Below, in pieces: positions 1 through 55,683 of a stretch of DNA of 55,683 nt. Below the pieces are notes generated by a model that saw only the letters and a list, made by a program, of their open reading frames with translations, did no database searches and was not told where the DNA came from. Source of the DNA: Acidovorax sp. (GTDB taxonomy: Bacteria; Pseudomonadota; Gammaproteobacteria; Burkholderiales; Burkholderiaceae_C); assembly GCF_027492855.1 (NCBI RefSeq), contig NZ_JAPUDY010000079.1, positions 1 through 55,683 on the forward strand. Reading direction: 5' to 3'. Both the position numbers and the translations under genes were made by a program. The first letter of the stretch is position 1. Each line of letters begins with the position of its first letter.

Positions 1-749
1 TGGACCAGTTCCGCGACGAGCTGCCCGGCTCGGACGTGAAGGGCAAGAACCCGCTCAAGGACCTGCGCGTGCGCAAGGCGCTGTACCAGGCGATCGACAT
101 CAACGCCATCCAGCGTGTGGTGCTGCGTGGCCTGGCTCAGCCCACGGGCGCACTGGTCGCCAACCAGGTCAACGGCTGGACCAAGAAGGCCGACGTGCGT
201 TACCCCTACGACCCCAAGGCTGCCCAAAAGCTGCTGGCCGAAGCGGGCTACCCCAATGGCTTCGAGGTGGACTTTGCCTGCAGCGCGGGCCGCTACATCA
301 ACGATGAGCAACTGTGCCAGGCCATCACCTCGCACTGGGCCAAGGTGGGCATCAAGCCCAAGCTGCGCTCGCTGCCGTTTGCCACCTACTTCCCGATGAT
401 CCAGCGCAACGAGGCCAGCATCTACCTGCTGGGCTGGGGCGTGCCCACGTTCGATGCGTTCTACAGCCTGCAGTCGCTGGTGCGCTCACCCGGCGCAGGC
501 GGTGACGGCAACTTCAACCTGGGCCGCTTCTCCGACCCGCAGATGGACGCGCTGATCGAGCGCGTGAAGAAGGAAACCGACGCGCCCACGCGCAACAAGC
601 TGATCGAACAGGCGCTGATCAAGGAGCACGAGCTGATCTCGCACATCCCGCTGTACAACCAGGTGATTCCGTGGGCCGGGTCCAAGAAGGTGGAGATCAT
701 CCACCGTGCGGACAACCGCATCGACTGGCGGTATCTCAAGGTGAATTGA
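1..749 (+). CDS. ABC transporter substrate-binding protein, family 5 (C-terminal part)
   Basis: The reading frame is open from the window edge (codons in phase with position 3) to the TGA at 747-749, so the N-terminus lies outside the window. The visible ~248 residues have the layout of the C-terminal lobe of OppA/DppA-type periplasmic binding proteins: a 'R.ALYQAID' helix, a 'YDPKAAQKLLAEAGYPNG' block, and a closing 'HIPLYNQVIPWA' segment. Such proteins bind peptides or related ligands in the periplasm and hand them to an ABC importer. Ligand cannot be told. The permease and ATPase genes are not in the window downstream; they must be upstream or elsewhere. A hairpin terminator follows at 872-904. 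Confidence 0.88.
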   Translation, partial: DQFRDELPGSDVKGKNPLKDLRVRKALYQAIDINAIQRVVLRGLAQPTGALVANQVNGWTKKADVRYPYDPKAAQKLLAEAGYPNGFEVDFACSAGRYINDEQLCQAITSHWAKVGIKPKLRSLPFATYFPMIQRNEASIYLLGWGVPTFDAFYSLQSLVRSPGAGGDGNFNLGRFSDPQMDALIERVKKETDAPTRNKLIEQALIKEHELISHIPLYNQVIPWAGSKKVEIIHRADNRIDWRYLKVN

Positions 750-776
750 GGTGGCGGGACGTTGTGCACTCCCCGT

Positions 777-836
777 CCGTTCGGGCTGAGCCTGTCGAAG
801 CGCAGCGCTGCGCTTCGACAGGCTCAGCGTGAACGG
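777..836. repeat. 60-bp REP-like palindrome
   Basis: The two 30-base halves are reverse complements except for two bases (GG opposite AC), centred on GCAGCGCTGC. The arms carry GCTGAGCCTGTCGAAGCGCA. It lies between the end of the binding-protein gene and the terminator. Repeats with this GCTGAGCCTGTCGAAG core are dispersed in intergenic DNA of many proteobacteria; I know of no assigned function. Only one copy is seen here. Confidence 0.8.
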
Positions 837-871
837 TGGGTGAGGGTGCAAGGCACCCGGCCAGACGCTGC

Positions 872-904
872 AAAGCCCCGCGCATTCGCTGCGGGGCTTT
901 TTGT
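872..904 (+). terminator. Rho-independent terminator
   Basis: AAAGCCCCGC, a short loop, then GCGGGGCTTTTTG. The stem is GC-rich and followed by a T run. It ends the upstream binding-protein operon. Because the left arm begins with A residues, it may also stop transcripts of the convergent glutathione transferase gene ending at 920. Confidence 0.85.
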
Positions 905-919
905 TTTGCTGCGCGTGGG

Positions 920-1534
920 TTATGCCAGCGCGCGTTGCACCGCCGGGCGCTCCAGCATGCGCTGCGTGTGCGCAAACACCTTGGGGAACTGGGCGATGTC
1001 CACGCTATCGCTCTTGAGCCAGCCCGCGATGGTGAACAGATACCCGTCGGCCACGGTGTATTGCTTTCCCATGACCCAGGGGCCATCGCCCAAATAGTGG
1101 TCCTCGATGAATTGAAAGCACTCGGTCATGTTCTGCGGCACCTTGCGCTGGATGGCGGCAATGGCCTCGGGCTCGTCGGCCCAGCGGCTGGCGCGGGGGC
1201 GGTGTGCATGGGCGATGTGCACCGTGGACGCGAGGTAGCTGTGAAACTCCTGCAGGCGCGCAAAGCCGTGGGCATCGGTGGGCGCGAGGCACGCTTCAGG
1301 AAATCGCTGCGCCACGTAGGCCAGCAGCGCGGACGTTTCGGTCAGGGTGCCGTGTTCGGTGGCCAGGGCGGGCACCCGGCCCTTGGGGTTGATGGCGAGG
1401 TATTCGGGCGTGCGCTGCTGGCCGCTGGCAAAGTCGATGCGCACCAGTTGGTGTTCGGCACCGGCCTCTTCCAGGGCGATGCGCACGGCCTGCGCGCAGG
1501 TGCCGGGGGTGTAGTAAAGCGTAAGGGTGGCCAT
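920..1534 (-). CDS. Glutathione S-transferase
   Basis: 204 residues, the usual bacterial GST length. The thioredoxin-like N-domain (about 1-80) starts 'LTLYYTPGTCAQA', placing Cys13 where beta-class bacterial GSTs keep their active-site cysteine, and has the cis-Pro region 'GRVPAL' and the glutathione-binding 'TETSAL' turn. The helical C-domain carries 'YTVADGYLF', the conserved N-capping box. It would conjugate or reduce substrates with glutathione in the cytoplasm. It stands alone, convergent to the upstream binding-protein gene; a dispersed repeat lies just upstream of its start. Substrate unknown. Confidence 0.9.
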   Translation of the reverse strand: MATLTLYYTPGTCAQAVRIALEEAGAEHQLVRIDFASGQQRTPEYLAINPKGRVPALATEHGTLTETSALLAYVAQRFPEACLAPTDAHGFARLQEFHSYLASTVHIAHAHRPRASRWADEPEAIAAIQRKVPQNMTECFQFIEDHYLGDGPWVMGKQYTVADGYLFTIAGWLKSDSVDIAQFPKVFAHTQRMLERPAVQRALA

Positions 1535-1540
1535 AGATGT

Positions 1541-1590
1541 TTGCTATAAAATTAATAGCTGTTAGCGCTTGTTGAATAAGCGCTAGAGCC
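1541..1590. repeat. Comamonadaceae-type intergenic repeat, copy A
   Basis: TTGCTATAAAATTAATAGCT followed by AGCGCTT-GTTGAAT-AAGCGCT. Two short hairpins in tandem. The same arrangement recurs at 15352, 17871 and 48033, with a truncated copy at 9838. It lies between two genes on the minus strand. Confidence 0.85.
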
Positions 1591-1612
1591 CGATTCTGCT
1601 TAAAACTCTTCT

Positions 1613-2590
1613 TCAGTAGAGGTTCCGCGTTCGCGCCATCAGGCGCACCAGGCCCAGCAGCGCATCGGTGTGGGGTGTGGGCGTGTGGGTGATCTGGCCC
1701 AGCTCGTGCACGGCGCCTACCAGGGCGTCGATCTCCATGGGCTTGTTCGCCTCCACATCCTGCAGCATCGATGTTTTGAAAGCGCCCAGCTTGCGCGTGA
1801 CGGCGTGGCGGTCCTCCGGTTGCTGGTCGATGGGCAGGCCCAGCTTTTCGCCGATGGCCTTGGCCTCCAGCATCACGGCGCTGACAAAGCTGCGCACCAG
1901 GTCGTCGTCCAGGATGCGGTCGGTGGTGGCGCCGGTGAGTGCGCTGATCGGGTTCATGGTGAGGTTGCCCCACAGCTTGAACCAGATGTCTTTCTGGATG
2001 CGGTCCGACACCTCCACGTCGATGCCGCCGCGCTGCAGCGTGTCGGTCAGGGCCAGCACGCGGGCGCTGCGGGCGCCGTCGGGCTCGCCCACGATCAGGC
2101 GGTTTCCGAAATGCTGTTTGACGAAGCCCGGCGCTTCCAGTGAGCAGCTGGTGTGCACCACGCTGCCCACCACGTTGCGTGCGGGGATGGCGTCGGCAAT
2201 CACGCCGCCAGCGTCCACGGATTCGAGCGCATGCCCCTGGGCTGCGCCGCCAAAGCCGTCCAGAAACCACCAGGGCACGCCGTTCATGGCCGTGAGCACA
2301 AGGGTGTGGGGGCCGATCAACGGGGCCATGGCGCGCGCTACCTCGGGCAGGCCGGGCGCCTTGACGGCCACGACGACCAGGTCTTGCACACCCAGCGCGG
2401 CTGGGTCGGCGTGGGCCGTAACAGCCACCTGCACCACCGTGCCGTCTGGCCGCCGCAGGCGCAAACCCTCGGCCTGCAAGGCCGCCAGCGTGGCGCCGCG
2501 CGCCACCAGGCTCAGGTTGCTGCCCGCCTGGGCCAGTGCCACGCCAAGCCAACCGCCGATGGCGCCCGCGCCGTAAATACATGCTTTCAT
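1613..2590 (-). CDS. Ketopantoate reductase family protein (PanE/ApbA-like)
   Basis: 325 residues. The N-terminal Rossmann fold has the dinucleotide motif 'YGAGAIGGWLG' right after the start. The C-terminal helical domain contains 'IWFKLWGNLTMNP', holding the Lys and Asn pair that PanE enzymes use for catalysis. Family members reduce 2-dehydropantoate or related 2-oxoacids with NADPH. I chose the ATG at 2588-2590 because the Rossmann motif follows at once; the upstream extension is junk-like. It follows the HpaI-type aldolase gene by 44 bp on the same strand, so the two may form an operon acting on 2-oxoacids. Whether it is the true pantothenate enzyme is uncertain. Confidence 0.85.
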   Translation of the reverse strand: MKACIYGAGAIGGWLGVALAQAGSNLSLVARGATLAALQAEGLRLRRPDGTVVQVAVTAHADPAALGVQDLVVVAVKAPGLPEVARAMAPLIGPHTLVLTAMNGVPWWFLDGFGGAAQGHALESVDAGGVIADAIPARNVVGSVVHTSCSLEAPGFVKQHFGNRLIVGEPDGARSARVLALTDTLQRGGIDVEVSDRIQKDIWFKLWGNLTMNPISALTGATTDRILDDDLVRSFVSAVMLEAKAIGEKLGLPIDQQPEDRHAVTRKLGAFKTSMLQDVEANKPMEIDALVGAVHELGQITHTPTPHTDALLGLVRLMARTRNLY

Positions 2591-2634
2591 AGTTGCAGAG
2601 CCTTTGTTTTTTGTGTGGTGTGATGGCCGACGAT

Positions 2635-3465
2635 TCAGTAGCCCGCCGGGTGTGCTGGTGTGCTGGTCGTGCCGGTGCGAAACCGTGCCAGCAATGCCTG
2701 GGCGGCACTGGCCAGCAGCATGGTATCGACCCCCACGGCCACAAACAGCGCGCCCGCCGCCAGCCACTGGCGCGCCTGCGCCTCGCTGGTGGCCAGGATG
2801 CCCGGCGCCTTGCCTGCACGCAGGATGCGCGCAATGCCGTCGTGGATGGCAGCCTGCACGTCGGGGTGCCCAGGGTTGCCGGGGTGGCCCATCGACGCTG
2901 ACAGGTCGGCCGGGCCGATGAACACGCCGTCCACGCCCGGTGTGGCGGCAATGGCGTCAAGGTTGCGCATTGCTTCCACGGTTTCGGCCTGCACCAGCAG
3001 GCAGACCTGCTGGTTGGCCTCGTGCACGTACTGCGGGTAGGCCTGCCAGCGCGACGAGCGGGCCAGCGCGCTGCCCATGCCGCGCACACCTTCGGGTGCG
3101 TAGCGCGTGGCGCGCACCAGTTGCTGGGCCTGCTCGGGCGTATCTACCATGGGCACCAGCAGCGTCTGCGCGCCAATGTCGAGGTATTGTTTGATGAGCG
3201 CCGTGTCGCCCACCGGCACGCGCGCAATGGGGTGGGGCGCGGGCGTGCCGGGCGGCAGGGCACTGGTGGCGCTGGCAATGGCCTGCAACTGGTGCAGGAT
3301 GGAGCGCAGGTCGTTGGGGGCGTGCTCGCCGTCCACCAGCAGCCAGTCGTAGCCGGTGCCCGCGATGATCTCCGCGCTGTAGGCGTCGGCCAGGCCGAGC
3401 CACAGGCCGATTTGCGCCTGGCCCTGGGCCAGGGCCTGTTTGAAGGGGTTGGAGGGGGTTTGCAA
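2635..3465 (-). CDS. HpcH/HpaI family aldolase
   Basis: 276 residues from a TTG start. I prefer TTG (3463-3465) because AAGGAG lies six bases before it, while the longer frame would run over the radA start. The protein is a TIM-barrel class II aldolase: 'VDGEHAPND' holds the catalytic His region, 'QAETVEAM' carries the metal-binding Glu, and '[14 protein letters not shown]' the metal/substrate loop. Known members cleave 4-hydroxy-2-oxoacids (HpaI, GarL) to pyruvate and an aldehyde. It is transcribed divergently from radA and ahead of the ketopantoate-reductase-like gene. The natural substrate cannot be told from sequence. Confidence 0.88.
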
Positions 3466-3586
3466 TCTGAACTCCTTGCGGCGATGCCAGGCCCGCCATC
3501 GTACGGGGTGTTGCCCGCGCTTGCAGGCGCAGGCCGCTATAGTCGGCTGCCTCCCGTTGGGACTGCCGTCTCGCTTTCTATCTGCC

Positions 3587-4963
3587 ATGGCCAAAGAAAA
3601 ATCCACGTTCACCTGCACCGAATGCGGCGGCACCAGCCCGCGCTGGCTGGGCAAATGCCCGGCCTGCGGTGCCTGGAACACACTCATCGAGCAGGCGGCG
3701 AGCGCTGGGCCGGGCAAGAACCGCTACAGCGGCTCGCAGTTTGCGGGCCTGGCGCAGGCACAGGCGGTGATGCCGTTGTCGGCCATCGAGGCCAGCGACG
3801 TGGAGCGCACCGCCAGTGGCATCGACGAGCTCGATCGTGTGCTGGGCGGCGGCATTGTGGAAGGCGGCGTGGTGCTGATCGGCGGAGACCCGGGCATTGG
3901 CAAATCCACGCTGCTACTGCAGGCGCTGGATGCGCTGCAACGGGTGGGCCTGCCCACGCTCTACGTGACGGGCGAGGAGAGCGGTGCCCAGGTGGCCCTG
4001 CGCTCGCGCCGCCTGGGGTTGGACCACAGCCAGGTCAACGTGCTGGCCGAGATCCAGCTCGAAAAGATCCTCGCCACCATCGAAACCATGCAGCCCGCCG
4101 TGGCGGTGATCGACTCCATCCAGACCGTGTATTCCGACCAGCTCACCTCGGCCCCAGGCTCGGTGGCCCAGGTGCGCGAGTGCGCGGCACACCTCACGCG
4201 CTGCGCCAAGGCCTCGGGCGTGGCCATCGTGCTGGTGGGGCATGTGACCAAGGAAGGCGCCCTGGCTGGCCCGCGCGTGCTGGAGCACATGGTGGACACG
4301 GTGCTGTATTTCGAGGGCGACACACACAGCCAGTTCCGCCTGGTGCGCGCCATCAAAAACCGCTTTGGCGCCGTCAACGAGATCGGCGTGTTCGCCATGA
4401 CGGAAAAGGGCCTCAAGGGCGTGAGCAACCCGAGCGCCATCTTCCTCTCGCAACACTCTGAGCCCGTGCCGGGCAGTTGTGTGATGGTGACGCTTGAGGG
4501 CACGCGCCCGCTGCTGGTGGAAATCCAGGCGCTGGTCGACAGCGGCGGCCCCAGCCCCCGGCGCCTGTCCGTGGGCCTGGACAAGGACCGCCTGGCCATG
4601 CTGCTCGCTGTGCTGCACCGCCACGCGGGCGTGGCCTGCATGGACCAGGACGTGTTCGTGAACGCCGTGGGTGGCGTGCGCATCAGCGAGCCTGCGGCCG
4701 ACCTGGCGGTGATGCTGTCCATCACCTCCAGCCTGCGCGGCAAGGCCCTGCCACGCGGCTTTTTGGCTTTTGGCGAAGTGGGCCTGGCGGGCGAGGTGCG
4801 GCCCGCGCCGCGCGGCCAAGAGCGCCTGAAGGAAGCCGCCAAGCTTGGTTTCAGCGTGGCGGTGGTGCCCAAGGCCAATGCACCCAAGAAACCCATCGAG
4901 GGGCTGACCATCCACGCGGTGGAGCGGGTGGAAGAGGCGATGAATGTGGTGCGCGGGCTGTAG
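3587..4963 (+). CDS. radA: DNA repair protein RadA
   Basis: 458 residues, standard length. Zinc finger Cys10/Cys13/Cys24/Cys27, then a RecA-like ATPase with Walker A '[10 protein letters not shown]' (Lys106), the RadA-specific 'KNRFG' motif at about 257-261, and a C-terminal Lon-like domain ('[19 protein letters not shown]'). RadA is a branch-migration helicase helping RecA in recombinational repair. The ATG at 3587 puts the zinc finger at the usual place; an in-frame upstream extension is rejected. It is divergent from the aldolase gene, with about 120 bp between starts. Confidence 0.97.
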
Positions 4964-5024
4964 GCGGATGGATCTACGCAATCCCCACAGCACCGGCCAT
5001 GCAGCGCCATAAGACAATCACCCC

Positions 5025-5441
5025 ATGAATTTGCGCAATATCCTGGTGCCCCTGGGGGCTGTGGCCCTGCTTGGGTTTGGTTTTACGGCCTACGGCTGGG
5101 CTGGCGTGGCGGCGGTTGTCGGCGGGCTGATGATGTGGGCCCTGCTGCACTTCACGCGGCTCATGAACGTGATGAGGAAAGCCGCCAAACGGCCCATCGG
5201 CTATGTGGGCAGCGCAGTCATGCTCAATGCGCGGCTGGCCGAAGGCGTCAACCTGATGCATGTGGTGGCGATGACGCAGGCGCTGGGCGAGCAGTTGTCC
5301 ACCGAGGGGGCTGACCCCGAGATCTATCGCTGGACGGACGGCACCCGCTCGCATGTGACTTGCGAGTTTCGCCACGGCAAGCTGGTGAAGTGGACGCTGG
5401 TGCGACCTGAGGGCGAAGCCGCCGCTGAGCCCCAGGGCTGA
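5025..5441 (+). CDS. Small inner-membrane protein, function unknown
   Basis: 138 residues. Two hydrophobic stretches at about 6-24 and 26-45, then a soluble C-terminal half with 'RPIGYVGSAVMLNARL' and an end rich in charged residues. I do not recognise a functional family. It lies between radA and ilvE on the same strand, 61 bp after radA. Comparable small proteins beside ilvE in related genomes are, as far as I recall, sometimes labelled glycerate kinase, but nothing here resembles a kinase: no nucleotide-binding motif and far too short. Confidence 0.75.
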   Translation: MNLRNILVPLGAVALLGFGFTAYGWAGVAAVVGGLMMWALLHFTRLMNVMRKAAKRPIGYVGSAVMLNARLAEGVNLMHVVAMTQALGEQLSTEGADPEIYRWTDGTRSHVTCEFRHGKLVKWTLVRPEGEAAAEPQG

Positions 5442-5550
5442 GGGCCCTTGCGGGGCGATTGGCCGAGTGGCCCCTGGGGGGTTGCGCCCTGCTGCGGCGC
5501 GCGCCCGTAAAATCGGAGGTCTGCGACCCACAGCAACCAAAAGGATACCC

Positions 5551-6489
5551 ATGAGCCCCGTAATTCCCTCGATGGCCGATCGTGACGGCAAGATATGGAT
5601 GGACGGCCAGATGGTCGATTGGCGCGACGCCAAGATCCATGTGCTGACCCACACCCTGCACTACGGCTGCGGCGCCTTCGAAGGCGTGCGCGCCTACAAC
5701 ACGGCGAACGGCACCGCCATCTTCCGCCTTGAAGAGCACACCGACCGCCTGTTCAACAGCGCCAAGATCCTGCGCATGAAGATCCCGTTCACCAAGGAAG
5801 AAGTGAACGAGGCCCAGAAGGCCGTGGTGCGCGAAAACAAGCTCGAATCCTGCTATCTGCGCCCATTGACCTGGATCGGCTCGCAAAAGCTGGGTGTTTC
5901 GCCCAAGGGCAATCAGATCCACCTGATGGTGGCCGCCTGGGCCTGGGGCGCCTATTTGGGCGAAGAGGGCATGAAGCGCGGCATCCGCGTCAAGACCAGC
6001 AGCTACACCCGCCACCACGTCAACATCACCATGACGCAGGCCAAGGCGGTGAGCAACTACACCAACTCCATCCTGGCCAACATGGAAGCGCTGGACGACG
6101 GCTACGACGAAGCCCTGCTGCTCGACAGCAGCGGTTTTGTGAGCGAAGGCGCGGGCGAGAACATCTTCGTCATCAAGAACGGCGTGATCTACACGCCCGA
6201 CCTGTCGGCCGGTGCCCTGAACGGCATCACCCGCAACACGGTGTTCCACATCGCCAAGGACCTGGGCCTGGAGATCGTGCAAAAGCGCATCACGCGCGAC
6301 GAGGTCTACATCGCCGACGAAGCCTTCTTCACCGGCACGGCCGCCGAAGTCACGCCCATCCGCGAACTCGACCGCATCGAACTGGGCAGCGGATCGCGCG
6401 GCCCGATCACCGAAAAAATCCAAAGCGCCTTCTTCGACATCGTGAACGGCCGCAACTCCAACTACGCCCACTGGCTCACCAAGGTCTGA
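5551..6489 (+). CDS. ilvE: Branched-chain amino acid aminotransferase
   Basis: 312 residues, typical for class IV fold PLP aminotransferases. Seen: 'HTLHYGCGAFEGVRAY' near the N-terminus, the PLP lysine in 'TQAKAVSNYTNS', 'SEGAGENIF' and 'FTGTAAEVTPI' in the cofactor-binding half. It interconverts Leu/Ile/Val and their 2-oxoacids with 2-oxoglutarate in the cytoplasm. Start ATG at 5551 is preceded by AAAGGAT. The zinc-finger gene begins five bases after its stop, so they are surely cotranscribed. Confidence 0.96.
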   Translation: MSPVIPSMADRDGKIWMDGQMVDWRDAKIHVLTHTLHYGCGAFEGVRAYNTANGTAIFRLEEHTDRLFNSAKILRMKIPFTKEEVNEAQKAVVRENKLESCYLRPLTWIGSQKLGVSPKGNQIHLMVAAWAWGAYLGEEGMKRGIRVKTSSYTRHHVNITMTQAKAVSNYTNSILANMEALDDGYDEALLLDSSGFVSEGAGENIFVIKNGVIYTPDLSAGALNGITRNTVFHIAKDLGLEIVQKRITRDEVYIADEAFFTGTAAEVTPIRELDRIELGSGSRGPITEKIQSAFFDIVNGRNSNYAHWLTKV

Positions 6490-6494
6490 AGAAC

Positions 6495-6701
6495 ATGTCG
6501 CAAGCTTCCGTAGAACTCCTGGCCAAAGACCTGAATGCACAAGGCGGCGTTTTCTGCCCCAGCCCCAAGGCCGACATGAAGCTGTGGAACAGCCACCCCA
6601 AGGTGTACCTGGACGTGGCCCGCACGGGTGAAGCCAAGTGCCCGTACTGCGGAACCGTCTATCGCCTGAAAGCGGGCGAGCACGTGCACGCTGGCCACTG
6701 A
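6495..6701 (+). CDS. CHCC-type zinc-finger domain protein
   Basis: 68 residues. Metal ligands: Cys in 'VFCPSP', His in 'WNSHPKVYLD', and the 'CPYCGTVYRL' pair, the CHCC pattern shared with the small NDUFS6-like zinc-finger family. Proteobacterial members are common single-domain proteins without a settled role. It is squeezed between ilvE (5 bp) and the glycosyltransferase gene (3 bp), so expression is probably coupled to both. Confidence 0.9.
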   Translation: MSQASVELLAKDLNAQGGVFCPSPKADMKLWNSHPKVYLDVARTGEAKCPYCGTVYRLKAGEHVHAGH

Positions 6702-6704
6702 TTG

Positions 6705-7520
6705 ATGCCAGTTGCCACCGGCGCGGCCTCGGCGCCGCCCACGTTGACCGTTGCGGTGCTGACCCACAACGAGGCGCACCGCATTGAAGCCTGCTTGAAG
6801 AGTGCCGCGTTTGCCGACCAGCTTTTGGTGGTGGACAGCGGCAGCACGGACGACACCGTGGCCATTGCCACGCGCCTGGGCGCCGAGGTGCACAGCTACC
6901 CTGACTGGCAGGGTTTTGCCGTGCAGCGCAACCGGTTGTTGGCGCATTCGCGTGGCGACTATGTGTTCTTCCTGGATGCCGACGAAGTGATGACGCCTGC
7001 GTTCGCCCAAGAGCTGCAGGCCATCGTGCGTTCTGGCGCGCAGGCCGTGTGGACCATCCGCTGGCGCATGGTGGCCTATGGGCACGAGCTCAAGTACTTT
7101 CGCTCGCAGTCGCAGATCGAGCGGCTTTTTGTGCGGGCGCTGGTGCGGGAGTTCACCGGCGTTGTGCACGAGCAGGCCGAGCTGCATCCCCTGCCCGGCG
7201 GCGGGGCGGTGCCGCGCCGTCTCATCAAAGCGCGCCTCTTGCACTACTCCCGCACCACGGTGCGTGGCAGCCTGGAAAAGCTCACGCAGTACGTGATGCT
7301 GGGTGCTGCCAAGCGGGCTGCGGCGGGCAAGCGTGGCGGGGTGCTGCGGGGGCTGGCGTCGGGGCTTTCCATGTTCTTGCGTTTGTATGTGTTCCGCCTG
7401 GGCTTTCTGTGCGGAGGAGCGGGTTTTCTGTACTGCCTGTTCGTGGCCCTGGAGGCTTTTTTCCGGTACGCGGCCCTGGAATACGACCGGGATCAACTGA
7501 GCGAAAGCGTGCGCCGTTGA
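6705..7520 (+). CDS. Glycosyltransferase family 2 (WaaE/KdtX-like)
   Basis: 271 residues. GT-A fold: 'VAVLTHNEAHRIEACL' at the N-terminus, 'VVDSGSTDDT' for nucleotide-sugar binding, 'QRNRLL', and the metal-binding 'FLDADEVMTP'. The C-terminal part has a hydrophobic membrane-associated segment ('YVFRLGFLCGGAGFLYCLF'). Related proteins add a sugar to the LPS inner core. The ATG at 6705 is chosen over the adjacent TTG at 6702. The stop overlaps the TTG start of the O-antigen ligase gene, supporting a shared job in LPS assembly. Confidence 0.88.
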   Translation: MPVATGAASAPPTLTVAVLTHNEAHRIEACLKSAAFADQLLVVDSGSTDDTVAIATRLGAEVHSYPDWQGFAVQRNRLLAHSRGDYVFFLDADEVMTPAFAQELQAIVRSGAQAVWTIRWRMVAYGHELKYFRSQSQIERLFVRALVREFTGVVHEQAELHPLPGGGAVPRRLIKARLLHYSRTTVRGSLEKLTQYVMLGAAKRAAAGKRGGVLRGLASGLSMFLRLYVFRLGFLCGGAGFLYCLFVALEAFFRYAALEYDRDQLSESVRR

Positions 7521-8794
7521 ACAAGTCAGATGTTTTTTTCGAGCGTGCATCGGGCGTTGCGGCGTTGATGGTGCCGGGCTTGGCCCTGTGGATGCGCTCT
7601 GGGTATTCCTGGGGGGCGGCGGTGTTGCTGATATGCAGCTTTGCCACCGCTGGCGTGTGGTTGCGCCGGCCTCCGGGGCGCGATACCTGGTGGCTCTTCG
7701 CCTCGGTGTTGGCGATGGGGGTTGTGTGGGCGCTTGACTTTGATGCGGGGCAGGGCAGTTGGTCCGACCTGGACCGGCCTGCCAAGTACCTGCTGGCCTT
7801 GCCCTGCCTTCTTTATGTGGTGGCCTACCCGCCCCGTGCGCGCATGCTCTGGTTGGGCTTGGCGATAGGCGCTTGTGGCGCAGGGTGCATCGGGATGTAC
7901 CAGGCCATGGTGCAGCACATGCCGCGCGCCAATGGCTACACCAATGCCATCCAGTACGGAGGGCTCAGCCTCTTGCTCGGGTTGATGTGTTCGGCCGCGT
8001 TGCTGGTGCAGTGGGACCGGTGGAAGCCTTGGCAACGTGTGGCGTGGGCGCTTTGCATTCTGCTGGGCTTTCAGGGGTCGTTGTTGTCCGAGTCGCGCGG
8101 CGGTTGGCTGGTGCTGCCGTTGGCCCTGCCTTTGTGCGCCTGGTTACAAGCGCGCTTTGGACAGCGCAAACTGGCGGTGGTGGGCGCGGCCCTTGTGGTG
8201 GCCGGTGTGGCGGGGCTCATGGCGTTCAAGGCCCATGATGTGCGCCTGCGGGTTGGCGAGGCGTTTCAGGAGATCACCGAGTACGAGGCCAGCGGAGACG
8301 CCGCCAGCTCGGTGGGCCAGAGGCTGGCGCATTGGAAGCTTGCCTGGGCCATGGGCGCAGACCGGCCGCTGACGGGTTGGGGGCGTTATGGCTACGAGGC
8401 GGAAAAGCAGCGCCGCGTGGCAGCCGGTGAGGCCCATCCTTTTGTCCTGCAATTCAGCCACGCCCACAACGAGGTGCTGGATATTTTTGCCAAACGCGGC
8501 CTGCCCGGCGTGGCGGTGCTGCTGCTGTTCTACGGCGTGCCGCTGGTGCTGTTTTGGCCCACGCGGCGGCGCGTTTTTCCGAATCCCTCGGGGCCGCTGG
8601 ATGAGGAAGGGCTGTGCCTGAGGCTGGTGGGCGTGCTGCTGCCGGTGTCGTACATGGGCTTTGGCGTCACACAGGTGTTTTTGGGGCACAACAGCGGCAC
8701 CATGTTCTACCTTTTCATGTGCATGCTGGTGCTGGCCATATTGCAAGGCCGACACCGTGCCCGGGCGCTACAACCGGCGGCTGCCATTTCCTGA
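7517..8794 (+). CDS. waaL: O-antigen ligase / polymerase family membrane protein
   Basis: About 425 residues with roughly ten hydrophobic segments. A Wzy_C-type periplasmic loop has 'LSESRGGWLVLP' before it and 'FSHAHNEVLDIFAKRGLPG' after it, with the His-Asn-Glu pattern seen in ligases. WaaL joins O-polysaccharide from undecaprenyl-PP to lipid A-core at the periplasmic face. The TTG at 7517, overlapping the preceding TGA (TTGA), is the likely start; an ATG at 7568 is the alternative. Located between two glycosyltransferase genes. Wzy polymerase activity cannot be excluded on sequence alone. Confidence 0.82.
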   Translation: MNKSDVFFERASGVAALMVPGLALWMRSGYSWGAAVLLICSFATAGVWLRRPPGRDTWWLFASVLAMGVVWALDFDAGQGSWSDLDRPAKYLLALPCLLYVVAYPPRARMLWLGLAIGACGAGCIGMYQAMVQHMPRANGYTNAIQYGGLSLLLGLMCSAALLVQWDRWKPWQRVAWALCILLGFQGSLLSESRGGWLVLPLALPLCAWLQARFGQRKLAVVGAALVVAGVAGLMAFKAHDVRLRVGEAFQEITEYEASGDAASSVGQRLAHWKLAWAMGADRPLTGWGRYGYEAEKQRRVAAGEAHPFVLQFSHAHNEVLDIFAKRGLPGVAVLLLFYGVPLVLFWPTRRRVFPNPSGPLDEEGLCLRLVGVLLPVSYMGFGVTQVFLGHNSGTMFYLFMCMLVLAILQGRHRARALQPAAAIS

Positions 8795-8812
8795 ACCTGA
8801 AGGACTCCTGCC

Positions 8813-9787
8813 ATGCACATCCTGCTGGTCAACAACTCTCCTATCCCCGTGTACGGCTACGGCGGCACCGAGCGCGTGATCTGGGACCTGGGCAAGACCT
8901 TGGTGCAGCAAGGCCACCGCGTGAGCTACCTGGTGCCCGAGGGGTCGAGTTGTGATTTCGGCCATGTGCTGCCCATCCGGCCCGATGCGCCCTGGGAGAA
9001 GCAGATTCCGGCCGATGTGGACATCACGCATTTCCAGTTCAACCCGCGCACCGAGCTGACCAAACCCTACCTCGTGACCGAACACGGCAACGCGCGCAAG
9101 CCCAAGCCGCTGCCGCGCAACACGGTGTTCCTCTCGCGCGACCATGCGGCGCGCTACGGCTCTACCGAGTTTGTCTATAACGGCCTGGACTGGAGCGGCT
9201 ACGGTCCGGTGGATTTCAACCGGTCGCGCCCGCACTACCACTTCCTGGGCAAGGCGGCCTGGGGTGTGAAGAACGTGCGCGGCGCCATCCGTGTGGCCAA
9301 GCTGGCGGGGGTGGAGCTGGATGTGTTGGGCGGTGACCGCATCAACTTCAAGCGCGGTTTCCGCTGGACCTTGTCGCGCAAGATCCACTTCCACGGCATG
9401 GTGGGCGGCACGCAGAAGACCAGCCTGCTCAACGCCTCGCGCGGACTGATCTTTCCTGTGCGCTGGCATGAGCCTTTTGGCCTGGCGGTGATCGAGAGCC
9501 TGTATTTCGGCTGCCCCGTGTTTTCCACGCCCTACGGCGCGCTGCCCGAGCTGGTGCCGGTGCACTGCGGCGTGCTGTCGGTCGAGGCGAGCGTGCTGGC
9601 CGAGGCTGTGCAGGGCAACCACTTCGACCCCCGCGCTTGCCACGCGCATGTGGTTGAGCACTTTGGCGCCGAGCGCATGGCGCGCAACTACCTGCGCATG
9701 TATGAGCGCGTGCTGGCGGGCGAAACCCTGAATGCGCAGGCACCGGTCATCCAGGGCCCCGCGCGCGAACTGCCCTGGAAGAACTGA
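8813..9787 (+). CDS. Glycosyltransferase family 4
   Basis: 324 residues. GT-B features: an N-terminal 'PIPVYGYGGTERV' loop and the C-terminal 'RWHEPFGLAVIESLYFG' block with the EX7E retaining-transferase motif. The sequence between the two domains is short, so the protein is smaller than many GT4 enzymes. It starts 18 bp after the O-antigen ligase gene and probably builds the LPS core or a surface glycan in the cytoplasm. Donor and acceptor unknown. Confidence 0.88.
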   Translation: MHILLVNNSPIPVYGYGGTERVIWDLGKTLVQQGHRVSYLVPEGSSCDFGHVLPIRPDAPWEKQIPADVDITHFQFNPRTELTKPYLVTEHGNARKPKPLPRNTVFLSRDHAARYGSTEFVYNGLDWSGYGPVDFNRSRPHYHFLGKAAWGVKNVRGAIRVAKLAGVELDVLGGDRINFKRGFRWTLSRKIHFHGMVGGTQKTSLLNASRGLIFPVRWHEPFGLAVIESLYFGCPVFSTPYGALPELVPVHCGVLSVEASVLAEAVQGNHFDPRACHAHVVEHFGAERMARNYLRMYERVLAGETLNAQAPVIQGPARELPWKN

Positions 9788-9837
9788 CAGGGCAGGGCCC
9801 TGGGTTGTGATGAAAATGGCCGTTTGCGCCGGATGGA

Positions 9838-9868
9838 TAAGCGCAAGCAGCTATCAAAGATATAGCAA
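9838..9868. repeat. Truncated intergenic repeat, copy B
   Basis: AAGCGCAAGCAGCTAT..ATAGCAA is the reverse complement of one arm of the 1541 repeat, with the second AGCGCTT arm missing. It lies between the convergent ends of the GT4 gene and the nitronate monooxygenase gene. Confidence 0.65.
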
Positions 9869-9871
9869 TCT

Positions 9872-10969
9872 TCAGGCGCTGGCTGCCTGCAGCTCCTGCT
9901 CCAGCACCGCCATCAGCTCGGCCGCAGGCAGCGGTCGCACCTGGGCCACGCCCTGGCCCGCCCACAGCGACAGGTGGTCGGCCCGGCCCGCCTGGGCCGC
10001 TGCGCGGCGCAGCGCGCCCGTCAGGGCGTTCTGAATGGGGTAGGGCGGCACGGTGCGCTCGTCGGCCCGCAGCCGGTCCATCATGGTGTTCACGATGCCG
10101 CGCGCCGGCCGGCCCGAAAAGATGCGCGTGGTGCGGGTGTCGGTGGCCCCGGCCTGGGTCAGCGCTGTGCGGTAGGCCGGGCCGATGCCCGACTCGGGGC
10201 AAGCCAGAAAGGCCGTGCCCATCTGCACCGCCTGGGCGCCCAGGGCCAGCGCGCCCGCAATGCCGCGCCCGTCCATGATGCCGCCCGCCGCGATCACAGG
10301 GATGGACAGCGCGTCGGCGCATTGCCGCACCAGCGTCAGCGTGCCCACCATGCTGGCCTCGAAGTCGTCCACCGACGGCCCGCCGGGCGGCGGCGCGTCG
10401 TGGCCGGGCGACAAGAAGGTGCCCCGGTGCCCGCCGGATTCCATGCCCGAGGCGCAGACCGCATCCGCCCCCACGGCGGCCCAGGCGCGGGCCTCGGCCA
10501 CCGTGGTGGCGGTGCCGATGACATAGCTCCCCGCTGCCTGCAGCCGCGCCACCTGCGCAGCCGAGAGGATGCCGAAGGTAAAGCTGGCCACCGTGGGCCG
10601 CGCGGCCACGAGGGCCTCGAACTGTGCGGCGAAGTCCTCGCACCACTGCGCGGGCCGCTCGGGCACCAGGCCAAACTCGGCATAGAGCGGCGCCAGGCGC
10701 TGCAGCGCGGCCAACACCGTGGCTTCGTCGGGTGTGGGCGTGGTTTGCACGAACAGGTTCATGCCAAAGGGCTTGTCGGTGCGCCGCCGTACTTCGGCAG
10801 CCGCTTCGGTCATGGCAGCGGGCGAGCGCATGCCGCAGCCCAGCATGCCCAGGCCCCCGGCCTGGGACACGGCGGCGGCCAGTGCGGGCGTGTCGGAGCC
10901 GGTCATGGGGCCTTGGACGATGGGGAGCGCAAGGCCGAGGCGGGCGGTGATCGGGGAAGAAGAAAGCAT
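9872..10969 (-). CDS. Nitronate monooxygenase (2-nitropropane dioxygenase-like)
   Basis: 365 residues. FMN TIM barrel: 'LPIVQGPMTGSDTPALA' at the start, 'CASGMESGGHRGTF' with His181 in the position of the catalytic His of class I enzymes, 'IPVIAAGGIMDGRG' and 'ALALGAQAVQMGTAFL' for flavin phosphate binding. Such enzymes oxidise propionate-3-nitronate and other nitronates, detoxifying them. It follows the LysR gene by 12 bp on the same strand, so the regulator may control it. Some family members have other flavin activities, so substrate is inferred. Confidence 0.87.
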   Translation of the reverse strand: MLSSSPITARLGLALPIVQGPMTGSDTPALAAAVSQAGGLGMLGCGMRSPAAMTEAAAEVRRRTDKPFGMNLFVQTTPTPDEATVLAALQRLAPLYAEFGLVPERPAQWCEDFAAQFEALVAARPTVASFTFGILSAAQVARLQAAGSYVIGTATTVAEARAWAAVGADAVCASGMESGGHRGTFLSPGHDAPPPGGPSVDDFEASMVGTLTLVRQCADALSIPVIAAGGIMDGRGIAGALALGAQAVQMGTAFLACPESGIGPAYRTALTQAGATDTRTTRIFSGRPARGIVNTMMDRLRADERTVPPYPIQNALTGALRRAAAQAGRADHLSLWAGQGVAQVRPLPAAELMAVLEQELQAASA

Positions 10970-10981
10970 CAGGAACTCCTG

Positions 10982-11869
10982 TCAGGCAATGGAACGGGAT
11001 GGGCGGGGTGCTGCGCTGGCCTGCAGTGCCGCCAGCAGCGCCTCCAGCGCGGGCGACTGGTAGCCGCGCCGTTGCACCAGCACGGTGCCGCAGGTCGTCA
11101 GCGGCACCAGGCGCAGGGCCGGGGGCTCGCGCATCAGGTCGATGACGGCCTGCGGCACCACGCCCGCGCAGCGCCCGGCCGCCACACAGGCCAGGATGGC
11201 GTGGTACGAGGCCAGCTCCAGCACCTGCGGTGGCGTGCCGCTCTTTTGCTGCATGAAGGACTCGCCCATGCGGCGGTAGGTGCAGCCGTTGCCGAAAGCG
11301 GCCAGCGTGTCCAGTTGCAGGTCTTGGGGGGTGTGCACGGGCGGGTGGTTGGCGGGCAGGGCCAGCAGAAGGGATTCTGTGAACACGGCGGTGCGCTCCA
11401 CCGGCGCGTCGGCATCCACGCCAGGGGGCGGCCAGGCGACCAGGGCGCAGTCGATGGTGTGGGACAGCACCTGTTCCACCAATTGGCGTGAGGGCGCGGT
11501 GCTCAGATCCAGCACCAGCCCCGGCCATTGCGCGTGCAAGCGTGCCAGCGGCTGCGGCAGGCGCGCGGCGGCGGTGCTTTCCATCGCGCCCAGGCGCAGG
11601 CGGCCAGCGGGCTGGCCGGGGTGCACCGACTGGCGCGCTTCTTCGGCCAGCGCCAGCAGGCGGTCGGCATAGCCGCGCAGCGACTCACCGGCGGGCGTGG
11701 TCACCATGCGCTTGCCCTCGCGCAGGAACAGCGTGGCGCCCAATTGCTCCTCCAGTTGCTGCACGCGCGTGGTCACGTTCGACTGCACGCGGCCCAACCG
11801 CTCGGCAGCGCGGGTCACGCTGCCTTCCTGGGCAACGGCGCGGAAGATTTCCAGTGCAGCAAGGTCCAT
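10982..11869 (-). CDS. LysR-family transcriptional regulator
   Basis: 295 residues. N-terminal winged HTH: 'MDLAALEIFRAVAQEGSVTRAAERL' layout with 'QSNVTTRVQQLEEQLG' as recognition helix, then a two-lobed effector domain ('RLRLGAMESTAAARLP', 'GRCAGVVPQAVI'). I chose the ATG at 11867-11869, where LysR proteins normally begin, with AGAGAAC upstream. It is divergent from a YbfB-type MFS gene (72 bp between starts) and followed by the nitronate monooxygenase gene, so it may regulate one or both. Confidence 0.93.
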   Translation of the reverse strand: MDLAALEIFRAVAQEGSVTRAAERLGRVQSNVTTRVQQLEEQLGATLFLREGKRMVTTPAGESLRGYADRLLALAEEARQSVHPGQPAGRLRLGAMESTAAARLPQPLARLHAQWPGLVLDLSTAPSRQLVEQVLSHTIDCALVAWPPPGVDADAPVERTAVFTESLLLALPANHPPVHTPQDLQLDTLAAFGNGCTYRRMGESFMQQKSGTPPQVLELASYHAILACVAAGRCAGVVPQAVIDLMREPPALRLVPLTTCGTVLVQRRGYQSPALEALLAALQASAAPRPSRSIA

Positions 11870-11884
11870 GATTGTTCTCTTTGT

Positions 11885-11910
11885 GAGATGATTTAATAAA
11901 AATAAATCTC
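11885..11910. promoter_or_regulatory. AT-rich dyad between divergent lysR and MFS genes
   Basis: GAGAT and ATCTC arms enclose an AT-rich stretch with ATTTA..TAAAT. It is the only strongly AT-rich part of the 72-bp divergent spacer. LysR proteins usually bind such T-N11-A-like dyads next to their own promoters. Binding is inferred. Confidence 0.5.
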
Positions 11911-11941
11911 TAAAAAGAATCATAGACCGGAAAATGCCGCC

Positions 11942-13198
11942 ATGGAATCGCAAACTGCCCCGCATGCTCCCGCCGCCACCACAGCCTTGTCCGACCAGCC
12001 GCTGGCCGTGGCGCTGGCGGGCATGGCGGCGCTGGCGGTGGCCATGGGCATCGGGCGTTTTGCCTTCACGCCGCTGCTACCGATGATGCTGCACGACGGC
12101 GTGATCACGCTGGCCGGGGGCAGTTGGCTGGCCACGGCCAACTACCTGGGCTACCTGATCGGTGCGCTGGCCTGCATGGCGCTGCCGTGGGTGGCGCCCC
12201 GCGCACGGCAGCGGTGGCATGCGGCGCGGTTGGCGCGCTGGGGGCTGGCGGCCACGGTGCTGCTCACGTTGGGCATGGCGCTTCCGCTGCCGGACACCTG
12301 GCCTGCGCTGCGCTTTGCGGCAGGGGTGGCCAGCGCGATGGTGTTCCTCAACGTCTCGGTGTGGTGCATGGTGCGGCTGGTGGCGCTGGGCCAGCCCGCG
12401 CTGGGCGGGCTGATTTTTTGCGGACCGGGGCTGGGCATCGTGCTCACCGGCCTGTCGGCCAGCGCCATGGTGGCCCTGCAGTGGCCTGCGGCGGCAGGCT
12501 GGGCCGTGTTCGGCCTGATGAGCGTGGGGCTGTGCGCCGCCGTCTGGCCGGTGTTGCAGGGCGTGGCCCAACCTGCCTCGGCGGCCACCGCGCATGCCGC
12601 GGGCCTTGCGCTGCCCGGCCACGGGCCGTTGGCGCGCACGGGGTTGACGCTGGCCTATGGGCTCGCAGGGCTGGGCTACATCGTCACGGCCACTTTTTTA
12701 CCCGTGATTGCGCGCGCGGCGCTGCCCGCCGGATCGCCCTGGCCGGACCTGTTCTGGCCGCTGTTCGGCGCGGGCGTGGCGCTGGGGGCGCTGCTGTCCA
12801 CCCGCACCCCCGCCGCGTGGGACCGGCGCTGGCTGTTGATGGCGGCCTATGGGGTGCAGGCGGGTGCCATCGCGCTCAGCCTGGTGTGGCCGGGGCCTTT
12901 GGGTTTTGCGCTGGGCAGCCTGTTGCTGGGCCTGCCGTTCACGGCCATCACGTTCTATGCCTTGCAGGAGGCGCGGCGGGTGTGGCCTGCGGCGGGCGAC
13001 AGCTTTCCTGGCTTGCTCACGGCCGCATATGGCATCGGCCAGATCGTGGGCCCACCCATGGTGGCGTGGATGCTGCACCACACGGCCACGCCGGGCCAGG
13101 GTTTCGTCTACGGGCTGGCCGTGGCCGCTGCGGCGCTGGTGGTGGGGGCCGTGTTGTATGCGGCCATGGCCTGGCGTTGGCCCTTGGCGGCGCGCTGA
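11942..13198 (+). CDS. YbfB/YjiJ-family MFS transporter
   Basis: 418 residues with about 12 hydrophobic segments. 'AMGIGRFAFTPLLPMML' in the first segment is the hallmark of the YbfB/YjiJ group, and 'AAYGIGQIVGPPMVAWML' lies in segment 11. These are inner-membrane secondary carriers, mostly of unknown substrate. Divergent to the LysR gene, which is its likely regulator. Exporter or importer cannot be decided. Confidence 0.88.
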   Translation: MESQTAPHAPAATTALSDQPLAVALAGMAALAVAMGIGRFAFTPLLPMMLHDGVITLAGGSWLATANYLGYLIGALACMALPWVAPRARQRWHAARLARWGLAATVLLTLGMALPLPDTWPALRFAAGVASAMVFLNVSVWCMVRLVALGQPALGGLIFCGPGLGIVLTGLSASAMVALQWPAAAGWAVFGLMSVGLCAAVWPVLQGVAQPASAATAHAAGLALPGHGPLARTGLTLAYGLAGLGYIVTATFLPVIARAALPAGSPWPDLFWPLFGAGVALGALLSTRTPAAWDRRWLLMAAYGVQAGAIALSLVWPGPLGFALGSLLLGLPFTAITFYALQEARRVWPAAGDSFPGLLTAAYGIGQIVGPPMVAWMLHHTATPGQGFVYGLAVAAAALVVGAVLYAAMAWRWPLAAR

Positions 13199-13217
13199 CA
13201 GCCGGGCGTTGTCGCTG

Positions 13218-14501
13218 CTAGTGGGGCGGCTGCACCGCCGCCGGTGTGGGTGCCAGCGGCAGGGCCAGCACAAAACACGCACCGCTCGCGCCATCGGGCC
13301 GGTCTTCGCAGTGCACGGTGCCCTGGTGGCGCCCGGCAATCGAGCGCACCAGCGACAGGCCCAGGCCCACGCCGCCCGCGCGCTCGCTGGCGCCCGGCAG
13401 GCGGTAAAAGGGCTCGAAAATGCGCTCGCGCTGGCCTGGCGGCACACCGGGGCCGTGGTCGCAGACGCGCACCTCGGCACGCCCTTGGCGGCGGTGCACG
13501 GTGACGGTGATCTCGCCGGTACTGTAGCGGCGCGCGTTTTCCAGCAGATTGCGGATGGCACGGCGCAGCAGCTTGGCCACACCGCGCACCTCCAGCGAGT
13601 CGGGGCTGGCGCTCACGTCCAGGTCGGCGTCCACGCGGGCGCATTCCTCGGCGGCCAGGCCGATCAGGTCCACCAGCTCCACCGTGCCCACATCGGCCTC
13701 GCGTGCATCGAGGCGGCTGGCCAGCAGGATCTCGTCCACCAATTGGTCCAGTTCGGCGATGTTGCGCAAAATCTCCGTGCGGAACGCGGGCGAGGGTTGC
13801 TGCCCGCCCATCAGCTCCAACCCCATGCGGATGCGCGTGAGCGGCGAGCGCAGCTCGTGCGAGGCATTGGCCAGCAGCGATTTGTGCGACTTGACAAGGG
13901 TTTCTACACGCTCGGCAGCGGCGTTGAACTGGCGAGCCAGGTCGGCCACTTCGTCTTGCCCCTGCTCGGGCACACGCACCGACAAATCGCCTTCGCCAAA
14001 TTTTTGCACGCTGCGTTGCAGCGCCTCCAGCCGCTGCGTGAGGCGCCGGATGATGGGATAGACCCCGGCGGCCACGGCCAGGCCGACGATACCCAGCAGC
14101 CACAAGAAACCAAAGGGCGGGCGCGTCCAGAATGCGGCATCGCCCCGGCCCAGTCCGGGCTTGCCGCCGCCGCCGCCGCCACTGCGTTCACCCCGTGGCT
14201 GGCGGGGCGCCATCTGCAGGGTGAAGGCTTGGCCGGAGTCGGTTTCGATGCGGAATTCGGCGCCTTCACCGGGGTCACCGGGTTGGCGCGTGGCCATGCC
14301 GTGCAGCAGCAGCTTGCCATCGGGGTCGCGCAGCACCATCTCGCGCGAGGGCGGCACGAACGGTTGGTTGTTCAGCGCCTTCTGCTCCTCGGCCATGCGC
14401 CAGGCCCAGCCCACGGTGAGCGTGAGCACCGCGATGCCGCCGACCACGGCCAGCCAGATGCGCAGGTACAGGCGGCGTGAAAAGGGGGTGGAGAGGGACA
14501 T
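13218..14501 (-). CDS. Two-component sensor histidine kinase
   Basis: 427 residues. TM1 at about 12-33, a periplasmic domain of ~95 residues containing a six-glycine run near 108-113, TM2 at about 130-150, HAMP ('FGEGDLSVRVPEQGQDEVADL'-like block at 168-190), HisKA with His215 in 'NASHELRSPLTRIRMG', then HATPase_c with 'NLLENARRYS' (N box), 'DHGPGVP' (G1) and 'GVGLGLSLV' (G2). Closest in build to RstB/CpxA-type kinases. It lies 17 bp after the response regulator gene. Signal unknown. Confidence 0.93.
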   Translation of the reverse strand: MSLSTPFSRRLYLRIWLAVVGGIAVLTLTVGWAWRMAEEQKALNNQPFVPPSREMVLRDPDGKLLLHGMATRQPGDPGEGAEFRIETDSGQAFTLQMAPRQPRGERSGGGGGGKPGLGRGDAAFWTRPPFGFLWLLGIVGLAVAAGVYPIIRRLTQRLEALQRSVQKFGEGDLSVRVPEQGQDEVADLARQFNAAAERVETLVKSHKSLLANASHELRSPLTRIRMGLELMGGQQPSPAFRTEILRNIAELDQLVDEILLASRLDAREADVGTVELVDLIGLAAEECARVDADLDVSASPDSLEVRGVAKLLRRAIRNLLENARRYSTGEITVTVHRRQGRAEVRVCDHGPGVPPGQRERIFEPFYRLPGASERAGGVGLGLSLVRSIAGRHQGTVHCEDRPDGASGACFVLALPLAPTPAAVQPPH

Positions 14502-14518
14502 CCTTCGCCGGGGACCCG

Positions 14519-15241
14519 TCAGTCTTGCTGCTTGGCGAAAACATAGCCCACGCCACGCACCGTGAGGATGCGGCGCGGGTTCTTGGCGTCGGCCTCGATG
14601 GCGGCGCGGATGCGGCCCATGTGCACATCGATGGAGCGGTCAAACGCCTCCAGCTCGCGGCCGCGCACGGCCTCCATGATCTGGTCGCGCGTGAGCACGC
14701 GGCCCGCGCGCTCGGCCAGCGCCACCAGCAGGTCGAACTGGTAGGAGGTGAGGTCGGCCAGCTCGCCGCCCACCGTCACGGTGCGCGCGTCGCGGTCGAT
14801 CTCCAGCGTGCCGAAGCGCAGCACCTGGGTGGCCGCCGCCGCGTTGCCACCGTCGGTGCGGCGGCGCAGGATGGCGCGGATGCGGGCTAGCAGCTCGCGC
14901 GGCTCGAAGGGCTTGGGCAGGTAGTCGTCGGCGCCCAGCTCCAGGCCGATGATGCGGTCCATGGGGTCGCCCTTGGCGGTGAGCATGAGCACGGGCACCT
15001 GGGCGGCACCGCCTTGCAGCGAGCGGATGCGCCGACACACCTCCAGGCCGTCCATGTCGGGCAGCATGAGGTCCAGGATCACCAGATCGGGCAGCGGTCC
15101 GGCGTCCGGCCCCTGCAACTGCACCAGGCCGCTCTTGCCGTCCGCGCAGTGCGTCACCTGCAGACCCGACTGGCCCAGGTACTCACCCACCATCTGCGCG
15201 AGGCGGGCATCGTCTTCGATCATCAGCAGTTGCGAGCTCAT
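14519..15241 (-). CDS. OmpR-family response regulator
   Basis: 240 residues. Receiver domain with acidic pair 'EDD' near residue 9, phosphoacceptor Asp57 in 'VILDLMLPD', 'LMLTAKGD' and 'LPKPF' (Lys switch), then a winged-helix DNA-binding domain ending 'RTVRGVGYVF' in style. Partner of the kinase immediately downstream. RstA/CpxR-like; targets not identifiable. First gene of a two-gene operon; a dispersed repeat lies about 110 bp upstream. Confidence 0.95.
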   Translation of the reverse strand: MSSQLLMIEDDARLAQMVGEYLGQSGLQVTHCADGKSGLVQLQGPDAGPLPDLVILDLMLPDMDGLEVCRRIRSLQGGAAQVPVLMLTAKGDPMDRIIGLELGADDYLPKPFEPRELLARIRAILRRRTDGGNAAAATQVLRFGTLEIDRDARTVTVGGELADLTSYQFDLLVALAERAGRVLTRDQIMEAVRGRELEAFDRSIDVHMGRIRAAIEADAKNPRRILTVRGVGYVFAKQQD

Positions 15242-15351
15242 GGGGCAGTGTAGTTCGGGGAATCAGGCCACCATGGTCTTGGCAGAGCGTCTCCCCGTGT
15301 TGAAGCCTCCGTAAAGTTACGGTAAACCGTTGCGGGTGACAGGGAAAAAAA

Positions 15352-15407
15352 TTGCTGCTATTTCGATAGCAGTTTGCGCTTGATAGTCAAGCGCTAGATC
15401 CTGTTTT
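15352..15407. repeat. Intergenic repeat, copy C (overlaps ampG stop)
   Basis: TTGCTGCTATTTCGATAGCAG followed by GCGCTTGATAGTCAAGCGC and a CTGTTTTT end. Same two-hairpin design as the copy at 1541. The last few codons and the stop of the AmpG gene lie inside it. Confidence 0.85.
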
Positions 15408-16970
15408 TACCTTGGACGCCAACCACACCAGCACCAGCACCGGCAGCCCCAGCAGCGCCGTCGAGGTGAAGAACTGTGCGTAGCCAAACGCGTCCACGAA
15501 GTCGCCCGAGAAGCCCGCGATGAATTTGGGCAACAGCAGCATCATGGAGCTGAACAGCGCGTACTGCGTGGCTGAATAGCTCACGTTGGTCAGGCTCGAC
15601 AGGTAGGCGATGAACGCGGCCGATGCGATGCCGCTGGCCAGGTTGTCGGCCGACACCACGGCGATGAGCGCCGTCACATCATGCCCGTGGCCCGCCAGCC
15701 ATGCGAACAGCAGGTTGCTGGCGGCGCTCAGGATGGCGCCCAGCATCAGGATGCGCATCACGCCAAAACGCATGGACAACACGCCGCCCACGAAGGCCCC
15801 GGCCAGCGTCATGATCACGCCGTACACCTTGGTTACGGCGGCCACCTCGTCCTTGGTGTAGCCCATGTCCACGTAGAACGGGTTGGCCATGATGCCCATC
15901 ACCACGTCGCTGATGCGGTAGACGGCGATCAGCGCCAGGATCAGTGCCGCTTGGCGACGGTACCTGTGCACAAAGTCGGCAAAGGGCTCGAATACGGCTT
16001 GATGCAGCCACGCCAGTACTGGTGCCACCGTCCGGTGAACGGGAATGCGAATCAGCGTGCGTCGTCCCCAGGATTGGTCGAGCCCCACAAAGCCCGCGAT
16101 GGTCAGTATGCCGAAGCCGATGGGTGCCATGGGCGAAAGCGTGGAGATGGCCAGCTGGACCATGCAACCCAGCAGGCCCGCCACGCCCAGTGCGGCAATC
16201 GCCAGCGGCCATGTAAAACGCATGCCTTGTTCCTTGAACACGTCGGCGGATGCGGCCAAGCGCTCTTTTTCGAGGGCCATATCGCGTGGTATGGGCTCTT
16301 TAGAAAACAGGGCAGAGAGCGTGCCAACCAGCATGGATGCGGCCATCACGAGGTAGGCCGTCTGCCATGCGTTGTTCTGATAGGTTGCGGTCAGGCTTGC
16401 CACTTCGGAGCGTGCCGCAATCCACAGCACGCCCGCACCGGCCCAGATCATCGCCAGGCGGTAGCCCGTTTGGTACGAGGCGGCGAGCGCCGCCTGGTGG
16501 TTGGCATCGGCCGATTCGATGCGGAAGGCATCGAGTGCGATGTCTTGCGTGGCCGATCCGAATGCCACGGCCAGTGCGCACCACACGATGGGCCCGAGCG
16601 TTTGGCGCGGGTCGGCCAGCGCCATGCCGATGAGTCCGCCCACCACCAGCGCCTGCGATAGCAGCAGCCAACTGCGGCGGCGCCCCAGTGCCCGCGTGAG
16701 CAGCGGGATGGGCAGGCGGTCCACCAGCGGTGCCCACACCCATTTGAAGCCATAGGCCAGGCCCACCCAGCTCAGGTAACCAATGGTGCTGCGGTCGATG
16801 CCCGCCTCGCGCAGGCGAAACGAGAGCGTGCCCAGCACCAAGAGCAGCGGCAGCCCGGCTGAGAAGCCCAATGTCAGCATGCGCAGGCTGGCGGGCTCCA
16901 GGTATACGCGCAGCGTCTGAAGCCAGGAGGGGCGGGGGGGCTGGGAGGAAGTGTCTGAAGTGTCTGACAT
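15387..16970 (-). CDS. ampG: AmpG-family muropeptide permease
   Basis: 527 residues, 12-14 hydrophobic segments, MFS fold. Characteristic AmpG blocks: 'GFSAGLPLLLVLGTLSFRLREAGI' region near the N-terminus, 'GYLSWVGLAYGFKWVWAPLVDR', and 'ATQDIALDAFRIE'. AmpG brings GlcNAc-anhydroMurNAc peptides from the periplasm into the cytoplasm for wall recycling and, in species with ampR/ampC, affects beta-lactamase induction. The C-terminal residues and stop codon are supplied by the dispersed repeat. Divergent from the M48 protease gene with only 33 bp between starts. Confidence 0.93.
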   Translation of the reverse strand: MSDTSDTSSQPPRPSWLQTLRVYLEPASLRMLTLGFSAGLPLLLVLGTLSFRLREAGIDRSTIGYLSWVGLAYGFKWVWAPLVDRLPIPLLTRALGRRRSWLLLSQALVVGGLIGMALADPRQTLGPIVWCALAVAFGSATQDIALDAFRIESADANHQAALAASYQTGYRLAMIWAGAGVLWIAARSEVASLTATYQNNAWQTAYLVMAASMLVGTLSALFSKEPIPRDMALEKERLAASADVFKEQGMRFTWPLAIAALGVAGLLGCMVQLAISTLSPMAPIGFGILTIAGFVGLDQSWGRRTLIRIPVHRTVAPVLAWLHQAVFEPFADFVHRYRRQAALILALIAVYRISDVVMGIMANPFYVDMGYTKDEVAAVTKVYGVIMTLAGAFVGGVLSMRFGVMRILMLGAILSAASNLLFAWLAGHGHDVTALIAVVSADNLASGIASAAFIAYLSSLTNVSYSATQYALFSSMMLLLPKFIAGFSGDFVDAFGYAQFFTSTALLGLPVLVLVWLASKVKTGSSA

Positions 16971-17003
16971 GAGCGCCGGGAGGTTTTTGTCTATTATTCC
17001 TGC

Positions 17004-17855
17004 ATGTGCCTGTTCTGCCCCTCTCCTTCCGCTGCGCCTTCATCTCCATGGTCGGCGCGCCGTGCATTCCTGCTTGCCGCGGGTGCCAGTGCCGCCGCGC
17101 CGGTGCTGGCGCAGGTGGATGTCGGGTCTTCATCCAGCCTGCGCAAACTGATACCGGCGGAAACGCTGGAGAACTCCGCTGCGCAGCAATACCAGCAGAT
17201 GCTGGAGCAGGCCAGGGCCAAGCGCGCGCTCGCCCCCGAGGGGAACCCGCAGCTGCAGCGCCTGCACGCCATCGCCCGGCGCCTGATCCCCCACACCGCG
17301 CCCTGGAACGACCGCGCCAAACAGTGGCGCTGGGAGGTCAACCTCATCGGCAGCTCGCAGATCAACGCCTTTTGTATGCCTGGCGGAAAGATCGCGTTCT
17401 ACACCGGCATCCTCGACCAGCTCAAGCTCACTGACGACGAGGCCGCGATGATCATGGGCCACGAAATGGCCCATGCGCTGCGCGAGCATGCGCGCGAGCG
17501 CCTGGCCAAAACACAGGGCACGAACCTGGCCCTGCGCCTGGGCTCGCAGTTGCTGGGCCTGGGCGACCTGGGCCAGGCGGCTGCCGGGCTGGGTGGGCAA
17601 CTGCTCACGCTGCAGTTCAGCCGCTCGGATGAGAGTGATGCCGACCTGGTGGGGCTGGAGCTGGCCGCGCGCGCAGGCTACCAACCGGCTGCCGCCGTGA
17701 GCCTTTGGCAGAAGATGGGCAACGCCACCGGCAGCAAACAAGGCGGCCTGGCCTTTTTGTCCACCCACCCCTCGGGGCCTGCGCGCATCAAGGAGCTGGA
17801 GCAAAACGTGCCCAAGGTGCAGGGCCTGTACGAGGCGGCTCGGCGCAATGGGTGA
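17004..17855 (+). CDS. M48-family metalloprotease, exported
   Basis: 283 residues. N-terminal 'SARRAFLLAAGASAAAPVLA' looks like a signal peptide, with a twin-arginine flavour, ending near residue 37. Zinc site: His153-Glu154-x-x-His157 in 'MGHEMAHALREHA', third ligand Glu210 in 'DESDADLVGLEL' with Asp214. Relatives (YggG/LoiP, BepA-like) degrade misfolded or outer-membrane proteins in the periplasm. Single domain, no TPR repeats visible. Divergent to ampG, convergent to the siderophore operon. Confidence 0.9.
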   Translation: MCLFCPSPSAAPSSPWSARRAFLLAAGASAAAPVLAQVDVGSSSSLRKLIPAETLENSAAQQYQQMLEQARAKRALAPEGNPQLQRLHAIARRLIPHTAPWNDRAKQWRWEVNLIGSSQINAFCMPGGKIAFYTGILDQLKLTDDEAAMIMGHEMAHALREHARERLAKTQGTNLALRLGSQLLGLGDLGQAAAGLGGQLLTLQFSRSDESDADLVGLELAARAGYQPAAAVSLWQKMGNATGSKQGGLAFLSTHPSGPARIKELEQNVPKVQGLYEAARRNG

Positions 17856-17870
17856 CGATTGTCACTGCAT

Positions 17871-17931
17871 TTGCTATAAAAAACATAGCTACTAGCGCTT
17901 ATTGATTAAGCGCTAGACGCCAAAAACGCTC
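17871..17931. repeat. Intergenic repeat, copy D
   Basis: TTGCTATAAAAAACATAGCT then AGCGCTTATTGATTAAGCGCT and an AAAAACG tail. It lies between the convergent ends of the M48 gene and the DUF2218 gene, where it could stop transcripts from both sides. Confidence 0.85.
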
Positions 17932-17986
17932 TGATTTTGCGCCGCTGCGCAATGGCGCAGGCCTGCCGTCCGCCCGCTGTGGGCTG

Positions 17987-18280
17987 CTATGCCGCCTGCA
18001 CCGGCTGCCAATCCACGGCCATGGGGTTCTTGCGCGAAAACAGCTCTACGTGCGAGTCGATGGCGAGCTGCACGCGTGCCAGGCTGGCGTCGTCTTCGGC
18101 GCTGCAGTCGAAGTGCAGCGCCGCATCGTCGGCACGCAGCACGCACAGGCCCCAGGGGAACTGGGCCTCGCCCCGGTGCTCGTCGTAGGTCACCGTGATC
18201 TTGCGGGTGAAGTGGTAGCACAGGCGCTGCAGGTAGCGGCTGGCGTCGGGCGTGGGCACCTGGCCCTGGCGTCGCATCAT
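17987..18280 (-). CDS. DUF2218 protein
   Basis: 97 residues. The central part 'YLQRLCYHFTRKITVTYDE' and 'FPWGLCVLRAD' fit the DUF2218 family, small proteins often found beside siderophore-iron genes; biochemical role not settled. Start ATG 18278-18280 overlaps the stop of the ABC ATPase gene (ATGA), so it is the last gene of the iron-siderophore operon. Likely cytoplasmic; no signal peptide. Confidence 0.85.
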   Translation of the reverse strand: MMRRQGQVPTPDASRYLQRLCYHFTRKITVTYDEHRGEAQFPWGLCVLRADDAALHFDCSAEDDASLARVQLAIDSHVELFSRKNPMAVDWQPVQAA

Positions 18281-19104
18281 GGGTGGGAGTGTGTTGTTGT
18301 GGGAGAGAAGGGGGTGGACAGCGGCAGTGCCGTATCGGCCAGCACCAGCAGGTTGCCTTGCGAGCAGCGCTCCACCCGCGCCTGCACGCCGTAGGCGCGC
18401 TGCAGCAGCGCGGGGGTGAGCACCTCGGCGGGGTCGCCCGCCGCCAGCACACCGCCACCGCCCAGCACCAGTACATGCTGGCAAAAGCGCAGCGCCAGGT
18501 TCAGGTCGTGCACGGCCACCAGGCCGATGGCGCCCTGCTGCTGCACCATAGTGCGCACGGCCTGCAGCACCTGCAGTTGCCAGCGCAGGTCGAGCGCGCT
18601 GGTGGGCTCGTCCAGCAGCAACAGGCGCGGCGCACGCACGATGACCTGGGCCAGGCCCACCATCTGGCGCTGCCCGCCCGAGAGTTCATCCAGCCGCCGC
18701 AGCGCCAGCGCCTGCAGGCCCAGCGCGGCCACTACCGCCTCGATGGCTGCCTCGCGCTGGGCGGTGCTCCATTCGCTGCGGCTGGCGCGCAGCGCGCTCT
18801 GCCAGGTTTCGTAGGCCACGAGCGAGGTGCTCTGCGGCAGCGCCTGGGGCAGGTAGCCCACGCGGCGCAGGCGCTCACGCGGGGGCAGCGTGGTCAGGTC
18901 GGTGCCTTCCAGCCACACGCGGCCCTGCGCGGGCCGCAGCCCGGCCACGGCCTTGAGCAGGGTGGACTTGCCCACGGCATTGGGCCCCACCACCGCCATC
19001 AGCGTGCCAGCGGGCACGCCGGGCAGGGTCACACCCTGCAGCACGGGCCGGCCGGGGTAGCCTGCGGTGAGTTGTTCGAGGGCAAAACCGCTGCGCTCCA
19101 TCAT
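18277..19104 (-). CDS. Ferric-siderophore ABC transporter ATPase
   Basis: 275 residues. Walker A 'GPNAVGKSTLL' (Ala where many have Gly or Ser), Q-loop 'VGYLPQALPQ', signature 'LSGGQRQMVGLAQ', Walker B '[12 protein letters not shown]', switch His in 'AVHDLNLAL'. FecE/FepC/BtuD class. It powers the FecCD permease, whose stop overlaps this start (ATGA). The C-terminal extension after the switch region is the usual one for this class. Confidence 0.94.
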   Translation of the reverse strand: MMERSGFALEQLTAGYPGRPVLQGVTLPGVPAGTLMAVVGPNAVGKSTLLKAVAGLRPAQGRVWLEGTDLTTLPPRERLRRVGYLPQALPQSTSLVAYETWQSALRASRSEWSTAQREAAIEAVVAALGLQALALRRLDELSGGQRQMVGLAQVIVRAPRLLLLDEPTSALDLRWQLQVLQAVRTMVQQQGAIGLVAVHDLNLALRFCQHVLVLGGGGVLAAGDPAEVLTPALLQRAYGVQARVERCSQGNLLVLADTALPLSTPFSPTTTHSHP

Positions 19105-20171
19105 GCAGCCCTCCGTTGACGGAGAACGAGCACCATGAACAGCGGCACGCCCACCAGCGCGGTGATGATGCCAATCGGCAGCACCACGCCGGGCACCAGC
19201 GCTTTGCTCAGGATGGAGGCGAGCGACAGCATCAGCGCCCCGGCCAGCGCGCTGCCCGGCAGGTAGTAGCGGTGGTCCTCGCCCAGCAGCATGCGTGCGA
19301 TGTGCGGCCCCACCAGGCCGACGAAGCCGATGGTGCCCACGAACGACAGCGCGGTGGCGGCCAGCAGGCTCACGCGCAAAAGCGTCACCAGGCGCAACCG
19401 CTCCACGCTGATGCCGAAGCTGCGCGCCTGGTCCTCGCCCGCGCGTAGCGCCGTGAGCGCCCAGGCCTGGCGTGCCGACCACAGCAGGCAGAGCAACAAC
19501 ACCGTGCCCACGATGCCGATCTTGGTCCAGGTGGCGCGGCCCAGGCTGCCCATGGTCCAGAACACGATCTGCTGCAGCGCGTTGCTGTCGGCGATGAACT
19601 GCAGCAGCCACAGCAGGGCCTCAAAGCTGAACAAGAGTGCTATGCCGAACAGCACCACGGTGTCCACTGTGGCGCCCTGGCGCCAGGCCAGCAACTGGAT
19701 CAGCGCCGTGGCGCAGGCCGCGCCCACAAAGGCACACAGTGGCACGGCCATGTTCTCGCCCCAGGCTATGAGCGTGAAGCCGCTGACCACGGCGGCCGAT
19801 GCGCCCACAGCGGCGGCGGCCGACACACCCAGGGTGAACGGGCTGGCCAGCGGGTTGTTCAGCGCGGTCTGCATCTCGGCGCCCGCCAGGCCCAGGCTGG
19901 CACCCACCAGCACGGCCATCACGGCATACGGTAGGCGCACTTCCCACAGGATGACCTGCTGCGCCTGCGGCAACGCGTTGGGCGCGAACAGGCCGCGCAG
20001 CACGTCAGCAAATGCGAAGGTGGAAGGACCGAGCGCAATGTCGGCCACCACGCTGGCGCACAAAACGGCCAGCAGCACTGCCAGCAGCAACAGGCGTCGG
20101 CGCACGAAATGCCGGTAGCGCTGCGCGAGCGGGCCGGTGGCGGCAGAGGGGGAGGTGTTCAACAAGGCCAT
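19101..20171 (-). CDS. FecCD-family iron-siderophore ABC permease
   Basis: 356 residues with about nine or ten membrane segments. Typical blocks: 'LPYAVMAVLVGASLGLAGAEMQTALNNPLASPFTLGVS' region (the FecCD N-terminal signature, residues ~85-125) and 'GFVGLVGPHIARMLLGEDHR' near the C-terminus, the coupling-helix motif. It forms the inner-membrane pore, as a homodimer since only one permease gene is present. Third gene after the binding protein and the esterase. Confidence 0.95.
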   Translation of the reverse strand: MALLNTSPSAATGPLAQRYRHFVRRRLLLLAVLLAVLCASVVADIALGPSTFAFADVLRGLFAPNALPQAQQVILWEVRLPYAVMAVLVGASLGLAGAEMQTALNNPLASPFTLGVSAAAAVGASAAVVSGFTLIAWGENMAVPLCAFVGAACATALIQLLAWRQGATVDTVVLFGIALLFSFEALLWLLQFIADSNALQQIVFWTMGSLGRATWTKIGIVGTVLLLCLLWSARQAWALTALRAGEDQARSFGISVERLRLVTLLRVSLLAATALSFVGTIGFVGLVGPHIARMLLGEDHRYYLPGSALAGALMLSLASILSKALVPGVVLPIGIITALVGVPLFMVLVLRQRRAA

Positions 20172-20234
20172 TCAGGGGCAGTGCACGCACGGTGCGAAAA
20201 GGGTTCCAGGGGCGGTGGCGGTTTTCTCTGAAAA

Positions 20235-21197
20235 CTACCAGCGGGGCTGCTGGGCCAGCGCCAACGCATCGATCAGGCCGGGTGCCATGGCGCCGCCGTG
20301 GTCCAGGCCGGGCAGCATGGCCATGTCTACGCGCAGCTCGGGCCACTGCAATGCGCGCAGTTGGTCGGCCAGCGCCTGGGTGTGTTCGATCATGCGGCGT
20401 TCGGCCTGCACAGCGGCGCGCGCTGCGGTGGGGGCGGCCTGGGCTTGCTCCAGGCTGCCCACGCGCAATTGCAGCCGCGCCTTGAAGGGGCGCGGTGCCG
20501 TGGCATGGGCCTGCGTGAACTGGTGGGCCGTCTGCAAGAGCTGCGCGCCGTTCCACCACACCGAGGGGCTGGTGGCGGCGTACCGCGTGAATTGCGCGGG
20601 GCGCGTGAACAGCGCATGCAGCACCAGCAGGCCGCCGAACGAATGCCCGCTCAGCGTCTGGCGCTCTGGGTCGGTGGCAAAGACCTGGGCCACGCGCGGC
20701 TGCAGCTCGCGGGCGATGAAGTCGAGCAGGATATCTGCGCCGCCCGCTTCGGGCGTGGCCGCGCGGCCGGGGGTGGGCGGTGTGTAATCGCGCTGGCGTT
20801 CGGCGGGGTGAATCACCGCATCGCCGGGGTGGCCGATGCCGACCACGATGGCGCTGTCCATGCCCATGTCACCGGGCCGCCCCGCGCTGTTGCGGGCCAG
20901 TTGGGCTGCCAGTGCAAAGGCGGCGTTGCCGTCCAGCAGGTACAACACCGGATGACCTGTGGCGGGCGCGGGGCCTGCAGGCTGTTGCACCCAGATGCGC
21001 CAGGTGTGTCCGCTGGCCGGGTCGCGCAGGTCGAATTGGTGCGTGCCGGGCAGGCGGGCAGCGGGCGCCCGCAGCCACAAAGCCTGCGGTGGTGCAGTGG
21101 CCGTGGCTGCGCACCCCACCAACCCGAGGCTTGTTGCGCCCCACGCCGCCAGCAGCGCGCGGCGGCGCGGGCCGCTGGGCGTTGTGGGGGTGGGCAT
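20235..21197 (-). CDS. Exported alpha/beta hydrolase, siderophore esterase-like (IroE type)
   Basis: 320 residues. N-terminus 'RRRALLAAWGATSLGLVGC' combines an arginine run with a lipobox ending at Cys29, so it is probably a lipoprotein, perhaps Tat-exported. The hydrolase part has nucleophile Ser186 in 'SGHSFGGLL' and a late His300 in 'GLDHGG'. IroE/BesA-like esterases cut ferric catecholate siderophores. The start overlaps the binding-protein stop (TGATG), placing it inside the import operon; it may cut the ligand in the periplasm before import. Substrate is inferred from context. Confidence 0.85.
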   Translation of the reverse strand: MPTPTTPSGPRRRALLAAWGATSLGLVGCAATATAPPQALWLRAPAARLPGTHQFDLRDPASGHTWRIWVQQPAGPAPATGHPVLYLLDGNAAFALAAQLARNSAGRPGDMGMDSAIVVGIGHPGDAVIHPAERQRDYTPPTPGRAATPEAGGADILLDFIARELQPRVAQVFATDPERQTLSGHSFGGLLVLHALFTRPAQFTRYAATSPSVWWNGAQLLQTAHQFTQAHATAPRPFKARLQLRVGSLEQAQAAPTAARAAVQAERRMIEHTQALADQLRALQWPELRVDMAMLPGLDHGGAMAPGLIDALALAQQPRW

Positions 21198-22354
21198 CAG
21201 AGACTGGTCCAGTACACACCCGTCAGCGGGATCGGCTGGAACTGGGTGAACATCGTTTGCAGAGTGGCGCGCGGGTCCAGGTCGGCGAAAAGCTCGGGGT
21301 GCAGCCATTTGGCAAACACCTGCACGGCCACCACGTTGAAGGGCGAGTTGTAGTAGTGGTGCCAGATGGCATGTGCGCGGCCGGGCTGCTGCACGGCCTG
21401 CAGCTGGGCAATGCCCCGGCGCTGCGTGGCGCGCAGCAGCGAGGCGCGGGCCGCATCCGGTGTGGCGTCGGCACCCAGCACGATGCGCAGGGGCGATTTT
21501 TCGGCCGTGGCCATGCTGCCGATGCCGGTGCCGATGTACAGCCGGGGCTGCGTGGCGATCAGGAACTCGGGGTTCAGCGTGCCGTGCTCGCCAGGGATGC
21601 GGCCGCGCGCCACGTTCTCTGCGCCAGCGGCATCCAGCAGCACGCCCACCAGGCCCACCATGGTGGTGCAGCATTCATCGGACAGGCCCACGCGGTTTTC
21701 AAGGAACACGCTCGGGTGGCGCGTGTTTGCGGGCAGGGTGCGCAGGCGCGACTCGACGCGCTCCAACTGCGCCCGCCAATAGGTGTTGAAGGCCTCGGCC
21801 TCCTTGCGCTTGCCCAGCACGGTGCCCAGCAGCTCCATGCTGCGCGTCGTGTTTTTGAGCGGGTCGTGGCGAAAATCGACGAACACCACGGCCACGCCCG
21901 CTGCCTCCAGGCGGCCCAGGGTTTCGCGGTCGTTCTTGCTCGGGCCGTGGCCACCTGCCAAGCCCAGGATGGCGAGCTGCGGGCGCAGTGCAATCGCCTG
22001 CTCGTCGCTGAAGCTGCCACTGCTGTTGCGACCCACGCGCGGCACCTTGTCGAGCTGCGGAAAGCGGGTGCGCCACTGGGCATAGCCCGCAGCGTCCAGG
22101 GTTTCGTAGTCGCCCATCATGCCCACCAGGCGGCGGGCCACGTTGTCACGCTCGAACACGCCCAGCGCGGGCAGCAACCGGCCTTCGCCGAGCAGGATGC
22201 GGTCCACCTTGGTGGGCACGGTGACGGTGCGGCCCGCCAGGTCGGTCACGGTTTGGGTGGTGCCCTGGGCATGCAGGGGCGAAGAGGTGCCCAGAAGCAG
22301 GGCGCAGAACAGGGCCGCCAGCGGGGCCAGGGAGCGAAGGCGTGTCAGCAGCAT
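21197..22354 (-). CDS. Periplasmic ferric-siderophore binding protein
   Basis: 385 residues. Signal peptide 1-30 ending 'SSPLHAQ', then 'VTDLAGRTVTVPTKVDRI', the standard opening of class III (FepB/BtuF) binding proteins, and a long-helix two-lobed fold. It is longer than FepB (~320) and has a pair of adjacent cysteines ('DECCTTMVG'). First gene of a five-gene operon (binding protein, esterase, permease, ATPase, DUF2218) behind a Fur-box-like sequence. Confidence 0.92.
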   Translation of the reverse strand: MLLTRLRSLAPLAALFCALLLGTSSPLHAQGTTQTVTDLAGRTVTVPTKVDRILLGEGRLLPALGVFERDNVARRLVGMMGDYETLDAAGYAQWRTRFPQLDKVPRVGRNSSGSFSDEQAIALRPQLAILGLAGGHGPSKNDRETLGRLEAAGVAVVFVDFRHDPLKNTTRSMELLGTVLGKRKEAEAFNTYWRAQLERVESRLRTLPANTRHPSVFLENRVGLSDECCTTMVGLVGVLLDAAGAENVARGRIPGEHGTLNPEFLIATQPRLYIGTGIGSMATAEKSPLRIVLGADATPDAARASLLRATQRRGIAQLQAVQQPGRAHAIWHHYYNSPFNVVAVQVFAKWLHPELFADLDPRATLQTMFTQFQPIPLTGVYWTSL

Positions 22355-22404
22355 GAGGGACGGTGTGGCAAGAGGCGGACCATGGCGATGTTTGCATCGA
22401 TGGC

Positions 22405-22423
22405 AATATTGAGAATCATTTGC
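22405..22423 (-). promoter_or_regulatory. Putative Fur box
   Basis: AATATTGAGAATCATTTGC matches the 19-bp Fur consensus GATAATGATAATCATTATC at 14 positions. It lies 50-70 bp upstream of the binding-protein start, and a TTGTCA -35-like hexamer sits just beyond it on the minus strand. It fits iron repression of the uptake operon and possibly of the divergent AraC gene. Confidence 0.7.
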
Positions 22424-22610
22424 ATTTATTATGACAACTTGCTAGCATCCCATGCGCGGGCTTCCGCCGTGTTTGCCAAGAAGAGAAAAACCTTTGCGTA
22501 AACGGTGGACATGGTCAGGGCACTGTTCGTGGTGCACCGGCCCCTCGGCTACCCCGCGCTCCTCTTTGCCGCCACGCCTGCTTTTCGTCTGTCTGTTTGT
22601 TTGTCTCCCC

Positions 22611-23612
22611 ATGTCTGTCGTCAGCCCCTTGAATGTCCTGTCTGCCGCTCCTGCGTCGGACGGCATGCAGGCGTCGCTGCAGCGCCATCTGCAGCGCCTG
22701 CGCGTGCTGCGCCCCGGCCTGCACCTGCATGCCGACGATGCATCCGACGCGCAGGACTTCACCGCCAGTGGCGAGATGGACGCGGGCCTGCGCATCGTTG
22801 TGCTGCTGGAGGGCTCGGTGGATGTGAGCTATGGGCCGCGCCGCGTGGCGCTGTCCAGCGCCGCAGGCCATGCGGCCCGTGCATCCGGCCAGCCCGGCCT
22901 GCCCCGAGCGCTGCTGGTGTCGGTGGCCGAGCCCGAGCGTTTTGAACGCCATGCGCACAAGGGTGCGTATGCGCGCCGCGTGAGCGTAGGCCTGGGCGGT
23001 GAGTGGCTGGAGCAGGTGGCCGGGCCCGCAGCCTCAGATGCCATCGAAGCCTTTCGTCGCCAACACCTGGCCATGCACCACTGGCAGCCTTCGGCGCGTA
23101 TTTCCGCGCTGGCCGAGCAGATCACCCGTGCGCCGGACCTATCCCCCCTGTTGCTGCATCTGTACATGGAAAGCCGCGCGCTGGAGCTGGTGGGCGAGGC
23201 GCTGGGCAGCCTGGCACAGCACGCGCCGGGGCCCGCGCCCGCCCCCGTGCCTGCACCCGCCCCTGCCCCCACGGCGCTGCGGCTGCTGCCCCACGAGCAC
23301 CGTCGTATGCGGGCACTGCACGCCTTTTTACAGACCGAAGGCGCCATGGACCTGTCGCTCGACGCACTGGCGCGCCAGGCCGGCACCAACGCCAACACAC
23401 TGCAGCGCCACTTCCGCGCGGTGTACGGCACCACGGTGTTCGACTTCGTGCGCGAAAGCCGCCTGCAGCGTGCCCGCCACGCCCTGGAGCAGGACGGCCT
23501 GACTGTGGGCCAGGCCGCTTTGGTGGCGGGCTACAACAGCGCCGCCAACTTCGCCACCGCGTACCGCAAGCGCTTCGGCATGCCGCCCAAGCTGGCACGC
23601 GCCAGGGTGTGA
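22611..23612 (+). CDS. AraC-family regulator of siderophore uptake (PchR-like)
   Basis: 333 residues from the ATG at 22611; longer frames start in sequence with no protein-like character. The N-terminal ligand domain (about 1-205) is followed by a low-complexity linker of alternating Pro and Ala, then two AraC HTH motifs: 'SLDALARQAGTNANTLQRHF' and 'VGQAALVAGYNSAANFATAYRKRFG'. PchR/AlcR-type regulators activate receptor and transport genes when bound to the ferric siderophore. Divergent from the uptake operon, with the Fur box in between. Confidence 0.88.
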   Translation: MSVVSPLNVLSAAPASDGMQASLQRHLQRLRVLRPGLHLHADDASDAQDFTASGEMDAGLRIVVLLEGSVDVSYGPRRVALSSAAGHAARASGQPGLPRALLVSVAEPERFERHAHKGAYARRVSVGLGGEWLEQVAGPAASDAIEAFRRQHLAMHHWQPSARISALAEQITRAPDLSPLLLHLYMESRALELVGEALGSLAQHAPGPAPAPVPAPAPAPTALRLLPHEHRRMRALHAFLQTEGAMDLSLDALARQAGTNANTLQRHFRAVYGTTVFDFVRESRLQRARHALEQDGLTVGQAALVAGYNSAANFATAYRKRFGMPPKLARARV

Positions 23613-23896
23613 TGGCAGCTCCTCTGGGAGTGTAGACGCGTTCCTAAAGGGGCTTGAGGGAGCTTCAACCCGTGTCTTCCACGGGTTGGCATGCATTCGC
23701 TCGCCGACCTTCGTTTGCGTGCGCTGGGGGCGCAAACACGCCCAATTCCAAGCCCGACCTCATTCCACTCGCTGCCACTAAGGGCGCAGTCTTTGCCAGC
23801 GCACCGGCTTGGCACCCGTTCACTTTCTCGCAGCCCACCGTGCAAGTGCAGATCCGACCGTTCGGGATTTCCCTGTAGTACGTATTGGTAAGCCGC
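23613..23896. other. Non-coding interval between the AraC gene and the FadR cassette
   Basis: About 280 bp without a convincing gene. It holds a nine-base-pair hairpin (CAACCCGTG-TCTTC-CACGGGTTG, 23666-23688) without a T run, which may end the AraC transcript, and the promoter region of the first FadR gene. This is the left junction of the cassette; I found no target-site duplication. Confidence 0.6.
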
Positions 23897-23907
23897 TGGT
23901 AAAACCA
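23897..23907 (+). promoter_or_regulatory. Putative FadR-type operator, left copy
   Basis: TGGT-AAA-ACCA, an 11-bp dyad ending five bases before the regulator ATG. FadR-subfamily GntR regulators commonly bind TGGTnnnACCA-like sites, so autoregulation is likely. A second half-related sequence, TTGGTAAGCC, lies just upstream (23885-23894). Confidence 0.55.
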
Positions 23908-24622
23908 CGGTATGACAACAAAGAACAAGGCCCCCAGCGTGACGCGGCCCGCCTCAGAAGCACCGGTATCGGGCTTCGAGAAGGTGTTCGGCTTCCTGCG
24001 CGAGCAATTGCTCGATCGCCGGATCCGCAATGGCGATCGCCTGCTGCCCGAGCGTGAACTTGCCGAGCAGCTGGGTGTGAGCCGCCCGATCGTTCGCGAG
24101 GCCTTGCGGGCACTGTCGATGTTGGGGGTTGTGGAGATCCGCGAGCGCCTGGGCACGGTGGTGCGCCAGCCCGATATCTCGGTGCTGGGCGATGTCTTCG
24201 CTTTCTCGCTGGCGCAGACCGGCGATGCCATCGATGACGTCATGCAGGCGCGCGTCGCGCTGGAGTGCCAGGCGATCCGCCTGGCCTGTCAGCGGGCCAC
24301 CAATGCAGACATCGATCGGCTCCGGGCCGCCCTGGATCTCATCGAGGCCACGGTGGACGACACCGCCAATGGTGGCTTGGCCGATTTCGACTTTCACTAC
24401 GCCCTCGTGCGTGCCAGCAAGTCAGACACCATCGTGCAGATGTATGGGGCGATAGCAACGCTGCTGACGCGCTCGCACAAGGACCGCCGCAGGATCGTGG
24501 GGGACCACGACGAGTCGATGAAGCGTGCGGTGGTGGAGGACCATCGCCGTCTGCTGCAGGCCGTTGTTACGGGTGACGAGGACGCTGCAGACCAGGCATT
24601 GCGTGCCCATTTCAAGATCGGA
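23903..24622 (+). repeat. 720-bp inverted repeat, left arm
   Basis: Compared base by base with 30054-30773 on the opposite strand: 718 of 720 match, the first 680 (23903-24582) perfectly. The arm covers nearly all of the first FadR gene. Outside the arm both the promoter side and the last codons are similar but clearly diverged. Confidence 0.95.
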
Positions 24623-24700
24623 AACGAGTTTCGGCGGCAGAAGGCACTGGCCCCCAGCGTCAGGCCGCCCACCACCAACGGAAAGGAAATGACATCGTGA
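23912..24700 (+). CDS. FadR-subfamily GntR transcriptional regulator, left copy
   Basis: 262 residues. Winged HTH at about 20-90 ('PERELAEQLGVSRPIVREAL', then 'RLGTVVRQPD' wing), FCD ligand/metal domain from about 100 ('FDFHYALVRASKS' and later His-containing helices). FCD regulators usually respond to small organic acids or sugar acids and repress the neighbouring operon. The stop overlaps the GTG start of the reductase gene (GTGA), so the regulator heads the catabolic operon. A near-identical second copy of equal length lies at 29976-30764 facing it; they differ only in the last ~20 residues and two earlier bases. Confidence 0.93.
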   Translation: MTTKNKAPSVTRPASEAPVSGFEKVFGFLREQLLDRRIRNGDRLLPERELAEQLGVSRPIVREALRALSMLGVVEIRERLGTVVRQPDISVLGDVFAFSLAQTGDAIDDVMQARVALECQAIRLACQRATNADIDRLRAALDLIEATVDDTANGGLADFDFHYALVRASKSDTIVQMYGAIATLLTRSHKDRRRIVGDHDESMKRAVVEDHRRLLQAVVTGDEDAADQALRAHFKIGNEFRRQKALAPSVRPPTTNGKEMTS

Positions 24701-25599
24701 GCGAACACAGTCAAAACGGCCAGGTCGGTTTTATCGGCGTTGGCACCATGGGCCGTGAAATGGCCCGCAACCTTGCACAAAAGGGCTACCAAGTCACCGC
24801 CTACGACGTGCATCCAGAAGCGGTGCAGCCGCTTGCGCAGTTCGGTGTGCATGCGGCTGGCACGGTGGCGGAGGCCGCTGCCGGGGCGGATGTGGTCATC
24901 ACCATGCTGCCCGATACGCCCGACGTCGAGGCCGTCATCTACGGTGAAGGCGGCCTGCTCGCGAACCCGCCGCAGGGCCGCCTGATCATCGACATGAGCA
25001 CCATCGCGCCGGGTGCCGTTCGCCGCATGCATGCCGACTGCGCGAAGCAGGGGGTGGCCTTCATTGACGGGCCGGTGTCGGGTGGGCCGGGCGGTGCGAA
25101 GAACGGCACGCTTTCGATCATGGCTGGCGGCGATGCAGAGGCCTTTGAGCGGGCCACGCCTTTCTTCGCCGCCATGGGCACGACGATCACCCACGTTGGC
25201 ACCAGCGGTGCAGGCCAGACCGTGAAGCTGTGCAACCAGCTGATTTGTGGCATCAACATCCAGGCGATCTGCGAAGCCATCGCCCTTGGCCGTGCCAATG
25301 GTGTCGATCTTCACCAGTTGCGCAACGTGCTGCAGGGGGGCTCGGCGGCGTCGTGGATGCTGGACAAGCTCGGCACCGCCATGATCACCGGTGATGCAGC
25401 CGCAGGTTTCCGCATCGATCTGATGCTCAAGGACCTGCGTCTCGTCGCGCAGCAGGCGCAAGAAAGCAATGTGCCGCTGCCTGCCACGGCATTGGTCACC
25501 ACCCAGTACATCGATGCGCGCGCTCATGGCGAAGGAAGCAATGGCAACCATGCGCTGTTCCGCGTCTATGACCGCATGACGGGGCAGGGCCGCAAATGA
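24697..25599 (+). CDS. NAD(P)-dependent beta-hydroxyacid dehydrogenase (HIBADH family)
   Basis: 300 residues, GTG start coupled to the regulator stop. Rossmann motif 'GFIGVGTMGREMARNL' (11-26), substrate loop 'DGPVSGGPGGAKNGTLSIM' (125-142) and catalytic Lys177 in 'KLCNQLICG'. The family includes tartronate-semialdehyde reductase, 3-hydroxyisobutyrate and L-threonate dehydrogenases, all acting on short hydroxyacids. Its stop overlaps the next ATG. Together with the RpiB-like isomerase and kinase it suggests catabolism of a sugar acid or polyol; the exact substrate is unknown. Confidence 0.92.
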   Translation: MSEHSQNGQVGFIGVGTMGREMARNLAQKGYQVTAYDVHPEAVQPLAQFGVHAAGTVAEAAAGADVVITMLPDTPDVEAVIYGEGGLLANPPQGRLIIDMSTIAPGAVRRMHADCAKQGVAFIDGPVSGGPGGAKNGTLSIMAGGDAEAFERATPFFAAMGTTITHVGTSGAGQTVKLCNQLICGINIQAICEAIALGRANGVDLHQLRNVLQGGSAASWMLDKLGTAMITGDAAAGFRIDLMLKDLRLVAQQAQESNVPLPATALVTTQYIDARAHGEGSNGNHALFRVYDRMTGQGRK

Positions 25600-26273
25600 C
25601 GCTCGACTTCGACGTGGTGCTTGCGCGCTGGCCGATGTTCCTCGACGGCGCGCTCATGACACTGCGCTTGTCGGTCGGTGCCACAGCGCTTGGCTTCGTC
25701 ATCGGCGCGCTCTGTGCCGTGGCCCGCCGCAGCGAGCAGGGCTGGGCCCGCAAGGCGAGCACGGCGTATGTCGAACTGGTCCGCAACACGCCGTTGTTGG
25801 TGCAGATCTTCATCGTGTACTTCGGCATGGCCAGCGCTGGCATGAAGTTCTCGGCCACCACCGTGGCGCTGACGGCCCTGACGATCAATGTCGGTGCCTA
25901 CACCACCGAGATCATGCGAGCAGGGTTCGACTCTATCCACAAGGGCCAGATCGAAGCTGCTGAATGCCTCGCACTGGGTCGACGCCAGGTGTACTGGCAT
26001 GTGGTGCTGCTGCCAGCGCTCGAGCGTGTGTACCCGGCGCTGACGAGCCAGTTCGTTCTGCTGATGCTGGCCTCTTCCGTCTGCTCGCAGATCTCGGCGG
26101 AAGAGTTGACGGCCGTGGCGAACTTCGTGCAGTCGGATACCTACAGGCCCTTTGAGACATACATCTTCGTGGGCGCCGTGTACGTGCTTTTGTCGATGTT
26201 GATGCGTGCAGGTTTTTGGGGTCTGGGCCTTTTTCTGTTCCCCCGGCGCCGTCGGCTGGGAACTGCGCTGTGA
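25596..26273 (+). CDS. Amino-acid-type ABC transporter permease 1
   Basis: 225 residues, five or so membrane segments. HisMQ-family features: 'MTLRLSVGATALGFVIGAL' N-terminal block, 'VELVRNTPLLVQIFIVYFG', and the coupling motif 'AAECLALGRRQVYWHVVLLP'. It overlaps the reductase gene by four bases and pairs with permease 2. PAAT-family importers carry amino acids and related polar acids, so a sugar acid or amino sugar derivative is conceivable here. Confidence 0.93.
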   Translation: MTLDFDVVLARWPMFLDGALMTLRLSVGATALGFVIGALCAVARRSEQGWARKASTAYVELVRNTPLLVQIFIVYFGMASAGMKFSATTVALTALTINVGAYTTEIMRAGFDSIHKGQIEAAECLALGRRQVYWHVVLLPALERVYPALTSQFVLLMLASSVCSQISAEELTAVANFVQSDTYRPFETYIFVGAVYVLLSMLMRAGFWGLGLFLFPRRRRLGTAL

Positions 26274-26280
26274 GGCCGCC

Positions 26281-26979
26281 ATGGAAACCGCACTGAACGC
26301 CAACCATCTGCAATTTCTTCTGCACGGCGCTGCCTGGACCGTTGGGTTGTCACTGATCGCCTTTGCGGGGGGCGGCCTGTTCGGGCTGGCTGTCGCACTG
26401 TGCCGTGTTGCACGCTCTAGGGCGGTGCGAATCGCCAGCGCAGGCTATGTGCAGCTTGTGCAGGGAACCCCGCTGCTCGTCATCCTCTTCATGACGTTCT
26501 TCGGCCTGCCGTCGCTCGGATTGAAGATATCGCCCCTGGCTGCCGCAGGGATCTCGCTGACGATCTACGTCTCCGCCTACCTGGGCGAGATCTGGCGCGG
26601 CTGCATCGAGTCGGTTCCGCGTTCGCAGTGGGAGGCGGCCGAGTGCCTGGCCCTCACGCGCATTCAGCGCATGCGGCTCGTGATTCTTCCGCAGGCCGTG
26701 CGCATCGCAACGCCGCCCACGGTGGGCTTCATGGTTCAGATCGTGAAGAACACTTCGTTGGCGTCCGTGGTCGGTTTTGTCGAACTGGCGCGCTCCGGGC
26801 AAATCATCAACAACTCCGTGTTCGAGCCGTTCCTCGTCTTTGTGATCATCGGAGTCATCTATTTCGCGCTGTGCTACCCGCTCTCGCAGTGGAGCCAGCG
26901 GCTGGAGCGCCGCAGCGCGCGGACGAGGGGCCCTGCTGTCTTGGCCGCAGAGCAACCATCAATCGCGTCACCCGCGTGA
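26281..26979 (+). CDS. Amino-acid-type ABC transporter permease 2
   Basis: 232 residues from the ATG at 26281, seven bases after permease 1; an in-frame upstream extension inside permease 1 is rejected. HisMQ features: 'YVQLVQGTPLLVILFMTFFG' and 'AAECLALTRIQRMRLVILPQ'. It would form a heterodimeric pore with permease 1. Confidence 0.93.
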   Translation: METALNANHLQFLLHGAAWTVGLSLIAFAGGGLFGLAVALCRVARSRAVRIASAGYVQLVQGTPLLVILFMTFFGLPSLGLKISPLAAAGISLTIYVSAYLGEIWRGCIESVPRSQWEAAECLALTRIQRMRLVILPQAVRIATPPTVGFMVQIVKNTSLASVVGFVELARSGQIINNSVFEPFLVFVIIGVIYFALCYPLSQWSQRLERRSARTRGPAVLAAEQPSIASPA

Positions 26980-26990
26980 GGAGTTTTTCC

Positions 26991-27725
26991 ATGGAACAAG
27001 CAACCGCTGTCGTTCTGCGCAACGTACACAAGAGCTTTGGCCATCACAAGGTGCTGGCCGGGGTCGATCTGGAGGCAAAACGTGGTGAGGTCACGGCCCT
27101 GATCGGCCGCAGTGGGTCTGGCAAGAGCACGGCGCTGCGCTGCATCGACCGCCTGGAGCAGGTCGATAGTGGCGAGATCACAGTGTGCGGGCGCCGGGTC
27201 GATGACCCGAATGTGGACCTCAAGGCCTTGCGACTCGACGTGGGTATCGTCTTCCAGAGCTACAACCTCTTTCCCCACCTCTCCATCGAAGAGAACATCA
27301 TGCTGGCGCCCCGCGTGGCCAAGGGCCTGAAAAGAGGCGAAGCCCGCGAGCTTGCGCACACGGTGCTGGCGCGCGTGGGCCTGTCGGACAAGGCGCAGGC
27401 ATATCCGGAGCAACTCTCCGGAGGCCAGCAGCAACGGGTGGCCATTGCACGATCGCTGGCGATGCAACCCAAGGTGATGCTGTTCGACGAAGTCACTTCC
27501 GCGCTGGACCCGGAGCTGACGGGCGAAGTCCTCAAGGTGATCGAAGAGCTGGCTGCCGGTGGAATGACCATGGTGATGGTGACGCACGAAATGGCGTTCG
27601 CCCGGCGCGTGGCCCATCAAGTGGTCTTCATGCACGACGGTCGCGTGCATGAGCGCGGTAGCGCCGACATCCTCACCCATCCCAGCACCCCTGAGCTCAA
27701 GCAGTTCGTGCAGAGCGACTTCTAG
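26991..27725 (+). CDS. Amino-acid-type ABC transporter ATPase
   Basis: 244 residues. Walker A 'GRSGSGKST' (Arg where most relatives have Pro or Ala), Q-loop 'VFQSYNLFPH', signature '[15 protein letters not shown]', Walker B 'VMLFDEVTSALDPE' (Val in place of the usual Pro), switch His in 'VTHEMAFA'. GlnQ/HisP class. The ATG at 26991 follows GAGG. Partner of the two permeases upstream. Confidence 0.94.
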   Translation: MEQATAVVLRNVHKSFGHHKVLAGVDLEAKRGEVTALIGRSGSGKSTALRCIDRLEQVDSGEITVCGRRVDDPNVDLKALRLDVGIVFQSYNLFPHLSIEENIMLAPRVAKGLKRGEARELAHTVLARVGLSDKAQAYPEQLSGGQQQRVAIARSLAMQPKVMLFDEVTSALDPELTGEVLKVIEELAAGGMTMVMVTHEMAFARRVAHQVVFMHDGRVHERGSADILTHPSTPELKQFVQSDF

Positions 27726-27769
27726 GCACTTGTTTTTCATCCCCCATCACCAACCCAAAGGAGACAACC

Positions 27770-28561
27770 ATGTCCATGATCCGCACCGCCCTTGTGGCGA
27801 CTGGCCTCGCCGTTGCTGCGCTGTCTGCCCACGCAGATTTGCTCGACGACATTCTGAAAGCCAAAAAAATCCGCATCGCCACCGATATGGCGGTTCCGCC
27901 GGCCGCCATGATGGATTCGAGCATGCAGCCCACGGGCTCTGACGTGGAGACCGCCAAGCTGCTGGCGCAGGATTGGGGCATGCAGATCGAGTGGGTGCCG
28001 ACCACGGGTGCAACGCGGATTCCCAACGTCAACACCGGCAAGGCCGACATCATCATCTCCACGTTGTCCGTCACGCCTGACCGCGCCAAGGTGATCGATT
28101 TTTCGAAGCCCTATGCAGTCCTGCAATCCGTCTTTGGTGCGCGCCAGGATCTGGCGATCAAGGACTGGCCTGACCTGAAAGGCCGTAGCGTGACGGTGAC
28201 CCGTGGCACCACGCAGGACACAAAACTGAGCGCCATGGCGGCCGAGAAAGACTTCAAGGTCGTGCGCTATGACGATGACGCCACGATGGTGACTGCGGGT
28301 GCCACGGGCCAGGCCGAGATCGTTGCCACCTCTGTGGCGCTGGTGAACCAGATCTCCGCGAAGAACCCGCAAAAGCCCTGGGAGCCGAAGTTCGTGATCC
28401 AGAATTTCGATCTGGCCATCGGCATCAAGCAAGGCGAGCCTCGCCTGTTGGCCAAGCTCAACGAGTGGATCGCAGCCAACATCAAAAACGGCAAGCTGAA
28501 CGCCATCTACAAGAAGTTCTACAACGTGGACCTCCCTGCTTCCATGCAACAACAGCCATGA
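27770..28561 (+). CDS. Periplasmic binding protein, amino-acid family 3
   Basis: 263 residues. Signal peptide 1-22 with cleavage after 'LSAHA'. SBP family 3 fold: 'KIRIATDMAVPPAAMMDS', 'KADIIISTLSVTPDRAKVIDFSKPY', 'TVTRGTTQDTKL'. Ligand-contact positions usually filled by an aromatic ('PPFGF' type) read 'PPAAMM' here, so the ligand may differ from standard amino acids. SD AAAGGAG precedes the ATG. Located after the ATPase gene, before the isomerase. Confidence 0.93.
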   Translation: MSMIRTALVATGLAVAALSAHADLLDDILKAKKIRIATDMAVPPAAMMDSSMQPTGSDVETAKLLAQDWGMQIEWVPTTGATRIPNVNTGKADIIISTLSVTPDRAKVIDFSKPYAVLQSVFGARQDLAIKDWPDLKGRSVTVTRGTTQDTKLSAMAAEKDFKVVRYDDDATMVTAGATGQAEIVATSVALVNQISAKNPQKPWEPKFVIQNFDLAIGIKQGEPRLLAKLNEWIAANIKNGKLNAIYKKFYNVDLPASMQQQP

Positions 28562-28593
28562 CTTCTTCTACAACCATCAGGAATGAAAGACAC

Positions 28594-29043
28594 ATGAAAA
28601 TAGTTATCGGATCGGACCACGCTGGCTGGGCCCTCAAGGCCGACGTGATGGCCCACATCAAGCAACTGGGCCACGACGTGGTCGACGTGGGCAGCCACGG
28701 GCCGGCGCCAGTGGATTTTCCTGACATCGCGCGCGCCCTCACGCAAAAGGTTCTGGCGGGTGAAGCCGAGCGGGGCGTCATGGTCTGCGGCACAGGCGTT
28801 GGTGCCGCGATCGCCGCGAACAAGGTGCGCGGCATTCGGGCCGCCGTGTGCCATGACGTTCACTCGGCACACCAGAGCGTCGAGCACGACGATGTCAACG
28901 TGATGTGCATTGGCGCGCAGATCGTCGGCCCCTGGCTGGCCAACGACCTGGTGGCGTCATTTCTTTCTGCGCAGTTTGAAGACAGCGAGGACTACCGTCG
29001 CCGGGTCGATAAGCTGCACCAGATGGACGCGGCATTCAAGTGA
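28594..29043 (+). CDS. rpiB: RpiB/LacAB-family sugar isomerase
   Basis: 149 residues from the ATG at 28594. All RpiB active-site residues are visible: 'GSDHAG' with Asp8/His9, Cys65 and Thr67 in 'VCGTGVG', His98 in 'SVEHDDVNV', and Arg residues near 136-138. The family interconverts aldo- and keto-sugar phosphates (ribose-5-P, allose-6-P, tetrose-phosphates). Its stop overlaps the kinase GTG start. In this setting it probably acts on a phosphorylated catabolic intermediate, not on housekeeping ribose-5-P. Confidence 0.92.
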   Translation: MKIVIGSDHAGWALKADVMAHIKQLGHDVVDVGSHGPAPVDFPDIARALTQKVLAGEAERGVMVCGTGVGAAIAANKVRGIRAAVCHDVHSAHQSVEHDDVNVMCIGAQIVGPWLANDLVASFLSAQFEDSEDYRRRVDKLHQMDAAFK

Positions 29044-29963
29044 CAAGCCCCACCGTTGTCGTCTTCGGTAGCCTCAACATGGACCTGGTGGTCCGTGTCG
29101 AGCGCGCACCCCATGCCGGGGAGACGGTCGCGGCCGAGTCGTTCTTGATGAATCCAGGGGGCAAGGGGGCGAATCAGGCCGTGGCCTGTGCGCGCCAGGC
29201 CGCGCGTGTGGTGATGGCCGGTCGTGTCGGCGACGATGACTTCGGGGTGGCCCTGAAGAGTGCGCTCCAAAGGCAAGGCGTGGATGCCTCCTCGGTCCAG
29301 GTTGGCTCGGGAAGCAGTGGAATCGCGATGATCACGGTGGACGATGCGGCGCAAAACCGCATTGCCGTCGTGGGCGGGGCGAACGCTGAAGTCTCTGAAG
29401 CCGATGCTGACGGTTTGCGCACTCCACTGCGCGAAGCGGGCCTGCTGCTGCTGCAATTGGAGATACCGCTGCCAGCAGTCATTCGCGCAGCCCAGGTCGC
29501 TCGCTCGCTGGGCTGCACTGTGCTGTTGAACCCTGCACCGGCGCGGATGCTGCCGCCCGAGCTTCTGGCGCTGGTCGATATTCTGGTTGTGAACGAAACC
29601 GAAGCCCAGGTACTGACGGGCCTGAACAACGTGGACGCTTCAAACGCCGCGGAAGCCGCCGCGCTGCTGACCAGGCGTGGGCCTCGGGATGTCATCGTTA
29701 CGCTGGGCGAACACGGCGTGGTTTGGCATGGCCCGCTCGGAACCCGAAGCGTGCCCGCTGTTCCTGTGCGTGCCGTGGACACCACTGCTGCAGGCGACAC
29801 CTTCATTGGTGCGCTTGCCGCGCTGCGGGTTGAAGGGCGGAGCATGGACGAAGCCCTTGCCCATGCGGTGAAGGCGGCAACGTTATGCGTTACACGACAC
29901 GGCGCTCAGGCCTCGATCCCGTCACGCGCTGAGGTGGAAGCGTTCGAGGCGGGAGTGTGTTGA
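29040..29963 (+). CDS. Ribokinase-family sugar kinase (PfkB superfamily)
   Basis: 307 residues, GTG start in GTGA overlap with the isomerase. Ribokinase hallmarks: 'VFGSLNMDLVV' at the N-terminus, 'NPGGKGANQAVACARQ' (PfkB signature 1), 'VVNETEAQVLTG', and 'VDTTAAGDTFIGALAA' (PfkB signature 2 with the catalytic Asp). It phosphorylates a pentose or related sugar. Last gene of the operon; it ends 12 bp from the convergent second FadR gene. Ribose itself is doubtful because the transporter is not of the sugar type. Confidence 0.92.
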   Translation: MTSPTVVVFGSLNMDLVVRVERAPHAGETVAAESFLMNPGGKGANQAVACARQAARVVMAGRVGDDDFGVALKSALQRQGVDASSVQVGSGSSGIAMITVDDAAQNRIAVVGGANAEVSEADADGLRTPLREAGLLLLQLEIPLPAVIRAAQVARSLGCTVLLNPAPARMLPPELLALVDILVVNETEAQVLTGLNNVDASNAAEAAALLTRRGPRDVIVTLGEHGVVWHGPLGTRSVPAVPVRAVDTTAAGDTFIGALAALRVEGRSMDEALAHAVKAATLCVTRHGAQASIPSRAEVEAFEAGVC

Positions 29964-29975
29964 TCGCCTTTGCTT

Positions 29976-30764
29976 TCAGAGAGGATCTTTCTCTGACCTG
30001 CCGAGAATGGCTTTGCCACTGGGAGCCAGCGCTTTCTGTCGGCGCAGGTTGTCTCCGATCTTGAAATGGGCACGCAATGCCTGGTCAGCAGCATCCTCGT
30101 CACCCGTAACAACGGCCTGCAGCAGACGGCGATGGTCCTCCACCACCGCACGCTTCATCGACTCGTCGTGGTCCCCCACGATCCTGCGGCGGTCCTTGTG
30201 CGAGCGCGTCAGCAGCGTTGCTATCGCCCCATACATCTGCACGATGGTGTCTGACTTGCTGGCACGCACGAGGGCGTAGTGAAAGTCGAAATCGGCCAAG
30301 CCACCATTGGCGGTGTCGTCCACCGTGGCCTCGATGAGATCCAGGGCGGCCCGGAGCCGATCGATGTCTGCATTGGTGGCCCGCTGACAGGCCAGGCGGA
30401 TCGCCTGGCACTCCAGCGCGACGCGCGCCTGCATGACGTCATCGATGGCATCGCCGGTCTGCGCCAGCGAGAAAGCGAAGACATCGCCCAGCACCGAGAT
30501 ATCGGGCTGGCGCACCACCGTGCCCAGGCGCTCGCGGATCTCCACAACCCCCAACATCGACAGTGCCCGCAAGGCCTCGCGAACGATCGGGCGGCTCACA
30601 CCCAGCTGCTCGGCAAGTTCACGCTCGGGCAGCAGGCGATCGCCATTGCGGATCCGGCGATCGAGCAATTGCTCGCGCAGGAAGCCGAACACCTTCTCGA
30701 AGCCCGATACCGGTGCTTCTGAGGCGGGCCGCGTCACGCTGGGGGCCTTGTTCTTTGTTGTCAT
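29976..30764 (-). CDS. FadR-subfamily GntR transcriptional regulator, right copy
   Basis: 262 residues from the ATG at 30762-30764, the same start and length as the left copy; a longer upstream frame is rejected on that ground. HTH and FCD domains are identical to the left copy through about residue 236. The C-terminus ends 'RRQKALAPSGKAILG..' in place of 'RRQKALAPSVRPPTT..'. It is monocistronic and convergent with the kinase. Both copies appear intact, so the proteins could form mixed dimers. Confidence 0.93.
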   Translation of the reverse strand: MTTKNKAPSVTRPASEAPVSGFEKVFGFLREQLLDRRIRNGDRLLPERELAEQLGVSRPIVREALRALSMLGVVEIRERLGTVVRQPDISVLGDVFAFSLAQTGDAIDDVMQARVALECQAIRLACQRATNADIDRLRAALDLIEATVDDTANGGLADFDFHYALVRASKSDTIVQMYGAIATLLTRSHKDRRRIVGDHDESMKRAVVEDHRRLLQAVVTGDEDAADQALRAHFKIGDNLRRQKALAPSGKAILGRSEKDPL

Positions 30765-30773
30765 ACCGTGGTT
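30054..30773 (-). repeat. 720-bp inverted repeat, right arm
   Basis: Reverse-complement partner of 23903-24622. Mismatches fall at 30093 and 30087 only, judged by reading the two copies side by side. The arms enclose 24623-30053, about 5.4 kb. Confidence 0.95.
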
Positions 30774-30780
30774 GTTCCAG

Positions 30781-30790
30781 TGGCTAGCCA
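30781..30790 (-). promoter_or_regulatory. Putative FadR-type operator, right copy
   Basis: TGGCTAGCCA, a perfect 10-bp palindrome, lies 17 bases upstream of the right regulator ATG. The matching stretch of the left copy reads TGGTAAGCCG. Conversely, the left TGGTAAAACCA is TGGAACAACCA here, so the stronger dyad is at a different place in each copy. Confidence 0.45.
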
Positions 30791-31100
30791 AATACCATGT
30801 TAACCCCCGGCTAACGGCGCGGCCTCTGCAGAGCGGGGCCGTTCTGAGGAATTTGCCAGCGGGGCCGTGGCAAACATCTTTGTTGCCCGCGCAAACACAG
30901 GCCGTGGAGCTGCGTGGAATCATCGAACCCACGCCGGATGCTATCTATCGGCACGTCGGGTCACGAAATTCCTGCTCTTATCCCGCTGAGTGCGGCCGTT
31001 TTCTGGGCCTCTGTGGGTGTTGTTGATGGAATCGCACTCATTCTTGTTTGCAATTCGATGATCCGGATCCTCTCTATCTCAATTTTGTTCCAGGACCGTT
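30791..31100. other. Non-coding interval before the TonB receptor gene
   Basis: About 310 bp without a convincing gene, the right junction of the FadR cassette. Near its end, TCATTC/TTTGCAATTCG around 31035-31060 is a weak Fur-like sequence (about 10 of 19 consensus matches), a possible but unproven iron control site for the receptor. No transposase remnant or direct repeat was recognised. Confidence 0.5.
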
Positions 31101-33272
31101 ATGCATACTCGCCGCCCTTCCCGGAGTGCCTCACCGGCACATCCTTTTGCCCTGCGCCAGATCGCCCAAGCCTGCGCGTGGACCTTGCTGGCCGGTGCCG
31201 GTGCGGCCCTGGCGCAAAGCCCAGCTGCCACCGTGGCTCTCAAGGAGGTGACGGTCAACGCATCCGCTGAAACACCCGAAAGCCTGCCCGCCGCAGCGCC
31301 CGGTGGCCAGGTGGCCAAGGGCACGCGCCTGGGCGTGCTGGGCAATGTGGGCGTGATGGACACGCCCTTCAACATCACGGGTTACACCGCCGAGGGCATT
31401 GCCGACCAGCAGGCACAGACGGTGGGCGCGGTGCTCAAGAACGACCCTTCGGTGCGCACGACGACCAACGAAGGTCACATTGTTGAAAACTTCACCATCC
31501 GTGGCTTTGGTGTACTGGCCGGTTCGATGGCCATCAATGGCGTCTATGGCTTGGCGCCCGAGCAGAACACTCCCACCGAGATTTTCGAGCGCGTGGAAGT
31601 GCTCAAGGGGCCTGGCGCCATGATGATGGGCATGCCGGCCACGGGGGATGTGGGTGGCGCCATCAACCTCGTGCCCAAGCGCGCGGGCAAGGATCCGCTG
31701 ACGCGCGTGACCACCACCTATTCGTCCAAGTCGAATGTGGGCGTGCACGCCGATGTGGCGCGCCGGTTCGGCGAGGACAAGCGCCTGGGTGTGCGCGTCA
31801 ACGGCGTGGTGTCGGGCGGCGAGACCTGGCTCGACCATCAGACCAAGGCACGCGAGATTGGCCACCTGGCGCTCGATTACCAAGGCGAGGGCTGGAGCAT
31901 GGAGGCCGATGCCTATTCGCTCAAGAACAAGGTGCGCAAGGGCTCACCCATGCAGCCGATCATCACCGGCTGGACCACGGTGCCCAAGGCGCCCGATGGC
32001 TCCACCAATTTCTTCTATGGTGAAGGCGTGTACAGCAACACGCAGACGCAGGGTCTCATCGTGCGTGGCCAGGCCAAGATCAACGCGGGCTGGACGGCTT
32101 TTGCTTCCGCAGGCAAGGCCCAGCATGGCTATGACGGCTTTATTTTTGGCACCCGCCCGGTGTGGACGGCAGCCAATGCGGCCACCGGCAATGCCACGGG
32201 AACGGCCTACAACTCCTGGGGCGAGTACGACACCACCACGGCTGAGTTGGGTCTGCGCGGCCAGTTCAGCACCGGCGCCGTGGCGCACAAGCTCACCCTG
32301 GCCGCCAACTTGATGAACTACGAAGGCGGCGGCCGTGGCAACGGCACTGCGCCCATCCGCAGCAATATCTACAACCCCACGCCGATCACCATGCCTGCAG
32401 GGGCAGCTGCATCCACCTTCACCAAGTACAACGACGATGTGATGACGGCCCTGAGCGTGGCTGATACCTTGTCCTTTGCCGATGACAAGGTGCAGCTCAC
32501 CCTGGGCCTGCGTGCACAGCAGGTAGAGCAAAAACTCAGCAAGTACAAGGAGAGCGCCGTGACGCCTTTGGTGGGCGCCGTGTTCAAGCCCTGGGGCGAG
32601 AACGTTTCGCTGTACGGCAATTACGTGGAAGGCTTGAGCGCGGGCACTACCGTGAAGGCACCCTATGCCAATGAGGGCGAGACCTTCAAGCCCTACAAGA
32701 GCAAGCAGATGGAGGTGGGCGTGAAGTGGGTGAGCGGCAGCCTGACGCAGACCGTGAGCCTGTTCCAGATCAGCAAGCCCGCCCTCATCGAGGCCAACAA
32801 TCGCCAGGTGCTCGATGGCGAACAGCGTAACCGGGGTGTGGAGTGGAACGTATTCGGCCAATTGAACCCGGCCCTCACACTGCTGGGCGGTGTGGCCTAC
32901 ACAGAGGCGGATCAGACCAAGACCAACAAGGGTGTGAACCAAGGCCGTGCGCAGTTCGGCGTGCCCAAGCTCACGCTGAACCTGGGCGCGGACTGGGCCA
33001 TCCCTGGCGTGCAAGGCCTGTCGGTGAACGGCCGTGTCAACCACACGGGATCGCAGTGGCTCACAGGCGACAACAGCGTGAAGCTGCCGTCGTGGACCAC
33101 CGTGGATGTGGGCGCCCGCTACGCCACGCGCTTTGGCGCCCAGCCAGTGGTGCTGCGCGCCACGGTGACCAACCTCGCCAACCGCGCGTACTTTGAAAGT
33201 ATCTGGGGCGCGGGCCGGGTGAACGTGGGCGCTCCACGCGCCGTGCGCCTGTCGGCCACGTTCGACTTCTGA
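31101..33272 (+). CDS. TonB-dependent siderophore receptor
   Basis: 723 residues. Signal peptide to about residue 39 ('AGAALAQ'), a TonB-box-like 'KEVTVNAS', plug domain with 'NFTIRGFGV', 'IFERVEVLKGPGAMMMG' and 'VGGAINLVPKRA', then a 22-strand-type barrel ending in Phe ('RLSATFDF'). Plug motifs are those of FhuA/FpvA-type ferric-siderophore receptors. No extra N-terminal signalling domain. SD AGGA precedes the ATG. The stop overlaps the esterase start (TGATG). Probably feeds the ABC importer at 18-22 kb. Confidence 0.94.
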   Translation: MHTRRPSRSASPAHPFALRQIAQACAWTLLAGAGAALAQSPAATVALKEVTVNASAETPESLPAAAPGGQVAKGTRLGVLGNVGVMDTPFNITGYTAEGIADQQAQTVGAVLKNDPSVRTTTNEGHIVENFTIRGFGVLAGSMAINGVYGLAPEQNTPTEIFERVEVLKGPGAMMMGMPATGDVGGAINLVPKRAGKDPLTRVTTTYSSKSNVGVHADVARRFGEDKRLGVRVNGVVSGGETWLDHQTKAREIGHLALDYQGEGWSMEADAYSLKNKVRKGSPMQPIITGWTTVPKAPDGSTNFFYGEGVYSNTQTQGLIVRGQAKINAGWTAFASAGKAQHGYDGFIFGTRPVWTAANAATGNATGTAYNSWGEYDTTTAELGLRGQFSTGAVAHKLTLAANLMNYEGGGRGNGTAPIRSNIYNPTPITMPAGAAASTFTKYNDDVMTALSVADTLSFADDKVQLTLGLRAQQVEQKLSKYKESAVTPLVGAVFKPWGENVSLYGNYVEGLSAGTTVKAPYANEGETFKPYKSKQMEVGVKWVSGSLTQTVSLFQISKPALIEANNRQVLDGEQRNRGVEWNVFGQLNPALTLLGGVAYTEADQTKTNKGVNQGRAQFGVPKLTLNLGADWAIPGVQGLSVNGRVNHTGSQWLTGDNSVKLPSWTTVDVGARYATRFGAQPVVLRATVTNLANRAYFESIWGAGRVNVGAPRAVRLSATFDF

Positions 33273-34930
33273 TGCACAGCGGCACCGGGCGCTGGATGGC
33301 GGGAAAGAAGGGCTGGCTATCGAAGGGAGCTGCGTGTGTCCTGGTGGGCGCGCTGGTCCTGACGATGAAGGCGCATGCCGCCACCGACACACCACCCGGT
33401 GGGCCGCTTGCCATGGGCGGTGTGGCTGAGGGGGTGCTTGCGCGGATGACAGCCCGTGCCCATCCACTGGACGCACAGCCGGGCGACCTGGTGCGTGGCA
33501 GCCTGGGTGGGGACCGCATGCGCCTGGTTTTGGTCAACGCAGCGGGCCAGCGTGAGCGTGTGCTGGCCACCGGGGTCGGTAACCCGCAGGACTTTGTCTT
33601 TGTGGCGGGCGCCAATCCGCCGTATGCGCTGGAGGTGCGCGCTCCCGTGGAGGGCGGCTACAGCCTGCGCGTGAGTGAGGTAGTGCCCCGTGCGGCCCAG
33701 GTGCCGCCGCCCCATGTCTTGGAAAGCCTCCGTTTGCGGGCCTTGCAACAGGCGCTGGTCAGTGGAGGAGCGGACACCGAAGCGTTTTGGACTGAGATGC
33801 GTGAGCGTGGCACCCCGCTGGTGGAGCCGGACGCCCACCCAGCGCCAGATGGCTCGGTGCTGGTTACCTTCTTGTGGCGTGGCGCGCAGCGCAACGCCTG
33901 GGTGTTCGGCGCGCCTTCAGGCAACCATGATGCAATGGCCCGGTTGGAGGGCAGCGATGTTTGGTACCGCAGCTACCGTGTACCCCCCGATACCCGGCTG
34001 GGCTACAAGCTGGCCCCCGACGTGCCGGAGCTCAATGCCCCTGCACCGGTGCGCCGCCGCGCCATCGTCGCCACGGCGCAGCGTGATCCGCTCAACGCCC
34101 GCAGTTTTCCCGCTCGGCCGATCGACATATTCGCAGGCGAATCTGTGCTGGAACTGCCGCAAGCCCCGGCGCAGGAATGGGTGGCGGCCCGAGAGGGCGT
34201 CGCGCAAGGGGTAGTGGCCCGACACAGGGTTTCCAGCACGGTGCTTGGCAATACGCGGAACGTCACGCTGTATCGGCCGGTTGGATGGCAGCCGGACGCG
34301 GCAGGTAACGCCCTTTTGGTGGTGTTCGATGGCGATGCCTACCAAAACGAGATCCCGACGCCGACCATTCTGGACAACCTGATCGCGGCTGGCGAATTGC
34401 CGCCCACGGCGGCCATCCTGATCAGTAACCCCAGCCGCAAGGCGCGCAACGAGGAACTACCGCCCAACCCCGCGTTCATGCGGTTTTTGGCGACGGAGCT
34501 CATGCCCTGGGCACGAAGCCAGGGAGTGGCTGCCGACGCAGACCGCACGGTGGTGGCGGGTGCCAGCTATGGCGGGCTGGCTGCGGCTTATGCAGGGCTG
34601 CAGCATCCCGAGTGGTTTGGCAACGTCTATAGCCAGTCGGGCTCCTTTTGGTGGAGTGCCGAGGGGCAGGAGCCCTCGTGGCTCACGCGCGAATTCGTGC
34701 GGCAGCCGTTGCGGCCGGTGCGCTTTTATCTGGAGGCCGGTTTGTTTGAAGGCAACCGGGCAGAGCAGGTGGGAATTCTCGAATCCACGCGCCACCTGCG
34801 CGACGTGCTGCGAGCCAAAGGCTATGCGGTGCATCACCGCGAATATGCTGCCGGGCACGACTACCTGCACTGGCGCGGCACCTTGGCCACGGGACTCATG
34901 GCCTTGCTCGGGAAGACGGCCACCAGATAG
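33272..34930 (+). CDS. Exported Fes-type enterochelin/siderophore esterase (PfeE-like)
   Basis: 552 residues, larger than E. coli Fes (~400). A signal peptide ends near 'MKAHA' (residue ~36), then a PPC-like beta domain ('PLDAQPGDLVRGSL', ~60-130), the Fes N-terminal Ig-like domain ('VLVTFLWRGAQRNAWVFG', ~190-290) and the esterase domain with Ser432 in 'GASYGG' and His529 in 'AAGHDYLHW'. The export signal suggests periplasmic hydrolysis of the ferric siderophore, as known for Pseudomonas PfeE. Translationally coupled to the receptor gene. Confidence 0.9.
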   Translation: MHSGTGRWMAGKKGWLSKGAACVLVGALVLTMKAHAATDTPPGGPLAMGGVAEGVLARMTARAHPLDAQPGDLVRGSLGGDRMRLVLVNAAGQRERVLATGVGNPQDFVFVAGANPPYALEVRAPVEGGYSLRVSEVVPRAAQVPPPHVLESLRLRALQQALVSGGADTEAFWTEMRERGTPLVEPDAHPAPDGSVLVTFLWRGAQRNAWVFGAPSGNHDAMARLEGSDVWYRSYRVPPDTRLGYKLAPDVPELNAPAPVRRRAIVATAQRDPLNARSFPARPIDIFAGESVLELPQAPAQEWVAAREGVAQGVVARHRVSSTVLGNTRNVTLYRPVGWQPDAAGNALLVVFDGDAYQNEIPTPTILDNLIAAGELPPTAAILISNPSRKARNEELPPNPAFMRFLATELMPWARSQGVAADADRTVVAGASYGGLAAAYAGLQHPEWFGNVYSQSGSFWWSAEGQEPSWLTREFVRQPLRPVRFYLEAGLFEGNRAEQVGILESTRHLRDVLRAKGYAVHHREYAAGHDYLHWRGTLATGLMALLGKTATR

Positions 34931-34956
34931 GAAGTAGCAAGAAAGCAGAGCGCGTT

Positions 34957-35595
34957 TCAGGTTCCGCCCACGTAGGGGTTGCTCTTGCGCTCTCGCCCAA
35001 ATGTGCTCTCCGGCCCATGGCCGGGGATGAACACTGTCTGATCCCCCATCGGCCACAGGCGCCCGGTGATGCTGTCGATGAGGTCTTGGTGGTTGCCCTG
35101 GGGGAAATCCGTGCGGCCGATGCTGCCTGCAAACAGCACGTCACCCACAAAGGCCCGGTCGATCTGTGGAGCATGGAACACCACATGGCCCGGCGTGTGT
35201 CCAGGGCAGTGGCGCACGTTCAGGGTTTCATTGCCGATCTGCACTTGGTCGCCATCGTGCAGCCAGCGTGTGGGCGTGAAGGGCTGCGCGGGCGGAAAGC
35301 CGAACATCGCGCTTTGTTGTGGCAGGCCGTCGATCCAGAACTGGTCGCCAGGGTGGGGCCCGACGATGGGAATGGACAGCCGCTGCGCCAACTCACCCGT
35401 CCCCCCTGCGTGGTCGATGTGGGCGTGGGTGAGCCAGATCTGTTCCAACGCAAGGCCCAGGCGCTTGGCCTCGGCCTGCAGCACATCCAGATCGCCGCCG
35501 GGGTCGATCACGGCAGCCTGCATAGTGGCATCGCACCAGACGAGGGAGCAGTTTTGCTGGAACGCGGTGACGGGGACGGTGAGGTAGCGGAGCAT
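34957..35595 (-). CDS. Metallo-beta-lactamase-fold hydrolase (glyoxalase II-like)
   Basis: 212 residues from the ATG at 35593-35595; the longer frame is rejected. Metal ligands: 'THAHIDHAGG' (HxHxDH), 'CPGHTPGH', 'FVGDVLFAGSIGRTDF' and a terminal 'IPGHGPEST'. This is the short YcbL/GloB-like class acting on thioesters such as lactoylglutathione; other thioester substrates are possible. Convergent with the esterase gene. Confidence 0.92.
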   Translation of the reverse strand: MLRYLTVPVTAFQQNCSLVWCDATMQAAVIDPGGDLDVLQAEAKRLGLALEQIWLTHAHIDHAGGTGELAQRLSIPIVGPHPGDQFWIDGLPQQSAMFGFPPAQPFTPTRWLHDGDQVQIGNETLNVRHCPGHTPGHVVFHAPQIDRAFVGDVLFAGSIGRTDFPQGNHQDLIDSITGRLWPMGDQTVFIPGHGPESTFGRERKSNPYVGGT

Positions 35596-35931
35596 GCGGG
35601 CAGGGCGTTGGGTTGAGGTGGACGAAAAGGGCTTCTTGTACACAGAGCGCGGTCGCAGACCGTGGGCCATTTGTTCGCGTGTTCCGTGAAGTATGCCAAT
35701 GGAGTGCGGGTGATGCTCCCTCAAGGTACAACTATTCCGAAAACTGAAACAGTCAGTTCGTGACTGAATGGTTTTTCATTGCCCTTCACCGGCGTAAAGT
35801 TCAACCCATCGATGAGCCGAACCCGCAAGGCGACTCACCGAACCCGGTGTGAAGTGGTTATGAGCATGTCGCTTTCACTCTCTTTACCCCGGCTTTTTTG
35901 AGACGCTTTTTAACTTCAAAGGATTTCCATC
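35596..35931. other. Non-coding interval upstream of the DUF4148 gene
   Basis: About 335 bp between divergent genes. It contains a small dyad CAGTCA-GTTCG-TGACTG (35750-35766) and a CACCG/CGGTG hairpin with a repeated CGAACCCG near 35820-35850. The SD AAAGGAT for the next gene is at its end. The dyad may be an operator, but I cannot assign a regulator. No ORF here looks real. Confidence 0.5.
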
Positions 35932-36228
35932 ATGAACAAGACCGCACGTTTCCTCTCCGTCGCTGCTGTGACTGCTTTCGTTTCTTTTGGCGCCCTGGCT
36001 GATGAAGCCGATGGTTCGCAATTTGCCCTGCAGTTCGAGACGAACCGCACCCGCGCTGAAGTGAACGCAGAAGCCGTGGTCGAAGCCCGCACCCACAACA
36101 TGGAACCCGCAGGTTCGCGCGTGGTGACTTACTCGTCCACAGCCGACCGCTCTGCCGTGCGTGCCCTGGCTGCTGAGGCTGTGCGCACGGGCCAGATTCC
36201 TCACGGCGAAATCGGCACCATCATGTAA
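35932..36228 (+). CDS. DUF4148 small periplasmic protein
   Basis: 98 residues. Signal peptide cleaved after 'SFGALA' (~23). The mature part repeats the DUF4148 theme: 'TRAEVNAEAVVEART' and 'DRSAVRALAAEAVRTGQI'. Such small exported proteins are abundant in Burkholderiales; role unknown. Strong SD (AAAGGAT) and its own terminator suggest high expression. Confidence 0.9.
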   Translation: MNKTARFLSVAAVTAFVSFGALADEADGSQFALQFETNRTRAEVNAEAVVEARTHNMEPAGSRVVTYSSTADRSAVRALAAEAVRTGQIPHGEIGTIM

Positions 36229-36339
36229 TTGAGGAATTGACGCAGTTGCGGGCCTTCCCATGGTGGTGGCATTTCACGGTCGTGGGTGCTGCTGCCATGG
36301 GGAGTGTTTTTAGACCCCCGCACTGATGCCAAGCAGACT

Positions 36340-36364
36340 GGGCTCCTATTGGGAGCCCTTTTTG
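36340..36364 (+). terminator. Rho-independent terminator
   Basis: GGGCTCC-TATT-GGGAGCCC followed by TTTTTT. It lies about 110 bp after the DUF4148 gene. Confidence 0.85.
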
Positions 36365-36392
36365 TTGGTGTGTTGCTGAAGGGCGCGTCAGG

Positions 36393-37208
36393 TCACAGCC
36401 CGAACTCGTAGTCCACCGTGATCGGCGCGTGGTCGGAGAATTTCACGTCCTTGTAGATGGACTCCGTGCGTGCCAGCGCCGCGAGTGCTGGGGTGGCCAG
36501 GTGGTAGTCCAGCCGCCAGCCCACGTTGTTGGCATAGGCCTGGCCGCGGTTGCTCCACCAGGTGTAGGCGGTGTCGGTGGCTGTGGGTTGCAACTGACGG
36601 TAGACGTCGATGATGCCGCCGCCTTCATCAGTTGTGTGCAACAACTTTGTCATCCAGGCCCGTTCTTCAGGCAAAAAGCCGCTGTTCTTCTGGTTGCTGC
36701 GCCAGTTCTTGAGGTCGATTTGCTGGTGCGCGATGTTGATGTCGCCACACAGGATGAATTCACGCTCAGCCTTCAGGCGCATGAGTTGGGGGTGGAACTC
36801 GGCGAGGAAGCGGAACTTGGCTTGCTGGCGTTCTTCGCCCGAGGAGCCGCTGGGAAAATAGGCGCTGATGATGGACAGCTTGCGGGCCGGTGTGTCAAAG
36901 CGCAGCTCGACATAGCGGCCTTCTGCATCGAATTCTTCAGATCCATAGCCAATCACTATGTCTGAAGGTTCGCGCCGGGTGTAAATGCCTACGCCCGAAT
37001 AGCCCTTTTTTTGGGCATAGTGGAAGTGGCCCTGCAGGTCGGCCAGACGTTCAAAGCGGTTGGCCATGTCGGGCGCTTGTGCCTTGACTTCCTGCACACA
37101 AATACAATCCGGCCGCGTGGCTGCCATCCAGCTTTCCACGCCTTTGCTGGTGGCCGAGCGGATGCCATTGAGATTGAGGCTGGTTAATTTGAACAAGGAT
37201 TTCCCCAT
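36393..37208 (-). CDS. xth: Exodeoxyribonuclease III (ExoIII/AP endonuclease)
   Basis: 271 residues. EEP-fold nuclease motifs: 'LNLNGIRSA' (Asn for metal/DNA), 'CVQEVKA' (Glu), 'YSGVGIYTR', 'CGDINIAH' (Asp-x-Asn), 'WRLDYHLAT' and a final 'SDHAPI' with the catalytic Asp-His. It repairs abasic sites and removes 3' blocks. The ATG at 37206-37208 overlaps the pyrE ATG on the other strand; no clear SD is seen, and a TTG four codons later is the alternative start. Confidence 0.92.
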
Positions 37209-37905
37209 GGTGGATGTTGGCGGGCAAGCCCCTGAGCAGGGCCAACTGGCGCAGGATTTTGTACGTTTTGCCGTCGAGTCGGGCGTGCTGCGGTTTGGCG
37301 AGTTCAAGACCAAGGCCGGGCGCCTGAGCCCCTATTTCTTCAATGCCGGCCTGTTCGATGATGGCCGCAAGATCGGCCAGTTGGCGGAATTCTATGCAAA
37401 AGCCCTGCTGGCCAGCGGCATCGAGTTCGACATGGTCTTTGGCCCCGCGTACAAGGGCATTCCGCTGGCGGCCACCGTGGCGGTGGAGCTGGCCCGGCTG
37501 GGGCGCAACGTGCCCTTTGCCTACAACCGCAAAGAGGCCAAGGACCATGGCGAGGGTGGTACGCTGGTGGGGGCGCCGCTTCAGGGTCGGGTGCTTATCG
37601 TGGACGACGTGATGTCTGCCGGAACCGCCGCCCGCGAGTCCATCGCCATCATTCGCGCAGCCGGTGCCACGCCCCATGCGGTGGCCATTGCACTGGACCG
37701 GCAGGAAAAAGCCACGGAGAATGGTCAGGACGTGGCGCACAGTGCCGTGCAGTACGTGCGCAATCAATTGGGCATGCAGGTGTGTGCTATTGCGTGCCTG
37801 GCAGACTTATTGCTCTATCTGGAGCGTAATGGGGACGAGGTGATGCGCTCCCACCACGAGAAAGTGCTGGCCTACCGCCAGCGTTATGGTGTTAACGAGG
37901 GGTAG
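37207..37905 (+). CDS. pyrE: Orotate phosphoribosyltransferase
   Basis: 232 residues. '[21 protein letters not shown]' region binds orotate, '[15 protein letters not shown]' forms the flexible catalytic loop, and '[17 protein letters not shown]' is the PRPP-binding motif. Converts orotate and PRPP to OMP in pyrimidine synthesis. Start ATG at 37207 with AAGGA eight bases before. Its promoter must lie within the divergent exonuclease gene. Confidence 0.96.
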
Positions 37906-37911
37906 AAAACT

Positions 37912-38613
37912 TTGAGCAGCAAATCGGCGTGGAGGTTCATGGGCGGGGTTCTGTTGGTCACCCTGGCCGCCGATTTTGCGTGGGCGCAGGGTACGTCCAG
38001 CGGCATCTATACCTGTGTGGACCGCAATGGGCGGCGGCTGACCGCAGACCGCCCCATCGCCGAATGTCTGGACCGTGAACAGCGCGAACTGAGCCCATCG
38101 GGCACGGTGCGCAGGCAGATCGGCCCCTCGCTCACAGAGCAGGAACGCGCCGCCCAGGAGGCTCAGCGCCGTAAAGAGGCCGAGGCGCGCAGCCGTGACC
38201 TGGAAGAGCGGCGCCGCGAGCGCGTGCTCACCACCCGCTACCCCGACAAGGCCACCCACGACGTGGAGCGCACGGCGGCCATCCAGATGATCGATGACGT
38301 GACCGTCACCGCCGAGAAACGCATTGCCGAGCTCAAGCAGCAACACAAGGCCTTTGACGTGGAGATGGAGTTCTACAAGAGCGATCCCAACAAGGCGCCC
38401 ATGGCACTGCGCCGCCGGATTGCCGAAAACGAAGACAGCATCGCCGAGCAGCAGCGCTTCATTGCGGGGCAAGACCAGGAAAAACGGCGTGTGCACCAGC
38501 GCTTTGACGCCGAACTGGCCCATCTGCGCAAGCTGTGGGAGGCGCAACGCCTGCCAGCATCGGCCATGGCTCCCGCCAGCGAGGCTGCATCCCCGGCCCC
38601 AGGCACACGCTAA
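37912..38613 (+). CDS. DUF4124-type periplasmic coiled-coil protein
   Basis: 233 residues from a TTG (GAGGGG ten bases upstream). An ATG at 37939 is possible but would shorten the signal peptide ('RFMGGVLLVTLAADFAWAQ'). After cleavage comes the DUF4124 opening 'GIYTCVDRNGRRLTADRPI', then a long charged coiled coil (~75-210, rich in Glu, Arg, Gln) and a Pro/Ala tail. Periplasmic; role unknown. Six bases after pyrE, so likely cotranscribed. Confidence 0.82.
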   Translation: MSSKSAWRFMGGVLLVTLAADFAWAQGTSSGIYTCVDRNGRRLTADRPIAECLDREQRELSPSGTVRRQIGPSLTEQERAAQEAQRRKEAEARSRDLEERRRERVLTTRYPDKATHDVERTAAIQMIDDVTVTAEKRIAELKQQHKAFDVEMEFYKSDPNKAPMALRRRIAENEDSIAEQQRFIAGQDQEKRRVHQRFDAELAHLRKLWEAQRLPASAMAPASEAASPAPGTR

Positions 38614-38671
38614 CAGCCGCTTGTTTGCTGGCTGCTGCTGGGTATAGGCGGGCAGGAAAAAGGTGGGTCAC

Positions 38672-38710
38672 AAAAGAACAAAGGGGCCTCGTGGCCCCTT
38701 CGTTCTTTTT
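38672..38710. terminator. Bidirectional rho-independent terminator
   Basis: AAAGAAC-A-AAGGGGCC-TCGT-GGCCCCTT-C-GTTCTTTTT. A long stem with A and T runs on both sides, between the convergent DUF4124 and gatB genes. Confidence 0.9.
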
Positions 38711-38720
38711 GCGCTTGGCC

Positions 38721-40169
38721 TCAGCCCGCCAGCTTTGCGCGCAGCAGCTCGTTGACCTGCGTCGGGTTGGCCTTGCCCTTGCTGGCTTTCATGATCTGGC
38801 CCACCAGCGCGTTGAAGGCCTTGTCCTTGCCTGCACGGAACTGCGCCACGTTGTCGGCGTTGGCGGCGATGACCTCGTCGATGATTTTCTCCAGCGCGCC
38901 GGAGTCGTTCATCTGCTTGAGGCCCTTGGCTTCGATGACGGCATCCACCTCATGGCCCTCGCCGGTCCACAGAGCGTCGAACACCTGCTTGGCCGCGTTG
39001 TTGGAGACTGTGCCATCGGCAATGCGTGCAATCAGAGTGGCCAACTGGGCTGCGGACACCGGGGCTTGCTCGATGCCGGTTTCGGCCATGTTCAGGCGGC
39101 GCGACACCTCACCCATGATCCAGTTGCTGGCCAGTTTGGCCTGGCCGCAGGCCTTGGCCGCTGTCTCGAAGTAGGCGGCCATGGCTTTGCTCTGTGTGAG
39201 TGTCGTGGCGTCGTACTCGGGCAGGCCGTACTCGGCGACGAATCGTGCGGCCATGCTGCGAGGTAATTCGGCCATCAGCGCCCGTTGCTCTTGCACCCAC
39301 TGCTCTGAAATATGTAGCGGAGGCAGGTCGGGATCAGGGAAGTAGCGGTAGTCGGCCGCGTCCTCCTTGGTGCGCATCGCACGGGTCTCGCCTGTGTCGG
39401 GGTCGAACAGTACGGTGGCCTGCTGGATGGCGTGGCCGTCCTCAATCTGCTCGATCTGCCAGCGGATTTCGTAGTCGATGGCCTGCTGCATGAACTTGAA
39501 GCTATTCAGGTTCTTGATCTCGCGGCGCGTGCCCAGGGGCGCGCCGGGCTTGCGCACCGACACGTTGGCGTCGCAGCGGAAGCTGCCCTCTTGCATGTTG
39601 CCGTCGCAGATGCCGATCCAGGTGACGATCTTGTGCAGCTCCTTGGCATAGGCCACGGCCTCGTCGGACGAGCGCATATCGGGCTCGGTCACGATTTCCA
39701 GGAGCGGTGTGCCCGCGCGGTTCAGGTCGATGCCGCTTTGACCAATGAAGTCTTCGTGCAGCGACTTGCCTGCGTCTTCTTCCAGGTGAGCGCGCACCAG
39801 CCGCACGGTCTTCTTCTCGTCGCCCAAGAAGAACTCGACCTCGCCGCCTTGCACCACCGGGATCTCGAACTGGCTGATCTGGTAACCCTTGGGCAGGTCG
39901 GGGTAGAAATAGTTTTTACGAGCAAAAATGCTCACTGGCGCAATGTGGGAGCCCAGAGCCAGTCCTAATTTGATAGCGCAGACCACCGCTTCGCGGTTCA
40001 TCACCGGCAGCGTGCCGGGCAGGGCCAGGTCCACAGCGCAGGCCTGGGTGTTGGGCTCGGCGCCAAAGGCGGTGGGCGCGCGGCTGAAGATTTTGCTCTG
40101 CGTGGCGAGTTGGGTGTGGGTCTCGAAGCCGATGACGACCTCGTAGCCGTGGATCAGTTTGGCGGTCAT
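38721..40169 (-). CDS. gatB: Asp-tRNA(Asn)/Glu-tRNA(Gln) amidotransferase subunit B
   Basis: 482 residues, standard length. '[21 protein letters not shown]' at the N-terminus, '[15 protein letters not shown]' (metal/Cys site), '[11 protein letters not shown]', and the C-terminal YqeY-like tail domain ('[14 protein letters not shown]'). The subunit phosphorylates the misacylated tRNA and recognises it. One base after gatA, part of gatC-gatA-gatB. Confidence 0.97.
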
Positions 40170-40170
40170 G

Positions 40171-41673
40171 TCAGAAACCCTCCGGACGGCGGAGGTGGAA
40201 ATCGGTGGCTTGCTGCAGGCGGTGCGCAGCGTTCAGAAGGCGGGCTTCCTGGAAGTAGTTGCCAATGAGCTGCAGGCCCACAGGCATGCCGCCTTCGCCA
40301 AAACCAGCGGGCACGCTCATGCCGGGCAGGCCGGCCAGCGAGCCGGGCAGGGTGAAGATGTCTGCCAGGTAGTCGGCCAGCGGGTCGTTGCCATGGTCGC
40401 CCAGCTTCCAGGCCACGGTGGGGGCCACGGGGCCGGCGATCACGTCGCAATTCTTGAAGGCGTTCTGGAAGTCGTCGGCAATCATGCGGCGGATTTTTTG
40501 CGCCTGCAGGTAGTAGGCGTCGTAGTAGCCGTGCGAGAGCACGTAGGCGCCAATCATGATGCGGCGCTTGACCTCGTCGCCAAAGCCTTCGGCGCGGGTT
40601 TTCTTGTACATGTCCACCAGATCGGTGTAGTCCTTGGCGCGGTGGCCGAACTTCACGCCGTCGAAACGGCTCAGGTTGGACGAGGCCTCGGCAGGCGCGA
40701 TGATGTAGTACACCGGGATGGACAACTCGGTGCGCGGCAAGCTGATGGGCACCAGTTTGGCGCCGAGTTTTTCGTATTCCTTGAGCGCAGCGTCCACGGC
40801 GGCGCGCACGTCGGGCGCCAGGCCGTCGCCAAAAAATTCAGCCGGGATGCCGATGCGCAGGCCGTCGATGCTGTTGTTCAGCTTCGCGCTGAAGTTCTCG
40901 GCAGGCACGTCAAGCGAGGTGGAGTCGCGGTCCGGGTCAGGGCCGCACATGGCCGACAGCAGCAGCGCGCAATCCTCGGCGCTGCGGGCCATGGGGCCGG
41001 CCTGGTCCAGGCTGGAGGCAAAAGCGATCATGCCGTAGCGGCTGGCGCGGCCATAGGTGGGCTTGATGCCGGTGATACCGCAGAACGAGGCGGGCTGGCG
41101 GATGGAGCCGCCCGTGTCGGTGCCGGTGACGGCCGGGGCCAGGCGTGCGGCCACGGCCACAGCGCTGCCGCCGGACGATCCGCCCGGGATGCGGTCGGTG
41201 TCCCAGGGGTTGCGCACGGGGGCGGGGGCATCAAAGCCCACGGGGGCCACGGCCGAGTTTTCGTTGGACGAGCCCATCGCGAACTCGTCGCAGTTGAGCT
41301 TGCCCAGCGTTACGGCACCCGCATCGGCCAGCTTGGTGACCACGGTGGCGTCAAACGGCGACTGGTAACCCGCAAGCATCCTGGAGCCTGCGGTGCTGGG
41401 GAAGTTGCGGGTGACGAAAATGTCCTTGTGCGCAATCGGCACGCCCTCCAGCGCGCCTGCGGTGCCCGCAGCAAGGCGTGCATCGGCGGCTTGCGCTTGT
41501 GCCAGGGTGGCGTCTTCATTCAGTGCCACGTAGGCGCCCAGATTCTGGTGTGCCTGGGCGCGGGCCAGAAAATGCCGGGCGGCTTCGACGGCAGAAAACT
41601 GCTTGTTTTGCAGGCCAGCGGCCAGCTCGGTCACGCTGAGGTCGTGCAGGGCTTTGTGGGTTGTGGTTGTCAT
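40171..41673 (-). CDS. gatA: Asp-tRNA(Asn)/Glu-tRNA(Gln) amidotransferase subunit A
   Basis: 500 residues. Amidase-signature triad: Lys83 in 'IAHKDIF', cis-Ser166 in 'GGSSGGSA', nucleophile Ser190 in '[11 protein letters not shown]'. It releases ammonia from glutamine for transamidation. Middle gene of gatCAB, seven bases after gatC. Confidence 0.97.
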
Positions 41674-41680
41674 GCGGGCC

Positions 41681-41980
41681 TCACTCGATCACTTTGGGCA
41701 CGAGGAACAGGCCGCGTTCGACAGCGGGGGCGCTCTTTTGGTTGGCTTCGCGCTGGTTGGGCTCGCTGGCCACGTCTTCGCGCAGCCGCAGGGCCACATC
41801 CTGTATGGCGGCCACGGGGTGGGCCAGGGGCGTGAGGCCCGAGGTATCCACAGCCCGCATCTGTTCCACGATGTCAAAGAAGCCGTTGAGCTGTGTGAGC
41901 ATGCGCTCACTTTCGGAGGGTGTCAGCTCAAGCCGTGCCAGATTGGCAATGCGGCCGATGTCCTGGGGGGTCAGTGCCAT
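41681..41980 (-). CDS. gatC: Asp-tRNA(Asn)/Glu-tRNA(Gln) amidotransferase subunit C
   Basis: 99 residues from the ATG at 41978-41980, the family's usual '[19 protein letters not shown]' start; a longer frame adds unrelated hydrophobic residues. Typical '[18 protein letters not shown]' middle and 'LFLVPKVIE' end. It holds A and B together. First gene of gatCAB, divergent from mreB. No good SD is visible. Confidence 0.95.
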
Positions 41981-42184
41981 AGGGAGAAGAATCAAGAGAA
42001 ACCAGAAGTAAAGCTGTGCTCCGGGCTGGGCCACGGGGAGTTATTCACAGGGGATGGGGTATTATCCCGGCTTTGCCGCAAAGCTCCCAAAATAGGAGTC
42101 ATTTGCGTGAAAACAGCCCTAGACAGCCCCCAAAACCAGGCGATAGCAGGCCGACGCGCGCGCTATGCCCGAGAGGATTCTTGA
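41981..42184. promoter_or_regulatory. Divergent gatC / mreB promoter region
   Basis: 204 bp between the two start codons. A TATTAT (42060-42065) is a plausible -10 for mreB, but I see no convincing -35. AGAGGA precedes the mreB ATG. A DnaA-box-like TTATTCACA (42041-42049) stands alone and is probably chance. Confidence 0.4.
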
Positions 42185-43228
<1,044 letters not shown>

Positions 43229-43369
43229 GCCAGTGGGCCTGGTAATTGCAGGCACTTTCCACTCTGAAATCCGCTCATGAACTGCATGACCGCACCCGCC
43301 CCAAGGCTTCATCTTGAGCATGTGCCCGTGGAACGGCTTCCACGCGGCCAGTCCTGATCGCGGCGCACC

Positions 43370-44293
43370 ATGCCATTGGGTACCCTGGAGCGCAGCGCTC
43401 CCCCATTCTTCAAGCAGGGCCCTTCGGCCCTGTCGCGTTTGGCCGTGTTCAGCGCGCTGGCCCTGTTCCTGATGGTGGCGGACGCGCGGTTCAAGATCAC
43501 CGACCCGTTCCGCAAAGTGGTGGCCACCGTGCTGTACCCGGTGCAATGGCTGATGCTCCAACCGGTGGAATTCGCCAGCCACGGCTCCAGCTATTTCCAG
43601 TCGCTGAAGACTGCGCAGAACGATCTGGACGCAGCCCATAAAAAGATGACGGCGATGGGCCAGCGCGCCAACCAGGCCGAGCAACTCGCCCTGGAAAACG
43701 GCCGCCTGCGCGCGCTGCTGGCATTGCGTGACCGCCTGGAAACCCCCGCCCAGGCGGCCGAGGTGATCTACGACACCGCTGACCCGTACACGCGCAGCGT
43801 GGTGCTGGACCGGGGCCAGGTGGGTGGTGTGGAGCTGGGTTCGCCGGTGATGGACGAGGCCGGGGTGCTGGGCCAGGTCACGCGTGTTTTCCCCCTGGTG
43901 AGCGAGGTCACTCTGTTGGTGGACCGCGACCAGGCCATCCCTGTGCTGAACATCCGTACCGGCGTGCGGGGTGTGGCCTATGGCGACCCTGTGGCGGGCC
44001 ACGGCGGTGGCATGGAACTGCGTTTCATGCCCGCCAATGCCGACATCCGCGAAGACGATTTGCTGACCACCAGCGGCGTGGACGGCCTGTACCCGCCGGG
44101 TTTGCCCGTGGCGCGGGTGGTGCGCGTGGAGCGCCGGGCCGATTCTGCCTTTGCCCGGATTTACTGCGTGCCGTTGGCCCAGGTGCAGGGTGCCCGCCAT
44201 GTGGTGGTGCTCAAGCCGCTGGCCGACAACGAACTGCCCCGGCCTGAACCTGCGCACCCAGCGCCTGCCGCCAAACGGGGAGGACGCAAGTGA
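43370..44293 (+). CDS. mreC: Rod-shape protein MreC
   Basis: 307 residues. One TM segment at about 22-40, a periplasmic coiled coil (~70-110, 'ALENGRLRALLALRDRL'), then the two beta-barrels ('VVLDRGQVGGVELGSPVMDEAGVLGQV' region). C-terminal tail Pro/Ala rich. It links MreB to PBP2. 141 bp after mreB; the gap shows no gene. No strong SD. Confidence 0.95.
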   Translation: MPLGTLERSAPPFFKQGPSALSRLAVFSALALFLMVADARFKITDPFRKVVATVLYPVQWLMLQPVEFASHGSSYFQSLKTAQNDLDAAHKKMTAMGQRANQAEQLALENGRLRALLALRDRLETPAQAAEVIYDTADPYTRSVVLDRGQVGGVELGSPVMDEAGVLGQVTRVFPLVSEVTLLVDRDQAIPVLNIRTGVRGVAYGDPVAGHGGGMELRFMPANADIREDDLLTTSGVDGLYPPGLPVARVVRVERRADSAFARIYCVPLAQVQGARHVVVLKPLADNELPRPEPAHPAPAAKRGGRK

Positions 44294-44324
44294 GCCACAC
44301 GCCCCTTCTGAAAGGATGCACGCC

Positions 44325-44843
44325 ATGATCATGCCGCGTGGTGAGCCTCTGCTGATGCCGGTGAACCCGGTGTTCATCTGGGCCAGCCTGGTGGCGGGCC
44401 TGGCCCTCAACATGCTGCCGCTGGGCCGCATCGTCTGGACGCCCGATTGGCTGATGGTGCTGCTTGTCTTCTGGGGTGTGCACCAGCCGCTGCGCATTGG
44501 CATGGGGGCTGCTTTCGTGCTGGGGCTGTGTATGGACGTGAGCCAGTCGGCCTTGTTGGGGCAGCATGCCTTGTCCTACACGGTGCTGTCTTTTGGCGCC
44601 ATCGCCATGCACCGCCGCTTGCTGTGGTTCAGCGTTCCCTCGCAGGCACTGCAGGTGTTTCCCCTGTTTGCGCTGGCCCACGCGATCGAGCTCTTGCTGC
44701 GCATGGCCGCCGGAGGCATCTTTCCGGGGTTGTTGAGTTTTCTGGCGCCGCTGATCGAAGCGCTGCTCTGGCCCCTGGCCAGCTGGGTGCTGTTGGCGCC
44801 CCAGCGCCGCCCGCCCGACAGCGACCAGAACCGACCCCTATGA
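44325..44843 (+). CDS. mreD: Rod-shape protein MreD
   Basis: 172 residues from the ATG at 44325, nine bases after AAAGG; an upstream in-frame ATG at 44316 overlaps that SD. Five to six hydrophobic segments with 'FVLGLCMDVSQSALLGQHAL', the usual MreD central block. Membrane partner of MreC. Confidence 0.92.
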   Translation: MIMPRGEPLLMPVNPVFIWASLVAGLALNMLPLGRIVWTPDWLMVLLVFWGVHQPLRIGMGAAFVLGLCMDVSQSALLGQHALSYTVLSFGAIAMHRRLLWFSVPSQALQVFPLFALAHAIELLLRMAAGGIFPGLLSFLAPLIEALLWPLASWVLLAPQRRPPDSDQNRPL

Positions 44844-44853
44844 AGGCCTTGGC

Positions 44854-46794
44854 ATGACCGAACTGCGCAGCAGCGAAGCCGACGCCTCGCGCTTTCGGTT
44901 GCGCGCCGTGGTGGTGGGCTTGGTGGTGTTCGCCGCGTTCTGCCTGGTGGTGGCCCGGCTGGTTTTTTTGCAAGTGGTGCGTCATGAGGATCTGGCCGCC
45001 CAGGCCGAGAGCAACCGCACGGCGGTGGTGCCCATCGTGCCCAACCGGGGGCTCATTCTGGACCGCAACGGCGTGGTGCTGGCCACCAACTATTCGGCCT
45101 ATACGTTGGAGATCACGCCGTCGCGCGCAGGTGTGCTCGACGAGACCATCGACGCGCTGTCGAAGGTGGTGGACATCCAGGCGCGGGACCGCAGGCGCTT
45201 CAAGCGGCTCATGGATGAGTCGCGCAACTTCGAATCCCTGCCCATCCGCACTCGCCTGACCGACCAGGAGGTGGCGCGCTTCACGGCCCAGCGCTACCGG
45301 TTCCCAGGCGTGGACATCAAGGCGCGCCTGTTTCGCAACTATCCGCTGGGCGATGTGGGCGCCCATGCCATCGGCTATATCGGCCGCATCAACCAGAACG
45401 AGAAAGCCCGCATCCAGGATTCGGAGGACGAGGCCAACTACCGGGGCACTGAATACATCGGCAAGCTCGGCATCGAGCAGAGCTTCGAGTCGGCCTTGCA
45501 TGGCGCCACCGGCGTCGAGCAGATGGAAACATCGGCGGGTGGGCGCGCAGTGCGCAAGCTCTCCAGCCACGCGGCCACGCCCGGCGACAGCGTGATGCTG
45601 TCCATCGACATCAAGCTGCAAAAGCTGATCGAGGAGTTGTACGGCAGCCGCCGTGGCGCGTTGGTGGCGATCGACCCGCGCAACGGCGAGATCCTGGCCC
45701 TGGTGAGCAAACCCACGTTCGACCCCAACCTCTTTGTTGAAGGCATTGACGTGGAAAACTGGACCGCGCTCAACGAGTCCATCGACAAGCCCCTGCTCAA
45801 CCGCGCCCTGCGCGGCACCTACCCGCCGGGCTCCACCTACAAGCCCTTCATGGCGCTGGCGGCGCTGCAGTTGAACAAGCGCTCGCCCAGCCTGGTGATC
45901 AACGATCCGGGCTTCTACACCTTCGGCGGTCACACCTTCCGCAGCCACGAAGGCGGGCTGGGCGGGGTGGACATGCACCGTGCGATCCAGTTCTCCAGCA
46001 ACACCTACTTCTATTCGCTGGCCGTAGAGATGGGCGTGGACGCCATCCACGACTTCATGAAGCCCCTGGGCTTGGGCCAGTCCACCGGCATCGATCTCAA
46101 CGGCGAGGTGCGCGGCACGTTGCCCAGCATGGAGTGGAAGCGCAACACCTACAAACGCGCCGACATGAAGCGCTGGTTTCCGGGCGAGACGGTGTCGCTG
46201 GGCATCGGCCAGGGTTACAACAACTTCACCATGCTGCAACTGGCGCTGGCCGAAGCCACGCTGGCCAATGGCGGCACCCGCCACCGGCCGCACCTGGCCA
46301 AGGCCGTGAAGAACTCGGTCACCGGGGTCATTACCGAAATTGTCCAGCCCCCCGGCGAGAACCTGGGCTACCTGCCCAAGCATGTAGAGCTGGTGCGCAA
46401 TGCCCTCATGGCCGTGAACAAGGGCGGCACGGGCACCCGCGTGTTTGCGGGCGCGCCCTACACCTCGGCAGGCAAAACGGGCACGGCCCAGGCCGTGAGC
46501 CTGGGGCAGAACGTGAAGTACAACGCCAAGGCGCTGGAGGAACACCAACGCGACCACTCCCTCTTCGCTGCCTTCGCGCCTGCCGAAGCACCCACGATCG
46601 CGCTGGCGGTGATCGTGGAGAACGCCGGTTTTGGCGCCGCACACGCTGCGCCTATCGCCCGCCGGGTGTTCGACTATTGGCTGCTGGGGGAGTACCCCAG
46701 CGAGGAAGACATTGCCGCCGTGCAAAAGGGCCAGGCTTCGGCCCCCATCGGCAAGCCCCGCCGGGCGGCCGACGTGGCGCTACCCTTGCCTTAG
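44854..46794 (+). CDS. mrdA: Penicillin-binding protein 2
   Basis: 646 residues. One TM (~18-41), the pedestal domain ('RGLILDRNGVVLATNYSAY'), and transpeptidase with Ser327-x-x-Lys in 'PGSTYKPF', Ser381-x-Asn in 'SSNTYF' and Lys541-Thr-Gly in 'AGKTGTAQ'. It cross-links side-wall peptidoglycan with the Mre proteins and RodA. Ten bases after mreD. No rodA follows within the window, unlike many species where mrdB is next. Confidence 0.97.
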   Translation: MTELRSSEADASRFRLRAVVVGLVVFAAFCLVVARLVFLQVVRHEDLAAQAESNRTAVVPIVPNRGLILDRNGVVLATNYSAYTLEITPSRAGVLDETIDALSKVVDIQARDRRRFKRLMDESRNFESLPIRTRLTDQEVARFTAQRYRFPGVDIKARLFRNYPLGDVGAHAIGYIGRINQNEKARIQDSEDEANYRGTEYIGKLGIEQSFESALHGATGVEQMETSAGGRAVRKLSSHAATPGDSVMLSIDIKLQKLIEELYGSRRGALVAIDPRNGEILALVSKPTFDPNLFVEGIDVENWTALNESIDKPLLNRALRGTYPPGSTYKPFMALAALQLNKRSPSLVINDPGFYTFGGHTFRSHEGGLGGVDMHRAIQFSSNTYFYSLAVEMGVDAIHDFMKPLGLGQSTGIDLNGEVRGTLPSMEWKRNTYKRADMKRWFPGETVSLGIGQGYNNFTMLQLALAEATLANGGTRHRPHLAKAVKNSVTGVITEIVQPPGENLGYLPKHVELVRNALMAVNKGGTGTRVFAGAPYTSAGKTGTAQAVSLGQNVKYNAKALEEHQRDHSLFAAFAPAEAPTIALAVIVENAGFGAAHAAPIARRVFDYWLLGEYPSEEDIAAVQKGQASAPIGKPRRAADVALPLP

Positions 46795-46848
46795 CGCAGC
46801 GAACATCTGCTAACAGGCCGCGCGCACCTTCGGCGGCAGAATCCGCCC

Positions 46849-46867
46849 AGCCCCTCCGGGGGGCTTT
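46849..46867 (+). terminator. Possible weak terminator after mrdA
   Basis: AGCCCC-TCCGG-GGGGCT with a short TTT. The stem is good but the T run is only three or four bases. Confidence 0.4.
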
Positions 46868-46894
46868 CACGGACTGCCACGCAACGGAGATGCC

Positions 46895-47998
46895 ATGCAA
46901 CGCCAACGCCGCCGGGCCCTGGGGGCCCTTCCTGTTCTGCTACTCACCGCTTGCGGTGGAGGCGGCGGCGGGGATGACACGCCCGCCAGCCCATCCAGTC
47001 CCCCAGCGCCATCCACGCCTCCTGCGCCGCCCGCGCCACCACCGCCGCTGCCACCGCCGCCGCCACCTTCGGGCAGCGTGGCCTACGGCAACCTCTCGCG
47101 CGCAAGCCTGGGGGCGGGCGCGGCGCTCAACGGTGCGATTCCCTTCCCGGTCGACAACCCGTGGAACACGAACATCAGCGATGCAGAAGTGGACCCGGCC
47201 TCGGACAGCCTGATCGCCAGCATCGGCGCCGACAAGGGCCTGTACCGCGACTTTGGCTCTGGCCTGTGGGAGGGCGCGCCCATCGGCATCCCCTACCGGG
47301 TGGTCGCAGGCCAGCAGGCCAGGGTGGCAGTCGAGTACCAGGCCTACGGAAATGAAAGCGACCCCGGCCCGTTCCCGGTCCCGCTGGACGCTCCCGTGGA
47401 AGGGGCGCCGGGGCTGGATGGCGACCGGCATGTGCTGGTGATCGACCGCGACAACCACCGGCTGTATGAACTGGGTCGTGCCTTTGTGCGCGGGGACCGG
47501 TGGCAGGCCGATGTGGGGGCCGTCTTCCATCTGGATAGCAACAACGTGCGGCCCACTGCGCGGAGCGGCTGGACCAGTGCCGACGCCGCCGGGTTGCCCA
47601 TCTTTCCCGGGCTGGTGCGGTACGACGAAGCCTCACAGGGCGCGGGTGGCATCCGCCATGCGCTGCGCTTCACGGCGGCGCGCACACGCCGGGCGTTTGT
47701 GCCGCCAGCCACCCACTACGCGTCCTCACGCACCGACACGAACCTGCCGCCCATGGGCATGCGGGTGCGTTTGAAGGCGGGCTTTTCTATTCCCGCCACG
47801 TTCAGCCCGGAGGCCAAGGCCATCCTGACGGCGCTCAAAACCCACGGAATGTTTTTGGCCGACAACGGCTCGGACTGGTTCATCAGCGGCGCACCCGACA
47901 GCCGCTGGGACAACGACCGCCTGCGTGCCGAGCTGGCCTCGGTCAAGGGGCGCGATCTGGAGGTGGTGAAGATGACCGGGCTGGTCACCCAGGTGTGA
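46895..47998 (+). CDS. Proline-rich lipoprotein of unknown function
   Basis: 367 residues. Signal peptide with lipobox 'LLTAC' (Cys20), followed by a run of six glycines and a long Pro/Ala/Ser linker (~30-60), as in surface-displayed lipoproteins. The globular part (~65-367) has 'FPVDNPWNTNISDAEVDP', 'HVLVIDRDNHRLYELG' and 'GMFLADNGSDWFISG'. I cannot assign a function. Stands alone between mrdA and the EamA gene. Base 46895 ATG is preceded by GGAG. Confidence 0.85.
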   Translation: MQRQRRRALGALPVLLLTACGGGGGGDDTPASPSSPPAPSTPPAPPAPPPPLPPPPPPSGSVAYGNLSRASLGAGAALNGAIPFPVDNPWNTNISDAEVDPASDSLIASIGADKGLYRDFGSGLWEGAPIGIPYRVVAGQQARVAVEYQAYGNESDPGPFPVPLDAPVEGAPGLDGDRHVLVIDRDNHRLYELGRAFVRGDRWQADVGAVFHLDSNNVRPTARSGWTSADAAGLPIFPGLVRYDEASQGAGGIRHALRFTAARTRRAFVPPATHYASSRTDTNLPPMGMRVRLKAGFSIPATFSPEAKAILTALKTHGMFLADNGSDWFISGAPDSRWDNDRLRAELASVKGRDLEVVKMTGLVTQV

Positions 47999-48032
47999 GG
48001 CACGCCGTACCCGCCTGGGTATGGGTGGTAGA

Positions 48033-48090
48033 TTGCTATTATTTTAATAGCTTTTTGCGCTTATTGAATAAGCGTTAGGGCCTGTTTTTG
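48033..48090. repeat. Intergenic repeat, copy E
   Basis: TTGCTATTATTTTAATAGCT then GCGCTTATTGAATAAGCG and CCTGTTTTTG. It lies between the convergent lipoprotein and EamA genes. Confidence 0.85.
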
Positions 48091-48104
48091 CTTGAACGCC
48101 GCGC

Positions 48105-48995
48105 TCAGGCGGGCTGCGCCTTTGCAGGCGGTGCAAGCTGGCTGAACACCAGTGCAGCCACGATCAGCGCCGCACCCGCCAGGCCCGCCCAGCCCAGCCG
48201 CTCATCCAGCAGCGCCCAGGCCGTAAGAGCGGCAAACACCGGCTCCAGCCCGAACACGATGGCGCTGCGCATCGCGTCCACCCGCTGCTGGCCCCAGGCT
48301 TGCAGGGTGACGACCACCACGCTGGCCAGCAGACCCAAGTACAGCAGCGCCACCCAGGCATCGGTAGGCAGTTGTTGCGCGGCGGACTGCAGCCAGTCCA
48401 TGCCGCCATCGCGGCCGAGCAGCAGCGCTGTAGAGGCCAGCGCCATCACCGTGGCCTGTGCGGCGGCCATGCGTGTGGCCCGCAGCGGCCGCTGTGCGGT
48501 GCGGCGCGCGCATTCCTCCAGCGCCAGGATGTAGAGGGCATAGAACACGGTGCTGGCCAGCGTCAGCGTATCGCCCAGGTTCCAGGGCTCGTTTTCGTGG
48601 AACATCAAGGTCATGCCTGCGAGGGCCATAACGCAGGCGGCCCACAGGCGCCAGCCATAGCGGCGGCCCAGTGCGGCCATGGCGATCAGCGGCACCATCA
48701 GTACGTTCAGGCCGGTCACGAAGGCATTGCGGTTGCTGCTGGTGCGCGCCAGCCCCTCGATCTGCAGCCAGAACGCCAGGAACAGCAGCAGGCCCAGCGC
48801 GCAGCCCCACAGGCGCTCGTGGCGCCGCATGCCCCACCACAGCGGTGCCAGCACCACCAGCGCGATCACGAAGCGCAGCCAGATGATCTGCAACGCATCG
48901 AGCTGGGCGGACAGCAGCTTCATGGCCGGAAAGGTAGTGCCCCACACCACGGTGACCACCAGCAGGGCCAGCAGGCCCCAACGTTCTGAACGCAT
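48105..48995 (-). CDS. EamA/DMT-family exporter
   Basis: 296 residues with ten hydrophobic segments in two five-segment halves: 'VWGTTFPAMKLLSAQLD' opens the first EamA domain, 'LEPVFAALTAWALLDERLGWAGLAGAALI' closes the second. Inner-membrane drug/metabolite exporter; substrate unknown. Stop lies 15 bp beyond repeat E. Confidence 0.93.
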   Translation of the reverse strand: MRSERWGLLALLVVTVVWGTTFPAMKLLSAQLDALQIIWLRFVIALVVLAPLWWGMRRHERLWGCALGLLLFLAFWLQIEGLARTSSNRNAFVTGLNVLMVPLIAMAALGRRYGWRLWAACVMALAGMTLMFHENEPWNLGDTLTLASTVFYALYILALEECARRTAQRPLRATRMAAAQATVMALASTALLLGRDGGMDWLQSAAQQLPTDAWVALLYLGLLASVVVVTLQAWGQQRVDAMRSAIVFGLEPVFAALTAWALLDERLGWAGLAGAALIVAALVFSQLAPPAKAQPA

Positions 48996-49032
48996 TGGAA
49001 GAAAGAAGAGAGAGAAAGACGAAAAGGAAAAA

Positions 49033-49058
49033 GGGCTGGCCGGTTGCCCGGCCAGCCC
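49033..49058 (-). terminator. Rho-independent terminator of the porin gene
   Basis: GGGCTGGCCGG-TTGC-CCGGCCAGCCC. On the minus strand it is followed by TTTTTCCTTTTC. It lies 20 bp after the porin stop. Confidence 0.88.
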
Positions 49059-49078
49059 GTCCGCTGAGAGTAACGGGA

Positions 49079-50377
49079 TCAGTTAAACAGGTAGCGCGCC
49101 TGCAGGTTCACGCGCAGCATGTCGCCGTGCTGACCATCGTAGGTGGTGCGGCGGCCGCCGATCAGCTCGCCGCCCAGTTCCACGTTCTTGATCGGCAGGT
49201 AGTACATGCCGGCGTGCCATTGGTAGAGCTTGTGGTTGCCTTCGGCGCCATAGGCGGTCACGTAGGCGTCGCCCAGCTTGTTGCGCGAGCGCACCATGCC
49301 CAGCGAGACGGTGCCGCGCAGTTTCTCGCTGAACACGTTGGACAGGCCCAGCACCACGCCGTGCGCCTTGTCGAGGCGCACGGTGCCGCCGTCGAGCACG
49401 GGGTAGTTGGCGCCCACCAGGTAGGCGCCGTCGCCGTCGCCGTCCATGCGTGTGTACTGCGCCATCAGCGTGGTGGTGCCGGTGAGCTTGTAGCCCGCGC
49501 CCAGGCCAATGCCCAGGCCGCGCTTGTTGAAGCCGCTCAGGCGTTGTTCGTGCGACAGCAGGCGGGCGTTCACGTTGCCCCAGTCGAATGTTTTGTCCAC
49601 GCGGGCCACCAGGTTCGGGCTTCTCGCGCCGTCGGTGGGTTCTTCCACCGCGAACTGGAACTTGGCGATGTCGGGGTTGTTGTAGGTATAGCGGATCTGG
49701 GTCGGGCGGCGGGACGTGGCGCCGGGCGGGCCGTTGAAGTCCACGGTTTCGGGCAGGTTGTCCAGGTCCATGAAGGTGGACCAGGTCTGGCCGATCAGCC
49801 AGCCCGCGTATTCGCCATAGGCGTGGCGCAGGCGCAGGCGGTTGCGGTTGCACTCGGCGCCGCAGTAGGCGTAGAAGTCGGCTTCGATCTTGGTGTTGAA
49901 GGTGCCGACACTGGTGGGCGTGGAGGTCTCGAAACCAAAGCGCGAGGTCTGTGCGGTCAGGCTGGTTTTGCCGTTGCGAGTGTCGCCCAGAGGCTGCTCC
50001 ATCAGGTTGGTGAAGGTGTCGCCAGTGGCCGTGCCCTTGATGTCCTTGACCATGTTGGCTTCGGCATGGCCATAGATGCGGATCGAGGTCTCGCTGCCGG
50101 GCAGGCGGAAGCTGCCGGGGATGTCGCCCAGCACCACGGCGTCTTTTTGCTTGAGTTCCACCGCGTCGATGCGGTCGTTCCAGGCCGAGGCCGACGCGGC
50201 GGGCGCAGCGGCCGGCGTCTGGGCTTGTTGGGCCTTGATGGCGTTGAGCTCGGCGCGCAGGGCCTTGAGCTCATTGCGCATGTCTTCGAAATCCTTGGCG
50301 GTCTGGGCAAAGGCTGCGGGTGGCAGGCTGCACAGGCCGGCGGCCATCAGGGCAAGGAACGTGTGGTTCAGTTTCAT
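49079..50377 (-). CDS. DcaP-like outer-membrane porin
   Basis: 432 residues from the ATG at 50375-50377 with GGAG upstream. Signal peptide to about 'PAAFAQ' (~25), a short coiled coil (~29-50, '[19 protein letters not shown]'), a Pro/Ala linker, then a beta-barrel ending in a strand with terminal aromatic ('LQARYLFN', ending F-N). DcaP porins are trimers with an N-terminal coiled coil and take up dicarboxylates and similar anions. Substrate here inferred only from family. It neighbours an amino-acid ABC importer on the same strand. Confidence 0.85.
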
Positions 50378-50494
50378 GGTCACTCCGGTAGGGGTTGTTG
50401 GCTTTTTTGTGGATGTTGCATGGATCTGGATCTCAGGTGTCCATGGCATTGGGTGCTGGTCAGTGCTCGTCAAGTGGGCGCGGCCTGAGGTGAG

Positions 50495-50612
50495 TGCCCC
50501 CGCGCAAGGGCCGCCCCGCCGCGAAGGCGGCGTATCCAGCCTTTGCGCTGGGGGGCGTCCCCCTCCCGCGAAGCGAGAGAGGGGGAAGGCGCGAAGCGAC
50601 TCAGGGGGTGGA
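50495..50612. repeat. GC-rich multi-hairpin intergenic element
   Basis: Contains CCGCC-GCGAA-GGCGG, GGGGG..CCCCC pairings, and GCGAAGCGA twice (50569 and 50592 region). It lies between the ATPase end and the porin start. I recall similar blocks dispersed in Comamonadaceae genomes; only one copy is present here. Confidence 0.6.
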
Positions 50613-50617
50613 GCATT

Positions 50618-51360
<743 letters not shown>

Positions 51361-51364
<4 letters not shown>

Positions 51365-52143
51365 TTGTTGCGCCCTTCCACGTCGAAGCGGTATTCCACG
51401 GCGTTCGAGATCTGCGTGACCAGCGTGGTCAGCAGCAGGTAGGTGATGGCTACGGTAGACAGCGTGGCAATCGGCTGGAAGGTGGCCGACTGGATGCGGT
51501 TGCCCACGTTGGTCAGCTCCACCACGCCAATCGCATAGGCCAGCGACGAATCCTTGAGCAGCGCCACGAAGTTGCTCACCAGCGGTGGCAGCGAGATCTT
51601 GAACGCCTGCGGAAACACCACGTCCAGAAACACATGCACCCGGCCCAGGCCCAGGGCCTTGGCGGCCTCGGTCTGGCCGCGCGGCACGGCCAGCAGCCCG
51701 GCGCGGATGGCCTCGGCGTTGTAGGCCCCCACGTTCAGGCCCAGGGCCAGCACGGCGGCGGCGAAGTCGGGCAGGTTCAGGCCTGGCACCAGCACGGGCA
51801 GCGCAAAGTACACGAACAGGATCTGCACCAAAAGCGGCGTACCCCGGATGACCCAGATGTAGAAGCTGGCCACCCAGCGCACCGCCGCCCAGCGCGCGGT
51901 GCGGGCCAGGGCTGCGGCCGTGCCCAGCACCAGCCCCACGCTGCCGCTGATCAGGGTGAGCCACAGGGTGGTGCGTGCGCCGTCAGAGAACGCCTGGGCG
52001 TTGGGGCCGATGGGTTCGGGCAGGAAGGAGAGCAACTGGCCCAGCAGCGCCAGCGCCAGGACCATCAGGATGACGGCCGAGACGAGCGTGGCGTTGCTGC
52101 GCTGCTGGCGAGACCAGCGCTCGGGCCAAAGGGCAGTGAGCAT
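51361..52143 (-). CDS. Amino-acid ABC transporter permease
   Basis: 260 residues. HisMQ family: '[20 protein letters not shown]', '[17 protein letters not shown]', and coupling motif '[20 protein letters not shown]'. An extra N-terminal TM segment (~20-42) is present. Only one permease in the operon, so it likely works as a homodimer. Confidence 0.94.
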
Positions 52144-52174
52144 GGGAAATCCCGTTCAGGGAACGTTCAAGAGT

Positions 52175-52199
52175 AGAAAAAGCGCGAGGCGCTTTTTCT
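52175..52199. terminator. Hairpin between binding-protein and permease genes
   Basis: AGAAAAAGCGC-GAG-GCGCTTTTTCT, an 11-bp perfect stem whose 3' arm ends in T residues on either strand. It sits two bases after the binding-protein stop and 31 bases before the permease start. Likely a partial terminator or mRNA stabiliser that keeps binding-protein levels above those of the membrane parts. Confidence 0.7.
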
Positions 52200-52201
52200 T
52201 T

Positions 52202-52963
52202 TTAGTTGCAGCGGACGTCTTCGTTGAAGTACTTCTTGGACAGCGCGGCGTAGCTGCCGTCGGCCATCACTTCGGCCAGCGCCTTGTTCCAGCCAGCGGC
52301 CAGCGAGGTGTTGCCCTTGGCCACGGCTGAGGCGATACGCTCGATGAACAGCATGTCACCCAGCTTGAAGCCCGCGCCGGGGTTCTTCTCGGCCACGGCC
52401 TTGGCCACGAAACGGTCGGTCACCCAGGCGTCCACGCGGCGCGAGTTCAGGGCGCTGCGGGCGTCCACGTCGGTGGGGAAGTTCTTCATTTCCTTGATGG
52501 ACGAGACCTTCTGCACGTTTTCAAGGTAGCTGGTGCCGGTCTGCACCGCCACGATCTTGCCGGCCAGGTCCTTGGCGGTCTTGATGGCGGGGTCCATGGC
52601 GATGATCATGCCGCCCGAGCAGTAGTGGGGGGCGGTGAAGGTGACGGCCTTGGCGCGCTCGTCGGTGATGCCGTGGGAGGCGATCACCAGGTCCCAACGG
52701 TCCTGGCGCAGGCCGGTGAGCAGGGCGTCGAAGCCCAGGGTCTTCCACTGGATGGTGAGGCCCATCTTCTTGGCCACGAGTTCGGCCACTTCCACTTCGA
52801 AGCCGGTCAGGGTGGTGCCGTTGAAGTAGTTGAACGGAGCGAACTGCCCTTCGGTGGCGATGAGGATCTTGCCGTCTTTCTTGACCTCGTCCAGTGTCCG
52901 GGCCTGGGCGGCGAATGCGGCGCAAAGCGCGAGGGCGGTGGCGACAGCCTTGAACAATTTCAT
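52202..52963 (-). CDS. Amino-acid ABC transporter binding protein
   Basis: 253 residues from the ATG at 52961-52963. Signal peptide to 'FAAQA' (~19). SBP family 3: 'GKILIATEGQFAPFNYFNG', 'GFEVEVAELVAKKMG', 'WKTLGFDALLTGLRQDRWDLVIAS'. It opens the operon binding protein-permease-ATPase. Two cysteines, one near the C-terminal end ('EDVRCN'). Ligand likely a polar amino acid; identity not determinable. Confidence 0.94.
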   Translation of the reverse strand: MKLFKAVATALALCAAFAAQARTLDEVKKDGKILIATEGQFAPFNYFNGTTLTGFEVEVAELVAKKMGLTIQWKTLGFDALLTGLRQDRWDLVIASHGITDERAKAVTFTAPHYCSGGMIIAMDPAIKTAKDLAGKIVAVQTGTSYLENVQKVSSIKEMKNFPTDVDARSALNSRRVDAWVTDRFVAKAVAEKNPGAGFKLGDMLFIERIASAVAKGNTSLAAGWNKALAEVMADGSYAALSKKYFNEDVRCN

Positions 52964-53201
52964 GGAATAGGTCCTGTGGGGGTGTTTCAGGTACAAAAAA
53001 ATCCGGCAGGCGGGTAAGCAGGCCGGAGGCTTGGTGAATGAGGGCCGGGTCATCGCCAAAGACGAGGCCTGCCGTCATCAAATGGACACGATTATAAAGA
53101 GGCGCTTTTTTCCCTTGACACTGCGGACAACCCTTGACGCCCTTTTGTGGGCCTATTCGCAACAGTTGAGGGGGATTTCCTGCGCTTTCGGGGCACGCGC
53201 A

Positions 53202-53960
53202 TCAGCGCAAGAACGCGTCGTAGCCGGTCTTGAGGATCAGCGTGCTGACCACCACGATGAAGATGCCGCGCACAAAGCCCGCGCCGTGTTTGAGGGCCAT
53301 GTGTGTGCCCAGCAGGCTGCCCACCACGTTGGCCACGGCCAGGGTCAGTGCAAAGTGCCACCACACATGGCCTTTGGCGGCAAACAGCGCAATGGCCGCG
53401 ATGTTGGTGGCGCAGTTGAGCAGCTTGGCCGAGGCCGAGGCATTGAGAAAGTCGTAGCCCAGCAGCCGCACGAACAAGAAGACGAAGAAGCTGCCGGTGC
53501 CGGGGCCGAAGAAGCCGTCATAAAAACCGATGAGCACACCGATCAGGCCCGCCACGAGTGTCTCGGTGCGGCCCGCGAAGCGCGGCGTGTGATGGCGCCC
53601 CAGGTCCTTTTTTGCAAGGGTGTAGATCAGCACGCTCAGCAGCACCAGGGGCAGCAGCTTGCGCAGAAAGTCTGCCGACACCACCGTGACGGCCCAGGCC
53701 CCGGCAAACGAGCCCACAAAACCGGCAGCGGCCGCAGGCAGCATGGCCTGCCAGCGGATCTGCACCCGGCGACTGTATTGCCAGGTGGCCATGGCGGTGC
53801 CCCACACCGACGCGGCCTTGTTGGTGCCCAGCAGTGTGGCTGGTGCCGCCCCCGGAAAAGCCGCAAACAGGGCGGGCACCATCACCAGGCCCCCACCCCC
53901 CACGATGGCATCCACAAAGCCTGCGAGCAGAGAGGCCAGGGTCGTAAAAATCCATTCCAT
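53202..53960 (-). CDS. TauE/SafE (YfcA-like) membrane protein
   Basis: 252 residues, about eight hydrophobic segments. Duplicated family motif: 'GFVDAIVGGGGLVMVPAL' in the first half and 'GFYDGFFGPGTGSFFVF' in the second. Relatives move sulfite, sulfonates or related organosulfur anions across the inner membrane. No sulfur genes adjoin, so substrate is open. Confidence 0.92.
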   Translation of the reverse strand: MEWIFTTLASLLAGFVDAIVGGGGLVMVPALFAAFPGAAPATLLGTNKAASVWGTAMATWQYSRRVQIRWQAMLPAAAAGFVGSFAGAWAVTVVSADFLRKLLPLVLLSVLIYTLAKKDLGRHHTPRFAGRTETLVAGLIGVLIGFYDGFFGPGTGSFFVFLFVRLLGYDFLNASASAKLLNCATNIAAIALFAAKGHVWWHFALTLAVANVVGSLLGTHMALKHGAGFVRGIFIVVVSTLILKTGYDAFLR

Positions 53961-54255
53961 CGCGCTATTTTCGCACCTGGATTGCTATCAATTCAGGACT
54001 GATGGAGCGTCCAGGGCCGGTGGAGCATTTTGCGAGCGGGCAAGAAAAAGGCGCTGGGATCGCCAGCGCCTGGAAAGAAAATGCACCTCGTTGGGTGCTT
54101 GAATTTTGGATCTTGGTAGAAAGAGTGTCTCCTCGGGCCCCTCGCTTGGCACACCGAAGCGCGCTTTCGAGTGGCGTAACTGTAACGGCTGCACCCTGGT
54201 GGTGCATTGGGGGTTTCCCGCCCCTTTTTGCGGAACGGGGACCTCCCTGGAGACA
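53961..54255. other. Non-coding interval upstream of the TauE gene and downstream of the GMC gene
   Basis: 295 bp. It holds the terminator at 54045-54070, a TGCACC-CTGGT-GGTGCA hairpin (54190-54206) and a CCCC-rich dyad before the GMC stop. A TTGCTATCAA near 53982 resembles the first few bases of the dispersed repeat. No convincing gene. Confidence 0.5.
54045..54070 (-). terminator. Rho-independent terminator
   Basis: GGCGCTGG-GATCG-CCAGCGCC, preceded on the plus strand by AAAAA, which is a T run on the minus strand. It would end transcripts coming from the GMC gene, about 185 bp after its stop. Confidence 0.7.
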
Positions 54256-55683
54256 TTACACGCGGCGTGTCCGCCGCTCCTGCATGATCCATTCGGCCGC
54301 CTTCTCGGCCAGCATCAGCGTGGGCGAGTTGGTGTTGCCGCTGGTGATGGTGGGCATGGCGCCCGCATCCACCACACGCAGGCCTGCAATGCCACGCACG
54401 CGCATTTGCGAGTCCAGCACTGCCATCGGGTCGTCATCGCGCCCCATCTTGGTCGTGCCCACGGGGTGGAAGATGGTGGTGGCGATGTCGCCCGCCAGGC
54501 GCGCCAGGTCTTCGTCGCTTTCAAACTGTGTGCCGGGCTTCCATTCTTCGGGCTGGTATTTGGCGAGCGCTGGCTGGGCCACGATGCGGCGCGTGACGCG
54601 CAGGCTGTCGGCGGCAACCTGGCGGTCTTCGGCCGTGGAGAGGTAGTTGGGCACTATGGCCGGGGCGGTCTTGAAGTCTGCGTTCTTGATCTGCACCGTG
54701 CCCCGGCTGGTGGGGTTGAGGTTGCACACGCTGGCCGTGAACGCCGGAAAGCTGTGCAGCGGATCGCCAAATGCGTCGAGCGACAGCGGCTGCACGTGGT
54801 ATTCGATGTTCGGGTAGGGCTGGTCGGGGCTGCTGCGTGTGAAGGCGCCCAGTTGCGAGGGCGCCATGCTCATGGGGCCGCTGCGCTTGGCGACGTATTC
54901 GAGCCCGATCTTGGCCTTGCCCCACAGCGAATTGGCCATGGTGTTGAGTGTTTGCACCCCTTGCACCTTGAACACCGCGCGGATCTGCAGGTGGTCTTGC
55001 AGGTTGGCGCCCACGCCGGGCAGGTCGTGCACCACGCCAATCCCATGCCGGTGCAGCAGCGCGGCGGGGCCGATGCCCGAGAGCTGCAGCAACTGCGGTG
55101 AGTTGACGGCGCCTGCACAGAGGATGACCTCGTCCGTGGCGCGGGCCGTGACCATTTCCTGGCCGTCCCACACCTGCACGCCGGTGCAGCGTTTGCTGCC
55201 GTCCTCCTGGGTTTCGATGATGAGCTTGGAGACCTGTGCGCTGGTCCACATCTCGAAGTTGGGGCGGCCGTAGCAGGTGGGACGCAAAAATGCCTTGGCG
55301 GTGTTCCAGCGCCAGCCCGCTTTCTGGTTGACTTCGAAATAGCCCACGCCCTCGTTGCTGCCGCCGTTGAAGTCTTCGGTGGCCGGGATGCCAGCCTGCT
55401 GCGCGGCCTGGGCAAAGGCGTCAAGCACCTCCCAGCGCAGGCGCTGCTTTTCAACGCGCCATTCGCCCGTGCTGCCGGTGGCTCGGTTGCCGTGCAGGCG
55501 TTTGAATTTTTCGCTCACGCCTGCGGGCTGGTCCAAGCGCCAGTGGTCCTCGTGGCGACGGAAGTAGGGCAGGGTGTTGTCCCAGCGCCAGTTGATGTCG
55601 CCGGTCAATTCGGCCCACTGGTCGTAGTCGCGCGCCTGGCCGCGCATGTAGATCATGCCGTTGATGCTGCTGCAGCCGCCCAG
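54256..55683 (-). CDS. GMC-family oxidoreductase (choline/alcohol dehydrogenase-like), N-terminus cut
   Basis: The frame is open to the window edge; the FAD-binding GxGxxG lies outside. The visible 475 residues begin in 'LGGCSSINGMIYMRG', the FAD loop of GMC enzymes, and include GMC signature 2 'GAVNSPQLLQLSGIGP', the active-site His in 'HPVGTTKMG' and the closing 'GNTNSPTLMLAEKAAEWI'. Such flavoproteins (BetA, AlkJ-like) oxidise primary alcohols or choline. The substrate is not evident. A Cys stands where many relatives have Ser or Thr in the 'GGSSSING' loop. Confidence 0.93.
   Translation of the reverse strand: MGGCSSINGMIYMRGQARDYDQWAELTGDINWRWDNTLPYFRRHEDHWRLDQPAGVSEKFKRLHGNRATGSTGEWRVEKQRLRWEVLDAFAQAAQQAGIPATEDFNGGSNEGVGYFEVNQKAGWRWNTAKAFLRPTCYGRPNFEMWTSAQVSKLIIETQEDGSKRCTGVQVWDGQEMVTARATDEVILCAGAVNSPQLLQLSGIGPAALLHRHGIGVVHDLPGVGANLQDHLQIRAVFKVQGVQTLNTMANSLWGKAKIGLEYVAKRSGPMSMAPSQLGAFTRSSPDQPYPNIEYHVQPLSLDAFGDPLHSFPAFTASVCNLNPTSRGTVQIKNADFKTAPAIVPNYLSTAEDRQVAADSLRVTRRIVAQPALAKYQPEEWKPGTQFESDEDLARLAGDIATTIFHPVGTTKMGRDDDPMAVLDSQMRVRGIAGLRVVDAGAMPTITSGNTNSPTLMLAEKAAEWIMQERRTRRV

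Follow-up and report, generated by a model that had tools for sequence, protein, structure and literature searches.

An inverted pair of FadR-type regulator genes around a probably acquired operon in Acidovorax sp., with a core apparently homogenised by gene conversion

The described systems closest to the locus reported here are invertons and the inverted tuf genes of Salmonella. Invertons rely on short repeats and a site-specific invertase, usually encoded nearby. The tuf genes lie far apart, are near-identical throughout and need high dosage. In the passages of the two studies cited here, gene conversion occurs between the inverted Salmonella tuf genes, and the segment between them can also become inverted (PMC5485169, PMC8262849); inversion accompanied almost half of the events that were selected at one site in the first study (PMC5485169), and up to a quarter in the second (PMC8262849). 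With test cassettes in Salmonella, the second study found 5 inversions among 59 isolates, and repair took place at a mean of 2.6e-6 events per cell and generation (PMC8262849).

The window, i.e., the whole stretch of DNA analysed here, is a 55,683-nucleotide contig of an Acidovorax sp. genome, in which two FadR-subfamily genes in opposite orientation enclose an operon that, by its gene content, is of the transport and metabolism type. Regulators of this subfamily join an N-terminal GntR helix-turn-helix to a C-terminal FCD domain, and members of the family act as repressors of the operon, staying bound to an operator until they are released by an effector that is often a carboxylic acid. Both copies carry the GntR (PF00392) and FCD (PF07729) domains above gathering scores. 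The features of the locus are as follows:

23613-30858, no strand: extra ~7.25 kb compared with relatives in the genus, an insert whose left edge lies no earlier than the AraC stop and whose right edge falls roughly at 30846-30860
23886-23907, plus: predicted operator for the left FadR gene (TGGT, 7 nt, TGGT-AAA-ACCA), conserved in operon loci and the window's only match
23903-24622, plus: left arm of the inverted repeat (near-identical tract, 718/720 against the right arm)
23912-24700, plus: left FadR-subfamily GntR regulator, putative ancestral operon head (Pfam GntR, FCD; same position and operator in relatives)
24697-25599, plus: 3-hydroxyisobutyrate / tartronate-semialdehyde reductase-like dehydrogenase (Pfam NAD_binding_2, NAD_binding_11; below every NCBIfam equivalog cut-off)
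25596-26273, plus: ABC transporter permease 1 (Pfam BPD_transp_1)
26281-26979, plus: ABC transporter permease 2 (Pfam BPD_transp_1)
26991-27725, plus: ABC transporter ATPase (Pfam ABC_tran)
27770-28561, plus: substrate-binding protein, family 3 (Pfam SBP_bac_3)
28594-29043, plus: RpiB-type sugar-phosphate isomerase (Pfam LacAB_rpiB; NCBIfam rpiB TIGR01120 above cut-off)
29040-29963, plus: ribokinase-type kinase, the operon's last gene (Pfam PfkB; NCBIfam TIGR02152 above cut-off)
29976-30764, minus: right FadR-subfamily regulator, the left copy's protein to residue 237 with another tail (Pfam, base comparison)
30054-30773, minus: right arm of the inverted repeat (base comparison with the left arm)
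30769-30790, minus: counterpart of the operator at the right copy, its TGGT boxes changed to TGGC and TGGA and its ACCA kept (base comparison)

An earlier note on this DNA described the two genes as the arms of a possible invertible promoter switch, and its measurements were reproduced: an ungapped comparison of 23903-24622 with the reverse complement of 30054-30773 gave 718 identical bases of 720, the first 680 of them consecutive (23903-24582) and the only mismatches at 24583 and 24589. With a repeat finder the arms reach 778 nt at 98% and are separated by 5351 nt. As that note also had it, the left gene heads the operon by overlap, the next start codon (GTG) lying at 24697, and the right gene, read from 30764 down to 29976 on the minus strand, terminates at a distance of 12 bp from the end of the kinase gene (29963). 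Both reading frames are open and their products identical over residues 1-237, with different tails. Within the same genome assembly no further close FadR copy was found, the third DNA match being 57 bp at 77%. A crossover between the arms would invert ~5.4 kb, bringing the operon behind the upstream region of the right copy without breaking a gene, since both hybrid regulator frames would stay open; the proposed geometry is thus sound, but its use as a switch is not borne out by the comparisons below.

The operon-end side of the right copy was also considered. Operon transcripts running past 29963 would include antisense to the regulator, and some 720 nt of them could base-pair with the 5' part of the same transcript. 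A terminator scan found none on the plus strand across 29963-31126, but its 6 hits in the region do not exceed chance expectation (5.2), and two of three relatives scanned likewise showed none behind the operon, the third (L151) having one. Folding at the junction was no better than in shuffles (z -0.41).

The regulators and operon sit in an insert flanked by an AraC-type gene on the left and a TonB-receptor gene on the right. Eleven of the 46 other genomes in the genus hold strong matches to both flanking genes, adjacent and on one contig, and all 11 have an empty site, with matched edges -3 to 220 bp apart as against 7246 bp here; in six the empty-site sequence was read directly (L107, L108, L111, L112, L114, L117), and in five the site was read from match coordinates alone (L109, L110, L113, L115, L116). 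A further same-genus genome (G030) gave only a partial left-flank match on a short contig. At E <= 1e-80 the operon dehydrogenase was found in 0/46 of the other genomes of the genus. Given this absence from same-genus genomes the operon looks acquired, probably horizontally and from another species. The ~240 bp from the AraC stop to the conserved part upstream of FadR (23613-23852) showed no resemblance to the relatives' intergenic sequence or to the operon loci of the sister genus.

The longest direct repeats between the insert edge regions are two 10-mers in opposite order, near chance by our estimate. A 10-mer, TTTGCCAGCG, is common to 23792-23801 and 30852-30861, the right one at the approximate insert edge, and this pair, near chance level as estimated, could be a target-site duplication. 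A composite transposon was considered and rejected, as no transposase occurs among the scanned insert genes and the arms do not lie at the insert edges. Beside the insert, 31101-34930 encodes a TonB-dependent siderophore receptor (above its NCBIfam cut-off) and then a gene with enterochelin-esterase domains, which probably form a siderophore uptake and release unit.

The closest operons occur in six species of a sister genus in the same family, with FadR 76-81% identical; five have the complete operon in the same order, and in the sixth the contig ends inside it. At E <= 1e-50, 14 of 60 sister-genus genomes matched, the eight beyond the closest six at 47-50%. Wider samples, with only six or seven best candidates scored per genome, yielded one match in 398 other genomes of the family (E <= 1e-60), one in 398 others of the order and none in 368 others of the class (both at E <= 1e-50). 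An occurrence search in the 60 nearest genomes, the source genome included, gave a best match outside that genome of 33% identity. A scan of named genomes returned 66 loci, 46 of them (53-61% identity) with at least part of the operon and by title from Ancylobacter, Bradyrhizobium, Microvirga, Bosea, Alsobacter and kin. A DNA comparison of the region with plasmids matched 2107 records, of which none covers >80% of the region at a single place and the best three reach 68.8-70.5% identity; regulator-protein matches in 1862 plasmid records all fall below 60% identity, and the three records inspected have one regulator each.

Altogether 79 loci were examined, of which 54 have all seven core genes, 5 are partial and 20 lack such an operon. 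A single FadR copy (counted at no less than 40% identity over 150 residues) is present in each of the 54 full and 5 partial loci. The sequence in view behind the last matched gene amounts to 761 bp or more in one full locus (L151) and to 1381 bp or more in each of the remaining 53, long enough that a second copy placed as here would be at least partly in view. Gene order is the same in 43 of the 54 full loci; ten lack a kinase match and in one RpiB has moved. The operons of Ancylobacter, Bradyrhizobium, Microvirga, Bosea and the sister-genus six thus have the same genes and the same kind of operator as here, but a single regulator at the head, whereas here a second FadR stands inverted behind the last gene. 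Among the papers listed by literature searches, none was seen to describe such a paired-regulator arrangement.

Two side observations concern these loci. Three sister-genus loci (L136, L158, L159) hold a second operon type with RpiB, FadR, a kinase and a transporter, lacking a dehydrogenase match and the TGGTNNNACCA motif before FadR. At 13141-14036 of L152, the kinase match is split into two pieces (63% and 68%), perhaps by a frameshift or sequencing error.

Operators of the FadR subfamily are described, in the cited part of one source, as TKGT/ACMA boxes in which 3 nt separate GT from AC, and an extra half-site frequently lies 7-12 nt away (PMC4494728). The left copy has such a site, the predicted operator TGGTAAAACCA with a further TGGT 7 nt before it (TGGT at 23886-23889 and 23897-23900, ACCA at 23904-23907), and all of its boxes are kept; at the same positions the right copy reads TGGC and TGGAACAACCA and so lacks both TGGT boxes. 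Upstream of FadR, TGGTNNNACCA occurs in 55 of the 59 operon loci, preceded 11-12 nt earlier by an extra TGGT in 50 of the 59; the four without TGGTNNNACCA are the three sister-genus loci of other gene order and L082, whose sequence starts immediately ahead of the gene. Compared with the six relatives over the 18 operator-side bases, the left copy shows 1-2 differences and the right copy 5-6. The extended operator has one exact match in the genome, at the left copy; allowing one mismatch gave 11 matches vs 41 in a backward-read control, and so has little meaning. A promoter scan found none for either FadR copy. The earlier note had placed promoters and operators just outside the arms, which is correct for the two TGGT boxes but not for the ACCA box, which lies inside the left arm.

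Since the left copy retains an intact operator, whereas that of the right copy is damaged, the left copy appears to be the ancestral, autoregulated operon head and the printed orientation of the interior the ancestral one, the orientation itself resting on a draft assembly. The left FadR protein would bind the predicted operator at 23886-23907 and repress the operon until released by its effector. The right copy, if expressed, would yield the same protein to residue 237, made without feedback, and is probably outside the autoregulatory loop.

The sequence just outside the arms is informative about their history. Beyond 24622 the copies remain alike, and in frame, for 35 bases with 10 differences, and before 23903 for 18 bases with 5 differences, as against 2/720 inside; a sharply bounded near-identical tract thus lies between homologous but diverged flanks, which are short, and because the tract borders were chosen from the data, Fisher values for inside vs outside are inflated. 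Over the 35-base end, the two copies differ from each other at 10 positions, roughly the extent to which either differs from the six relatives (left 5-9, right 5-10). Because these ends are homologous yet diverged, gene conversion better explains the identity of the arms.

Taken together, these results favour, as the probable account, an inverted pair of FadR-type genes around an acquired operon whose core was homogenised by recent gene conversion, with inversion incidental. The two genes would be old paralogues or separately acquired orthologues, the right one probably an older, separate FadR-type gene and not a fresh duplicate. Homologous recombination, which we infer to be RecA-dependent, would recently have copied the core of one FadR over the other, in either direction, leaving 720 near-identical bases between diverged ends, and recombination between the arms would keep the cores alike. 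Inversion of the interior would be a rare by-product that places the operon behind the damaged operator. An unconverted right copy was not seen in the genomes compared.

Some of the pattern could stem from the assembly, a draft of 110 contigs of which the window is one whole contig. Short reads have difficulty spanning inverted copies that are identical over 680 bp, and they leave both orientations open; a read anchored in the flank of an arm supports the end of that arm but perhaps not its middle. Two less similar real copies could therefore have been collapsed mid-arm, or the interior orientation could be arbitrary. We consider such a partial artefact unlikely, since both outer junctions agree with the flanking gene order in the 11 relatives, and the two differences, the distinct tails and the distinct upstream regions were kept apart by the assembly. 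In a check of the assembly by 16S genes, none was found here, nor in the relative G015 (one contig), G013 or G010, and 4 of 8 genomes gave a match.

If most of the FadR gene had recently been duplicated in inverted orientation, with the differing ends made at the event or soon after, this would account for the high identity of the arms and for the occurrence of two copies only in this genome among those compared. However, the ends, although different, keep a FadR-like sequence and the reading frame, and the relatives side with both copies in turn: all six agree with the right copy at 24623, and all six with the left at 24626 and 24643. A fresh duplication would give identity or unrelated sequence at the ends, not 10 differences in 35 bases, and the observed pattern fits older copies with an overwritten core; we therefore regard recent duplication as quite improbable.

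An invertible regulatory switch, in which recombination between the arms flips the operon between FadR-controlled and FadR-insensitive upstream regions and selection keeps the arms identical, is permitted by the geometry, the unbroken genes, the unequal operators and the recent recombination that the arm identity implies, but we judge it very unlikely, as two arms occur in 0/54 full loci elsewhere, the operon as printed stands in the apparent ancestral orientation behind the operator conserved in relatives, no flipped genome was seen among those compared, and no recombinase is encoded among the scanned insert genes. Pfam scans found no recombinase in the nine insert genes and the AraC-type neighbour, nor in 10 further window ORFs, four of which had no match of any kind. 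We give equally little credence to a recombinase-free two-state version, in which homologous recombination would slowly move the operon between a repressor-bound operator and one no longer bound, while conversion keeps the arms alike.

In this small natural system, two regulator genes that recombination appears to have homogenised surround the operon predicted to be under their control, and inversion frequency, conversion and regulation are measurable together. Inversion, if it occurs in cells, would take the operon away from its intact operator. More generally, finding a long and almost identical inverted repeat in a draft assembly does not by itself imply a switch, and comparing the sequence just outside the arms can separate conversion from fresh duplication.

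Like the invertible promoters, or invertons, that are the subject of PMC8748976, PMC11892184 and other papers, this locus has inverted repeats whose recombination would alter operon expression; unlike theirs, its arms consist of 720 bp of coding sequence and enclose the operon itself, and the scanned insert genes include no invertase. The likeness to tufA and tufB, as far as the cited passages describe them, lies in the presence on one chromosome of two almost identical, oppositely oriented genes, in their homogenisation by recombination, probable in the present case, and in possible inversion. Here, in contrast, a regulator pair surrounds its own operon, 5.4 kb apart and with diverged ends, and the recombination is deduced from sequence comparison. 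The arrangement is thus best read as another case of a known process, in which inverted homologous genes are kept alike by conversion.
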